Part shown: positions 1 through 40,334 of the stretch, in pieces
How positions within the stretch are numbered: the stretch's first letter is position 1
Layout: each line of letters begins with the position of its first letter
From: a virus
Direction: 5' to 3' (one strand)
Length of the DNA stretch: 40,334 nucleotides
Virus record (IMG/VR): IMGVR_UViG_3300005524_000010
Span: 1-40,334 of that record
The notes under the pieces: model-generated
Told to the model about the DNA's origin: nothing
The model's database searches: none
What the model saw: only the letters and a program-made list of their open reading frames with translations
Made by a program: the position numbers and the translations under genes

Positions 1-240
1 GCCCGTGGCGGGCAGAGTGACCTGTCCCCCGGCTGAGCCGGATAGGGACAACGACCCAGCGCCCGTGGCGGCAAACTGTCCGATGGCCGAGCCAGACAGG
101 GACAGCGAGCCAGTGCCCGTGGCGGGCAGCGTGACCTGCCCGATGGCCGAGCCAGACAGGGACAGTGAGCCGGAGCCGCTGGCGGCCAGCGTGACCTGCC
201 CGCTGGCCGCGCCGGAGAGGGACAGTGAGCCGGAGCCGCT
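1..240 (-). repeat. Tandem 60-nt coding repeats, 4 units, continuing off the edge
   Basis: Four consecutive 60-nt units at 1-60, 61-120, 121-180 and 181-240 encode variants of a 20-residue Ser/Gly-rich beta-strand motif centred on GSLSLSG. The two units nearest the N-terminus are the most alike. The other two carry codon-sized changes that keep the reading frame, so the repeat is maintained as protein. Confidence 0.85.
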
Positions 241-915
241 GGCGCTCAGTGCCGAGCTCGCCGTCCTGTAGGTGACGATCAGGCCCGACATCAACTGGTT
301 GGTGCGGCTCACCGACCAAGTGGCCGACACCGCGCCGCCCGAGGCGAACACCTGGACCGCCCCGTCCATAAAGTTGGCCGTACCGGCCCCGGCGGGAGCA
401 ACCTCGGTCCACCCGGAGGGCACCGTCCAAACCAGGGGGTTCGCGGGGGCGGTGCCACCCTCGGCCGCCATGGTCAAGGCGATGTCGCCGGCTTGAGCCG
501 AACCGGTGGGGCCGATGGAAATAGTCCCCGCCTTGGCGGTGGGAGCGTCCACGGCGGTCACGTCCAAAGGTGAGGTCTGGACCACCCCGGACAGTTCCGC
601 CAGCTCGGCCACCACGCCGTTCTCGGCGGCCGAGATGGTAAAGGTAACCGAGTCGGTGGTGCCGAGAGCCGTCGTCAGGTAGGCGTGTGCGGCAGCAGAG
701 TTGGGTCCCGTGGAACCCGCTCCTGCCAAGTCCACAGCCCAAGAGTTGCCCTGAGTGTCGCTGACCGACGTGAGGGTGGCCCCACTGGAGGTCTTGACGA
801 GCAGGACAAGGGTATTCCCCGCCGTCGTGGCGGACGAGATGGAGACGGTGAAAGTGCTCGCGGCCGTCCCAGAGTTGAAGGCCCCCGCGCCGGCCTCTTG
901 GACGAAGGCAGCCAT
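1..915 (-). CDS. Repeat-rich structural or adhesin-like protein, C-terminus off the window
   Basis: The frame is open for all 305 codons from an ATG at 915 to the left edge, so the gene is incomplete. The N-terminal 225 residues are Ser/Thr/Ala/Gly/Val-rich and look like one or two beta-sandwich domains (start MAAFVQEAGAG, then NTLVLLVKTSS and AELSGVVQTSPLD). From about residue 226 a 20-residue unit of the type SGSGSLSLSGSAIGQVTLPA repeats four times, in 60-nt units at 1 to 240, and continues past the edge. This is typical of phage tail fibre, decoration or surface-binding proteins, but I do not recognise a specific family. It is the last of a run of structural-looking genes after the lysis region. 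The ribosome binding site is weak. Confidence 0.72.
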   Translation of the reverse strand, partial: MAAFVQEAGAGAFNSGTAASTFTVSISSATTAGNTLVLLVKTSSGATLTSVSDTQGNSWAVDLAGAGSTGPNSAAAHAYLTTALGTTDSVTFTISAAENGVVAELAELSGVVQTSPLDVTAVDAPTAKAGTISIGPTGSAQAGDIALTMAAEGGTAPANPLVWTVPSGWTEVAPAGAGTANFMDGAVQVFASGGAVSATWSVSRTNQLMSGLIVTYRTASSALSASGSGSLSLSGAASGQVTLAASGSGSLSLSGSAIGQVTLPATGTGSLSLSGSAIGQFAATGAGSLSLSGSAGGQVTLPATG

Positions 916-928
916 GGCGGCCGCCTGG

Positions 929-1297
929 CTAGCTAGCGGTGAAGGTCACCGCACCAGCGGCAAAGCTGACCGTGGCCCCGGCCGGGATCGAGGACAGCCC
1001 TGAGGTCGCACCCCCAGCCACGTAGGTGCCAGCCGTGAGCGCCGTCTGGACGCCGAAGTAGGGACATCCACTGGTCTCCGCCGGCATGCCGGTGAAGCTC
1101 TGGGCGTCGGAGGATGACTGGGAGCCACCCGACGCGGCGGCGAAGGTGATCGGCTGGCGGGCGTAACTGCCCCCAGATACCTCGTTCGCCCCGGTCGTAC
1201 CAGGGTCGGCGGTGTGCAGGGACAGGTAGAAGGTGGTTGTGGTGGGGAACACGGCTTGCAGGGCCGTGTCGGCCGAGGCGGTGGTGAAATCAGGCAT
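929..1297 (-). CDS. Phage structural protein (minor tail or decoration type), 122 aa
   Basis: ATG at 1297 is preceded by GGAG at good spacing. The protein begins MPDFTTASADTALQAVFP and contains YLSLHTADPGTTGANEVSG followed by SYARQPITFAAA. This pattern is familiar from small actinophage structural proteins whose exact role is undefined. The rest is Ala/Ser/Gly/Thr-rich with predicted beta character and no membrane segment. It lies 8 nt after the secreted GH16-like gene and 13 nt before the repeat-rich protein. Family recognition is from memory of the LSLHTADPG signature; the function is inferred. Confidence 0.75.
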   Translation of the reverse strand: MPDFTTASADTALQAVFPTTTTFYLSLHTADPGTTGANEVSGGSYARQPITFAAASGGSQSSSDAQSFTGMPAETSGCPYFGVQTALTAGTYVAGGATSGLSSIPAGATVSFAAGAVTFTAS

Positions 1298-1305
1298 GGG
1301 GTCTC

Positions 1306-2157
1306 CTAACTGGGCTTGTAGAGCCGCACCCAATCCACGTACACGGCGTCGGGGGTGTGCGGGCCGTCCCGCACGCCGGTGAGCGCCTTGCCAATGGAGA
1401 AGAACCCGGACCCGGTGGGGATCCAGGCAGGGTCGGTCGTCTGGGCCACCAGCGTCCCGTCGATTGTCTCCCACATGCGCGAGGGCGTGATGTAGAGCGA
1501 GTAGACATGCCACTGGGTGGCGTCGAAGGGGTCCTGGTTGAACTGCAACTGGGGAGTGGCGCCACAGCCGCCGTGGGCCGAGTGCCAGTTCTCGGTCATC
1601 TCCTGGCGGTTGGCCCAGGTCGATCCGGCCGCGCCACCGAAGGTCTCAGCGAAGTCCACTTCCCAGGGCCAGCAGGACGCCGCCGGCCACCACATGATGG
1701 CACTCTTGGTCTGCACCGACTGGGTGAAGCGCATGCGGGCGGTAATCATCACCGGCGGCGACTGGTCCTCCCCGGTAATCATCATGCGCCCATTGGTCCA
1801 ACCCAACTGCGGGCCGGCGTCGGTCTCGTAGATCCCCTGCTGGGTGGTGACAGCCAGGTCCCAGCCGTCCTGGGCGGTCGGGTCGGGCACCACCTGGACG
1901 TCGGACGCCACGGTCGGCTTCTGGAGCAGGGAGTTGGAGGTGTCGCTGGGCGACAGGGTGGAGTTGACAGCCGGGGAGGACTGGAAGGCGTACACCTGAT
2001 CCAAGTTCTGGAACTGGTCGCCCCAGACCTTCACCCAGCTTGTGGAAGCCTGAGCCGGCCGAGCGGTGGGCGTGATGGCGGCAGCGGTCAAGCCGGCGAG
2101 TGCCAGCGTGCCGGCCAGGACAATGCCCGGCAGGCGGGCGCGACGGGGGAGACGCAT
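1306..2157 (-). CDS. Secreted GH16-like glycoside hydrolase (beta-glucanase type), 283 aa
   Basis: The ATG at 2157 has a strong GGAGG seven bases upstream. Residues 1-37 form a Sec signal peptide: Arg-rich start, hydrophobic LPGIVLAGTLALAGLTAAA, and an AQA-S cleavage site. Around residues 166-171 the sequence WEVDFAE supplies the E-x-D-x-x-E catalytic signature of GH16 (laminarinase/lichenase clan, jelly-roll fold). C-terminal strands (WHVYSLYITPSRMWETIDG, YVDWVRLYKPS) also fit GH16. The expected reaction is endo-hydrolysis of a beta-1,3/1,4-glucan or galactan outside the cell. It sits between the Cys-peptidase-like membrane gene and a structural gene. A signal peptide is unusual for a phage glycosidase, since most are virion parts. 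The substrate is unknown. Confidence 0.82.
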   Translation of the reverse strand: MRLPRRARLPGIVLAGTLALAGLTAAAITPTARPAQASTSWVKVWGDQFQNLDQVYAFQSSPAVNSTLSPSDTSNSLLQKPTVASDVQVVPDPTAQDGWDLAVTTQQGIYETDAGPQLGWTNGRMMITGEDQSPPVMITARMRFTQSVQTKSAIMWWPAASCWPWEVDFAETFGGAAGSTWANRQEMTENWHSAHGGCGATPQLQFNQDPFDATQWHVYSLYITPSRMWETIDGTLVAQTTDPAWIPTGSGFFSIGKALTGVRDGPHTPDAVYVDWVRLYKPS

Positions 2158-2193
2158 GAGCAGTCCTCCTGTTCGGGGAAGTGCGAGGTGGGG

Positions 2194-3366
2194 CTAGGAC
2201 GCCGGGGGGATGGTGGCCAGGTCGGCCAGAAGCTGGGCCAGGTTGAAGCCCTGGGGGTCGATGCCGGAGCTGGCTAGGAAGTCGGGGCTCACGGCGGCGA
2301 AGCACTCGTCGCAGTACTTCTCGTGGAACGCCCAGGTGATCTGCACAACGCTGCCCCAGGTGACGCCTACCGGCCCGGTGGCGTTGTAACCCAGGTAGGG
2401 CACATCATGGCCACCCCACGAGCCGGGCTGGGCGTCCGGGGCAGATGGGTCGGCCGGCACGTCCCAAACCTGCTGGCCCTGGGCGCTCACCGGCATGTTG
2501 AGCCCGACGTTGACACCGCCGAACAGCCCGATGGCGCTGCGCAGCTCGTTCTGGTCAGTGGGGTTGACAGCAGCGAAACCGGAGATCTTGTGGCCGCCTA
2601 CTCCGGTTTGGCGCCAGTAGTTCATCACCGTCAGCATGTCGGCGCCCTGATCCGTCGCCGGGTCAGCCGGGTTGTAACCCGACACGGCCGAGTAGGCGGC
2701 CAGGATCACCGGGTCGGCCAGCATCACCGGCTGGGGATCGACCCAGGAGGTCCAGCACTCGATCAGGTGCCCAGCGGCAGCGCAGGTGCAGTCACCAACC
2801 TTGTCGTTCCCCATCATCCCCCAGTCCGTGACCTTGGTCGTCCAGTCCACCGCCGTCGCCGGAGGTGCCTGGGCGCGCAGGTAGCGAGCCAGGCGGAACG
2901 TCCTCGGGTCCTCTCGGGGCGGCTTGCGCCCCAGCTTGCGCACGGCCGGGTCGTGGACCAGGGCCACCCCGATCTCCTCCGGCGCCGGCGGAGGGACTGC
3001 CACGTCGCTCCCGGCCAGGTGGGCGGGCGAGATGATGGTCACATGGCTGGCGGCGGCCCCGGTAGTCGGTGGCTCGGTGCGGACCTCTAGCGTGCCGGCT
3101 ACCTGCTGGCCCGCTACGCCTTCGAGGGCCTGGATCAGCCGGGCCAGCAGCGTACCGTGCCCCGACAGGAGCAGGTGGACGAAGGCGGCGATGGCAGTGG
3201 CCACGATCGTGGCTGCCTGCACCACCTGAGGGGCGCCAACCTGGGGCACGAACGTCGCCACTATCCCGCACAGCCCGGCGACCACCACGCCGATGGTCAC
3301 GTTGGACGGCACCGGGTTAGCCGGCGTCGCGCCGAGGCGCGGAGCGGCCTTGGGAGGGATTCTCAT
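2194..3366 (-). CDS. Membrane-anchored papain-like cysteine peptidase domain protein, 390 aa
   Basis: The chosen ATG at 3366 follows AAAGGAG at ideal spacing; the frame is open further upstream without a comparable site. Residues 22-68 hold two hydrophobic segments (VTIGVVVAGLCGIVATFV and AATIVATAIAAFVHLLL). After a Pro-rich linker, residues 180-365 form a compact domain with NDKVGDCTCAAAGH (candidate catalytic Cys193), GGHDVPYLGYN (candidate His320) and VTWGSVVQ. These match the Cys...His...TWG order of papain-fold proteins found in phages and bacteria. Activity is inferred. A role in lysis, exclusion or cell-wall peptide cleavage is possible. It lies inside the lysis and membrane-protein cluster. 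Confidence 0.68.
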   Translation of the reverse strand: MRIPPKAAPRLGATPANPVPSNVTIGVVVAGLCGIVATFVPQVGAPQVVQAATIVATAIAAFVHLLLSGHGTLLARLIQALEGVAGQQVAGTLEVRTEPPTTGAAASHVTIISPAHLAGSDVAVPPPAPEEIGVALVHDPAVRKLGRKPPREDPRTFRLARYLRAQAPPATAVDWTTKVTDWGMMGNDKVGDCTCAAAGHLIECWTSWVDPQPVMLADPVILAAYSAVSGYNPADPATDQGADMLTVMNYWRQTGVGGHKISGFAAVNPTDQNELRSAIGLFGGVNVGLNMPVSAQGQQVWDVPADPSAPDAQPGSWGGHDVPYLGYNATGPVGVTWGSVVQITWAFHEKYCDECFAAVSPDFLASSGIDPQGFNLAQLLADLATIPPAS

Positions 3367-3380
3367 TGGGTCTCCTTTGG

Positions 3381-3800
3381 TCAGGCGAACATGGAGCGGG
3401 CTGAGCGGTCGCCACGGCCGAAGCTCAGGCATTTCGGGCACTTCCAAGCCCCGCAGGTGGGCGAGTCGCAGTGGCGCCGCAGCGCGGGTTCGTGACAGGC
3501 CGGGCAGCGGCTCGGGAGCGCCGGCGGAGCGGCTCGAGGAGCAGGCATGGCCAGCAGCGGGTAAGGCTCTCCCACTATCCCCTTAGCAGCGGCCATGATC
3601 GACTCGGCCTTCTCCTGGCTGCCGGCCTCGAAAGCGTCGGTGGCCCGGGCCCGGTAGTCGGCCCAGATCAGCGCCCGGCATGAGTCGCAGCGGGGCTTGG
3701 CGGCGACGATCCACGATGATCCGGCGTGGATCGCAACGCCACAGAGCGTCGTGCCGGGCCGGGCGCCGGCCAGGTGGGTGGCTTGTTGGGGAGCGGGCAT
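3381..3800 (-). CDS. Zinc-ribbon protein, 139 aa, unknown function
   Basis: ATG at 3800 is preceded by GAAAGGAGCGCC, a clear ribosome binding site, so upstream in-frame extension is unlikely to be translated. The protein has CDSC near residue 39 and a C-terminal ribbon with CPACHEP, CDSPTCGAWKCPKC, likely binding one or two zinc ions. The middle is helical (ATDAFEAGSQEKAESIMAAA). The DUF7427-like frame upstream overlaps its first 133 nt. No enzymatic motif is visible. Confidence 0.7.
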   Translation of the reverse strand: MPAPQQATHLAGARPGTTLCGVAIHAGSSWIVAAKPRCDSCRALIWADYRARATDAFEAGSQEKAESIMAAAKGIVGEPYPLLAMPAPRAAPPALPSRCPACHEPALRRHCDSPTCGAWKCPKCLSFGRGDRSARSMFA

Positions 3801-4078
3801 GGCGCTCCTTTCTTCCCTGCCTGCCAGGTGGCGAGCATCCCCAGGCAGCGCAGCGGGTCGAGCCGGGACATGGCCCGGGGTTGGCCGGTCAGGTGCGCGC
3901 CCAGGTAGGCGGCGAACACCAGGCTGGCCGGCCAGTGCCTCATCCCGTGCTCGGACAGGCTCGGGTGGCCTGCTCTCATGAGGATCGCGTCGGCGGCCAG
4001 CGCCGGGCCTAGCACCACCACGGCCGCCACTACTGGGCGGTCCCAGATGGCTAGGCCACGTGGCGGCAGGCCTTGCAT
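3668..4078 (-). CDS. Small DUF7427-like phage membrane protein, 136 aa as read
   Basis: The N-terminal half has a hydrophobic segment (VVAAVVVLGPALAADAILM) and the sequence GHPSLSEHGMRHWPASLVFAAYLGAHLTG, followed by LDPLRCLG. This recalls the small DUF7427-type membrane proteins of actinophages. The last 45 residues (from about KGAPCPLPNK) overlap the start of the zinc-ribbon gene in another frame and look less natural. The true protein may end near 3790, with a small sequence error or a long overlap. The start overlaps the end of the 37-aa gene by 28 nt. Confidence 0.55.
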   Translation of the reverse strand: MQGLPPRGLAIWDRPVVAAVVVLGPALAADAILMRAGHPSLSEHGMRHWPASLVFAAYLGAHLTGQPRAMSRLDPLRCLGMLATWQAGKKGAPCPLPNKPPTWPAPGPARRSVALRSTPDHRGSSPPSPAATHAGR

Positions 4079-4164
4079 ACCCGGATGCGCCGGCCTCGGG
4101 CACCCCCGAAGCCCTCGTAGTCGTGCCCGTGCAAGAGGCAGCGCAGGTGGCGGATGAGCCTCAT
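4051..4164 (-). CDS. 37-aa Cys/His-containing small protein
   Basis: ATG at 4164 follows CCGGAGGAGAAGTC, a strong ribosome binding site, and overlaps the stop of the 56-aa gene as ATGA. The product reads MRLIRHLRCLLHGHD, then a Gly/Arg-rich stretch, then RIRVCKACRHVA. Two Cys and His pairs could bind one metal ion. Tiny proteins of this LHGHD...VCKAC layout are common in actinophage genomes. Function is unknown. Confidence 0.68.
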   Translation of the reverse strand: MRLIRHLRCLLHGHDYEGFGGARGRRIRVCKACRHVA

Positions 4165-4331
4165 GACTTCTCCTCCGGGTGCTTGTGGGCGTGACGGTGG
4201 GAGCGGGCGACGTGGAACAGCCCGGCCAGCAGCGTCAGCTTGGATACGTCAGAGCCGATTCCGCTCCAAAACAGGTACCACGCCCCGCTCGGGTTGGTAA
4301 GTCCGGCCCAGCGTGCGAGGTCGTGCCACAC
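4161..4331 (-). CDS. 56-aa actinophage-type small membrane protein
   Basis: GTG at 4331 starts shortly after the stop of the collagen-like gene. The product contains LTNPSGAWYLFWSGIGSDVS, followed by KLTLLAGLFHVARSHRHAHK. The Trp/Tyr-rich WYLFWSGIGSD segment and the following hydrophobic stretch suggest a membrane-associated protein, and the His/Lys-rich tail should stay in the cytoplasm. Similar small proteins sit near lysis genes in actinophages. The stop forms an ATGA overlap with the next gene. A holin-associated role is possible but not shown. Confidence 0.66.
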   Translation of the reverse strand: MWHDLARWAGLTNPSGAWYLFWSGIGSDVSKLTLLAGLFHVARSHRHAHKHPEEKS

Positions 4332-4334
4332 GGC

Positions 4335-4826
4335 TCACGGCTTCGAGGGGAGATGGCAGATCGAGAGGTGCCGCAGCTCCTGGCGCTCGACGGCGGGGGT
4401 ATGAGGGGAGCTGATGATGCCGGTGCAGATGATGGCGAAGAACTGGCGGTTTTGGGTGTCGTGCATCACCAGCTGCGCCGTCTCCTGGTGGGCTCGGGCC
4501 GCCGCGCTGCGGGCCGAGAAGTAGAGCCCGGCGAAGATGGCGGTGATGGCGAACATGACGACGAACAGGATCGTCGTGAGCCGCAGCACCGCTGCCCGGA
4601 ACGCCTCCAGCTCGCTCATCAGGGCCTTGAAGCCCGCCGACAGCGGATCGCCGGCCGGTCCCGGTTTCCCTTGCCGTCCCTGTGGCCCGGTTTCTCCCCT
4701 GGGTCCGCGGAGCGCCGCTGCCCCCGTCGCTCCCGCTGCTCCCGCTGCTCCTGCCGCTCCCGTCGCTCCCGGCACCCCCTCGGGTCCGCGGGGTCCCCTC
4801 CGTCCCTCGTCACCAGAGTCGCTCAT
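4335..4826 (-). CDS. Collagen-like membrane protein, 163 aa, possible lysis protein
   Basis: ATG at 4826 overlaps the stop of the coiled-coil gene as ATGA. Residues 8-61 are a collagen-type Gly-X-Y tract (GRRGPRGPEGVPGATGAAGA, and later GPRGETGPQGRQGKPGPAG), with one phase break around AAALRG. A helical region follows, then one strong membrane helix near residues 83-103 (TTILFVVMFAITAIFAGLYF), then a short tail. Collagen tracts trimerise, so this may be a trimeric membrane-anchored stalk. The place between endolysin and small membrane genes makes a holin- or spanin-like role conceivable, but no known family matches with certainty. Confidence 0.75.
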   Translation of the reverse strand: MSDSGDEGRRGPRGPEGVPGATGAAGAAGAAGATGAAALRGPRGETGPQGRQGKPGPAGDPLSAGFKALMSELEAFRAAVLRLTTILFVVMFAITAIFAGLYFSARSAAARAHQETAQLVMHDTQNRQFFAIICTGIISSPHTPAVERQELRHLSICHLPSKP

Positions 4827-5299
4827 GGCTCCTCCTCCTGTCGCCTCTTGACCGCCCGCAGGTCGGCCTCCAGGTCGCTCACACGCTTGCGCAGGTCGGT
4901 GACCTCGGCCCGCAGTCCCCGGTTCTCCTCCAGCACGTGGTCCTTGGTACGCCGCAGGCCTTCGTTCTCCTCGACGAGGTGGGCGTTGAGGCGGCGCAGC
5001 TCGGTGATCTCGTCCCGCAGGCTCGCGATCTCCTCCTGGTGACGGCGGTCCTGCTCGTCCAGGTCGCGACGCAGGTCGGCCATCTGGCTCTGGAGCAGTT
5101 CCACGACGCGGTCCCGCTCGGCCAGCACCTTGTCCCGCTCGGCCAGCACGTCGGCCACCTGGCTGGCCTGGGTCGTCACCTTCTTGGAGCTCATGGTGGC
5201 GTAAAACCCGATGACGGCAGCCAGCACCATCCCGCTGGCGCCGATGGCGGCCGGCACGATGATGTCAGTGTTGGTACCGACAACCCCAGTCCCTGACAC
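4823..5299 (-). CDS. N-terminal membrane helix plus long coiled coil, 158 aa
   Basis: GTG at 5299 (VSGTGVVGTNTD) is the most likely start, 7 nt after the endolysin stop. One membrane helix lies near residues 11-34 (IIVPAAIGASGMVLAAVIGF). From about residue 40 to the end there are continuous heptads rich in Glu, Arg, Asp and Leu (AERDKVLAERDRVVELLQ, DLRKRVSDLEADLRAVKRR), a long parallel coiled coil. Placement directly after the endolysin suggests a lysis or membrane scaffold role; many actinophage lysis cassettes carry such proteins, annotated as holin-like or simply membrane proteins. No family is certain. Confidence 0.72.
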   Translation of the reverse strand: MSGTGVVGTNTDIIVPAAIGASGMVLAAVIGFYATMSSKKVTTQASQVADVLAERDKVLAERDRVVELLQSQMADLRRDLDEQDRRHQEEIASLRDEITELRRLNAHLVEENEGLRRTKDHVLEENRGLRAEVTDLRKRVSDLEADLRAVKRRQEEEP

Positions 5300-5306
5300 A
5301 TTTGAC

Positions 5307-6131
5307 CTATGGAGCTGGGGGCAGACCCAGGTCCTTGCGGATCTGCGCCTCATCCTTCTGCGCCTCGGCGCAGTTCTGGACGTACCACTCGTACCAGGCC
5401 GCTCCCTTGGCCTTGAGGTTGGCGACCAGCCCCTTCTCCAGAGCGTCGTCGCCGGCCTTCTGGCCGTAGTTGCGCAGCAGGTAAGACTGCCAGCGCCACC
5501 GGGCGAACCACGTGAGGGCGTCGTCCTGGTCCAGGAACACTCCGTTTGCCATCAGTTCCTCCAGTAGGAAGTCGTAGGGATAGGACGCCGGTGACGGTGA
5601 CGGTTGCGGGGCCGGCTTCCCCCACCACGGCAGGCTGTCGTCGAAAACCGACAGGTCGTACGGGCCGGCGTCGGCGTACTGCTCGCCTATGCACCCGGCC
5701 GGCAGCACGGTCGGCGCTGGCCCTATCTCACCGGCCGGCAGGTCCCAGTGTGCGACCCATTCCCGCCCGTAACAATACGGCTGGGTGTAGCCGTGCGACT
5801 GCATCCTGGTCTGCCAGTTGTTGGCCGATCCTGCGCCACCGGCGTCCCAGGTCGAGCGCTCCACGTCCAGGAACACCGGGCCGTCCTCGGGGTAGCCGAG
5901 AGCACCGAGAGCCGATGCCATGCCATCGGCAGCGGCTACCCCGTCGAAGTTCGCCGACTGCGGTGGCGTCCAGATGGGGGCGAACCAATGGCCCTGGCGA
6001 GCCGCCTCGATCTCGGCGGTGGTCCAGACGTGTGGCGTCTCGCCGGCTTCCCCGACGTAGCCGAGCACGATCTGACAGCCGGCCGGCGGGGTGAACGGGT
6101 AAGCGCCGTCGCAGCCGATCACGAGCCCCAT
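5307..6131 (-). CDS. Endolysin-like protein with DUF1906/GH25-like TIM-barrel domain, 274 aa
   Basis: ATG at 6131 has GAAGGAGG at optimal spacing. Residues 1-150 resemble the Rv2525c/DUF1906 glycoside-hydrolase-like fold related to GH25 lysozymes. Landmarks are the start GLVIGCDGAY (Asp8), IVLGYVG, GHWFAPIWTPP, GPVFLDVERSTWD (Asp89 and Glu91, placed like the GH25 acid pair) and QPYCYGREWVAHWD. A Pro-rich linker follows, then a helical C-terminal region rich in Trp, Lys and Gln that may bind cell wall. The likely role is peptidoglycan hydrolysis at the end of infection. It is followed by membrane protein genes, which supports a lysis cassette. Catalysis is inferred from the fold. Confidence 0.72.
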   Translation of the reverse strand: MGLVIGCDGAYPFTPPAGCQIVLGYVGEAGETPHVWTTAEIEAARQGHWFAPIWTPPQSANFDGVAAADGMASALGALGYPEDGPVFLDVERSTWDAGGAGSANNWQTRMQSHGYTQPYCYGREWVAHWDLPAGEIGPAPTVLPAGCIGEQYADAGPYDLSVFDDSLPWWGKPAPQPSPSPASYPYDFLLEELMANGVFLDQDDALTWFARWRWQSYLLRNYGQKAGDDALEKGLVANLKAKGAAWYEWYVQNCAEAQKDEAQIRKDLGLPPAP

Positions 6132-6141
6132 GGAGCCTCCT

Positions 6142-6564
6142 TCACTGGCCTTGAGCGGAGAGCATGTCCGAGAGCCCCTGGCCGGTGGCCAGCAGCGATT
6201 CGACTATGCGCTCCAGGATGGGCACGACCACCGAGGCCGAGAGCGCCTGGGTCTGGTCGATGCCCTGGAGGGTGGTCAGGTCGGCGTTGCCCTGGGTGAT
6301 CCTGGCCTGGAGCGTGACCAGACCCTCAGCCACATTGACCCTGGCCTGTAGGACCGGCGACTGGTCCGTCACCGGAGGATCGCCGGTGGGCGGAGGGGCG
6401 AAGGCCGTCCCGTCCCAGGTCCAGCCAACCGATGGCAGGGCGTTGGCGGATGCGCTTATCAGCCCGAGCGCCATCAGTCCCTTGAACGATGCCAGCGTGG
6501 GGTCGGCCTCCACCAGCGCCACCACCCTGCCGTTGGATACTGCTGCATAGGGCTGGCGAGCCAC
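6142..6564 (-). CDS. Minor tail protein, 140 aa
   Basis: GTG at 6564 overlaps the last base of the upstream TAG; a longer frame upstream is in another gene's shadow. The N-terminal half has VALVEADPTLASFKGLMALG and WTWDGTAFAPPP, a pattern seen in short phage tail-fibre or attachment modules. The C-terminal half is a long amphipathic helix (EGLVTLQARITQGNADLTTL through ILERIVESLLATG) likely to form a coiled coil. It is the last tail gene before the endolysin. Confidence 0.65.
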   Translation of the reverse strand: MARQPYAAVSNGRVVALVEADPTLASFKGLMALGLISASANALPSVGWTWDGTAFAPPPTGDPPVTDQSPVLQARVNVAEGLVTLQARITQGNADLTTLQGIDQTQALSASVVVPILERIVESLLATGQGLSDMLSAQGQ

Positions 6565-7001
6565 TACATGTCCTGGCGATACAGGACGGACAGGTCCAGG
6601 AGGGTGGCGCCTGTCGGGACCGAGTAGCACTTGACATTGCCTTGCCCGTCCACGTAGACCTCCGCTCCCCCTCCCCCGTTGGTGGCGGCGGGGTAGCGCT
6701 GGGCCTGCCCCGGGACGGCCGCCGCCGGCAGCGTGAAGACCACGGTGGCGTTGGTGATCGTCCCCGGCACGCAGCGGCCATAGACAGCCACCCAGCCGCT
6801 GGCGTCGATGCACCACTGCGGAGCCGGTGTTCCCGGCGTCCAGCCGTTGGCGAAGGACGCCGCCGGAAGGGGAGTCCAGAGGGTGAGAAGTGGCAGCGGC
6901 AGCGGGGTGCCGTTGGTTTCCAGGTGGGCAATGCGGCGCTGCAGGTCCACCAGACTGTCCACGAGGCGCTCGGGCCCGGGCGGCCGGTTGACGCGCCCCA
7001 T
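6564..7001 (-). CDS. Minor tail protein, 145 aa
   Basis: ATG at 7001 overlaps the stop of the hub gene (TGATG). The protein opens with a short coiled coil (PERLVDSLVDLQRRIAHLET) and then a beta-rich domain with WCIDASGWVAVYGRCVPGTI and NGGGGAEVYVDGQGNVKCYS, ending LLDLSVLYRQDM. The layout of N-terminal trimerising helix plus small beta domain is common in actinophage distal tail proteins. No enzymatic motif is seen. Confidence 0.68.
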   Translation of the reverse strand: MGRVNRPPGPERLVDSLVDLQRRIAHLETNGTPLPLPLLTLWTPLPAASFANGWTPGTPAPQWCIDASGWVAVYGRCVPGTITNATVVFTLPAAAVPGQAQRYPAATNGGGGAEVYVDGQGNVKCYSVPTGATLLDLSVLYRQDM

Positions 7002-9436
7002 CAGAGCTGGTCCAGGTCGAGCTGCACGGTGCCGATGCTGGTCTTGGTGGGCGGCGTGGCCGTGATGGCCGTGATGCGCCAGGTCTCGTCGTAGGTGTCG
7101 GGGTAGTTGAGGTCGGTTATGCGGACCCTGATGGCGTCTCCCACCACGTAGGAGCCCGGGAAGGGGTCCTGGTCATCCACGAGGTACACCGTGAGGGTGT
7201 CAGGTTGGCTGTCTGCCTCCAGGTCGGCGTTGGCCAGGTTGGCGAGCCATGCCTGGTTGGTGATGTTCGAGTAGGAGTGGCTGGACTCCAGCAGCGGGTA
7301 GCCCTCGGCGAGCCAGCTCTGCATGGTGGCCACGGCCACGATGGGGTTCTGTTGCTTTGAGGGCGTCCCCCCGATGTCCACGGTCTGGCTCGCGGGAGCG
7401 ACAGGGCCCTCGGTGTAGCCAATCATGTTGCCGGGGTACTCGGCCATGAGCCCGGTCTCGTCCGTGGTCGAGCCCAGGTGCGGGGCGCCGAGGGCCAGGG
7501 TCTTGACGGCATTGCCGCTGGCGTCCCAGACCACCCGAACGGCGTAGTCGAACCCACTGGCCGACGAGGCGGCGTTGGTCCCCGACGCGGAGGAGCCGAG
7601 CGTCTGGAGGGCCGAGGAGTAGGTCTCCTGCCACGCCTGGAAGCTCACCGTGGTAGGCGCCCCGCCGGCCAACCCGCTCGGCATCACGAAGCCGATGTCG
7701 CCCGAGGGAGTGCTGGCCATGTCGGCGAAGAGGGCCCGGACGATATCGAACAGATCGGCGTCGGTGTAGGAGAGGTTGGTGTGCAGGAGGCGCCAGTCGA
7801 GGTAGGACAGGAAGTTGGAGCCGCTGAGGGAGCGGGAACGCTGGGACGAGTCGTAGGGGTTGGCCCAGATGATGCCCCCCCACACCAGCACTCCGCCCCG
7901 GTCCACCAGGAGGGCAGTGCGTCCCGGGGCCGTGAGGGTCGCCGTGTCCAGTACGACCACGGCGGGGTCGCCCATGGGCAGTGTGGCCGAGAAGCTGCCC
8001 TCACCGTTGAGCTGGTCCTGGTAGGTGACCTGGGTGAGGGGCAGCTCGCCCAGGATGGCGCCCGACAGCAGGTCGGCCACGAGGTAGGTGTAAGGGCTGT
8101 CCGTGGCCGGGATGCCCCCTACCGGCACCACTTGGCCAGTGACGGTGAGGGCCAGCAGTGCCATGTCGTGCTGGCCGGCAGCGTCGGTGACCGAGAGGGC
8201 CACGGTGTAGTTCCCCGGCGTGCCCGGCGTCCCCGATATGAGCCCTGTCACCTGGTCGATGACGAGCCCCGCCGGGAGCCCGGAAGCGCCCCACATGTAG
8301 GGCGCCACCCCCCCCGACGCTGAGCACTGGGCCGAGTAGGGGGCGCCCCGGGCCGCGTCGGGCAGCACCTGGGTGGAAAGGATGAGAGCCGGGGGCGCCG
8401 GTGGTGCCGCCGTGACGCCGAAGTTGCCGAGGAAGGCCTGGCGGGCGTTGACGGGGTCCACCGCAGCGTTGGAGGAGTCGAACAGGCCGACCCCGGGATC
8501 CTCCCAGTAGGCGTGCCAGCCGAAGTTGGCCCCCCCGATGGGGTAGCGGGCCATCTGGTTCACGAACCAGTCGTCGTCGCCACCGCCCCGGTAGTTGGGC
8601 GGCGAGCCCCACAGCACGAGGCCCCACTCGGGCAGGCACAGCGGGAGGCCCTCGGTGGAGGCGAAGGATATCCACGAGGACAGGTCGGGCTGCGCCTCGT
8701 TGGACCAGTGCTCCTGCTGCTCGGTGAGGGTCCGGGTGGTGGTCGTCCAGTCGTAGTAGACCGACGACCAGTCGTAGATGTCGATGCCGATCTCGTCCAC
8801 GGTGGCGGTGCCGGGGAAGGCCGCCGAGGTGGCCGTGGAACCGTAGATGGTCGTGGCGGCGGTGGGGTTCCATTGGAAGCGGAAGGCCTGGCCGGGTACG
8901 GCCCGGAGCACCCCCACGATGTGGTTCCAGCCGTTCTGGAAGTCAGTCACCGCCATGCCGGTGACGCCAGTGACCTGCCAGGCATAGCCGCCGTGGTTGA
9001 ACTCCCGGGCAATGCGCAAGGTGGCATTGGCGAGGCCGTTGGCCACCAGGTACTCGCCGAGATTGGTCCAGTGGGTGTCAGACGCCCCGGCCGCCTCCTC
9101 GGCCCAGGTGGTGGCACCCGAGCCGGTGGAGGCCCCGCAGCAGGCCGGAGTGGCCAGCACCAGGGTCCGGGTGCCCAAGTCGGTAGCCCAGGCCCCAGCC
9201 TTGTAGGAGGTGGCCTTGGTCCCGTCGTAGTAGAGAGTGGCGGTCTCGAAGGAGGCCCAGCTCGGCGGAACATTGGCCATGTAGTCGAGGACATGGGAGA
9301 CGGGCAGGCCGAGCCACGCCTCGTAGGACTCGATGGCCCCGATGCCCGGGCCCCCCGAGACGACATGCCCGGGCTTGGTGCCATAGGCACCTCGGTAGAC
9401 GCCTCTCGGGATGCTGGCGTAGGGACCGGTGGGCAT
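7001..9436 (-). CDS. Baseplate hub (Gp37-like) fused to GH26-like glycosidase and Ig domain, 811 aa
   Basis: Three modules are visible. Residues 5-345 look like a GH26-type (beta-mannanase clan A) TIM barrel: IPRGVYRGAYG, RIAREFNHGGYAW with Glu145 as likely acid/base, AFRFQWNP, VDEIGIDIYDW, and LPLCLPEWGL with Glu270 as likely nucleophile. Residues 352-435 form a putative Ig domain (LPDAARGAPYSAQCSASGG, then LPAGLVIDQVTGLISGTPG). Residues 445-811 resemble the siphovirus ReqiPepy6 Gp37-like hub family (YLVADLLSGAILGELPLTQV, TWRITAITATPPT). The hub plugs the tail tip, and the glycosidase probably cuts a host surface mannan or related glycan during adsorption. Neighbours are other tail-tip proteins. 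Substrate and exact GH family are inferred. Confidence 0.8.
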   Translation of the reverse strand: MPTGPYASIPRGVYRGAYGTKPGHVVSGGPGIGAIESYEAWLGLPVSHVLDYMANVPPSWASFETATLYYDGTKATSYKAGAWATDLGTRTLVLATPACCGASTGSGATTWAEEAAGASDTHWTNLGEYLVANGLANATLRIAREFNHGGYAWQVTGVTGMAVTDFQNGWNHIVGVLRAVPGQAFRFQWNPTAATTIYGSTATSAAFPGTATVDEIGIDIYDWSSVYYDWTTTTRTLTEQQEHWSNEAQPDLSSWISFASTEGLPLCLPEWGLVLWGSPPNYRGGGDDDWFVNQMARYPIGGANFGWHAYWEDPGVGLFDSSNAAVDPVNARQAFLGNFGVTAAPPAPPALILSTQVLPDAARGAPYSAQCSASGGVAPYMWGASGLPAGLVIDQVTGLISGTPGTPGNYTVALSVTDAAGQHDMALLALTVTGQVVPVGGIPATDSPYTYLVADLLSGAILGELPLTQVTYQDQLNGEGSFSATLPMGDPAVVVLDTATLTAPGRTALLVDRGGVLVWGGIIWANPYDSSQRSRSLSGSNFLSYLDWRLLHTNLSYTDADLFDIVRALFADMASTPSGDIGFVMPSGLAGGAPTTVSFQAWQETYSSALQTLGSSASGTNAASSASGFDYAVRVVWDASGNAVKTLALGAPHLGSTTDETGLMAEYPGNMIGYTEGPVAPASQTVDIGGTPSKQQNPIVAVATMQSWLAEGYPLLESSHSYSNITNQAWLANLANADLEADSQPDTLTVYLVDDQDPFPGSYVVGDAIRVRITDLNYPDTYDETWRITAITATPPTKTSIGTVQLDLDQL

Positions 9437-9439
9437 GGC

Positions 9440-10537
9440 CTACTTGGAGCCCAGGTCCTCGATGGTGAGGAATGTGTAGGCGAAACCCCCGATGCTGTTG
9501 GCGTTGGTCACGCTTACCGAGGTGGCCGCCGCCCCCGAGGGCACCCAGACCCGGGCTGTCAGGGTGTGGCTGCCGGCTGGGGGCGACCACAGGCGCTCCA
9601 CTATTAGTTCCACGTCGTCGGCGGCGTTGAAGGCCGTCTCCCCCACGGCGGAGGCGATCTCCGAACCATCCAACCCGATCCCGCCCATGAACGCCGACCC
9701 GGCGTTGTTGGCCGCTCCGCCGGTCTGCGCCGACCCGGCGTAGAAACGGGCCCGGCACAGACGGTTGGCCTGGGTGGAGAAAGAGAGCGAAAGTTGGTCG
9801 GTGGCACCGGCGAAGGTGGTGGCCGAGCTGGTGAAGTAGTCGCTGCTGCCCGAGGGGGGACCGCTGGGAGCAGAGTAGGCCAGCATGCCCAGGGGCCGCG
9901 CCCGCCAGACGCTCCCCGTCCAGTCGTAGGCGTAGCCGGTGTCGGACTCGAACCAGCTCTGCCCGGTGGCGGGGCTGACGATGGCGACCCTGGCCGCCGA
10001 GGGGCCCACAATGCTGCCCCCGAGGGCGGCCGTGTAGGTGCGCTCGTCGGTGATGTTGGTGGAGGTGATGGAGGTGGCATTGGCCGCCACTGCCACGTTG
10101 GCCAGGAGCAGCGACGAGGCCGGTAGCGCCGGTGCCGCGGGAGTGGCGGCCGGGGTGCCGGTGATCACAACCAGGGACGCCCCGGTGACGCTGCCTTGAT
10201 ATGCGGGGTCCTGCACCTGCATGACGATGGAGTCGATGCGGGGGTTGGTGGGGTCGGCGGCGGCGATGGCCAGGGTGACGGGCGCGTCGTTGGTGCATAC
10301 GTAGGTGCCCTGGGTCGAGGTGATCGTGCCGGTCACGAAGCACTGCCCTGAGGCCACCTGAACCGACATGACAGCAGGGTTGGAAGCGGTGACGGCCAGG
10401 GAGTCGACGCCTTGGGGACCGGGACGCACGCCGGAACGGGCCGAGAATGTCCCGAGCGGCGTGGAGAAGGCCATCTGGCCGAGGCGGAAGTCCTCGGCCG
10501 AGATGTTGGACAAAGCGAGCGGGTTTCTAACTGTCAT
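9440..10537 (-). CDS. Minor tail / baseplate protein, 365 aa
   Basis: ATG at 10537 follows AAAGGAG. The N-terminal half has RNPLALSNISAEDFRLGQMA, then a domain with NPRIDSIVMQVQDPAYQGS and NITDERTYTAALGG; the ITDERTY turn is typical of phage upper-baseplate or fibre-attachment proteins. The C-terminal half is beta-rich with ELIVERLWSPPAGSHTLTAR and ends IGGFAYTFLTIEDLG, a receptor-binding-like domain. It sits between the distal tail protein and the hub fusion. Confidence 0.75.
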   Translation of the reverse strand: MTVRNPLALSNISAEDFRLGQMAFSTPLGTFSARSGVRPGPQGVDSLAVTASNPAVMSVQVASGQCFVTGTITSTQGTYVCTNDAPVTLAIAAADPTNPRIDSIVMQVQDPAYQGSVTGASLVVITGTPAATPAAPALPASSLLLANVAVAANATSITSTNITDERTYTAALGGSIVGPSAARVAIVSPATGQSWFESDTGYAYDWTGSVWRARPLGMLAYSAPSGPPSGSSDYFTSSATTFAGATDQLSLSFSTQANRLCRARFYAGSAQTGGAANNAGSAFMGGIGLDGSEIASAVGETAFNAADDVELIVERLWSPPAGSHTLTARVWVPSGAAATSVSVTNANSIGGFAYTFLTIEDLGSK

Positions 10538-10547
10538 CGGCGCTCCT

Positions 10548-11423
10548 TTAGATCCAGGCCGAGTAGGCCGTCACTGACAGCGACGACTGGCTGGCCGCCA
10601 CCGATGAGTAGGCCCGGTAGGTGAGGTCGTTGTCGCCCGGCACGATGGAGAGCCACTGGCTGCCAGGAACCAGCGTGGCCCGCCGGCTGGCGCTCCCCAG
10701 GAGGACGGCCCTTGAGTTGCAGTCCACGGTGAGCACGTCGGTAGGTCCGAGGGTGATGTTGAAGGACATGAACTGCCCCGTGGTGAGGTTCTGGATCTCG
10801 GGAGACTCGCATGGACCCGTGATCTGGAACACGGGTCGGCTCTCGAAGTCGCCCTCGTTCGTCACGGTCAGGTTCCCTCCCGAGGAGGGCGAGCCGAAGG
10901 TGAGCGGGAACACGAGCGGGAACTGGAGGCCCGGTGCCACTGCCGGCAGCGTCACCGCCTCCACGGTCGGCGCAGTGGCGTACTTGCGGGGGTCGGCCGC
11001 TACCAGACCGAGCTGGTACTGGCACACGGTGCGCCCGGCCGAGTAGGTGGTCTTGAGCGCCCCCGAGCGCCGCACCGTGACCTGCTTAGGCGGGTTCTCG
11101 CCGACGACGAGGGATGAGTCGAGGAAGCCAGCGACCAGGAGGTTGAACGCCTGCATGGACAGGCGCAGGGTCTCCTTGTCCGGCGCCAAGGCCCAGCCGG
11201 AGAGCGTGAGCTGGCGGGCGTTCAGGAACTGCGGGCCCATGAAGGCGCCGTGGGCAGCGTCCTTCTCGGCCGTGGGAGGGGTGGTGTCGGAGGCGTCCCA
11301 GCCATCGAGGGTCTGCACCCACCACTCCGTGCCCCAGGCGTCGGTGGCGCTCTGCAGCTCGACGCCGCCGAACTGGTAGGAGGTGAGCCCGGCGATCTGC
11401 GGCGGGGGCACGAGGACGCTCAC
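10548..11423 (-). CDS. Distal tail protein (Dit-like), 291 aa
   Basis: GTG at 11423 forms a GTGA overlap with the tape-measure stop. The N-terminal beta domain (GGVELQSATDAWGTEWWVQT, then ARQLTLSGWALAPDKETLRL) and the later FQITGPCESPEIQNLTTGQF and FNITLGPTDVLTVDCNSRAV match the siphovirus distal tail protein family. That family forms the hexameric ring joining tail tube and tip. Position directly after the tape measure and before the hub supports this. Confidence 0.85.
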   Translation of the reverse strand: MSVLVPPPQIAGLTSYQFGGVELQSATDAWGTEWWVQTLDGWDASDTTPPTAEKDAAHGAFMGPQFLNARQLTLSGWALAPDKETLRLSMQAFNLLVAGFLDSSLVVGENPPKQVTVRRSGALKTTYSAGRTVCQYQLGLVAADPRKYATAPTVEAVTLPAVAPGLQFPLVFPLTFGSPSSGGNLTVTNEGDFESRPVFQITGPCESPEIQNLTTGQFMSFNITLGPTDVLTVDCNSRAVLLGSASRRATLVPGSQWLSIVPGDNDLTYRAYSSVAASQSSLSVTAYSAWI

Positions 11424-14400
11424 CGCATGGCTCCCTGGCGCATGGTCCATTGCCAGGACACCTCACGGCCCACCCGGGCCACGGCCTCGTCTGGCGACAG
11501 GCTGGCAGCGTGCATGTGGAACTCGCCGATGGCCGGGCCCATGGCGGCGTGGTGGGGGACGACCGTGGAGTCCCGAGACGAGTACAGAAGCTCGGGACCA
11601 CGCTCACCCACCCAGAAGGGCCTGCCGCCCCGGGCGACGCCCCCCCCGGCGTAGCCGACGTACCCACCCCCGGACTCGACCGAGCGCACGCCCGGCACGT
11701 TCCACACCGAGCCGTAGTCCGCCAGGATGTACCGGATCGCAGCAACGGCGTTGTCGATGGGGTTGAGGATGTTGGTGAGCCCGGGCAGGGCGTAGGCGGC
11801 GAAAGTGGTCCCGATCATCTGCATGAGGCCGCGGCTGGGGTCGCCCCGCTGGGCGTTGATGTCGCTCAGGTTGACGGCCTGGGGGTTACCGCCCGACTCG
11901 TACTTGGCAATGATCTCCAGGCCCGGCAGCCACGACATGGGGACGTTGGTGAGCCGGATGGCCGAGGTGAGCCAGGGAGCGACGTTGCCGGGGAGGCCCG
12001 CAGTGGCAGCGGTGAAGGCCTTGGTGGCCCCAGCCGCAACGGACTGCTCGATGGAGCGGACCGTGGTGTCGTAGTGGGTGTCGATCCAGGCGCCGAGACC
12101 CGAAGGCGTCATCCCCACCGGACCCCCGGCAGCCAGGCCGGGGAGCTTGTTCAGCGCTTCCAGGTTGGCGAACCCGATGGCTCGCACTGCCTCGGGGCGC
12201 AGCACGTACTCGCCCGGGCGCCCCCACAGCAGCACGCTGTCCTTGCCGGTGTCGCGACCGGGGATGGGTCCTCCCTCGGCCCGGGCGTGAAGAATGGTGC
12301 TGCCCGGGACGCCCTGACCAGCCAGATAGGTGGCGGAGCCGGTACTGCCGGCCACGCTCCACTTGCCTGTGCCCTCGACCAGGATGCTGATGACCCGCTT
12401 GAGCGGGATCCGGGTGATGTCCGAGATGAGGGTCTTGACTTGCCGACTGGAGTCGCCGGCCTTGAGGCCGGTCTGATAGAGGTTCTCGATGAGGGCCGGC
12501 ATCGAGGTGTGGTTGGCGAGATCGGCTGCGTACTTGCCCCGCAGGATGGACAGGTTGTAGGCGTCCATCATCGCCTTGGCCTTGGACGAGCTACCCGTGA
12601 GGGTGGCCAAGTCCTCGAACAGGTTCCGGCGGGCACCGGCCGTTTGGGCAATGGTGGCCCCGTTGTCGAGAATGTCCCGGGTGTACCGCTCGGCTGCCTT
12701 CGAGACGCCGGTGGTGGAGATGAAGGCCTTGTCGAGTGCCGTGGTGAGCTGGTTGTTGAGCACCGACGACAGGTTCTTGGCGTCAGTGGCCAGGTCGGAC
12801 ATCTTCCCTGTCAGGACGCCGGTGATGGCATTGAGGTTCTTCTCGGCTCCGGTAGCCCCTTGGTCGCCGGCCCACCGGGTCAGGGATGCCAGCGAGTCCT
12901 TGCCGGTGTAGCCCGCCTGCTGGGCTAGCCCGTAGAGCTGGTCGGTGGCCTGCTTCGATCCCCGGGCGAAGGGGATCAGCTGGGCAACCACGTCCTTGCC
13001 GGCTTGAGCGAGCAGGCGTGTGTCCTGCGAGGCCGTCCCCGAGGCGGCGGCTTCGGTGGTGAGCTGGTTGATGAGGTTGGAGCCGGCGGTCAGCTGGCTC
13101 TCGTAGGTGGAGCGCAGCTGCAAGCTGGCGGTGTTGAGCCCGCTCATGCTCGCCTGTGAGCCGATCAGCGCCGCCCGGAGCTGGGGGAGGCTCATGGCGC
13201 TCATGCGATTCAGCTGGGCGATGGTAAGCCCGGACTGACTGGCCAGGGCCATGAGCCCCTGGCGGTTGAGAGCATCCAACCCGGTCGCCGTGAGCTTGGA
13301 CTGGGAAAGGAGCTGCGTGAGCGCCGACGAGGAAAGAGCCTTGATGGTGGTCGAGGTCACCCCGGAGGCCAGCGCCAACTGCTTGATGCTGCTGTTGGAG
13401 AGGACTCCGAGACTGAGCCCGGTGGCGTTAGCTTGCTGGTTGAGGGTTTGCATGCCCTGCTGGAAGCTGACGAAGCTGCTCTCGCCACCGGTCAAGGTGG
13501 ACATGAACGTCTGCCAGCTCTGGGTCATCTTCTGGATCTGGGTGTCCTGGATGGACGTGGCGAAGCTGACGGCATTGAGGTCGTTGCCGAGCAGCCCGCC
13601 CTGCTGGCCCAGGGCGGCGTAGCCCGTCACGAGGCCGGCGATCTGCTGCTGGGCGATGAGCCAGTTCTTGTTGGACTGCCCGGTGATGTCGGACAACTTC
13701 ACCCCGGCTACCGACACGAGCCCCATGGCCTCCTGCAGACCACCGTACTGGCCGGCCAGGGCGCCGAGGCGAATCAATGTCCGTTGGGACTCGGCGCTGA
13801 ACTGGGACTGGATGCCGGTATACTCTCGGGTCTTCTGACTGGCCTGGTCCATGACGGGATTGGTCTGGGCAATAACCTGCCCACGGGCGACGATGACTCC
13901 CGTAGTCGCCTTGGTCGTGTCAGCCAGCTGCACCTGCGCCCCGGCCAGTCGGATGGCTGACGCCTGGGTAGCGGCAAAGACACGGTTCAGCACCGTGAAG
14001 GCGTTGGCCTTGTTGATAGCCTCCTGCTGGGCGGCGGCCCACTTCTGGGCGGCGTCCTTCGAGCGTGCTAGCCAGAAGATGAGCGCACCCAATCCGACGG
14101 CCGCCCCCACTGCCACCGCCGCCCACACTCCACCGGACAGTCCCCCGACGGCGTCCTTGAGCACCGTGACGAGCCCCCGGCTCTTGCCGGCGGTGTCCTC
14201 GGCGGCGGTCCCGGCATCCTCCATGGCCTTACCAGCGCCGCTTATGCGCCCCGGCAGCGCCCCGAACCCGGCACCGACGTCCTGCACCGACCCCCGGAGA
14301 CGCTGGAGCGGCGTGGCAGCATCGCCCAGCGCCGAGGTCGCCGTGGCCGCCTTGTCGATCCCACCAGCAGCCGTGGCCATGTTGGCGACGACTCCCAACA

Positions 14401-15898
14401 ACGGAGCGGCCAGCCGGGCCACAGCCGTGGCAGCCAAGCCGCCCCACAGGTACACGGCGTGCATGGCGATGCCGGCGGCGAGCAACGGCTTGGGGATCTC
14501 GGTGAGCAGCACCAGGAACCGGGAGGCGACCTGGAGCACGACGAGAAAGTCCTCGGCCAGGTGCGTCGTCTCGGCCACCCGGATGAGGTTCATGATGGCG
14601 TGGCCGACGTTCTCGAACACCGTGCCCAAGCCGGCAGCGTTCTGCTCGCCGATGTGGAAGAAGGTCGCCAAGCCGCCCTGGCCGTGCTGGAAGTCCACTA
14701 CCAGCTGGGCGAACACCCGATCCACGGTGCTGCCCATCCAGTGGATGAGCTGGGTGAGAGCGCCGGACTTGGTGTTGAGGAGGGTGAGAGCGTCGCCGAA
14801 GCCCTGCACGACGGTTGGTGCCATGGCGTCGGCCAGGTTCTGGAAGGCCCCGGTGAGTGGCGGGATGGTGTGCCCGGTGGCCTGGGAGACGTCGTAGACC
14901 GCCGTCATGCGGTCCTTGATGTCCCCAATCGTGGGAGCGGCCACGGCTCCTAGGGCGGCCAAGCCGACAGCCAACGTACCCACCGACGTAACGAGCAAAG
15001 ACGCCGCCTCGAAGGCGGCGTCGAGGGCGAGATGAAGGCCACTGACGGCAGCGATCCCGCCGAATAGTGGCACCTGGCCAAGCACGCCGCCGCCACCACC
15101 CGGGCGACGAGCCAGCAGGGCAGAAAGCCAGCCTCCGCCTGCATCGCCTCCGCCGGCCGCTGGGGCTGTCTCCGGCGGCCGGCCGCCGCCGCCGCCAAAG
15201 CCGCCAGCCACCCCACCGACCACGCTCGCCAGGACGCGCATCTCGGCTGCCTGGCGCGCCCCCGCCAAGGCAGCTAGCCGGGACACGCCGGCAGCGGCCG
15301 CCAAGTCCTGCATGTGCGAAACCTGGACATCGCTCACGGTGGAGCGGGCCATACCTTGGGCAATCTGGGCGCCGAGGTCTTGGCCCGGGTGGATAGAGCC
15401 CAGCCCCTCGTTCACCCCCCGGGCGATCTCCTGGCCCAGGTCCTGGCCGGGGTGAACCGAGCCAAGACCCTGCTCCAGCCCTCGGGCGATCTCCTGGCCG
15501 AGGCTCTCGCCGGGATGGACCGAGCCAAGACCCTGGTTGAGCGACTCGGCGATGGAGCGCCCGAGGGCACCAGCGTCGATGCCCCCCCGGACGCCGCCGG
15601 TGTCGACGCCGACCCTGACAGTCCCTCCGGTGCCAGCGGCGGCCTTTACCGCCTCGATGGCAGCCAGGGCAGCGCTGGTGTCGGCCCCGATCCTGATGGT
15701 GCCGGTGGTGCCGTCGGCCAGGGCCGCAACCTGGGCGATCTTGGCCTGCGCCTCGGAGGTGTCGGCCCCGATCTTCACCATGGGCCGCAGGCCGCTCAAG
15801 GCGGCTCGAAGCTTGGCGTTCAGGTCGTTGCGAAAGTCGTCGAGGTCAGGGGAGATCCTGACCCACGCCTGGGCAATGATCTCGCCGTCGGCCGGCAC
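11420..15898 (-). CDS. Tape measure protein with lytic transglycosylase domain, 1492 aa
   Basis: GTG at 15898 abuts the TAG of the tail chaperone gene. Features in order: Ala-rich helical repeats containing GADTS (residues 40-110), three 21-residue GLGSVHPG repeats (123-185), a Gly-rich linker, hydrophobic segments near 280-320, 490-530 and 590-615, long helices, then a C-terminal domain near 1325-1400. That domain has KYESGGNPQAVN, RGLMQMIGTTFAAYA and NAVAAIRYILADYGS, which is the fold signature of soluble lytic transglycosylase with Glu1334 as catalytic acid. It sets tail length and probably locally opens peptidoglycan during DNA entry. At about 1.5 angstrom per residue the tail would be roughly 220 nm long. 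Confidence 0.93.
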   Translation of the reverse strand: MPADGEIIAQAWVRISPDLDDFRNDLNAKLRAALSGLRPMVKIGADTSEAQAKIAQVAALADGTTGTIRIGADTSAALAAIEAVKAAAGTGGTVRVGVDTGGVRGGIDAGALGRSIAESLNQGLGSVHPGESLGQEIARGLEQGLGSVHPGQDLGQEIARGVNEGLGSIHPGQDLGAQIAQGMARSTVSDVQVSHMQDLAAAAGVSRLAALAGARQAAEMRVLASVVGGVAGGFGGGGGRPPETAPAAGGGDAGGGWLSALLARRPGGGGGVLGQVPLFGGIAAVSGLHLALDAAFEAASLLVTSVGTLAVGLAALGAVAAPTIGDIKDRMTAVYDVSQATGHTIPPLTGAFQNLADAMAPTVVQGFGDALTLLNTKSGALTQLIHWMGSTVDRVFAQLVVDFQHGQGGLATFFHIGEQNAAGLGTVFENVGHAIMNLIRVAETTHLAEDFLVVLQVASRFLVLLTEIPKPLLAAGIAMHAVYLWGGLAATAVARLAAPLLGVVANMATAAGGIDKAATATSALGDAATPLQRLRGSVQDVGAGFGALPGRISGAGKAMEDAGTAAEDTAGKSRGLVTVLKDAVGGLSGGVWAAVAVGAAVGLGALIFWLARSKDAAQKWAAAQQEAINKANAFTVLNRVFAATQASAIRLAGAQVQLADTTKATTGVIVARGQVIAQTNPVMDQASQKTREYTGIQSQFSAESQRTLIRLGALAGQYGGLQEAMGLVSVAGVKLSDITGQSNKNWLIAQQQIAGLVTGYAALGQQGGLLGNDLNAVSFATSIQDTQIQKMTQSWQTFMSTLTGGESSFVSFQQGMQTLNQQANATGLSLGVLSNSSIKQLALASGVTSTTIKALSSSALTQLLSQSKLTATGLDALNRQGLMALASQSGLTIAQLNRMSAMSLPQLRAALIGSQASMSGLNTASLQLRSTYESQLTAGSNLINQLTTEAAASGTASQDTRLLAQAGKDVVAQLIPFARGSKQATDQLYGLAQQAGYTGKDSLASLTRWAGDQGATGAEKNLNAITGVLTGKMSDLATDAKNLSSVLNNQLTTALDKAFISTTGVSKAAERYTRDILDNGATIAQTAGARRNLFEDLATLTGSSSKAKAMMDAYNLSILRGKYAADLANHTSMPALIENLYQTGLKAGDSSRQVKTLISDITRIPLKRVISILVEGTGKWSVAGSTGSATYLAGQGVPGSTILHARAEGGPIPGRDTGKDSVLLWGRPGEYVLRPEAVRAIGFANLEALNKLPGLAAGGPVGMTPSGLGAWIDTHYDTTVRSIEQSVAAGATKAFTAATAGLPGNVAPWLTSAIRLTNVPMSWLPGLEIIAKYESGGNPQAVNLSDINAQRGDPSRGLMQMIGTTFAAYALPGLTNILNPIDNAVAAIRYILADYGSVWNVPGVRSVESGGGYVGYAGGGVARGGRPFWVGERGPELLYSSRDSTVVPHHAAMGPAIGEFHMHAASLSPDEAVARVGREVSWQWTMRQGAMR
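15344..15532 (-). repeat. Three 63-nt in-frame repeats in the tape measure gene
   Basis: Three consecutive units encode GLGSVHPGESLGQEIARGLEQ-type 21-residue repeats at residues 123-143, 144-164 and 165-185 (the first two SVHPG, the third SIHPG). DNA identity between units is high with mostly silent changes. Such units change tail length in steps. Confidence 0.85.
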
Positions 15899-16539
15899 CT
15901 AGATCATCTCCCGGTTCATGCGGTTCACCCAGGCCGACAGCTCGACGATGGCAGCGGTCTCGTCACCCTCGAACTCGTCCTCGTCCCAGTCCTCCGGCCA
16001 CACGGCCGCGGTCAAGCGCTCGACCTCCTGCGGCTCCTTGCCGGCCTGGGCGAGGAGAACGTCGGCCTGAGCGGCGCGGTCGTACAGCACCGCCCAGGCG
16101 GCGTCCATGACCTCGGTGGCACTCATGTTGCCCAACTCCCCGTGGTGCCCAGCAAGCGTCAGGCGGCCGTGGAGGTAGTGCGCTTCCCCTGCGACCCAGG
16201 CGCTGAGCGCTTGGGTCGCTCGGTAGGGCGGGCTAGGACGTGCTCGGACACGTACTCGACCAGCGCCTGGATGCGCTCGAGGGTGAGCGGGCTGTCCTCG
16301 GCGTGGAGCAGGGCGCAGAAGTCCTCACCCTCCTCGGGGACGAGGACAGCCCGGAAGAACGGCTCGACTTGCACGATGGCCTGGGCGTCGTCCTTGGCAC
16401 CCACCAGCCTGGCCACAGTGTCGAAGGGAACGGCACCAGCGGTCCGACAATGCCAGTGCCGGCCGCCCAGGCGAAACTGGCAGGCCACCTCGCTTGGCAC
16501 CTCGATGGCATCGAGGTCGAGTTCGGGGACGGTGCTCAT
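15899..16539 (-). CDS. Tail assembly chaperone fusion (gpGT-like) by -1 frameshift, about 213 aa
   Basis: The region after the first chaperone gene stays open in the -1 frame and continues without a break into the 78-codon frame ending at 15899. If ribosomes slip -1 near the GGGGAAG stretch at 16183-16189, the product keeps about 118 residues of the first protein. It then adds EAHYLHGRLTLAGHHGELG and MSATEVMDAAWAVLYDRAA, ending in a Glu/Asp-rich helical tail. This arrangement is conserved in siphophages just before the tape measure gene. The heptamer is not fully canonical because the A-site pairing is poor, so the exact slip base is uncertain. The ATG near 16126 with GGGGAG upstream could also allow separate translation. 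Confidence 0.72.
16159..16539 (-). CDS. Tail assembly chaperone (gpG-like), 126 aa
   Basis: ATG at 16539 forms an ATGA overlap with the major tail protein stop. The product (MSTVPELDLDAIEVPSEVAC through ERIQALVEYVSEHVLARPTE) has the size and mixed alpha/beta look of first-frame tail chaperones. It ends in a basic Ser/Thr tail (GSQGKRTTSTAA), where the slip to the -1 frame is expected. The place between tail tube and tape measure genes is diagnostic. Confidence 0.85.
   Translation of the reverse strand: MSTVPELDLDAIEVPSEVACQFRLGGRHWHCRTAGAVPFDTVARLVGAKDDAQAIVQVEPFFRAVLVPEEGEDFCALLHAEDSPLTLERIQALVEYVSEHVLARPTERPKRSAPGSQGKRTTSTAA
16183..16189 (-). promoter_or_regulatory. Candidate -1 translational frameshift site GGGGAAG
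   Basis: Read on the minus strand, the zero-frame codons are CAG GGG AAG CGC. Slippage of the GGG codon by one base gives GGG again in the -1 frame, which then stays open into the downstream chaperone segment. The zero frame stops 8 codons later. Related G-rich slippery sequences are known in siphophage tail genes, but the AAG to GAA repairing is weak, so the call rests mostly on gene layout. Confidence 0.5.
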
Positions 16540-17135
16540 GAGGCCAGGTTGGCGTTGTGGATGAACCGGTAGGGCTCTGCCGTCGGCGGCTTCTCGCAGG
16601 AGAACTGGCAAGCGTAGGTGGCAAAGGCGTTGCCCTTGCGAAAGGACATCTGCATGTTCCCGTCCTGCCAGCACTGTCGGAGGATCAGCCGAGCGAACGG
16701 GTCGACGCCGGAGCTGGCACCCTTGGGGAGAGCGTCCCAGCCGATCATGACCCGGACCTCGGTACCGGGCACCGGTGGCTCGGTCCACAGCGAACCATCA
16801 GGGTTCGTGCCGGTCGCGGCGGTGTTATAGGCAACGGGGTTGGCACCCAGGTTGAGAGCCAGCCGCAGGTTCTGGGCCGTGAACTCAGCCAGGGCGAAGG
16901 TCGCCCGTGCCACCTTGTCGGTGGTCACGTTGCGTACGGCGTAGATCTCCTCCTCCGGAGTGATGGCGGCGGCGGTGGTCTGGTCCTCGAACTGGGTGCC
17001 CTGCTGGGTGTAGCCCAGCATGATCCAGCCCGTCGGCCACACGCCGGTGACAGAGGTTGGTTCGGTGGTCCCGAGCGGCGCCGCGTACAGCGTCCCCGGG
17101 AATGCCTTGATGTTGGGACCGGAAAAGACGGCCAT
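16536..17135 (-). CDS. Major tail protein (tail tube), 199 aa
   Basis: ATG at 17135 has AAGGAG at optimal distance. The sequence MAVFSGPNIKAFPGTLYAAP, then LGYTQQGTQFEDQTTAAAIT, VRNVTTDKVARATFALAEF and a beta-rich C-terminus fits the tube-forming protein of long-tailed phages. The gene sits between tail terminator and chaperones. It is the only tail gene with a sizeable untranslated leader containing hairpins (17136-17236), as expected for separately controlled high expression. Confidence 0.86.
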   Translation of the reverse strand: MAVFSGPNIKAFPGTLYAAPLGTTEPTSVTGVWPTGWIMLGYTQQGTQFEDQTTAAAITPEEEIYAVRNVTTDKVARATFALAEFTAQNLRLALNLGANPVAYNTAATGTNPDGSLWTEPPVPGTEVRVMIGWDALPKGASSGVDPFARLILRQCWQDGNMQMSFRKGNAFATYACQFSCEKPPTAEPYRFIHNANLAS

Positions 17136-17221
17136 GAACGTGCTCCTTGTCTGCCGAAGCGGGCGGGATGGTTCTGCCGGCGGACCGGCGTGCTGCGTCT
17201 GCCGGCGAGCCGGCGGTTACC

Positions 17222-17239
17222 AGCGCCCCGAGGGCGCTA
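17222..17239 (-). terminator. Hairpin overlapping the tail-terminator stop codon, upstream of the tail tube gene
   Basis: On the minus strand GCGCCC-TCG-GGGCGC makes a 6-bp perfect GC stem directly at the TAG of the tail terminator gene. No T-run follows. The rest of the 101-nt gap is GC-rich, with repeated GCCGGC elements that can pair, and then the AAGGAG of the tail tube gene. It could be a weak terminator, an RNA-stability element or a processing site. Confidence 0.4.
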
Positions 17240-17716
17240 GATCGTGGACCCGGAGGCGATGGTCGAAGCGGTCATGCTCATGACCACTCGGGGCCATCCA
17301 GTCTCCGGGTCGGGGGCGTCGATGGTGCCGCTCACCTGCGCATTGAGCAGCAGGCACCCGTCAGGCGGGTTGAGCGGGAGAGACGCCGAGGGAAGGTCGT
17401 GCAATACGGAGGTCACAGCCAGCACGAGCTGGCGCAGGCTGGCGTACTGCCTGGGGGCTCCGACCCAGCATTCCAGCGTGAGCCGGGCATCGTCGATGGG
17501 CACCTCACTGTTGGCCCTCGGCCCTCCACCATGCCGGTAGAGCCGGATGGCCGGGGTGGAAGCCTGGGCATCCTTGGGCGAGAACAGGAAGTCGGGGAGG
17601 CGGAAGAACACCCGGCCCTGGTGCAGCGGCTGGAGCAGTGAGTTGGCCCTGAGCCATGCCCGCATGTCGGCCAGGGTGTCGGGGAAGATGACCTGGGTGC
17701 CGGGAAGGATGGCCAC
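17237..17716 (-). CDS. Tail terminator-like protein, 159 aa
   Basis: GTG at 17716 directly follows the TAA of the HK97-gp10-like gene. The protein (DTLADMRAWLRANSLLQPLH, RVFFRLPDFLFSPKDAQAST, then ARLTLECWVGAPRQYASLRQ and a strand-rich end) has the size and order expected of minor tail or tail-terminator proteins. These cap the tail tube at the head side. The assignment depends strongly on position just before the tail tube gene. Confidence 0.72.
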   Translation of the reverse strand: MAILPGTQVIFPDTLADMRAWLRANSLLQPLHQGRVFFRLPDFLFSPKDAQASTPAIRLYRHGGGPRANSEVPIDDARLTLECWVGAPRQYASLRQLVLAVTSVLHDLPSASLPLNPPDGCLLLNAQVSGTIDAPDPETGWPRVVMSMTASTIASGSTI

Positions 17717-18181
17717 TTAGAAGCCTGGGCCGTGGAGCGGGTTGTCCGAGCCGGCAGCCACCAGCGCCGGCCTCAGGTACGGTCGAGGTGCCATATAGGA
17801 AGTTCCGACCTCGACAAAACGGCTGTAGTACAGGTCGGTCCCGATGTCCCAGGAGGGACCCGGGTCCTCCGGCCCGGGCTCGTGGCGGATGGAGTCCCGG
17901 AGCATGCCGGTGTCGATGGCCGGGGGCGCTCCAGGCAGGCTGGAACGGTGCCCGGAAGGCGGCCCGAACATCCAGAGCCGCCCTGGCGTGTACCGAGGCA
18001 CGCCCCGCAGGCGGGTGCGCACGATCTCGGGCCACATGACGCCGGCGCCGACCGAGCTGGCCAGCTCCTTGGCCATCGCCTCCACGTTCTCGGCCCGCCG
18101 CTCCATGTCGACGCCCACCGGGCCGTCGGGGGAGTACAGCAGGTCGTCCAGGGCGCCTTCGTCGATCTGGATGTCAGCCAC
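17717..18181 (-). CDS. HK97-gp10-like head-tail joining protein, 154 aa
   Basis: GTG at 18181 has GGGAGG six bases upstream. An ATG further upstream in this frame would run into the divergent plus-strand promoter and is unlikely. The C-terminus AIDTGMLRDSIRHE, YYSRFVEVGTSYMAPRPYLR matches the conserved end of HK97 gp10-type minor structural proteins. The N-terminus is helical. The gene resumes the structural operon after the plus-strand island. Confidence 0.85.
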   Translation of the reverse strand: MADIQIDEGALDDLLYSPDGPVGVDMERRAENVEAMAKELASSVGAGVMWPEIVRTRLRGVPRYTPGRLWMFGPPSGHRSSLPGAPPAIDTGMLRDSIRHEPGPEDPGPSWDIGTDLYYSRFVEVGTSYMAPRPYLRPALVAAGSDNPLHGPGF

Positions 18182-18212
18182 AGGCTTCCTCCCGTCCTGT
18201 GTAGACCGCCGG

Positions 18213-18241
18213 TTGACAAGATGTAACCAGCGGTATATGGT
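18213..18241 (+). promoter_or_regulatory. Sigma70-type promoter of the plus-strand island, probably leaderless
   Basis: A perfect -35 TTGACA at 18213-18218 is followed after 17 bp by TATGGT at 18236-18241, which keeps the TAnnnT core. Transcription should begin about 7 bases later, at or next to the A of the ATG at 18249, giving a leaderless message as is frequent in actinobacteria. An alternative -10, TATATG at 18234, has a 15-bp spacer and is less likely. The site lies in the divergent gap between the gp10-like gene and the HTH gene. Confidence 0.75.
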
Positions 18242-18248
18242 GAGAGGC

Positions 18249-18452
18249 ATGACAAGCGACAAGGTGAGCAGCCCCGTAGGCCTCAAAGAGATCGCCGAGA
18301 AGCTCGGGGTGCGCCACTCCACCGCCAAAATGTGGCACTACCGGGGTGTGCTGCCAAAGCCCGTTGGCACAGTCTCGGGTGCCCCATGCTGGGACTGGGC
18401 CGATGTGAAGGCTTGGGCCAGGGCGACAAACCGACTGAGTCCTGAGTCATGA
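18249..18452 (+). CDS. Excisionase/AlpA-like helix-turn-helix protein, 67 aa
   Basis: This is the first gene of a plus-strand island inside the minus-strand structural operon. Residues 11-60 read GLKEIAEKLGVRHSTAKMWH, then YRGVLPKPVG and PCWDWADVKAWARA. That is a winged-helix fold of the MerR/excisionase type (helix-turn-helix at 13-32, W-x-W-x-D-V-x-x-W end). ATG at 18249 lies at the predicted transcription start, so no Shine-Dalgarno is needed; another in-frame ATG at 18237 falls within the -10 element. It may regulate its own promoter and the downstream lipoprotein. It ends in an ATGA overlap with the next gene. Confidence 0.85.
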   Translation: MTSDKVSSPVGLKEIAEKLGVRHSTAKMWHYRGVLPKPVGTVSGAPCWDWADVKAWARATNRLSPES

Positions 18453-18883
18453 GGGCCGGTCGAACGGCAGCGGGTCTGATGCTGATTCTGGCCGCTGGAG
18501 GCTTGGGCATCGCGGCCTGCGGTGGCAGCACTTCGACGACCAGCAGGCCAGCCAAGAGCAAAGTACCAAAGGCAACGACAGCGCTGACAAAGTCAACCCC
18601 GGTGTGGCAGCAGCCGCTCTACACCGGCCCGTTGAACTTTCGCCAGACCTGCTTGGCACTGCGGTACGACGAGACCGAGTTCAAGAAACTGCACGGCATC
18701 CAGTTCCCGTCCAATATCCAGATGACTGACTTGGCGCGACAGACCACCAGCCAGCCCTTGGCGTCGGGCCTCCGGAAGGTCGTCGGCAGCTTCAATAACC
18801 CGGGGACGTTCGTGGCCAACTGGACGGTCTATGTGAGCGCCTTCTGTGCCGGCGCTGGAGTACCGCTTCCCACACCTAGCTAA
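18449..18883 (+). CDS. Predicted lipoprotein, 144 aa, moron gene
   Basis: ATG at 18449 overlaps the HTH stop (ATGA). Residues 1-24 form a lipoprotein signal: MRAGRTAAGLMLILAAGG, then LGIAAC with the lipobox Cys at 24. A Ser/Thr/Lys-rich linker follows, then a folded region with LNFRQTCLALRYDETEFKKL and Cys near the end (VSAFCAGAG), possibly a disulfide. The product should be anchored outside the cytoplasmic membrane. Base composition is visibly less GC-rich than flanking structural genes, a sign of separate origin. Phage lipoproteins in such islands often act in superinfection exclusion or lysogenic conversion. No family was recognised. Confidence 0.8.
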   Translation: MRAGRTAAGLMLILAAGGLGIAACGGSTSTTSRPAKSKVPKATTALTKSTPVWQQPLYTGPLNFRQTCLALRYDETEFKKLHGIQFPSNIQMTDLARQTTSQPLASGLRKVVGSFNNPGTFVANWTVYVSAFCAGAGVPLPTPS

Positions 18884-18892
18884 ACTGTCGGG

Positions 18893-19144
18893 GTGCGCCT
18901 TCGCACCCTCGGCTGGGTGTTCCTCCTCTGTGGGCTGCTCACCTATCCGATGGTCGTGTGCTTCATCCTGGGCGGTGCCGGGTTGGCGATGCTCACCATC
19001 GGCACCGCCCTTCCGCTAAGGCGCCAGGAGCAGCCTGCTCCCGTCGATCGGGAAGTCGCCATTGCCAAAGCCGAGGAAGGGCTGCTGGTCGATGGCGTCC
19101 TGGACGTCGCACGCCGGCTCAGGTCGCTCCAGACACCATCCTGA
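18893..19144 (+). CDS. Small membrane protein, 83 aa, third gene of the plus-strand island
   Basis: GTG at 18893 starts 9 nt after the lipoprotein stop. Residues 5-43 are strongly hydrophobic (LGWVFLLCGLLTYPMVVCFI, then LGGAGLAMLTIGTALPL) and should form two short or one long membrane segment. The C-terminal half is a charged helix (REVAIAKAEEGLLVDGVLDV) facing the cytoplasm. The last 26 nt overlap the end of a minus-strand head gene, a tail-to-tail convergent overlap, so transcription from both sides collides here. Confidence 0.65.
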   Translation: MRLRTLGWVFLLCGLLTYPMVVCFILGGAGLAMLTIGTALPLRRQEQPAPVDREVAIAKAEEGLLVDGVLDVARRLRSLQTPS

Positions 19145-19463
19145 GTCCCCCCTGCACGTGGTCCAGCCCGAAGGCGTCGAAGGGCAGCGCCCATAGCACC
19201 GTCCAGGCGTTCCCGGCCGAGTCAGTCACGGTGTCGCCGGCCTGGATGTCGCAGGGATCACAGGTCAGCTTGGCGTCGTACTCCTCTCTCGCTCCTCCCA
19301 CGAGCCCCACGGTGGCCGTCGGCGGCGAGATAACCGCCCGGACGCCGGAGGCGACAATGGCCGTCGAGGTCGTGGACGGATCCAAGTCGTAGGGGTCGGC
19401 CAAGCTGGCGGTATCGGTGGTGCGAGCCACGGCGATGGTCGTGGTGGCGACGGGAATCGTCAT
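19119..19463 (-). CDS. Small head-closure or head-tail adaptor protein, 114 aa
   Basis: ATG at 19463 overlaps the upstream stop as TGATG. The sequence MTIPVATTTIAVARTTDTAS, then PYDLDPSTTSTAIVASGVRA and LTCDPCDIQAGDTVTDSAGN is beta-rich with a CDPC pair. Proteins of this size between the connector genes and gp10-like gene usually close the head (HK97 gp7 position). The family is not recognised with certainty. Its 3' end overlaps the plus-strand membrane gene. Confidence 0.68.
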   Translation of the reverse strand: MTIPVATTTIAVARTTDTASLADPYDLDPSTTSTAIVASGVRAVISPPTATVGLVGGAREEYDAKLTCDPCDIQAGDTVTDSAGNAWTVLWALPFDAFGLDHVQGGLRMVSGAT

Positions 19464-20170
19464 CAGATCACCCCGATAGTGGCGTTGTCCACGGTGCCGG
19501 CTCCAGGATGAGCTGGACCAGCGGTACAGGCACAACGGCTATGGACCTGGCCCGGATACCCGATGAGCGGTGGGTAGCGTACGTCGAAGTTGTGACCCGC
19601 GGCGGCCACACACTCCCTGGTATGGGTCCGAGCATTCCCCAAGTACCACCCGAGCACGTCACCATGCTTCCGGGCCGCCTCGTCCACTTGGGCGGCAGCG
19701 GCAGCCCGACGCCGCAGCGCCGCTAGGTGCGCCGCCCACCAGCGCCGCTCGGGACGTAGCGCTTCGGATACGGACTGCCCGGCCACCAGGCGGTCCCTCA
19801 CCCGGAAGGCGGCGGCGGCCAGGAAGGCTGCTCGGTAGGCCAGCTCCTGGCGACGGGTGTGGCGCCCGGCTGGGCCCATCTCCGCCCATCGGCCCACATT
19901 CTGCGGGCCATGGCCGGCCAGGGCGGCCAAGGCAACGGCGGCGACCGGGACGAGCCCCACGGCCACGAGGATCTGCACCAGCTTGGCCGTGAGAGCGGCA
20001 CCAGCCGCCGCTGCTCCGGCGGCAGCGGCCATCAGGCTGGCCAGGATAGTGGCCTGCACATAGGCCACCGAGGGGTTGGCCGGAAGGGCCTGGGGTGGCA
20101 GCGTCGGGGGCTGGCGAGGTGGCCGCCGAGGCTGCTGCTGACTAGCCGGAGGAGCCGGGGATGACGCCAT
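19463..20170 (-). CDS. MuF/SPP1 gp7-like head morphogenesis protein, 235 aa
   Basis: ATG at 20170 overlaps the end of the connector gene by 29 nt. A Pro/Gln-rich start is followed by a hydrophobic Ala-rich stretch (residues 40-88) that could be membrane-active. A helical region and a C-terminal motif come next: GWYLGNARTHTRECVAAAG, NFDVRYPP, and GQVHSRCACTAGPAHPG. The H-x-x-C ... H-x-R-C-x-C pattern is typical of Mu F-like minor head proteins, which are packaged with DNA. The hydrophobic insertion is less usual. Confidence 0.75.
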   Translation of the reverse strand: MASSPAPPASQQQPRRPPRQPPTLPPQALPANPSVAYVQATILASLMAAAAGAAAAGAALTAKLVQILVAVGLVPVAAVALAALAGHGPQNVGRWAEMGPAGRHTRRQELAYRAAFLAAAAFRVRDRLVAGQSVSEALRPERRWWAAHLAALRRRAAAAAQVDEAARKHGDVLGWYLGNARTHTRECVAAAGHNFDVRYPPLIGYPGQVHSRCACTAGPAHPGAGTVDNATIGVI

Positions 20171-20792
20171 AGGACCACCCGTGGGGGTCTCGCTTGGTGA
20201 ATCGGGCTAGGTCCCGACGCAGGCCGGGATCCGACAGCACCATCGAGGACAGGTCGCCCGAGACGCTCACCCCTCCCACGTTGACCGACTTCACCCCTCC
20301 GGGCATGTCCGACAGCGTGGCCGGGTGCAGCATGAACCAGGCCATCTTGGCGATGGCCCGAGCCAGCCGGGGTGGACAGGTCTCGGCCGTATAGCCGCCC
20401 CAGTACTCCACGTCGGTCTGGGGGGGCACGACGCCGACCCAGACCGGCAGCACCGGCACCGGGAAGAACCAGCCCACCCAGATCCCAGCTCCCTGGAGAA
20501 CCGACTCAGTGGGTGCCACGACCTCGGATATCGGCGTGGCCGAGGGGTAGACCATCCCGCTCTTGTAGACGTAGAGGGTCTCGATGTAGTGCCCGAAGAC
20601 GAAGGTACGGGTGCATGCCTCACAGGCCAGTGTGGTCGCCTGGGCCACGGCGTCCTCCACGTCCAGCGACGCTGTGGCAAAGTCCCCGGTGACCTGCTGG
20701 TATTGCTGCACCGACACCAGGGGATCCTGGGCCGGCGTGTCAGGCTGGGGGACGGCGGGGATGGCGAGAGCGACCGGGCTCGGCGTGCTCAC
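20142..20792 (-). CDS. Head-tail connector protein (gp6-like adaptor), 216 aa
   Basis: GTG at 20792 forms a GTGA overlap with the upstream stop and has GGGAG at 5 nt; an ATG one codon earlier is too close to that site. The region VSVQQYQQVTGDFATASLDV, then EDAVAQATTLACEACTRTFV and ARAIAKMAWFMLHPA is typical of DNA-packaging connector proteins: N-terminal helices and a middle beta insertion rich in Trp and Pro. The location after capsid genes agrees. Confidence 0.75.
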   Translation of the reverse strand: MSTPSPVALAIPAVPQPDTPAQDPLVSVQQYQQVTGDFATASLDVEDAVAQATTLACEACTRTFVFGHYIETLYVYKSGMVYPSATPISEVVAPTESVLQGAGIWVGWFFPVPVLPVWVGVVPPQTDVEYWGGYTAETCPPRLARAIAKMAWFMLHPATLSDMPGGVKSVNVGGVSVSGDLSSMVLSDPGLRRDLARFTKRDPHGWSYGVIPGSSG

Positions 20793-21112
20793 CATTGCTC
20801 CCGGTTGTGCGCCGACAGGTGCCGGTACTCCTTGCGACGCCGGTCGATGCGCTCAGGCGATGCTTCGTCCCTGGTCTCCCGGTTGAACAGTTCGGCCTCA
20901 CCCACGAGGTCGTCGTGCTCGTCGGCGGGATACTCGGCGCCTGCCGGGTAGGCCAGCCGGCCGTTCGAGCGCCAGTACATGCGCTGCGTGGCCGTGACGC
21001 TGGCTCCCGGCAGAGACCGAGCGGGAGGGGCGAAGGACGCCATCGTGATGGCGCCCTCCGGCGTACCCTCCTCGACGGGCCGATGCTCCTTCTGGTGGAT
21101 CATGCGGCCCAT
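20789..21112 (-). CDS. Hypothetical head-region protein, 107 aa
   Basis: ATG at 21112 with AAGGAG nine bases upstream is preferred over an upstream GTG at 21160, because the extra codons have poor third-position GC and no ribosome binding site. The product is polar, with ASFAPPARSLPGASVTATQR, RLAYPAGAEYPADEHDDLVG and a charged C-terminus (ERIDRRRKEYRHLSAHNREQ). It lies between capsid and connector, a place often held by small capsid-associated proteins. No family was recognised. Confidence 0.6.
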   Translation of the reverse strand: MGRMIHQKEHRPVEEGTPEGAITMASFAPPARSLPGASVTATQRMYWRSNGRLAYPAGAEYPADEHDDLVGEAELFNRETRDEASPERIDRRRKEYRHLSAHNREQW

Positions 21113-21188
21113 GCGATCACGCTCCTTCCAGCCGATGGGACGTGCACTAGAACTCAGCACTACTCCGTAGCGAGCACCAGGACTGTCC

Positions 21189-22478
21189 TTAGGACAACGT
21201 GACCTCTACAAACAGGTCTGGACGGGGGACAAGTAGGCCGACACGCTCCTCGCACAAGAGCAACACCAGGTTCTGCTCGGCGTAGCGCTCGGAGTAGATG
21301 GCCACGTTGACCTGCTCCCGGTCGGCGATGATCGCTCCCCGCTGGAAGTCGGCCACCAGCGCCGAGCCGGCCGGCTTGGCACGGGTCCGGTAGCTGGGCA
21401 CGCCCCACACGGTGAGCGGCAGGGCGTTGAACGGCGTACCGGCGTCGAAGGTGCCGGAGCCTCCTGCCGCCCGGGCGGTGAACATGGCCCAGGCGTTGGT
21501 GGGGTTGAGCACCACGGCGGTGGGCGCCCCGTCGGCCAGTTCCACGTCGGCGAAACCCATGCCGATGCTCTGGGCGTAGTACGTGGCGCCGGCCCCGAGA
21601 GCTGCCTGGGTCTGGAGACCAGGCGTGTTCAGGATGCCCTCGATGTCGGGGTACGTGCCACTGCCCTGCAGGAACTCCCAGTCCTCCTTGAACTTCACCA
21701 GGTAGGGCAGACGGATGTTGACGTACTGCACCAGCGCCGGTGAGTCGGTGAAGAGCTGCTTGGACAGCGTCATGGTCGTGGCCAGCGTGGTCACGTAGGC
21801 GATGGCGCCCTGCATGTTCGGGCTGGCCGACGGCTTGGTATTGCCCTCGGCCACGGCACTGGCGGCCAGCTCCGACTCGGTCGGGGCCAGCTCCCGGACA
21901 TAGGGGATCTGTGGCACCTGGGTCGTCATCTTGGGGATGAGGTCCCGCAGGTACAGCTTGGCCTGCCGGGGGATGGGGGCGATGGGCTGGGCCACCGGCA
22001 GCAGCATCCCCGCCCCAGTCGAGTCGTACTGGTTGGGGAACGTGGTCGAGGGCCCGGTGGCGCCCCACTCGTCGATACCGGCTCGGGTCTCGACATAGAG
22101 CCCGGGGTTCTCCGAGCGCGACTTGCCGGGTGGCACAGGCGGGGTCGGGCAGCCTCGATCGACCCAGGCCCGGAACTCAGGGCTCTCGACCACGGCGTTG
22201 AAGCCGCGGGGTTCGCGCTGGCCACCGACGCCCTGGGTGGCGACGACCTTGGCCTGGTCCCGGCGCTCGATGGCAAGCACGGCGGTGAGGTCGGCGTCCA
22301 GGGTCTTGACCTCTTCGATCATGGCCTTGAACTCGTCGGATGCCCGGCGCTCGGGCGTCACGTCGGTGAACTCGTTACGCAGCTCGGTGAGCCGCTTGAC
22401 GATGTCGTCGGCGGTTCGGTCCTTCCCCGGACCGGGCATGACGACAGTGCCCTCGGGTGAGATGGTAGGTGCAGGCAT
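21189..22478 (-). CDS. HK97-fold major capsid protein, 429 aa
   Basis: ATG at 22478 has AAGGAG at 7 nt. The N-terminal 100 residues are a charged helical delta (scaffold) domain (ADDIVKRLTELRNEFTDVTP), expected to be removed by the upstream protease. The rest shows HK97 landmarks: LRDLIPKMTTQVPQIPYVRE, SAVAEGNTKPSASPNMQGAI, LSKQLFTDSPALVQYVNIRL, LQGSGTYPDIEGILNTPG and a final AIYSERYAEQNLVLLLCEER. It forms the icosahedral shell. Unusually, a cassette of modification genes and a tRNA separates it from protease and portal. Confidence 0.93.
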   Translation of the reverse strand: MPAPTISPEGTVVMPGPGKDRTADDIVKRLTELRNEFTDVTPERRASDEFKAMIEEVKTLDADLTAVLAIERRDQAKVVATQGVGGQREPRGFNAVVESPEFRAWVDRGCPTPPVPPGKSRSENPGLYVETRAGIDEWGATGPSTTFPNQYDSTGAGMLLPVAQPIAPIPRQAKLYLRDLIPKMTTQVPQIPYVRELAPTESELAASAVAEGNTKPSASPNMQGAIAYVTTLATTMTLSKQLFTDSPALVQYVNIRLPYLVKFKEDWEFLQGSGTYPDIEGILNTPGLQTQAALGAGATYYAQSIGMGFADVELADGAPTAVVLNPTNAWAMFTARAAGGSGTFDAGTPFNALPLTVWGVPSYRTRAKPAGSALVADFQRGAIIADREQVNVAIYSERYAEQNLVLLLCEERVGLLVPRPDLFVEVTLS

Positions 22479-22567
22479 GGTGATGCTCCTTGCAGGCGCG
22501 CGCCGCTAGAGGCGCTGGCTTTCAGGTGCGCCCAGACCAAGCACGGCCGGCCTGCAGGCGACAGGTT

Positions 22568-22590
22568 GAGCGAGCCCTATGGCTCAGCTC
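22568..22590 (-). other. Stem-loop immediately 3' of the tRNA and upstream of the capsid gene
   Basis: On the minus strand GAGC-T-GAGCC-ATAG-GGCTC-GCTC folds into a nine-pair stem with one bulged T and a four-base loop, beginning two bases after tRNA position 73. No T-run follows, so it is not a classic intrinsic terminator. It could protect or process the transcript between the tRNA and capsid message. The rest of the gap to the capsid start has a clear AAGGAG but no promoter I can support. Confidence 0.6.
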
Positions 22591-22591
22591 G

Positions 22592-22665
22592 TGGCGGGGG
22601 TCGGACTCGAACCGACGGCCTCCGGGTTATGGGCCCGGCGCGCTACCTAGCTGCGCTACCCCGCT
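22592..22665 (-). tRNA. tRNA-Met(CAT), initiator-like
   Basis: A full cloverleaf can be drawn: acceptor 5' AGCGGGG with 3' CCCCGCC, D stem GCGC/GCGC, anticodon stem CCGGG/CCCGG with loop CCCATAA, T stem GTCGG/CCGAC with loop TTCGAGT, discriminator A. The anticodon is CAT. The first acceptor pair is an A1-C72 mismatch and the anticodon stem ends in three G-C pairs, both hallmarks of initiator tRNA. The D-stem C11-G24 pair is elongator-like, and position 33 is C instead of the universal U. CCA is not encoded. It sits between the methyltransferase and capsid genes. Confidence 0.9.
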
Positions 22666-22673
22666 CCGAAAGG

Positions 22674-23417
22674 TCAGGTGCTGGTGGGCCGCATGGCCGC
22701 GGCCTCGGCTATGTCGGCAGCGATACGTGCCCGGGTATCCTCGTCGGCCTCCTCCCACGGCATGCCCGGGCAGTCGTGGGGCTCGTTGACCATGACCGTG
22801 GGAACGATGGCTTGAGGGTCGAGCAGGCGCATTTCCTCAGCCGTGGCCGGGTCGGCTTCCTGCCGGCGCTGGAACACCGGGCCATTGCACACAGGGCAGC
22901 GCCCGGCGAAAGTGCGAATCTCGTTGACACCGGAGTCAGCGACCAGCACGGCGCACTGCCAGTCCACGTAGCTGACCACCGGCCAGCCCGTACCCTCCAG
23001 GGCAGCGACCGGCACCGGGCGAGGAGTGAAACCAGCCTTGGTCAGTAAGTTCACGAGCTTGGCCTCGGTGCAGTCCCACAGGTGCTCGCCTCCGACCCGA
23101 TCGTGACTCCGGGCCCCGGCGTGAGTGGAGCACCACGTCTCCGAACCCTCCTCGATGCGGTCAAGGTCCGGGCCGACCACGCAGAGCTCGCCTCGAGGAG
23201 CCAGCACCCGGCGTATCTCGGCCAGAACATTTGGGAGCACATCCTCGGGCAGGTGCTCGAGGACGTGGCCGGCGTACACGGCCTCGGCGCTGGCATCCTC
23301 GAATGGCCACGGCGTCTCGGCCAGGTCAGTCACCACGTTCACGCCAGGGCCGGGGTGGCAATCGACGTTCACCCAGCCCTTGGCCGGGTAGTCGCCGCTG
23401 CCCAGGTTGAGCCTCAT
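22674..23417 (-). CDS. Class I SAM-dependent methyltransferase, 247 aa
   Basis: ATG at 23417 overlaps the GT-A stop (ATGA). The start MRLNLGSGDYPAKGWVNVD is the SAM-binding motif I with the following acidic strand end. AEAVYAGHVLEHLPEDVLPN and EIRRVLAPRGELCVVGPD complete a Methyltransf_11-like domain. The C-terminal 80 residues add FAGRCPVCNGPVF, half of a zinc ribbon, and an acidic helix. With two glycosyltransferases next door it probably modifies a sugar or surface molecule rather than DNA. It lies between the glycosyltransferase genes and the tRNA, in the middle of the head module. Confidence 0.82.
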   Translation of the reverse strand: MRLNLGSGDYPAKGWVNVDCHPGPGVNVVTDLAETPWPFEDASAEAVYAGHVLEHLPEDVLPNVLAEIRRVLAPRGELCVVGPDLDRIEEGSETWCSTHAGARSHDRVGGEHLWDCTEAKLVNLLTKAGFTPRPVPVAALEGTGWPVVSYVDWQCAVLVADSGVNEIRTFAGRCPVCNGPVFQRRQEADPATAEEMRLLDPQAIVPTVMVNEPHDCPGMPWEEADEDTRARIAADIAEAAAMRPTST

Positions 23418-23434
23418 CGGACGATCGACAGGTC
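23414..23434. repeat. 21-bp direct repeat, copy A (GT-A 3' end)
   Basis: This 21-bp sequence, which encodes DLSIVR-stop and the following ATG on the minus strand, is identical to 24097-24117, 683 bp away. The two copies exactly bracket the GT-A gene. Copy A spans the GT-A stop and methyltransferase start. Confidence 0.95.
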
Positions 23435-24100
23435 GTGGCCGCGGGCCTCCACGGCGTAGAGAGCCTCGGGCCAGTGCCGACAGATCACGTCAGTGCGCTG
23501 GCACACGCCAAACCCGGCCCTCCAGGCATCACGCCCGAAGCAGGGGTCGTCGGTCAAGCCTTCATCGAGGCTCCAGCGCCACCGCAGTGCCACGGCCGCT
23601 TCCCGGACCAAGAGGAGGCACCCTGCCGGCGCCCACTCCATCTGGCGCAGGGGCAGATCGCCCTCGACCCCCCAGCCGGGGGCGGACGCGTCGTAGATGG
23701 GGATGCGGCCGGCCACCACCGGTCTCTCGACCTCCAGCAGGCGTTCCAGGCAGTTGGCCGGCGGCCGTACGTCGGTGTCCAGCAGCAACAGGTGGGTGTA
23801 GGCCACATGCCGGTTGAGGTGCTCGTGGATGAGGTTGCGGCCGGTGCAGATGCTGGTCAGCCGGTTGTTCCGGTCGATCGAAGCCGCTCCCTCGTCGAGC
23901 GAGAACTCCCACACCGTGGCACCGATGGCCGACAGCCGCTCCCGCAGCCGGCGCAGGCGCCCGTCATGGCCGTGCCCGGTCTGGACAGCGCAGAAGAATG
24001 CCGCTCCCTGGCGTTGCCACTCCTCGGCATGAGCAAGCCAGCGCAGCTCGTGGTTGCCGTCGCACTTGTAAGCGGCCACCGTCGAGCCGACAAGGATCAT
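23414..24100 (-). CDS. GT-A fold glycosyltransferase, 228 aa
   Basis: ATG at 24100 lies inside the repeat that also covers the gene's own end. The protein begins MILVGSTVAAYKCDGN, has NRLTSICTGRNLIHEHLNRH, then the DxD metal/nucleotide-sugar motif in THLLLLDTDVRPP (Asp108-x-Asp110), VEWERPV-like VERPVVAGRIPIYD, and MEWAPAGCLLLVREA. This layout fits a small nucleotide-sugar transferase of the GT2/Anp1-like group. It likely decorates virion proteins, DNA or host surface. No Shine-Dalgarno is visible; an upstream nine-codon mini-ORF ends ATGA on this start, so coupling is likely. Confidence 0.78.
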   Translation of the reverse strand: MILVGSTVAAYKCDGNHELRWLAHAEEWQRQGAAFFCAVQTGHGHDGRLRRLRERLSAIGATVWEFSLDEGAASIDRNNRLTSICTGRNLIHEHLNRHVAYTHLLLLDTDVRPPANCLERLLEVERPVVAGRIPIYDASAPGWGVEGDLPLRQMEWAPAGCLLLVREAAVALRWRWSLDEGLTDDPCFGRDAWRAGFGVCQRTDVICRHWPEALYAVEARGHDLSIVR

Positions 24101-24117
24101 CGGACGATCGACAGGTC
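24097..24117. repeat. 21-bp direct repeat, copy B (GT-A 5' end)
   Basis: Identical to 23414-23434. Copy B keeps the coding end of a lost or transferred gene (a short frame ending DLSIVR-stop) just ahead of the GT-A start. This is what a recombination at a gene boundary would leave. Confidence 0.95.
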
Positions 24118-24127
24118 ATCCCGCATG
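24115..24127. repeat. 13-bp direct repeat, copy B (3' end of the 88-aa gene)
   Basis: The sequence GTCATCCCGCATG is identical at 24115-24127 and 24371-24383. Both copies encode the final HAG-stop of a gene on the minus strand: GT-B at one, the 88-aa protein at the other. The pair brackets the 88-aa gene. Confidence 0.9.
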
Positions 24128-24382
24128 ACAAGGGCCCCCGGAGACACGTTGACCCTCGACCATGTCTGCGCTGGTAGCAGTCAGTGCGTACTGGACCGTT
24201 CGGTTTGTCCCTCGCATCGTAAGAATGTCTGAGCCATCCTGCCGTCTATCAAGTGAGGCAAGGGAGGAATCAAGCTGCTCTAGCAATGTGCGGCTGAAAT
24301 AAGCCACAGGCGGAGCGTGGTCGATGGTGATGCTGATGACACCGTCATAGTGCTGTGTCACCACCACCTCGTCATCCCGCAT
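24116..24382 (-). CDS. 88-aa protein of unlike composition, distant crotonase-N-terminus look
   Basis: ATG at 24382 follows AAGGAG at 7 nt. The body reads DGVISITIDHAPPVAYFSRT, then LLEQLDSSLASLDRRQDGSD and ILTMRGTNRTV. Strand, Pro-Pro turn, Ser-x-x-LLxxL helix and strand recall the first 60 residues of enoyl-CoA hydratase/crotonase proteins, but it is a third of that length and lacks the oxyanion and active-site loops. It is visibly less GC-rich than neighbours and bracketed by 13-bp direct repeats, so it looks acquired. Function is unknown; the similarity may be chance. Confidence 0.65.
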   Translation of the reverse strand: MRDDEVVVTQHYDGVISITIDHAPPVAYFSRTLLEQLDSSLASLDRRQDGSDILTMRGTNRTVQYALTATSADMVEGQRVSGGPCHAG

Positions 24383-24383
24383 G
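24371..24383. repeat. 13-bp direct repeat, copy A (GT-B 3' end)
   Basis: Identical to 24115-24127 (256 bp apart). It covers the end of the GT-B gene and the ATG of the 88-aa gene. Confidence 0.9.
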
Positions 24384-25448
24384 TACCAACTCCTTAGTCG
24401 TCCGCGGCGCACCCTCCCACGCCTGCCACCAACGGCCACAGAGCCGCTCGTAGGTCTGCCCGGCCATCGCCTCCCGTCCTCGCCCTGCCAAGTCGGCTCG
24501 GGCCTCGGCGCTGCGAATCAGGCGTGAGAGCCACCGTCTCCATTGACCCGGGCTGTCGGCCAGCTCGCCGACACCCAAACCATGCAACCGGCGGTTGTCG
24601 GGGGTGGGGCTCATGACCACGGGCACGCCGAGGCTGGCCATCTCTGCCGCCTTCAACGCCGACTTGCAGGCGTTGAACGGGCTGTCGTGGAGAGGCACAA
24701 TCCCGATGCCGATCTCCGCCACGCACCCAGGGTACCGCTCGAACGGTACCCAGCCGGTGACGCTGGGCTCAGCCTCCAGCCGGAGGGCCCGGCGCACTCC
24801 CTTGCCAGTGCCGACCACATGCACGCCCCAGTCGGTGCCGTGCAGCGCCCGAGGCAGCGCTCCCTCAGTCACCTCCAGGTCGCCCGGGTGGGTGTCTACG
24901 CTGCCGGCCCAGCCCACAGCATCCCGCTTCTCGGCCGGCTCGACCGACAGGTAGCGCTCGGGAACCAGGTTGGGCAGCACCATCCCGTGCCCGTAGCCGT
25001 AGCGGTCCCGCAGGGCCAGCGTCGAACAGGTCACGGTATCGGCCAACCGGCAGGCCCGGTCGATCCACTCATAGCTGTGGGTCGAGCCCACCCGGGGCCG
25101 GTAACCAGGGGCGGCCACGTTCCGACGGGGGATGAGGTCAAAACGGTCGTCCACGTCCACCACCACCCGCACTCCTCGAAGCTGGAGATGGGGGATGATG
25201 TCGGTCCACCAGCGCCGGCCAGGGCGCTGGAGCACCACCACGTCGGCGTCCGGCCGGTAGACCGACCACACGTTGGCGTCGGCAGGGGGGGTCGTCCCGT
25301 GCCACTCCCGGTCCCAGACCACCGTCGGGCCCGTGCGGTCCACGACCACGTCGGCTCCCTCCCCAGCCAGCGCCCGAGCCGGCATGAGCAGGCGGTACTG
25401 GCTGGTGGCGTCGTCCTCCCAGCCAGCCGGCCAGACGAGGACTCTCAA
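24372..25448 (-). CDS. GT-B glycosyltransferase (GT4-like), 358 aa
   Basis: A TTG start at 25448 overlaps the protease stop (TTGA). The N-terminal Rossmann half has MRVLVWPAGWEDDATSQYRL, ADVVVLQRPG and VVVDVDDRFDLIP. The C-terminal half has AVGWAGSVDTHPGDL, IGIGIVPLHDSPFNACKSAL and KAAEMASLGVPVVMS, which is the donor-binding Glu region of GT4-type enzymes. It should transfer a sugar from a nucleotide-activated donor. The position between protease and capsid genes is unusual and points to virion or receptor glycosylation. Confidence 0.86.
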   Translation of the reverse strand: MRVLVWPAGWEDDATSQYRLLMPARALAGEGADVVVDRTGPTVVWDREWHGTTPPADANVWSVYRPDADVVVLQRPGRRWWTDIIPHLQLRGVRVVVDVDDRFDLIPRRNVAAPGYRPRVGSTHSYEWIDRACRLADTVTCSTLALRDRYGYGHGMVLPNLVPERYLSVEPAEKRDAVGWAGSVDTHPGDLEVTEGALPRALHGTDWGVHVVGTGKGVRRALRLEAEPSVTGWVPFERYPGCVAEIGIGIVPLHDSPFNACKSALKAAEMASLGVPVVMSPTPDNRRLHGLGVGELADSPGQWRRWLSRLIRSAEARADLAGRGREAMAGQTYERLCGRWWQAWEGAPRTTKELVHAG

Positions 25449-26932
25449 GCCACCTTCCCGGTGCGAGCCTCCAGCAGGGCCAGGACGGCCTCATACTCGG
25501 CGTCGGAGACCTGGCGGGACGAGCTGTCCTTGATCGAGCCGTCGGGGTTCCAGTTGTCGGGGATGGCGTCGGCCTGACCCATCTGCTTGGCCCGCTTGAT
25601 GATGTAGGCCCGGACGGCGTCGTGGTCGCTACCGGCCCGGCCGACGGCCCGGACGGCGTTGTGCAGGTCCTCGGTGTCGGCGATGGGGAAGCTGGGCTCT
25701 CCCTGGGCGTTCTTGAACGCCTTGCCCTGCTTGAGAAGCTGGCGCATCTGCTCGGCCGAGTACTTGGCCCGCACCTCGCCCTCTGGCTCGCCCCGGTTGT
25801 CCGGATCCTCGATACCCATGGACTCCAGTAGGTCGTCGACGGCCACGCCGGCTGCCCCTACAAGAGCGAGCGCCTGCTGCACCTCGTCTGGCAGGCTACG
25901 GGTGTCGACGCCGTCCAGCGCAGCCTCGGCGGCGTCCAGGGCAGCGTCCACGGCGCTGGCCAGATCCGCAGCGTCCTCTCCTGCATGCTGCGGCTCGGTC
26001 GGTGCCGGTGCCCTCGTCAACACGATGTGCTCCCGGCACCCGTCGGGCATGATCTGGGCCAGCATGCGCCGGCCCTCCTCCTCGTCGAGCAGCCCGACAG
26101 CTCGGAGGCGGATGATGGTGTCGATGTCAGGGACGGTCAAGGTAGGCGCCTCCTCGAGCGAGCGGACGCCGACGGCCTCGGCGCCGGGGATCGAGCCGAT
26201 GGTGACGGGGGAGACCTCCTCCATCCGGGCCCGGGTGATGCGGGTGACGCCACGATGCTCGGGATGGGGCTCGTCCGCCTCCCGCACGAACCCGAAGCTG
26301 GCGTCGGTGATGTCGCCGTCGCGAATCTGCACGAAGGCTCGGTGAGCCAGTGGCACGGCGTCGAAGTCGGAGAACTTGCCCACCAGCTCATTGGCATGCT
26401 CGGTCACCTGAGCCGAGCGGATGCGTCCGATCGGCTCGCCCAGCGTGTGCTGCCAGCAGATGGCTGGCAAGCGCTCGGCGAAGCTCGCTCGGAAGGCGTC
26501 AACCCCGAAGGTTGTCTTGTAGGTGTCGACGCGCTCGTGGGGGAAGCGCCACAGCACCTCCCGTTTCACGTCATCGGCATCAGCGAACTCACCACCGATG
26601 GCGGTGCGGAACTCCAGTCCCATGATCTGCCCTCCTCGGGCGTGGCTGGCGGCAGCCGCCGCCTTGAGCTTCTCCCAGTGAGCTACGGCAGCCTTGGCCT
26701 TAGCCTTCGTCTTGGGGCTGGGAGGACCCCACAAAGATGCTTTCCGACCTGCCGCCCAGTCCTTGACCACTCCTAGGGCGATCTGAATCGCCTCGCGCTC
26801 GGGATGACCCTGGCGTATGAGAGCGTGCACTATGGCCCGGACGAACGGCCCGAGCCCTTCCTTGGGATCGGTATGCGTTACCCAGTTCGGACCCGGGCCG
26901 ATAGGGGAGGTGTCGTAACGGAGGTCGGTCAC
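25445..26932 (-). CDS. HK97-type prohead protease with N- and C-terminal extensions, 495 aa
   Basis: GTG at 26932 forms a GTGA overlap. The protease core (residues 105-255) has GLEFRTAIGGEFADADD, ICWQHTLGEPIGRI with catalytic His162, and DAVPLAHRAFVQIRDGDITD followed by ASFGF with catalytic Ser212, the S78 family hallmarks. The first 100 residues are a charged helical domain with KTKAKAKAAVAHWEKLKAA. The C-terminal part (about 395-475) has AEQMRQLLKQGKAFKNAQGE, SFPIADTEDLHNAVRAVGRA and YIIKRAKQMGQADAIPD, a DUF6582-like module. It cleaves the capsid scaffold domain during maturation. The extensions may act as internal scaffold. Confidence 0.9.
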   Translation of the reverse strand: MTDLRYDTSPIGPGPNWVTHTDPKEGLGPFVRAIVHALIRQGHPEREAIQIALGVVKDWAAGRKASLWGPPSPKTKAKAKAAVAHWEKLKAAAAASHARGGQIMGLEFRTAIGGEFADADDVKREVLWRFPHERVDTYKTTFGVDAFRASFAERLPAICWQHTLGEPIGRIRSAQVTEHANELVGKFSDFDAVPLAHRAFVQIRDGDITDASFGFVREADEPHPEHRGVTRITRARMEEVSPVTIGSIPGAEAVGVRSLEEAPTLTVPDIDTIIRLRAVGLLDEEEGRRMLAQIMPDGCREHIVLTRAPAPTEPQHAGEDAADLASAVDAALDAAEAALDGVDTRSLPDEVQQALALVGAAGVAVDDLLESMGIEDPDNRGEPEGEVRAKYSAEQMRQLLKQGKAFKNAQGEPSFPIADTEDLHNAVRAVGRAGSDHDAVRAYIIKRAKQMGQADAIPDNWNPDGSIKDSSSRQVSDAEYEAVLALLEARTGKVA

Positions 26933-27081
26933 CGCAAGTGGCTCGCCGTCAGGCAGGCCAGCCCGACGAAGGCGAGCGCCATCGCGCTGGTGGCCGAAAA
27001 GGCTCCGAAAGCGATGGCGGCGGCCACGGCGAACAACACCACGGCGGCCACCAGAAGGACCGTCTGCCAGGTCAGCGTCAT
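26929..27081 (-). CDS. Small membrane protein, 50 aa
   Basis: ATG at 27081 overlaps the portal stop (ATGA) and follows GAGGAGG. The product MTLTWQTVLLVAAVVLFAVA, then AAIAFGAFSATSAMALAFVG is hydrophobic almost throughout and should form two membrane helices. It ends GTGA-coupled to the protease. Its role in the head operon is unknown. Confidence 0.68.
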   Translation of the reverse strand: MTLTWQTVLLVAAVVLFAVAAAIAFGAFSATSAMALAFVGLACLTASHLR

Positions 27082-29204
27082 GCCACCCTCCTCGTCATCG
27101 CCAGCACACACTCGGCCCGAAGCCTCGACCTAATCCTGGGCTCAGCGGCGGCGAAGACTGCCTCGGTCCGGTCAGCCAGCTCTGCCAGCTCCTCGCCTCG
27201 CTCCACGCCGGCCCGCAGCTCGGTCCCCAGCGCCAGGGCAACGTCGCCGGCCAGCCGGTGAGCCACAGCGTCGGGTGAGCCCTGCGCCGAGCCCAGCACG
27301 GCGGCAGCGGCGTAGAGCGGCGACAGGGCCGAGGCGAAGCGGCCCCGCCAGTGCTCCTCGTCGTAAACGTGAGCCAGGTCGAAGCTGTCCCGGCGCAGCA
27401 TCTGGCGCCCACGCTTACCGCCCAAGCGATCCATGGTGGCCCGCCGGCACTCGGCCAGCACCTGAGCGCCAACCGTCTCCCACTCGGGCACGAGCAGGCG
27501 CAGGTCGGCGGACTGGGGTGCGGCCGGCCGGCGTCGGCGATGGGAGGGGTCGAACGCCGGCCGGCCGCAGATCTTGCACCGCTTGGGATCGTTGCCTCGG
27601 AAGGCGTGGCCGATCAGCTTGGCCTCCCTCGGCTTTGGTGGCCTGACCGGGCCCTTCGGCAACAGGTTGCCGGCGCCGCTCGGATCGTAGGGACCGCCGA
27701 TCTCCTGAGTGAGCCCGGACGGCCCGGCCTCGGTGACAACCTGACGGCGTTCCCGCAGAGCCTCGATGCGCTCCAGGATGTCCCGCAGCTCCCGACCGGC
27801 GGGGTTGGCCGACGCCGTGCCGGCCGAGGAACCGGTGCCAACAGGACCGGAGATGGTCGCCTCCTCGCCGATGGGGGCGGTGGCCAGGGATTCGCCGATC
27901 TGCTCCAGCTCGGTAACGCCCAGCACCCGCAGGATGTCAATGGGCCGCATACCAAGGGACTGCAGGTCCTTCACGGCCGGGGGCTGGACGGAGGTGCTGG
28001 GCTGCAGCGCCACCACCCGGCGCACGTCGAACCAGCCCACCTCCTGGCCGAGCTTGGGCGCCAGTTGGACGTTGATCGGGTCCTGCAGCTCGGACAGAAG
28101 CGGTGCGACGGTGATGGTCCAGAAGTTGCGGTACTCGGAGTCTGCGTTGCTGAACGTCCTTTGGCTGGCGTTGCCTATCAGGGACATCGGAACACCAAGA
28201 GCAACCGTGATGTCGGTCTTGGCCTGCTCGCCCAGGGCGATGAGCTGGGCATCCGTAGCCGTCTCGGCCAGGTCGACCACCTGAACAGGAGCGAAGGTCT
28301 TGCCGCCACCCGAGCCGGACGGAGCGCCGTAGCCGGTGTCGTCGTCGAACTCGCCGAAGACGATCTTGCCGGCGTTGTCGAAGCCGGTGAACTCCTGGAC
28401 GAAGGCCTCCTGCCAGGCTCGGCGTTGGTCGGCCTCCTCGAAAGGTGGTGACACGATCATCTTCGAGGCCGTCATGTTGTTCTTGAGCAGCGACCACATG
28501 TACCGGTCGATGGCGACCTGGACCGAGATCGGCAGCCGGGCCGCCTCCAGCACCGACTCGGGCTGGCGCCAGTCCCGGGCGCTCGGACGCCAGACGTAGA
28601 GCACCTTGTCGTGCGGCAGGGTTATGTCGCCGGTAGGCAGGTGGTAGACAAACCCGTCGAAGTAGCGCTGCGAGCCGTCGGCAGAGGGGACCGGGTCGAG
28701 ATAGGCGCCGACCAGCGGCCACAGCCCGTTGACGGCCTTGGTCTGGGGATCGGTTTGCATCTCCCAGGCGAAGCGGCCGGTGACCAGGTACTGCACGATG
28801 GACCACGCCCAGAAGGCCCGGGCCGACGTGGTCGGGTTGGGACCTGACCAGTCGCCCTGGCCGGTTGATGGGCCGAGCAACTTGGCCAGGGGGGCGTTGG
28901 TGTCGAACCGGGACGGGTGGTCCATGCTGGGGCCAGCGCGGAACGGCAGCCCGGCGATGGTGTCGGCGATGGCCCGGCAGCACCGCATGACCCACATGGA
29001 CCCGAAGTAGCCCTGGTCGACGGCGCTGCGACCGTTCCAGGTCGGCGCCTGGGGCTGGCCCGGGCTGGCCCAAGTGACATTGCCGGTGGCACCCTTGACA
29101 CCACCGCGCCCGGCTGGCTGTGGCTTGGTGTTGCCGATGCCGGCCCCGGCGCCGGGGAGCGCCCGGGTGGCAAGCGCCGTCAGCGCCCGGGTGCCGAGGC
29201 CCAC
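27078..29204 (-). CDS. Portal protein with long C-terminal extension, 708 aa
   Basis: GTG at 29204 directly follows the TAG of the upstream small membrane gene. The portal core (about 50-440) shows MWVMRCCRAIADTIAGLPFR, TLPHDKVLYVWRPSARDWRQ, VALGVPMSLIGNASQRTFSN and YRNFWTITVAPLLSELQDPI, typical of HK97/phage portal proteins. A Pro-rich linker leads to an extra domain with KRCKICGRPAF (one Cys pair) and long charged helices to residue 708. The extension may be a fused minor head or scaffold-like domain. It forms the dodecameric DNA gate. Confidence 0.9.
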   Translation of the reverse strand: MGLGTRALTALATRALPGAGAGIGNTKPQPAGRGGVKGATGNVTWASPGQPQAPTWNGRSAVDQGYFGSMWVMRCCRAIADTIAGLPFRAGPSMDHPSRFDTNAPLAKLLGPSTGQGDWSGPNPTTSARAFWAWSIVQYLVTGRFAWEMQTDPQTKAVNGLWPLVGAYLDPVPSADGSQRYFDGFVYHLPTGDITLPHDKVLYVWRPSARDWRQPESVLEAARLPISVQVAIDRYMWSLLKNNMTASKMIVSPPFEEADQRRAWQEAFVQEFTGFDNAGKIVFGEFDDDTGYGAPSGSGGGKTFAPVQVVDLAETATDAQLIALGEQAKTDITVALGVPMSLIGNASQRTFSNADSEYRNFWTITVAPLLSELQDPINVQLAPKLGQEVGWFDVRRVVALQPSTSVQPPAVKDLQSLGMRPIDILRVLGVTELEQIGESLATAPIGEEATISGPVGTGSSAGTASANPAGRELRDILERIEALRERRQVVTEAGPSGLTQEIGGPYDPSGAGNLLPKGPVRPPKPREAKLIGHAFRGNDPKRCKICGRPAFDPSHRRRRPAAPQSADLRLLVPEWETVGAQVLAECRRATMDRLGGKRGRQMLRRDSFDLAHVYDEEHWRGRFASALSPLYAAAAVLGSAQGSPDAVAHRLAGDVALALGTELRAGVERGEELAELADRTEAVFAAAEPRIRSRLRAECVLAMTRRVA

Positions 29205-29372
29205 CTACGCCGCCTTGCGCTTGGCCGCCGCCCTGGCTGCCAGCTCGACGATCTGGGGCGACTCCAACTTGGCCAGGATGTCGGGCAGCAACTTGATCGC
29301 CCAACGCAACCCGATGCCGACGCCGGCCAGCACGCCGACGACGAAGCAGGCCACGGCGATGCCGACCAGCAC
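29205..29372 (-). CDS. Single-helix membrane protein, 55 aa
   Basis: The frame starts at GTG 29372 or at CTG 29381; the latter would make a CTGA 4-nt overlap as elsewhere in this operon. VLVGIAVACFVVGVLAGVGI is one membrane helix, followed by LRWAIKLLPDILAKLESPQI and a Lys/Arg/Ala tail. The TAG abuts the portal GTG. Codon third positions are GC-rich, supporting real coding. Confidence 0.68.
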   Translation of the reverse strand: MLVGIAVACFVVGVLAGVGIGLRWAIKLLPDILAKLESPQIVELAARAAAKRKAA

Positions 29373-29377
29373 TGTGC

Positions 29378-29638
29378 TCAGACGCCCGGCAGGGGCTGCT
29401 CGGCGGGAGGCGCCTGGGCCGGCGCTGGCTGGGCGCCGATGGCCTTGGCCCGCTCGGTCAGGTCTGCGACCTTGGCCAGTGCAGCATCGAGGGCGGACTG
29501 GCTGGTGCCAACCCGGTCAGCGGCAGCGGCCAGTTCCTGGTCGAGTGCGGCCAGGGCGGTGTTGAGATCGTCAATGGCACCCACAAGGGCCTCCTTGGCT
29601 CGGACCAGCTCGGCGAGCCGGTCGGTTAGCTCGCTCAT
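29378..29638 (-). CDS. Coiled-coil protein, 86 aa
   Basis: ATG at 29638 overlaps the large terminase stop (ATGA). Residues 1-68 are continuous heptads (LTDRLAELVRAKEALVGAID, then LNTALAALDQELAAAADRVG), and the tail is Pro/Ala-rich (AQPAPAQAPPAEQPLPGV). It sits between terminase and portal. No family was recognised. Confidence 0.72.
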   Translation of the reverse strand: MSELTDRLAELVRAKEALVGAIDDLNTALAALDQELAAAADRVGTSQSALDAALAKVADLTERAKAIGAQPAPAQAPPAEQPLPGV

Positions 29639-31104
29639 GCCGCTCGGCCGGCGTGTACCATGCGGCCCTGACGACGAACCGGTGAATAAAACGCCAGGAG
29701 CAGGGCATCGGCCTCGTCCGGGCTGCGGCCCAATCGCTTGCGGGTCTCGTCCTTGGGCTCGACCTTGACCCGGCCACTGGCGTCAAGGGCATAGCGGGGG
29801 CTCGCCAACTGCGTGAGGGTCGAGTCAGGCAGTTTGGACAGGTCCCAAGCACCGTCCTCGGTCAGGCGACGCCCGACCTCCCACCAGATCTGGTCCCGTA
29901 GCCGTGGGAAGCGGTAGGGCTGGCTGGAGGCGGAGCCGACGTTGACCGGCACCGTCCGCACCCCCTCCACTGTCTTGCCCACATCGGCGGCGATGTCCCA
30001 GCCGATCCCGATGGCGTCCACCTTGACCGTCGTGGCCCCGGTTTCGGCAATGGCATGGAGGACGAGCGCCACAACCTGGTCGCGATCGGGAGTGAACCGA
30101 CGCCACATGCGACCGGCCACCGGCCCACGGCGCTCGACGACGACGGTCTGATCGCCGCCAGCCCCCACGTCCACACCCAGCTCGACCGGCTCGTTCACCT
30201 CGTGGTGCTGCCCAGCACGGTGACAGCCCACCAGGGCCGACCAGCGCACCACCGAGTCCTCGGCCTCGGCTGGGAAGCGCCCCAGGACCTTGGATTCCCA
30301 CACCGGGCTGTCCTCGCCCACGTCCATGCGCTGTTCCTCGACCCACACGGGGCCCACCAACAACTCAGCCAAGCCTGGGGGCAACGGCTCGCCGGTGAAG
30401 TTGGGCGAGTCGAAGGCAGAGATGCCGAGCACCGACCACCCCGAGCCTTCCTGGCACACCGAGGCGAAGTGGCTGGAAGGATCATCGGGGTTGCCGATAG
30501 CCAGTACCCGGCTGTCGTCGTTGGTAGCCAAGGCGCCGGCTGCCACCCATAGGTCCTTCGGGATGCCGCATGCCTCGTCCAGGATGACCAGGACGTAGCG
30601 TCGGTGGATGCCCTGGAAGGCGGTCGGATCGTAATGAGCCGGCGTGCGACCGAAGCCGAGCAGGACCCCTTCTGACCACCACTCGGTCTGGTGACAGTCG
30701 CCCACCAGACCACCCTTCCGGTGGGCATCGCCGATCTCCTGCCACAGCGCCGCTCGGACCTGGCCAAAGGTGGGAGCGGTTGAAACGACGATGGCCTCGC
30801 CCACCGGCCTCGTATCCACCCACCACGTCGCCAGGCGGGAAGCGACCCTGGTCTTGCCCGCGCCGTTGCAGGACCGTACGGCAGTGCGCCGGTTGGCAGC
30901 CACGCTGGCGGCCACGGCTTGCTGCTTGGACCACAGATGCTCCCCCAGACGGTTGGTGACCCAGCCGTTCGGGTCGTCCCGGTAGCGCTCAGCAGCACGC
31001 CGCTCGGCCTCAGCCTTGCGCCGGCGTGCCTCCAGCACTTGGGCGATCAGGGTGGCCCGGTCCGAGGGCGAGAGTTCCGGGGCGATCTGGGTCGTTACGG
31101 GCAA
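29635..31104 (-). CDS. terL: Terminase large subunit, 489 aa
   Basis: The start is taken as TTG at 31104, six bases after GGAGG; longer upstream frames lie inside the small terminase gene. The ATPase domain has RSCNGAGKTRVASR (Walker A, Lys84) and RYVLVILDEACGIP (Walker B, Asp176-Glu177). The nuclease domain has ELGVDVGAGGDQTVVVERRG (Asp312), TVKVDAIGIGWDI (Asp363) and SPDEADALLLAF (Asp466). It packages phage DNA at the portal. It overlaps the small subunit by 95 nt. Confidence 0.93.
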   Translation of the reverse strand: MPVTTQIAPELSPSDRATLIAQVLEARRRKAEAERRAAERYRDDPNGWVTNRLGEHLWSKQQAVAASVAANRRTAVRSCNGAGKTRVASRLATWWVDTRPVGEAIVVSTAPTFGQVRAALWQEIGDAHRKGGLVGDCHQTEWWSEGVLLGFGRTPAHYDPTAFQGIHRRYVLVILDEACGIPKDLWVAAGALATNDDSRVLAIGNPDDPSSHFASVCQEGSGWSVLGISAFDSPNFTGEPLPPGLAELLVGPVWVEEQRMDVGEDSPVWESKVLGRFPAEAEDSVVRWSALVGCHRAGQHHEVNEPVELGVDVGAGGDQTVVVERRGPVAGRMWRRFTPDRDQVVALVLHAIAETGATTVKVDAIGIGWDIAADVGKTVEGVRTVPVNVGSASSQPYRFPRLRDQIWWEVGRRLTEDGAWDLSKLPDSTLTQLASPRYALDASGRVKVEPKDETRKRLGRSPDEADALLLAFYSPVRRQGRMVHAGRAA

Positions 31105-31606
31105 GTTCAACCTCCAACGCTCGCAGCTCGGCCTCCAGGGCATCGGTGGGAACCTGCTCGATGCGATGGACCACCGGCGGGTAACCACCACGCAACTTGG
31201 TGAGCTGGTCCCACAGTGATTGAAGCCGGGCCACGGCAGCCAGCTTCGGCCCAGCGTCCTCGCAGGGAATCCGGCTGCCGTCACTCATCTCCAGCTCGAA
31301 GTAGGCCTTGCCGAAGCTCACCACCGGGTGGCGGGCATTGATGACCTCCAGGCAGCGCACCATCATCTGACGCAGAGCGGCCTCGTGCTGGTTGCGATAC
31401 TCGATGACCGCCGGCTCGATCAAGGCCTCGTTGGCCTGCCTGACCCAAGTCGAGATGGTTGAGCGAGCCACCCCCATGACAGAAGCCACCTCGTACTGGT
31501 TCATTCCCGAGTTGACGAGCTCCAGGGCCCGGCGCCGGTTTTCCCACCACTCGGGGGTGCGTACAGCCGTCCCACGGTTGGGGCCATTGCGGACCGTGGT
31601 CGGCAT
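31010..31606 (-). CDS. Terminase small subunit-like HTH protein, 198 aa
   Basis: ATG at 31606 directly follows the TAG of the upstream zinc-finger gene. Residues 23-55 carry a helix-turn-helix (RALELVNSGMNQYEVASVMG, VARSTISTWVRQAN) for DNA binding. A middle helical oligomerisation region follows (AVIEYRNQHEAALRQMMVRC), then AVARLQSLWDQLTKLRGG, and a Pro/Gly-rich tail that overlaps terL. Order and size match a small terminase that recognises the packaging site. Confidence 0.82.
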   Translation of the reverse strand: MPTTVRNGPNRGTAVRTPEWWENRRRALELVNSGMNQYEVASVMGVARSTISTWVRQANEALIEPAVIEYRNQHEAALRQMMVRCLEVINARHPVVSFGKAYFELEMSDGSRIPCEDAGPKLAAVARLQSLWDQLTKLRGGYPPVVHRIEQVPTDALEAELRALEVELARNDPDRPGTLALGPGHPDRPSAGGTPAQG

Positions 31607-31909
31607 CTACGCCACCAGCCGCCGGGCCAGCTCCCGATCGAGCCAGCGCCGGCGGCGTTGGCTCACCGACAGGGCCGGTCGGCGATCGAGAACGGCTTTG
31701 GACGGTAGCTCGCCGTGGCGCAGCCGGTAAAGCCGGCAAGCGGCGCACAAGCCGGTACGACGCCGTGGCTCAGGCGTGGCCTGGCGACAGTGCAAGCAGC
31801 GGACGGCACGAGGCACGGGCGACCTCCGGGGGAAGCGACAGGACAGTCCCGGGAAGCCACCTTGGGTGACACGTCGGGACTGTGGGTACTTGTACCACAA
31901 CGGCGGCAT
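31607..31909 (-). CDS. Zinc-finger protein, 100 aa (possibly 69 aa)
   Basis: The conserved part has CLHC, then RRTGLCAACRLYRLRHGELP, a C-x2-C ... C-x2-C zinc finger resembling small phage HNH- or recombination-nuclease-type fingers but without the catalytic motif. ATG at 31909 overlaps the upstream stop (TGATG) and avoids a 90-nt gap. GTG at 31816 has GGAGG at 6 nt and is an equally good start. It directly precedes the small terminase, where HNH-like proteins usually sit. Confidence 0.65.
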   Translation of the reverse strand: MPPLWYKYPQSRRVTQGGFPGLSCRFPRRSPVPRAVRCLHCRQATPEPRRRTGLCAACRLYRLRHGELPSKAVLDRRPALSVSQRRRRWLDRELARRLVA

Positions 31910-32136
31910 CAAGTGCAAGCACCCCCTAGCTTTGCCAGCACCGCCTCGTGGTCCGACGCCCCGTCGTGCGCCCACCCCGAACGGGTGGTGACGCCGCTCT
32001 CCCAGAGCTGTTCCCCGCAGACCACGCAGGACCCCACCGGGGGCAGTCCAGGTCGGAGCGGTGACCACGGCCGTCCCAGCACATTCTCCCCTGGGCGGAT
32101 CATCCGAGTCAGATCGTCCGGGCCAGGATCACTCAC
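31909..32136 (-). CDS. Hypothetical protein, 75 aa
   Basis: GTG at 32136 forms a GTGA overlap with the upstream gene. The product has GSCVVCGEQLWESGVTTRSG with one Cys pair and ends HEAVLAKLGGACT. A single metal site with a partner His or Cys is possible. No family was recognised. Confidence 0.6.
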   Translation of the reverse strand: MSDPGPDDLTRMIRPGENVLGRPWSPLRPGLPPVGSCVVCGEQLWESGVTTRSGWAHDGASDHEAVLAKLGGACT

Positions 32137-32621
32137 GCTCCGCTGTCCTCGGCCGTTGAGCCCCAGCGGCCCTCGGTAACCCGCTGGCGACGCCGGCGCT
32201 GAGCCGCTCGAGCGGTCCGCAGATCGGCCGACCGGGCCGGGTGCTCACGCAGGCGATCGTCGGCCGGCTCAATGGTCTGGGGGTGACTGTCGGCCAGGGC
32301 ACGCCAGGCCCGCTCCAGGGCACGCTGGGCGCCCACCCAGCAAGCCAGCGCCCTGGCCACCAGCTCGCCGGCCTCGATCACGTTGGCCCGCACCGCGACC
32401 GACGCCTGCCAGGCCGACTCGACGGGGCTCCCACCGGGCTGGCCGTGCCCCCCGCCAAAGTCCGACCATTGGGGACGACGGTGGGCGTCGGCGTAGAGCT
32501 CGGCGTAGGACTCGGCCAGGCCTCGTGCCACCAGGCGCTCGAGGTCGTGACAGTCGCCAGCCACCTGCTTTGGGGTGCGTGCCGGGTGGCGGCGCAGGCT
32601 GGGGTCGGGATGCTCGGTCAT
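32133..32621 (-). CDS. Hypothetical helical protein, 162 aa
   Basis: ATG at 32621 overlaps the stop of the repeat-threaded ORF (ATGA) and has no Shine-Dalgarno, so it likely depends on coupling. The protein is helical: QVAGDCHDLERLVARGLAES, YAELYADAHRR, RANVIEAGELVARALACWVG and a basic C-terminus (RTARAAQRRRRQRVTEGRW). Similar proteins occur near terminase in actinophages with no known role. Confidence 0.68.
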   Translation of the reverse strand: MTEHPDPSLRRHPARTPKQVAGDCHDLERLVARGLAESYAELYADAHRRPQWSDFGGGHGQPGGSPVESAWQASVAVRANVIEAGELVARALACWVGAQRALERAWRALADSHPQTIEPADDRLREHPARSADLRTARAAQRRRRQRVTEGRWGSTAEDSGA

Positions 32622-32908
32622 GGGCCAGTGACGGTCGCTAGCGAGTCTTCCCGACCGTTCCCCGACCGTTGGGGAACACTCAACACTCGGAGGTGCTCCT
32701 GACCGTTCCCCAGCGGTTGGGGAACACTCAACGCCTGGGTCGGTGTTTCCCCAGCATCCAGGGGGTGTCGACCGTTCCCCGAAACCGCCCCCCGTACGTA
32801 GTACGGGGGGCGCCGCTGGCGCGGTCGGGGAACAGTCGGCACAGACCCTCCTGGACCGTTCCCCGGGGAACGGTGGGGAACGGTCGGGGAACGGTGGGGA
32901 ACGGTCAT
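32618..32908 (-). CDS. Low-complexity 96-aa ORF threaded through the GGGGAAC repeat array
   Basis: ATG at 32908 lies one base after the helicase stop, with GAGGA eight bases upstream, and the stop makes an ATGA overlap with the next gene, as for true genes in this operon. The product is Pro/Arg/Gly/Ser/Val-rich (TVPHRSPTVPHRSPGNG at the start, QALSVPQPLGNGQEHL later) and looks disordered. The 10-bp DNA repeats are read in different phases, so selection is likely on DNA. It may be a real protein tolerating binding sites, or a translated spacer. Confidence 0.5.
   Translation of the reverse strand: MTVPHRSPTVPHRSPGNGPGGSVPTVPRPRQRRPPYYVRGAVSGNGRHPLDAGETPTQALSVPQPLGNGQEHLRVLSVPQRSGNGREDSLATVTGP
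32653..32905. repeat. Iteron-like array of GGGGAACGGT motifs with palindromes; candidate replication origin or operator array
   Basis: Eleven exact GGGGAAC cores occur in 250 bp, seven in plus and four in minus orientation, plus a degenerate GTTTCCCC at 32745. Four 10-mers GGGGAACGGT run nearly in tandem at 32865-32905. A perfect 20-bp palindrome ACCGTTCCCCGGGGAACGGT is at 32855-32874. Two copies of GTTGGGGAACACTCAAC lie at 32668-32684 and 32716-32732, each preceded by GACCGTTCCCC so that hairpins can form. A 12-bp inverted repeat CGCCCCCCGTAC around GTA lies at 32786-32812. It adjoins the replicative helicase gene. Confidence 0.85.
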
Positions 32909-32909
32909 C

Positions 32910-34454
32910 TCAGAAGTCCTCATCAGGCTCGCTCCAGTGCTGCGCAACTGGCGTTTCATTCTCTCGGAAGGCCCGCACCGAACGATGCAGGAGCGATCCT
33001 CGACTGCCACCCGCCGGCTCCACGAACCCCTCCGCAACAAGGGCTTGCAGCGCGTCCAGGATGACATCCCGCTTGCCGTGGACGACGGCCAGCACCCCTC
33101 GCTTGCTGAGCGGCTCGGGCGCCGTCTCAAGCGCTCTCGACACCCGCTCCATGTAGCCGGTCGGACGCCATAGGCCGTCCCTGGTGGCACCCTCGGGGAC
33201 CGCCAGGGTGGCCGTGACCGTCGACCCGTCCTCGTCGGACGACAGCCGTAGCTCGGCCACGGTCCGCTGCCCTCCGGCCGCCTTGCGCACCCAGCCGGGA
33301 CGGTCCTTGGCCAGCACCACCCGAGCCAGGCCATGAAGGCCACGACCAAACGGCTTGACCACCTCCAACTTGAACGTCGCTCCGTCAATACCGGCCAACT
33401 TTGCTGTACTTCCACGTGCATATCTCCCCTGCGCTTCCTTCTCTTTTACCAGATGATCCACCAGCAGAACTGCCGCTCCATTCCTCGCAATAGTCCGGGG
33501 CAAAGCCTCGTAAAAGGCTGTAACGTCGCTCGCCTTGTTCTCGTCCCAAGCGTTCTGTGCCAACGCCTCCGCCACCCCGTCAACAACAGCAAAGGCGAAG
33601 CTGCGAGCAGCCAGCAGCGAGCGCAACCTCAGCCGAGCCGTGGCGTCCAGAGGGTCCTCGGGACGCACGTAGCACACCCGCTCCAGGATCTGCGCCGGCC
33701 CCAGACCCAGAGCCAGCAGCCTTTCGACCAGCGTGGCAGCGCAGTCCTCGAAGTCGACGTAGAGACTGTCCCACCCGGCCCGGGCGGCTTCCACGACGCC
33801 CAACGCCCCGAACCACGACTTGCCGGCTTCGGGCTCACCGTTGGCGGCATGCACTCGAGCCGGGTAGGTGAGGGCCTGCCCGTCGTCACGGCGAAGCCAC
33901 GCCGGCTTGGCCTCCGGCTCCTCGCCGGCCAGCACGGCAGCGAGGTTCACCGGGTCCCAGGAGGACTGGGCCGCTGCCTGTTGAGCATCCGCGGTGGCCG
34001 ACAGCTCGGCCGCCAGGCCCGCTATCGACACGCCGGAGTACGTCGCCTCCACCAGCTCGGCCGTTATGCCGAGCACCCTGCGCCGCTGGGCGTAGGCCAG
34101 GATCATGTCGGCCCACTTGGCGCTGGCCGCTTCGGACAGAACTGGGACCTGCGACTGGAGATGGATCAGGTGGGCCGTGCCTCCCACGGCGTCGAGCAGT
34201 CCCCGTTGGCGCAGGATGGCTGCCACCGTGCCGGCATCGTGCGGCGAGCCCTCGTTGACCTGCGCCCGCACCACATCGGCGATATGCGCATGGGCAGGGA
34301 CGTAGAAGTGGCCCGGCTCCAACCCGGCCACCACCCTGGCGCTGGCCGGCTGGAGCAGAGCGGCCCCGAGCAGGTTCTCCTCGGTCTCCTGGTCGTGCGG
34401 AGGGACGCGACCGAACCGCTGGCGTCCCCCTTGAGGATCGCTACTCAGGGACAC
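32910..34454 (-). CDS. Replicative helicase: DnaB N-terminal domain plus RecA-like ATPase, 514 aa
   Basis: GTG at 34454 (VSLSSDPQGG) overlaps the end of upstream reading frames. Residues 16-120 match the DnaB N-terminal domain: RVPPHDQETEENLLGAALLQ, PGHFYVPAHAHIADVVRAQ and GGTAHLIHLQSQVP. The ATPase core has VHAANGEPEAGKSWFGALG (Walker A, Lys212), YVDFED, FAFAVVDGVAEALAQN, AVLLVDHLVKEKEAQ and ARGSTAKLAG. The Walker A and core resemble RepA/AAA_25-type hexameric helicases. The C-terminus has a winged-helix-like region (EPLSKRGVLAVVHGKRDVIL). It should unwind phage DNA at the fork. Confidence 0.86.
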   Translation of the reverse strand: MSLSSDPQGGRQRFGRVPPHDQETEENLLGAALLQPASARVVAGLEPGHFYVPAHAHIADVVRAQVNEGSPHDAGTVAAILRQRGLLDAVGGTAHLIHLQSQVPVLSEAASAKWADMILAYAQRRRVLGITAELVEATYSGVSIAGLAAELSATADAQQAAAQSSWDPVNLAAVLAGEEPEAKPAWLRRDDGQALTYPARVHAANGEPEAGKSWFGALGVVEAARAGWDSLYVDFEDCAATLVERLLALGLGPAQILERVCYVRPEDPLDATARLRLRSLLAARSFAFAVVDGVAEALAQNAWDENKASDVTAFYEALPRTIARNGAAVLLVDHLVKEKEAQGRYARGSTAKLAGIDGATFKLEVVKPFGRGLHGLARVVLAKDRPGWVRKAAGGQRTVAELRLSSDEDGSTVTATLAVPEGATRDGLWRPTGYMERVSRALETAPEPLSKRGVLAVVHGKRDVILDALQALVAEGFVEPAGGSRGSLLHRSVRAFRENETPVAQHWSEPDEDF

Positions 34455-35520
34455 CCTGCAGCCACCCACAAGTCCCTGAGGATGGCTTTGCCGGCGATGC
34501 GCAGGGCGTCGGCATGGGCATGGGCGTCGGACCACGCAGAGCCGGCCGGCGCCGGGCGCCCCGAGGGGCCGCACCGCACGCAAGGCTCAGCATGCAGCCG
34601 GCCAAGCGTGGCGATGCGGCGGTCCTCGTAGACGGCACGGTACCGTCGAACAGCCGTGGTGCGTCTCTCTCGGCCTCTGCCTGGCGCAGGTTCTCAACAG
34701 CGACGCTCCAGTAGGATGGTTTCAGCTCAACCCCCTCAAAACGTCGGCCCCACTTGAGTGCCACATAACCCTCCGACCCGATGCCGGCGAAGGGCGACAG
34801 CACCGTCTCACCCCGATTGCTCCATAACCGTACGCAGCGCTCGATGAGGGGGAGTGCCAGCGGGCACAGGTGGCGCTCGTCCTTGTCCTCTCTGGCGACG
34901 GCTACGTTGAGCGTGTCCGTCTCTCGGATGTCGTCCCAGATCGCCTCGGCCCACTTGATCCAAGTGTCATTGTCGATGTCGGGGACGATAGGAACGGCGT
35001 TCTCCCCCGGCTTGCGGAACACGAGAAGGTAGTCCGGGTGGACGGGCCGTGTCATGGATGCGTCCCGGTGGAGCGTTGCGAACATAAGCCCATGGGCCTT
35101 GGTGCGAGTGGCGGCAGCCTGAGGATTCTTGCGGATCGTGACCCGCGCCACGTAGGTCCACCCGCCCCTCTGGTAGGCATGCACGACTTGACCAGAGAAG
35201 TCGGTCAACCCGATCACACCATGAGTGGCTTTGCTGGTCGCGATGTCCATGATGTGTACGGCCGCGATTCGCCCGGACTTGGTCAGGCGGTACAGTTCCC
35301 GGATTACGAAGCCGTAGTGTTCCAGGAACTCCTCTCGGGAGGAGCAGTTGCCGAGGTCGCGCAAAGACGGTGAGTATGTGTAAAGACTGTCGAAGGGGGG
35401 ACTGTGTACCGACAGGTCCACGCTCTCGTCCGCCAACTCTCCGAGTCTTTCGCACGCGTCCCCCAACATGAGATGCCAACCGGAGCCGCTGGCCTCGTCG
35501 GTCACGTACGTGTCGCTCAT
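34441..35520 (-). CDS. DNA methyltransferase, beta-class (N4-C or N6-A), 359 aa as read
   Basis: ATG at 35520 overlaps the helicase stop (ATGA). HSPPFDSLYTYS at residues 39-50 is the catalytic motif IV (SPPF type). LSPFAGIGSEGYVALKWGR at 241-259 is SAM motif I, so the motif order IV then I marks the beta class; SPP-type motifs are commonest among N4-cytosine enzymes. The natural end is near LFDGTVPS (297); the last 62 residues look out of frame. It likely protects phage DNA from host restriction. Confidence 0.84.
   Translation of the reverse strand: MSDTYVTDEASGSGWHLMLGDACERLGELADESVDLSVHSPPFDSLYTYSPSLRDLGNCSSREEFLEHYGFVIRELYRLTKSGRIAAVHIMDIATSKATHGVIGLTDFSGQVVHAYQRGGWTYVARVTIRKNPQAAATRTKAHGLMFATLHRDASMTRPVHPDYLLVFRKPGENAVPIVPDIDNDTWIKWAEAIWDDIRETDTLNVAVAREDKDERHLCPLALPLIERCVRLWSNRGETVLSPFAGIGSEGYVALKWGRRFEGVELKPSYWSVAVENLRQAEAERDAPRLFDGTVPSTRTAASPRLAGCMLSLACGAAPRGARRRPALRGPTPMPMPTPCASPAKPSSGTCGWLQGVPE
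34445..34693 (-). pseudogene. Coding-looking frame without a start, after the DNA methyltransferase
   Basis: In the frame two bases off the methyltransferase, the segment from about 34642 to 34445 reads YRAVYEDRRIATLGRLHAEP, then CVRCG and DALRIAGKAILRDLWVAAGC and stops overlapping the helicase GTG. It looks like real protein with good codon use, whereas the methyltransferase frame there is Arg/Pro/Ala junk. No ATG, GTG or TTG lies between its upstream stop and the coding part. It is probably a separate small gene, or a methyltransferase tail, displaced by a one-base indel near 34630-34650. Confidence 0.5.
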
Positions 35521-36809
35521 GCGCACACTCCCAACTCCGGTGCCATGTACCGCACCAGTTCGTCGATCATCCGGGCCGCCTCCTCCTCCTTGCGTCGCAC
35601 GTTGTCCACGATCTGGAGTTCCAGGTCTGAGACGACGATGTGAGCCTCAACCACCTTGGCCTGCCCGTAACGCCAGCACCGGCGAATGGCCTGGTAGTAG
35701 GACTCGAAGGAGTCGCTAAGCCCAAGGAATGCCATCTTGTGACAGTTCTGAAAGTTCATCCCCCAGCCGCACACGGACGGCTTGGACACCAGCACACGGA
35801 ACTCGCCATCCTGAAACGCCTCCAGAGCCTCGGCCTTGGCTTCCGGGCTCATCGAACCCTCCACGTTCACGGAGCCGTCGATGGCCTCAGTCATGGCCTC
35901 AGCCTCGGCGTTGAGCCCGCACCAGATGATCCACTGCTCCCGGTCCATCCCAGCCAACTCCACGGCCCGCTCAACTCGGTCATCGAGCGTCTGGCGTCGG
36001 ATACGATGCCGTCCCCCGACACCGCCAAGGTCCGTGGCGAACAACTGCCCCACCTGCTCCAGCTCGGCATCCACGACTTCCTCAAGGATGCGTAGCGGTG
36101 GCAGCTTGTACCCCTCGTCCGGATAGCCCAGGTCGGACGGCCGGCGCATGGCGATCGCCCAGCTTGCCATCCATTGGTACATCGGGCGATGAGCGTGCCC
36201 CTTGAGCCGCCAGCCGTCGTCGTCATGCACGAAGTAGGCGCCGAGCATCTCGGCCCGAGGCATCACGCCCAAGAACTCAGCCTGGTTGCACAACTCCTCG
36301 TGGTCGTTTGGCGCAGGTGTAGCCGTGGCCACCAGCCGTGCCGGCACGTCTCGCCATTGTGCCGTCAGGCGCTGGCGGGTTTGGCGATCGTGCGCCTTGA
36401 TGCAGCTCGACTCGTCCAGTACCACGGCGTCGAAGCTCGAAGCGTTGAACCGATCGGCCATCTCGTAGTTGGTGATATAGATGCCGGGCCCGCTGACCTG
36501 ATCCTGGTGACGCACGTAGCGCACCTCGGTATCCACCTTTGCCGCCTCTCGCACCGTCTGGCGAGCGACGGAGAGCGGGGCGAGAATAAGCGCACGATCA
36601 CCGGATAGTGAAGCCCACTGGACTTGCTGGATCGTCTTTCCCAGCCCGGTGTCCTCGAACAGGGCCGCCCGCCCTTTCCTGACCGCCCATTGCACGATCC
36701 GGGCCTGCCAGGGGTGCAGCATGGGGTGGATGTCCTCCAGGTCAACCTGGCGGCCTACTTCTGGAACCCGCTTCGCCTTGGCGGCCAGGAAGTCGGCGTA
36801 GGTGGTCAT
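35517..36809 (-). CDS. SNF2/DEAD-type helicase, 430 aa
   Basis: ATG at 36809 overlaps the upstream stop (ATGA). Helicase motifs appear in order: HPWQARIVQWAVRKGRAALF (Q-like), EDTGLGKTIQ (motif I, Lys58), LILAPLSV (Ia), VVLDESSCIKAH (motif II, Asp132-Glu133), ATATPAPND (III), VSKPSVCGWGMNFQNC (V) and YYQAIRRCWRYGQ (VI). This is an SNF2-like two-domain ATPase, smaller than cellular remodellers. It is cotranscribed with a DNA methyltransferase, a pair recurrent in actinophages. A role in replication or anti-restriction is inferred. Confidence 0.88.
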   Translation of the reverse strand: MTTYADFLAAKAKRVPEVGRQVDLEDIHPMLHPWQARIVQWAVRKGRAALFEDTGLGKTIQQVQWASLSGDRALILAPLSVARQTVREAAKVDTEVRYVRHQDQVSGPGIYITNYEMADRFNASSFDAVVLDESSCIKAHDRQTRQRLTAQWRDVPARLVATATPAPNDHEELCNQAEFLGVMPRAEMLGAYFVHDDDGWRLKGHAHRPMYQWMASWAIAMRRPSDLGYPDEGYKLPPLRILEEVVDAELEQVGQLFATDLGGVGGRHRIRRQTLDDRVERAVELAGMDREQWIIWCGLNAEAEAMTEAIDGSVNVEGSMSPEAKAEALEAFQDGEFRVLVSKPSVCGWGMNFQNCHKMAFLGLSDSFESYYQAIRRCWRYGQAKVVEAHIVVSDLELQIVDNVRRKEEEAARMIDELVRYMAPELGVCA

Positions 36810-36985
36810 CCCCACACCGCCGCTGCCAGCACGGCCGCCTCATGGGCATCGCAGGCATAGATCCAGAAGTGCTTGGTCGTTATCAGGTGAGCCTCGGCGT
36901 CGCAGGCGTCGGGCACCGGCCAGACCAGCGTGCCGTCGTCGGCCCGGAGGACTTCGCAGGTGGTCACGCTTTGCGCCTCCGTCAT
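36806..36985 (-). CDS. Hypothetical protein, 59 aa
   Basis: ATG at 36985 overlaps the upstream stop (ATGA) and has GGGAGG upstream; an earlier ATG is too close to that site. The product has TTCEVLRADDGTLVWPVPDA, CDAEAHLITTKHFWIYACDA and a short hydrophobic end. Three Cys and two His could bind a metal. It ends ATGA-coupled to the helicase gene. Unknown function. Confidence 0.65.
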   Translation of the reverse strand: MTEAQSVTTCEVLRADDGTLVWPVPDACDAEAHLITTKHFWIYACDAHEAAVLAAAVWG

Positions 36986-37263
36986 CTGTCCCATGCCTCC
37001 CACAACAGGTCTGCGGCCTCCTCCAAAAGTCCAATCGCTTGCATGCGCTTGTGCCGGTCTTGGCGTCTGGCGCACTCCAGGAACTCTCCTCGATCGTTCC
37101 ATCCACACCCAGCGCACGTCATGCGCTTCTTGGTGGCGTCGTATCGCAACAGGTGCTCACTGTCCGCCAATACCCGGAGGGCCACCAGCTCGGGGCAACT
37201 CCACTCGCCGGTGCTTCCGTCATTCGGGAAGTTCTCGTCGTCGCCGCCGTCGGCTCTGCTCAC
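36982..37263 (-). CDS. Hypothetical protein with single CxxC, 93 aa
   Basis: GTG at 37263 follows GAGGAG. The sequence includes WSCPELVALRVLADSEHLLR, then MTCAGCGWNDRGEFLECARR and a final helix (LLEEAADLLWEAWDR). CAGCGW and the later Cys suggest a zinc knuckle. It overlaps its neighbours by 4 nt on both sides. Unknown function. Confidence 0.65.
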   Translation of the reverse strand: MSRADGGDDENFPNDGSTGEWSCPELVALRVLADSEHLLRYDATKKRMTCAGCGWNDRGEFLECARRQDRHKRMQAIGLLEEAADLLWEAWDR

Positions 37264-37331
37264 CCCACACTCCTCGCCCGCTCATGGCCACCAATCAGCT
37301 CCGCCTCCTCGAATCCCGGCCCCCACGTCAC
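37260..37331 (-). CDS. 23-aa micro-ORF with GTGA overlaps on both sides
   Basis: GTG at 37331 overlaps the upstream stop as GTGA, and its own TGA overlaps the next GTG as GTGA. The product begins MTWGPGFEEAELIGGHERAR. A GAGGAGG sits within it. The double 4-nt overlap in a gap otherwise left empty makes translation likely. It may be a coupling peptide. Confidence 0.5.
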   Translation of the reverse strand: MTWGPGFEEAELIGGHERARSVG

Positions 37332-37696
37332 GCCAGGGCCTCCAACGCCTCCGCGAGGGCTTGCCACAACTGGGGCGGTGCGTACTCCTCGTCCTCGTGA
37401 GTCCAGAGGTACGTGAGGAGGGCCTCTGCTGCCTCGGCCACTCGTAGCAGTGTGGCGATATCGGCGGGAGCGTGGGCGATCAGCTCGGCGTCTGGCCGCA
37501 GGCAGCTCTCGCAGACCAGGCGACCGCCGTAGACCTCGGTGCAGGTGCGCTCGCCCATGGGCTTGTCAGGGCCGTGGTCACACCCGCACTCCGTCTCTAG
37601 CTCCGGGTTCACCACCCCGCCGTAGTTCTTGCTTGGCACCCAGGGCGCCGGCGTTGCCGCCGCCAGCCGGGCCTTGATTTCATCCAGGCGGCTCAC
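37328..37696 (-). CDS. Ead/Ea22-like hypothetical protein, 122 aa
   Basis: GTG at 37696 has GGGGGAGG upstream and a GTGA overlap with the RusA relic. The start VSRLDEIKARLAAATPAPWV, then AELIAHAPADIATLLRVAEA and ALLTYLWTHEDEEY match a widespread small phage family with conserved LxEIxxRxxAATPGPW and AHAPxDIxxL. A middle insertion has several Cys and His (CGCDHGPD, CESCLRPD), likely zinc-binding. Function is unknown in the family. Confidence 0.75.
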   Translation of the reverse strand: MSRLDEIKARLAAATPAPWVPSKNYGGVVNPELETECGCDHGPDKPMGERTCTEVYGGRLVCESCLRPDAELIAHAPADIATLLRVAEAAEALLTYLWTHEDEEYAPPQLWQALAEALEALA

Positions 37697-37776
37697 CCCG
37701 CCTCCCCCTTCCACTCCTCGGCCGAGCCTTGCGTTGCCGGGATGCCGCGCACGTCGAGCGTGAGGACGGGGGTTAC
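37693..37776 (-). pseudogene. Relic of a second RusA resolvase gene (5' end only)
   Basis: The frame VTPVLTLDVRGIPATQGS at 37776-37722 repeats the first 18 residues of the intact RusA gene at 38642, with 7 changes in about 55 nt that are almost all silent or conservative. The GTG start is changed to GTA, while the overlapped upstream stop is kept (TGA became TAA). The frame then runs into EEWKGEAG and stops at the next gene. It looks like a remnant of a divergent paralog. Confidence 0.72.
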
Positions 37777-38109
37777 TGGTCTGGGTGATTGCGTTCGCCG
37801 GTGAAACGGATATCGGCGTCGGACCAGTGGCCGTGCTGGAAGGTCACGTAAGGATCCCAACCGGGCCCGTGGTGCGGGGCAGGAGGGATAGCGACCCAGC
37901 TCCTCGCCACGCTTGGTCACCCGCCGGTGGGATACCGACAGATGCCAGCCCACCTTCGGGCCGTCATGAGAGACGATGGCCCGCAGGATGCCGTCGTGCA
38001 CCCGGCGTGAGTAAGTGCCACCGCCGGGATAGGCGCTCTCACTGTCCTCGCGCCAGGATGACCGCTGGCGGGTAAGTGGCTGGCCGGGAACGGTATTCAC
38101 GCGTCCCAT
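37773..38109 (-). CDS. Hypothetical phage protein interrupted by a one-base frameshift, about 111 aa
   Basis: ATG at 38109 overlaps the RusA end by 13 nt. The first frame reads GTYSRRVHDGILRAIVSHDG, then PKVGWHLSVSHRRVTKRGEE, resembling DUF7694-type phage proteins. After about 37910 this frame degrades. The frame one base ahead reads PPAPHHGPGWDPYVTFQHGH, then WSDADIRFTGERNHPDQ and stops at 37773 with much better third-position GC. The total length of 337 nt is one base over a multiple of 3, as expected for a single inserted base or a +1 slip near TAT CCC TCC. Confidence 0.62.
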
Positions 38110-38642
38110 TCCTTCGCCAGCTCGTCGTAGGTGGAAAGCGTCTGGTGAGCCATGTTTCGGGCCTCGTCCCGCTCACGCTCTGCCGTCTCAAATGGCAGTC
38201 CCCACCAGCGATCTATGCCGCGCCACCGTTGGGCGATCTCGGCCCGCATCCCGGCTGGGTGCATGGTGTCCTCCCAGTCCTTGGCGACATGCAGCGCCAC
38301 AATCTGAGCGTCGTCTACCCACACCACGGACGTGAGGGCATCGAGGGCTCGGGCCAGCTTGTCCAAGTCGAGAGACCGCTGCTTGATCGGCCACGTCCGC
38401 TTGCGCTTCGGCGTGTTGGCCGGCTTCGGCAGGTAAAACTGCGCCACTACCGTCACCGGGCCCTCCCACAGCGGGCTGTCGCCCATGGCCCTGCGCCCCT
38501 CCCAAGCGATGGCCTCTCGCCAGTCGGCCAGGTGCCGCCGGCTGTTGGCCGAGCCGCCCTGCACGACTCGGCTGTTGAAGGCTCTTACCGAGCCCTGGGT
38601 TGCCGGCACGCCACGCACGTCGAGGGTGAGGACGGGGGTCAC
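38097..38642 (-). CDS. rusA: RusA-family Holliday junction resolvase, 181 aa
   Basis: GTG at 38642 has GGAGG at 7 nt and a GTGA overlap with the Cys-rich gene; 18 further upstream codons belong to that gene's region. RusA landmarks are VTPVLTLDVRGVPATQGSVR (substrate loop start), SLDLDKLARALDALTSVVWV, and DDAQIV, giving the acidic set Asp92, Asp94, Asp101, Asp110-Asp111 that binds magnesium. It should cut four-way junctions as a dimer during recombination or before packaging. The length is somewhat above E. coli RusA because of a C-terminal helical tail. Confidence 0.88.
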   Translation of the reverse strand: MTPVLTLDVRGVPATQGSVRAFNSRVVQGGSANSRRHLADWREAIAWEGRRAMGDSPLWEGPVTVVAQFYLPKPANTPKRKRTWPIKQRSLDLDKLARALDALTSVVWVDDAQIVALHVAKDWEDTMHPAGMRAEIAQRWRGIDRWWGLPFETAERERDEARNMAHQTLSTYDELAKEWDA

Positions 38643-38815
38643 GACGGAGCCTCCAGCGAAGCCAACGTGTGGCATAAACAGGTTGATGCGCAGCACTCAG
38701 CGGCCGCGCCGAGGCAGTTGCAGTGGGCGTAGTGGGCGAGGTGGTCAAGCTCGACTCGCCTCGCTGCCTTCTCGGCCACCCACAGCAGCAGGGCCTTGAT
38801 TGATTTGATGCTCAC
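38639..38815 (-). CDS. Cys-rich small protein, 58 aa
   Basis: GTG at 38815 lies just after the upstream stop with GGAGGAG in reach, and its TGA overlaps the RusA start as GTGA. An amphipathic helix (IKSIKALLLWVAEKAARRVE) leads into HYAHCNCLGAAAECCASTCL, then CH. Six Cys in 18 residues with several His suggest a metal cluster or disulfide-rich knot. No family was recognised. Confidence 0.66.
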   Translation of the reverse strand: MSIKSIKALLLWVAEKAARRVELDHLAHYAHCNCLGAAAECCASTCLCHTLASLEAPS

Positions 38816-38819
38816 CTGC

Positions 38820-39059
38820 TCACTCCTCCCACGTCTCGACCTCGGTCACCTCGACCAGCCGCTGCCCTTGGCAGGCCGGGCAGGGCAGGGGAACGCTGCT
38901 GGTTGGGTCGTTCCCGGTTCCGCCGCACACCCGGCAGGCGATCTTGACCACTCGGGTGCGGGTATGGAGCGTCGTGGTCTGCGGGCCAGAAGGGCAGACA
39001 TGGGGACCGAGCAGAAGGGATGCCCCGCAGATGGCGCACGTCGGGCAGGTCGTGCTCAC
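38820..39059 (-). CDS. DnaJ-like CxxCxGxG zinc-binding protein, 79 aa
   Basis: GTG at 39059 overlaps the upstream stop (GTGA). The protein has CPTCAICG at the start, and later CRVCGGTGNDP paired with CPACQGQRLV. These are two CxxCxGxG-like half-sites of the DnaJ cysteine-rich zinc fold. In phages such proteins are usually small unassigned zinc binders. No J domain is present. Confidence 0.75.
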   Translation of the reverse strand: MSTTCPTCAICGASLLLGPHVCPSGPQTTTLHTRTRVVKIACRVCGGTGNDPTSSVPLPCPACQGQRLVEVTEVETWEE

Positions 39060-40174
39060 TCGAACGGCTCCTCTCCCGGCTTCGGCCTCTTGGTCACCAC
39101 CACCCGGTAGCGCATTTCCCCCCCCTCCTCGTACGCCTCCAGCTCGGCCTTGCGCTCCTCGACCTTCCGGAGCACCTGGGCCACGTCCCGCGCCTTGGCG
39201 ATCATCACGTCCTCAGGTCGGCGCACCTTGGCGTCGTTGGCCCCCTCGGCCACGACTGCCCCCAGCGCCTCATCGTCCAGGTCCAGCTCCTCGGCCTTGC
39301 GCCGGATGCTGGCCACCCACTTCGGAGGGACGGGATCGGTAGGAAGGGGGGGCATGGGAGGGCGACCGGCCGCCTCGTGCTCCAGGCGCTGCTGCGCATC
39401 GGCCTCGGCACCTTGCTGGATATCCCTTCTTCGTGCGGGAGAGAGGGGCACGTCGCCGTCCTCTGACGCAGCCATCAGCTCCGGTACGGCCGGCACCTCA
39501 CCGGTCATGAGCGTGCCGGCGGTAAGGGAGCGCATCTCGATCACCGGGACGCCGTAGCTGATCGTCTTGCCGTCCCGCTTCACGCTGCGCTGGTCAATCC
39601 GCAGCACGGCCGGGATGAGACCACCGCCGGCCGAGGCAATGCGGTTGATCAGCTCGACCGATCCAGCCAGCTCGGTGGCGGCGTAGAACCCGTGCGTCTC
39701 CAGGTGCCACATGCCGATGTCGGGCAACCTCGGGAGCACAACGAACAGGCGAGTCGTCGGCTTGCATGCTTGCCCCTTGGTTGCCTGCTCCCGTCGCTGG
39801 TCAGGGTCGGCAGGGCAGAGACAGCCATCGCCCGACAACTGCTCGGTGGCGCCGTCGCAGCGACGCTGACATCCGCCGCCACTCCACATCTCGAACCACT
39901 GGCTGAACGCCATGTCGCCCGGTGGGATCACGATGTCGAGGGTGTCGGTGGTGGTGAGCAGCTCGAAGCGGTCCTTCGACGCCGGATTGGACCACTCCTT
40001 GACCTCGCCTCCGTAGACCTCAGCGGCAGCGTCGAGCAGGTCAGGAACAGGAGAGGTGAGGCGCCACGTCTCCAGCTTGGCCGGGCGCATCTTCCCGTTG
40101 TTGGTGGGCACCTGCTGGCCCATGCGGATACGTCCGAGACGGCGCAGCGAGCGCTGCAGAGTGATGATCGGCAT
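39056..40174 (-). CDS. phiC31 Gp3-like protein (recombination directionality factor family), 372 aa
   Basis: ATG at 40174 follows AGGGGG. The N-terminus PIITLQRSLRRLGRIRMGQQ, then NNGKMRPAKLETWRLTSP matches the phiC31 Gp3-like family widespread in actinophages. A Cys-rich segment follows (GGGCQRRCDGATEQLSGDGC, LCP and a later Cys: residues 102, 106, 118, 120, 137), probably binding zinc. In phiC31 the homologue switches the serine integrase from integration to excision. Many family members may instead act in replication or recombination. The C-terminal 130 residues are charged and helical. No integrase is in this window. Confidence 0.72.
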   Translation of the reverse strand: MPIITLQRSLRRLGRIRMGQQVPTNNGKMRPAKLETWRLTSPVPDLLDAAAEVYGGEVKEWSNPASKDRFELLTTTDTLDIVIPPGDMAFSQWFEMWSGGGCQRRCDGATEQLSGDGCLCPADPDQRREQATKGQACKPTTRLFVVLPRLPDIGMWHLETHGFYAATELAGSVELINRIASAGGGLIPAVLRIDQRSVKRDGKTISYGVPVIEMRSLTAGTLMTGEVPAVPELMAASEDGDVPLSPARRRDIQQGAEADAQQRLEHEAAGRPPMPPLPTDPVPPKWVASIRRKAEELDLDDEALGAVVAEGANDAKVRRPEDVMIAKARDVAQVLRKVEERKAELEAYEEGGEMRYRVVVTKRPKPGEEPFE

Positions 40175-40186
40175 GATGCCCCCTAA

Positions 40187-40334
40187 TCAACGAGCGCGGC
40201 CACATTCGGCGGCGCCGGTGGCCAGCGCAATGCCGGCCTTACGAGGGGGACGGACGGAGCGGGGCGCCTTCGACGCACTTCCGGGCGCAGGCTCCCCGTC
40301 ACCGTCCACATATCGGCTAGCCCCGTCCGACCCC
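40187..40334 (-). CDS. C-terminus of an upstream gene cut by the window edge
   Basis: A frame open from the right edge ends in TGA at 40187 and reads GSDGASRYVDGDGEPAPGSA, then SKAPRSVRPPRKAGIALA, a disordered basic tail. A competing frame ends in TAG at 40183 and could start at an ATG near 40310. I cannot decide which is real from this short piece. Confidence 0.35.
   Translation of the reverse strand, partial: GSDGASRYVDGDGEPAPGSASKAPRSVRPPRKAGIALATGAAECGRAR

Follow-up and report, generated by a model that had tools for sequence, protein, structure and literature searches.

A dense iteron array behind a DnaB-like helicase gene as a candidate phage replication origin, probably read by the helicase itself

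The window analysed here is a single IMG/VR virus contig of 40,334 bp. Directly behind the gene for a DnaB-like helicase it carries a dense array of short repeats which, judged from comparison of sequences, is very probably the replication origin of the phage, the adjacent helicase acting as a fused initiator that would recognise its own origin. An iteron origin beside the helicase was also the reading preferred from the sequence alone; it is supported by the confinement of a 10-mer to the array and by arrays in 59 of 71 relatives; origin activity itself is a matter of inference.

Organisation of the repeat array

The array occupies a genuine intergenic gap, bounded on one side by the helicase gene (its 3' end) and on the other by an ORF at 32,133-32,621. 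The following features were identified in and beside it.

32653..32906, no strand: iteron array, candidate origin, with 11 GGGGAAC cores and the consensus ACCGTTCCCC in the orientation of the helicase gene (sequence counts)
32865..32905, plus strand: four near-tandem iterons GGGGAACGGT at 32865, 32875, 32886 and 32896, directly 3' of the helicase stop (sequence)
32855..32874, no strand: perfect 20-bp palindrome ACCGTTCCCCGGGGAACGGT, an inverted iteron pair (sequence)
32786..32812, no strand: GC hairpin of the array, with perfect arms of 12 bp and a 3-nt loop (sequence)
32765..32842, no strand: outer inverted repeat around the hairpin, 25-nt arms at 32765-32789 and 32818-32842, 80% complementary
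32649..32732, no strand: distal block of two 36-bp units, 32649-32684 and 32697-32732 (sequence)
32133..32621, minus strand: next gene past the array, 162 aa, family not recognised, beginning a run toward the terminase large subunit (ORF and family searches)

All 11 exact GGGGAAC cores described in the sequence-only reading, in both orientations, were recovered within 32,657-32,902, and six more are scattered over the rest of the 40 kb. The expected number is about 0.05 per 250 bp, and the Poisson probability of at least 11 is about 2e-22. A recurrence of the 10-mer GGGGAACGGT at similar density elsewhere had been named early as a finding that would count against an origin. Its eight exact copies all lie within 32,654-32,905, with none in the remainder of the 40,334-bp contig, and a reversed control of GGGGAACGGT had no occurrence in the whole contig. 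The first repeat lies 5 nt from the helicase stop, so that short, specific repeats are clustered beside a candidate initiator gene.

The architecture reported earlier was also found. The four near-tandem units are spaced at 10, 11 and 10 bp, the 20-bp palindrome is perfect, and the 17-bp motif GTTGGGGAACACTCAAC is present in two copies, at 32,668-32,684 and 32,716-32,732. Each 36-bp unit of the distal block combines an inverted iteron pair with the 17-bp GTTGGGGAACACTCAAC. The GC hairpin is a further feature that had not been singled out; it lies close to the array's midpoint, between inverted iterons at 32774-32780 and 32827-32833, and each arm of the outer inverted repeat holds one iteron. 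The hairpin was also considered as an intrinsic terminator. No T-tract terminator was called there, and this reading was rejected, also because 14 related loci have their repeats within the helicase reading frame and because similar coding sequence continues past the array at L034 and L039. No RNA family in Rfam matched in the array, and a DNA-level search among phages returned a sole match of 87 bp, lying under a methyltransferase gene.

The placement of the array beside the helicase gene was upheld as to adjacency, but the array is at the 3' end of the gene and not at its promoter, the gene being on the minus strand with its stop codon at 32,910-32,912. For the 162-aa neighbour, tblastn against the phage collection returned no relatives, and neither Pfam nor PHROG gave a match. 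Beyond this ORF lie the terminase large subunit gene (29635-31284) and the portal gene, and on the other side of the helicase are DNA methylase and SNF2-type helicase genes. Elsewhere in the window, the head protease gene is separated from that of the major head protein by one methyltransferase-like and one glycosyltransferase-like gene (22674-25448), and a Gp3-like protein (recombination directionality factor-like, PF18897) is encoded at the contig end (39056-40174).

An AT-rich unwinding element was not found adjacent to the array, which has a GC content of 64-74%; the nearest dip in GC, to 53%, is at 33350-33499, about 500 bp away and inside the helicase gene. For this reason the array is said to work like a classical iteron-plasmid origin, and not to be one. 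Cumulative GC skew, proposed earlier as a check, lent no support, the extremes in the contig not being at the array. In Microcystis phage MinS1, a relative described below, the skew was monotonic and uninformative as an origin marker.

The helicase carries a predicted C-terminal winged helix

32910..34454, minus strand: DnaB-like helicase and candidate initiator, with DnaB_N, a RecA-like ATPase (AAA_25) and a C-terminal winged helix (Pfam, predicted structure)
32961..33167, minus strand: C-terminal winged-helix domain, residues 418-486 in A1 numbering (predicted structure)

The helicase ORF is open to 34583, with a likely GTG start near 34454. Its product has the two parts of a DnaB-like replicative helicase, a DnaB N-terminal domain and a RecA-fold ATPase with the Walker A sequence GEPEAGKS. 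Pfam assigned the DnaB N-terminal domain and AAA_25, and the best Foldseek matches of the predicted structure, which is DnaB-like overall (mean pLDDT 87.7), were DnaB proteins.

The predicted structure also contains an addition absent from ordinary DnaB, a confidently predicted winged helix at residues 420-480, and residues 443 and 454 sit in its two HTH helices. When this domain was predicted alone it matched winged-helix domains, many of them DNA-binding. Many families tied at VIA Z 8-9.6, and the Foldseek E values were no better than 0.005; the predicted fold indicates a type and not one particular family. The window helicase shares with SaPI Rep and Cch2 the presence of repeats immediately behind its gene and of a C-terminal domain of DNA-binding type. 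Neither DUF927 nor a helicase core of the Primase_Cterm/D5 type was detected in the window helicase by Pfam or Foldseek. Across relatives the N-terminal part is interchangeable, being DnaB_N, Prim-Pol or neither, which fits a core of ATPase and winged helix with varying primase arrangements.

Related helicases have arrays in the same place with different repeats

Profile scans yielded 185 helicase loci, 71 of them non-redundant (<85% identity, window included). A locus was scored as having an array when some 7-mer occurred five times or more within the 700 nt that follow the region of the ATPase and winged helix. By this definition a dense array was present at 59 of the 71 loci, compared with 41 of 1366 control windows (3%). 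At 58 of the 71, where 4 would be expected, this 700-nt stretch ranked first among the windows of the locus. The repeats begin 3' of the helicase stop in 45 arrays, with a median of 9 nt separating the stop codon from the first repeat (at most 40 nt in 43), and lie inside the end of the helicase reading frame in the other 14. Absence of the array from relatives with the same helicase had been the second finding named in advance as unfavourable; the array proved to be in the same place, but the repeat sequences differ.

The first relative found (L009, helicase 37% identical) has an array of CTCGCCCC directly 3' of the gene, a second (L018, 31%) has an array of CGACTGTCGCG, and MinS1 (36%) has one of ACCTCGTCCC. 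The window consensus, ACC-GTTC-CCC, corresponds in relatives to ACC-TCGT-CCC, ACC-GTGT-CCC and ACC-CTTT-CCC, so that the motifs diverge inside a shared frame of about ACC-NNNN-CCC. Tandem triplets at 10-12 bp occur in 31 of the 59 arrays. Most of the relatives' arrays hold a hairpin, commonly an iteron paired with its inverse and capped by a G/C run, and most, not all, of these score better than shuffled sequence.

Arrays are also present at the 3' end of the gene in phages Dagobah and P8625 (Verrucomicrobia phage), and phage Leaf has a weak one. No array was detected at L048, L167 or L177, or in Dulem virus 38. In KimJongPhill a cluster of eight CAGAACG copies (L212:1610-1858) precedes the primase/helicase gene by about 1 kb and does not follow it. 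One locus has a second cluster, CGCGACC in eight copies (L049:7946-8106), about 3 kb past its helicase-linked CGTTCCC cluster. Two observations concern the filing of records. The MinS1 loci (L022/L053, MZ923504.1), filed as Microcystis phage, have helicase relatives in Nocardioides genomes (L045, L046), and the MinS1 genome paper lists Nocardioides proteins at 64-74% identity; on these sequence likenesses the assigned host Microcystis looks doubtful. A further ATPase and array locus (L050, PUMG01000022.1) belongs to a contig that is assigned to an archaeal MAG (Halovenus) and is possibly mis-binned.

Repeats, whether clustered or dispersed, are bound by many phage repressors, and origin iterons often regulate too. 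An operator cluster, through which a repressor or the helicase would control transcription of the genes past the array, would suit the position of the array, in a gap with a gene downstream of it. It is nevertheless improbable, as the array stands behind the helicase gene and not before it, and the repeats are inside the helicase reading frame in 14 of the 59 loci. At L034 and L039 similar coding sequence continues beyond the array, placing it within the gene. A simple scan also found no sigma-70-like promoter, which is weak evidence in actinobacterial DNA.

Helicase residues covary with the repeat motif

The consensus of each locus was aligned to the ACC-NNNN-CCC frame and compared with 269 helicase columns, using only pairs with less than 45% ATPase identity. 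Residues 443 and 454 ranked first and second of the 269 columns (r = 0.41 and 0.38), the next column reaching 0.23. Glu443 was accompanied by the motif C5G6 in 17 of 17 cases, compared with 2 of 37 for other residues (p = 3.6e-12); after collapse into 20 ATPase clusters the counts were 4/4 and 2/29 (p = 3.7e-4). Arg443 went with G4 in 11 of 12 cases (7 of 42 for other residues), and Arg454 with G6 in 18 of 20 (11 of 34).

The partial Mantel correlation of motif with HTH given ATPase was 0.325, a value reached by none of 2000 permutations, and that of motif with ATPase given HTH was 0.073 (143 of 2000 permutations). Mutual information z-scores were not clean alone, some ATPase columns reaching up to 6.4, probably owing to shared ancestry. 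The conclusions on coevolution therefore rest on the far-pair column ranking, the partial Mantel tests and the clade-collapsed tests, which lessen the effect of shared ancestry and do not remove it.

In a later set of loci 13 of 15 Glu443 proteins had C5G6, a consistency check only, the scan having been seeded with Glu443 proteins. An out-of-sample test of the residue-motif code gave p = 0.07 on a biased set and is weak alone; the motifs of L224 and L248, apparently mis-registered by the automatic procedure, were counted as exceptions in it. L024 was omitted from the in-sample table because the motif assigned to it was a chance one and its true array is elsewhere. That array (L024:8312-8508) is displaced 2.8 kb downstream of the helicase and has the repeat ACCGTGCCCC, of the class GTGC, which is found elsewhere with Arg443; the L024 helicase has Arg443.

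Coevolution of residues 443 and 454 with motif positions 4-7 thus supports binding of the repeats by the helicase. As far as sequences can tell, the binder of the array is most likely the helicase itself, through its C-terminal winged helix, and the Gp3-like protein need not be invoked.

Two plasmids carry the ATPase and an array

The same kind of ATPase was found on two small plasmids. pKRAD02, a 12.9-kb circular plasmid of Kineococcus, has nine GGGAACC repeats inside the 3' end of the ATPase gene, and p-XQ-29-C of Streptomyces (7.9 kb) has eight CCTGCCC repeats beginning at the stop codon. Among the proteins scanned, Pfam identified no other replication gene on either plasmid; p-XQ-29-C also encodes a 368-aa protein without family assignment. 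These plasmids provide the strongest support, of an indirect kind, for the suggestion that ATPase and array together form a replicon. pKRAD02 (L209) also carries a small-terminase-type gene (Terminase_7, 901-1212) near the ATPase gene, which suggests a phage ancestry of this plasmid.

A packaging site (cos or pac), at which the small terminase subunit would bind the array on the border of the replication and packaging modules, is improbable, as is the operator cluster. Lambda cosB and SPP1 pac adjoin small-terminase-type genes, the window array has the helicase on one side and on the other the genes that run toward TerL, and from the translations the next gene looks like one of zinc-ribbon small-terminase type at eight loci (L009, L018, L027, L028, L031, L035, L045 and L138). 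The genes downstream of the array vary among relatives, however, and those read at other loci are SNF2-type helicase-like, HNH-type or adenylosuccinate-synthase-like. The array goes with the helicase and not with the terminase: relatives of TerL that were found without this helicase nearby show no comparable array upstream of TerL, p-XQ-29-C has an array and no recognisable terminase, and the motif follows the winged-helix residues of the helicase.

A centromere-like partition site, or an incompatibility or copy-control array, in place of an origin is the least probable function, for although tandem 10-11-bp repeats resemble ParR/TubR-type centromeres and TubR is among the many weak structural matches of the winged helix, the candidate binder is a helicase and not a ParB/ParR-like protein, and pKRAD02 carries a ParA-type ATPase and a ribbon-helix-helix gene separately, elsewhere on the plasmid.

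Discussion

For an origin read by its own helicase, the following mechanism may be proposed. The C-terminal winged helices of several subunits would bind the 10-bp iterons (ACCGTTCCCC in the window) behind their own gene, and in-phase copies on one face of the DNA would gather the DnaB-type ring and load it. Strand opening or priming might be aided by the array's GC hairpin, as a melted or a priming structure. Physical binding, ring loading, the role of the hairpin and origin firing are steps that we infer from the comparisons above.

In lambda the origin iterons lie inside or beside a replication gene, and recognition and unwinding are divided among a separate initiator O, a loader P and the host helicase. 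Here, recognition and helicase are apparently fused in one protein, and the model needs no separate initiator. Closer likenesses are found among mobile elements and plasmids. SaPI Rep is described as having an iteron origin directly downstream of the helicase gene, recognised by the C-terminal domain of the helicase (PMC7581432, citing Ubeda 2007). The window array is by analogy also directly downstream of a helicase with a candidate C-terminal reader, but the helicase families differ, the present one being a DnaB-like RecA-fold ATPase, often with a DnaB N-terminal or Prim-Pol domain. The C-terminal domain of SCCmec Cch2 likewise binds direct repeats downstream of its own gene, with inverted repeats (possible hairpins) nearby, and the site is itself preferred for priming (PMC7581432). 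Cch2 differs in having a helicase of the Primase_Cterm/D5 type and three iterons, whereas about 5-11 repeats and a DnaB-like ATPase are found here. The ORF904 protein of pRN1 is a winged-helix replication protein whose gene is followed immediately by an essential stem-loop, the structure of which is conserved but not the sequence (PMC4234260); pRN1 has an SF3 helicase and one large stem-loop, in contrast to the dense iteron array, short GC hairpin and DnaB-like ATPase described here. With its DnaB-like core, the window system would thus work like SaPI Rep, Cch2 and pRN1 but outside those helicase families.

The closest mycobacteriophage work concerns RepA proteins of extrachromosomal prophages and describes no repeated motifs next to repA, where the origin is presumed to lie (PMC7157519). 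The literature searched contained no report of the array, an absence that is weak evidence as few subscription journals were covered, and the array goes unmentioned in the passages searched of the genome papers for MinS1 and P8625.

To our knowledge, the origins of most actinobacteriophages are unknown. It seems fairly probable that the loci described here belong to a widespread class of replicons, in phages and plasmids, whose DnaB-type helicase (Prim-Pol being present or not) is fused to an origin-reading winged helix that replaces a separate initiator and loader. In such replicons the origin could be sought 3' of the gene, and a few recognition residues would predict the class of repeat. 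If this is true, origins could be located just behind the helicase gene in a large group of phages and in at least two plasmids, and the repeat class could be predicted from residues 443 and 454. The design of an origin behind its own helicase gene, as in SaPIs, SCCmec and the pRN plasmids, would then extend to a DnaB-like helicase, and the many natural pairs of motif and protein would offer a ready system for studying how the specificities of initiator and origin change together.
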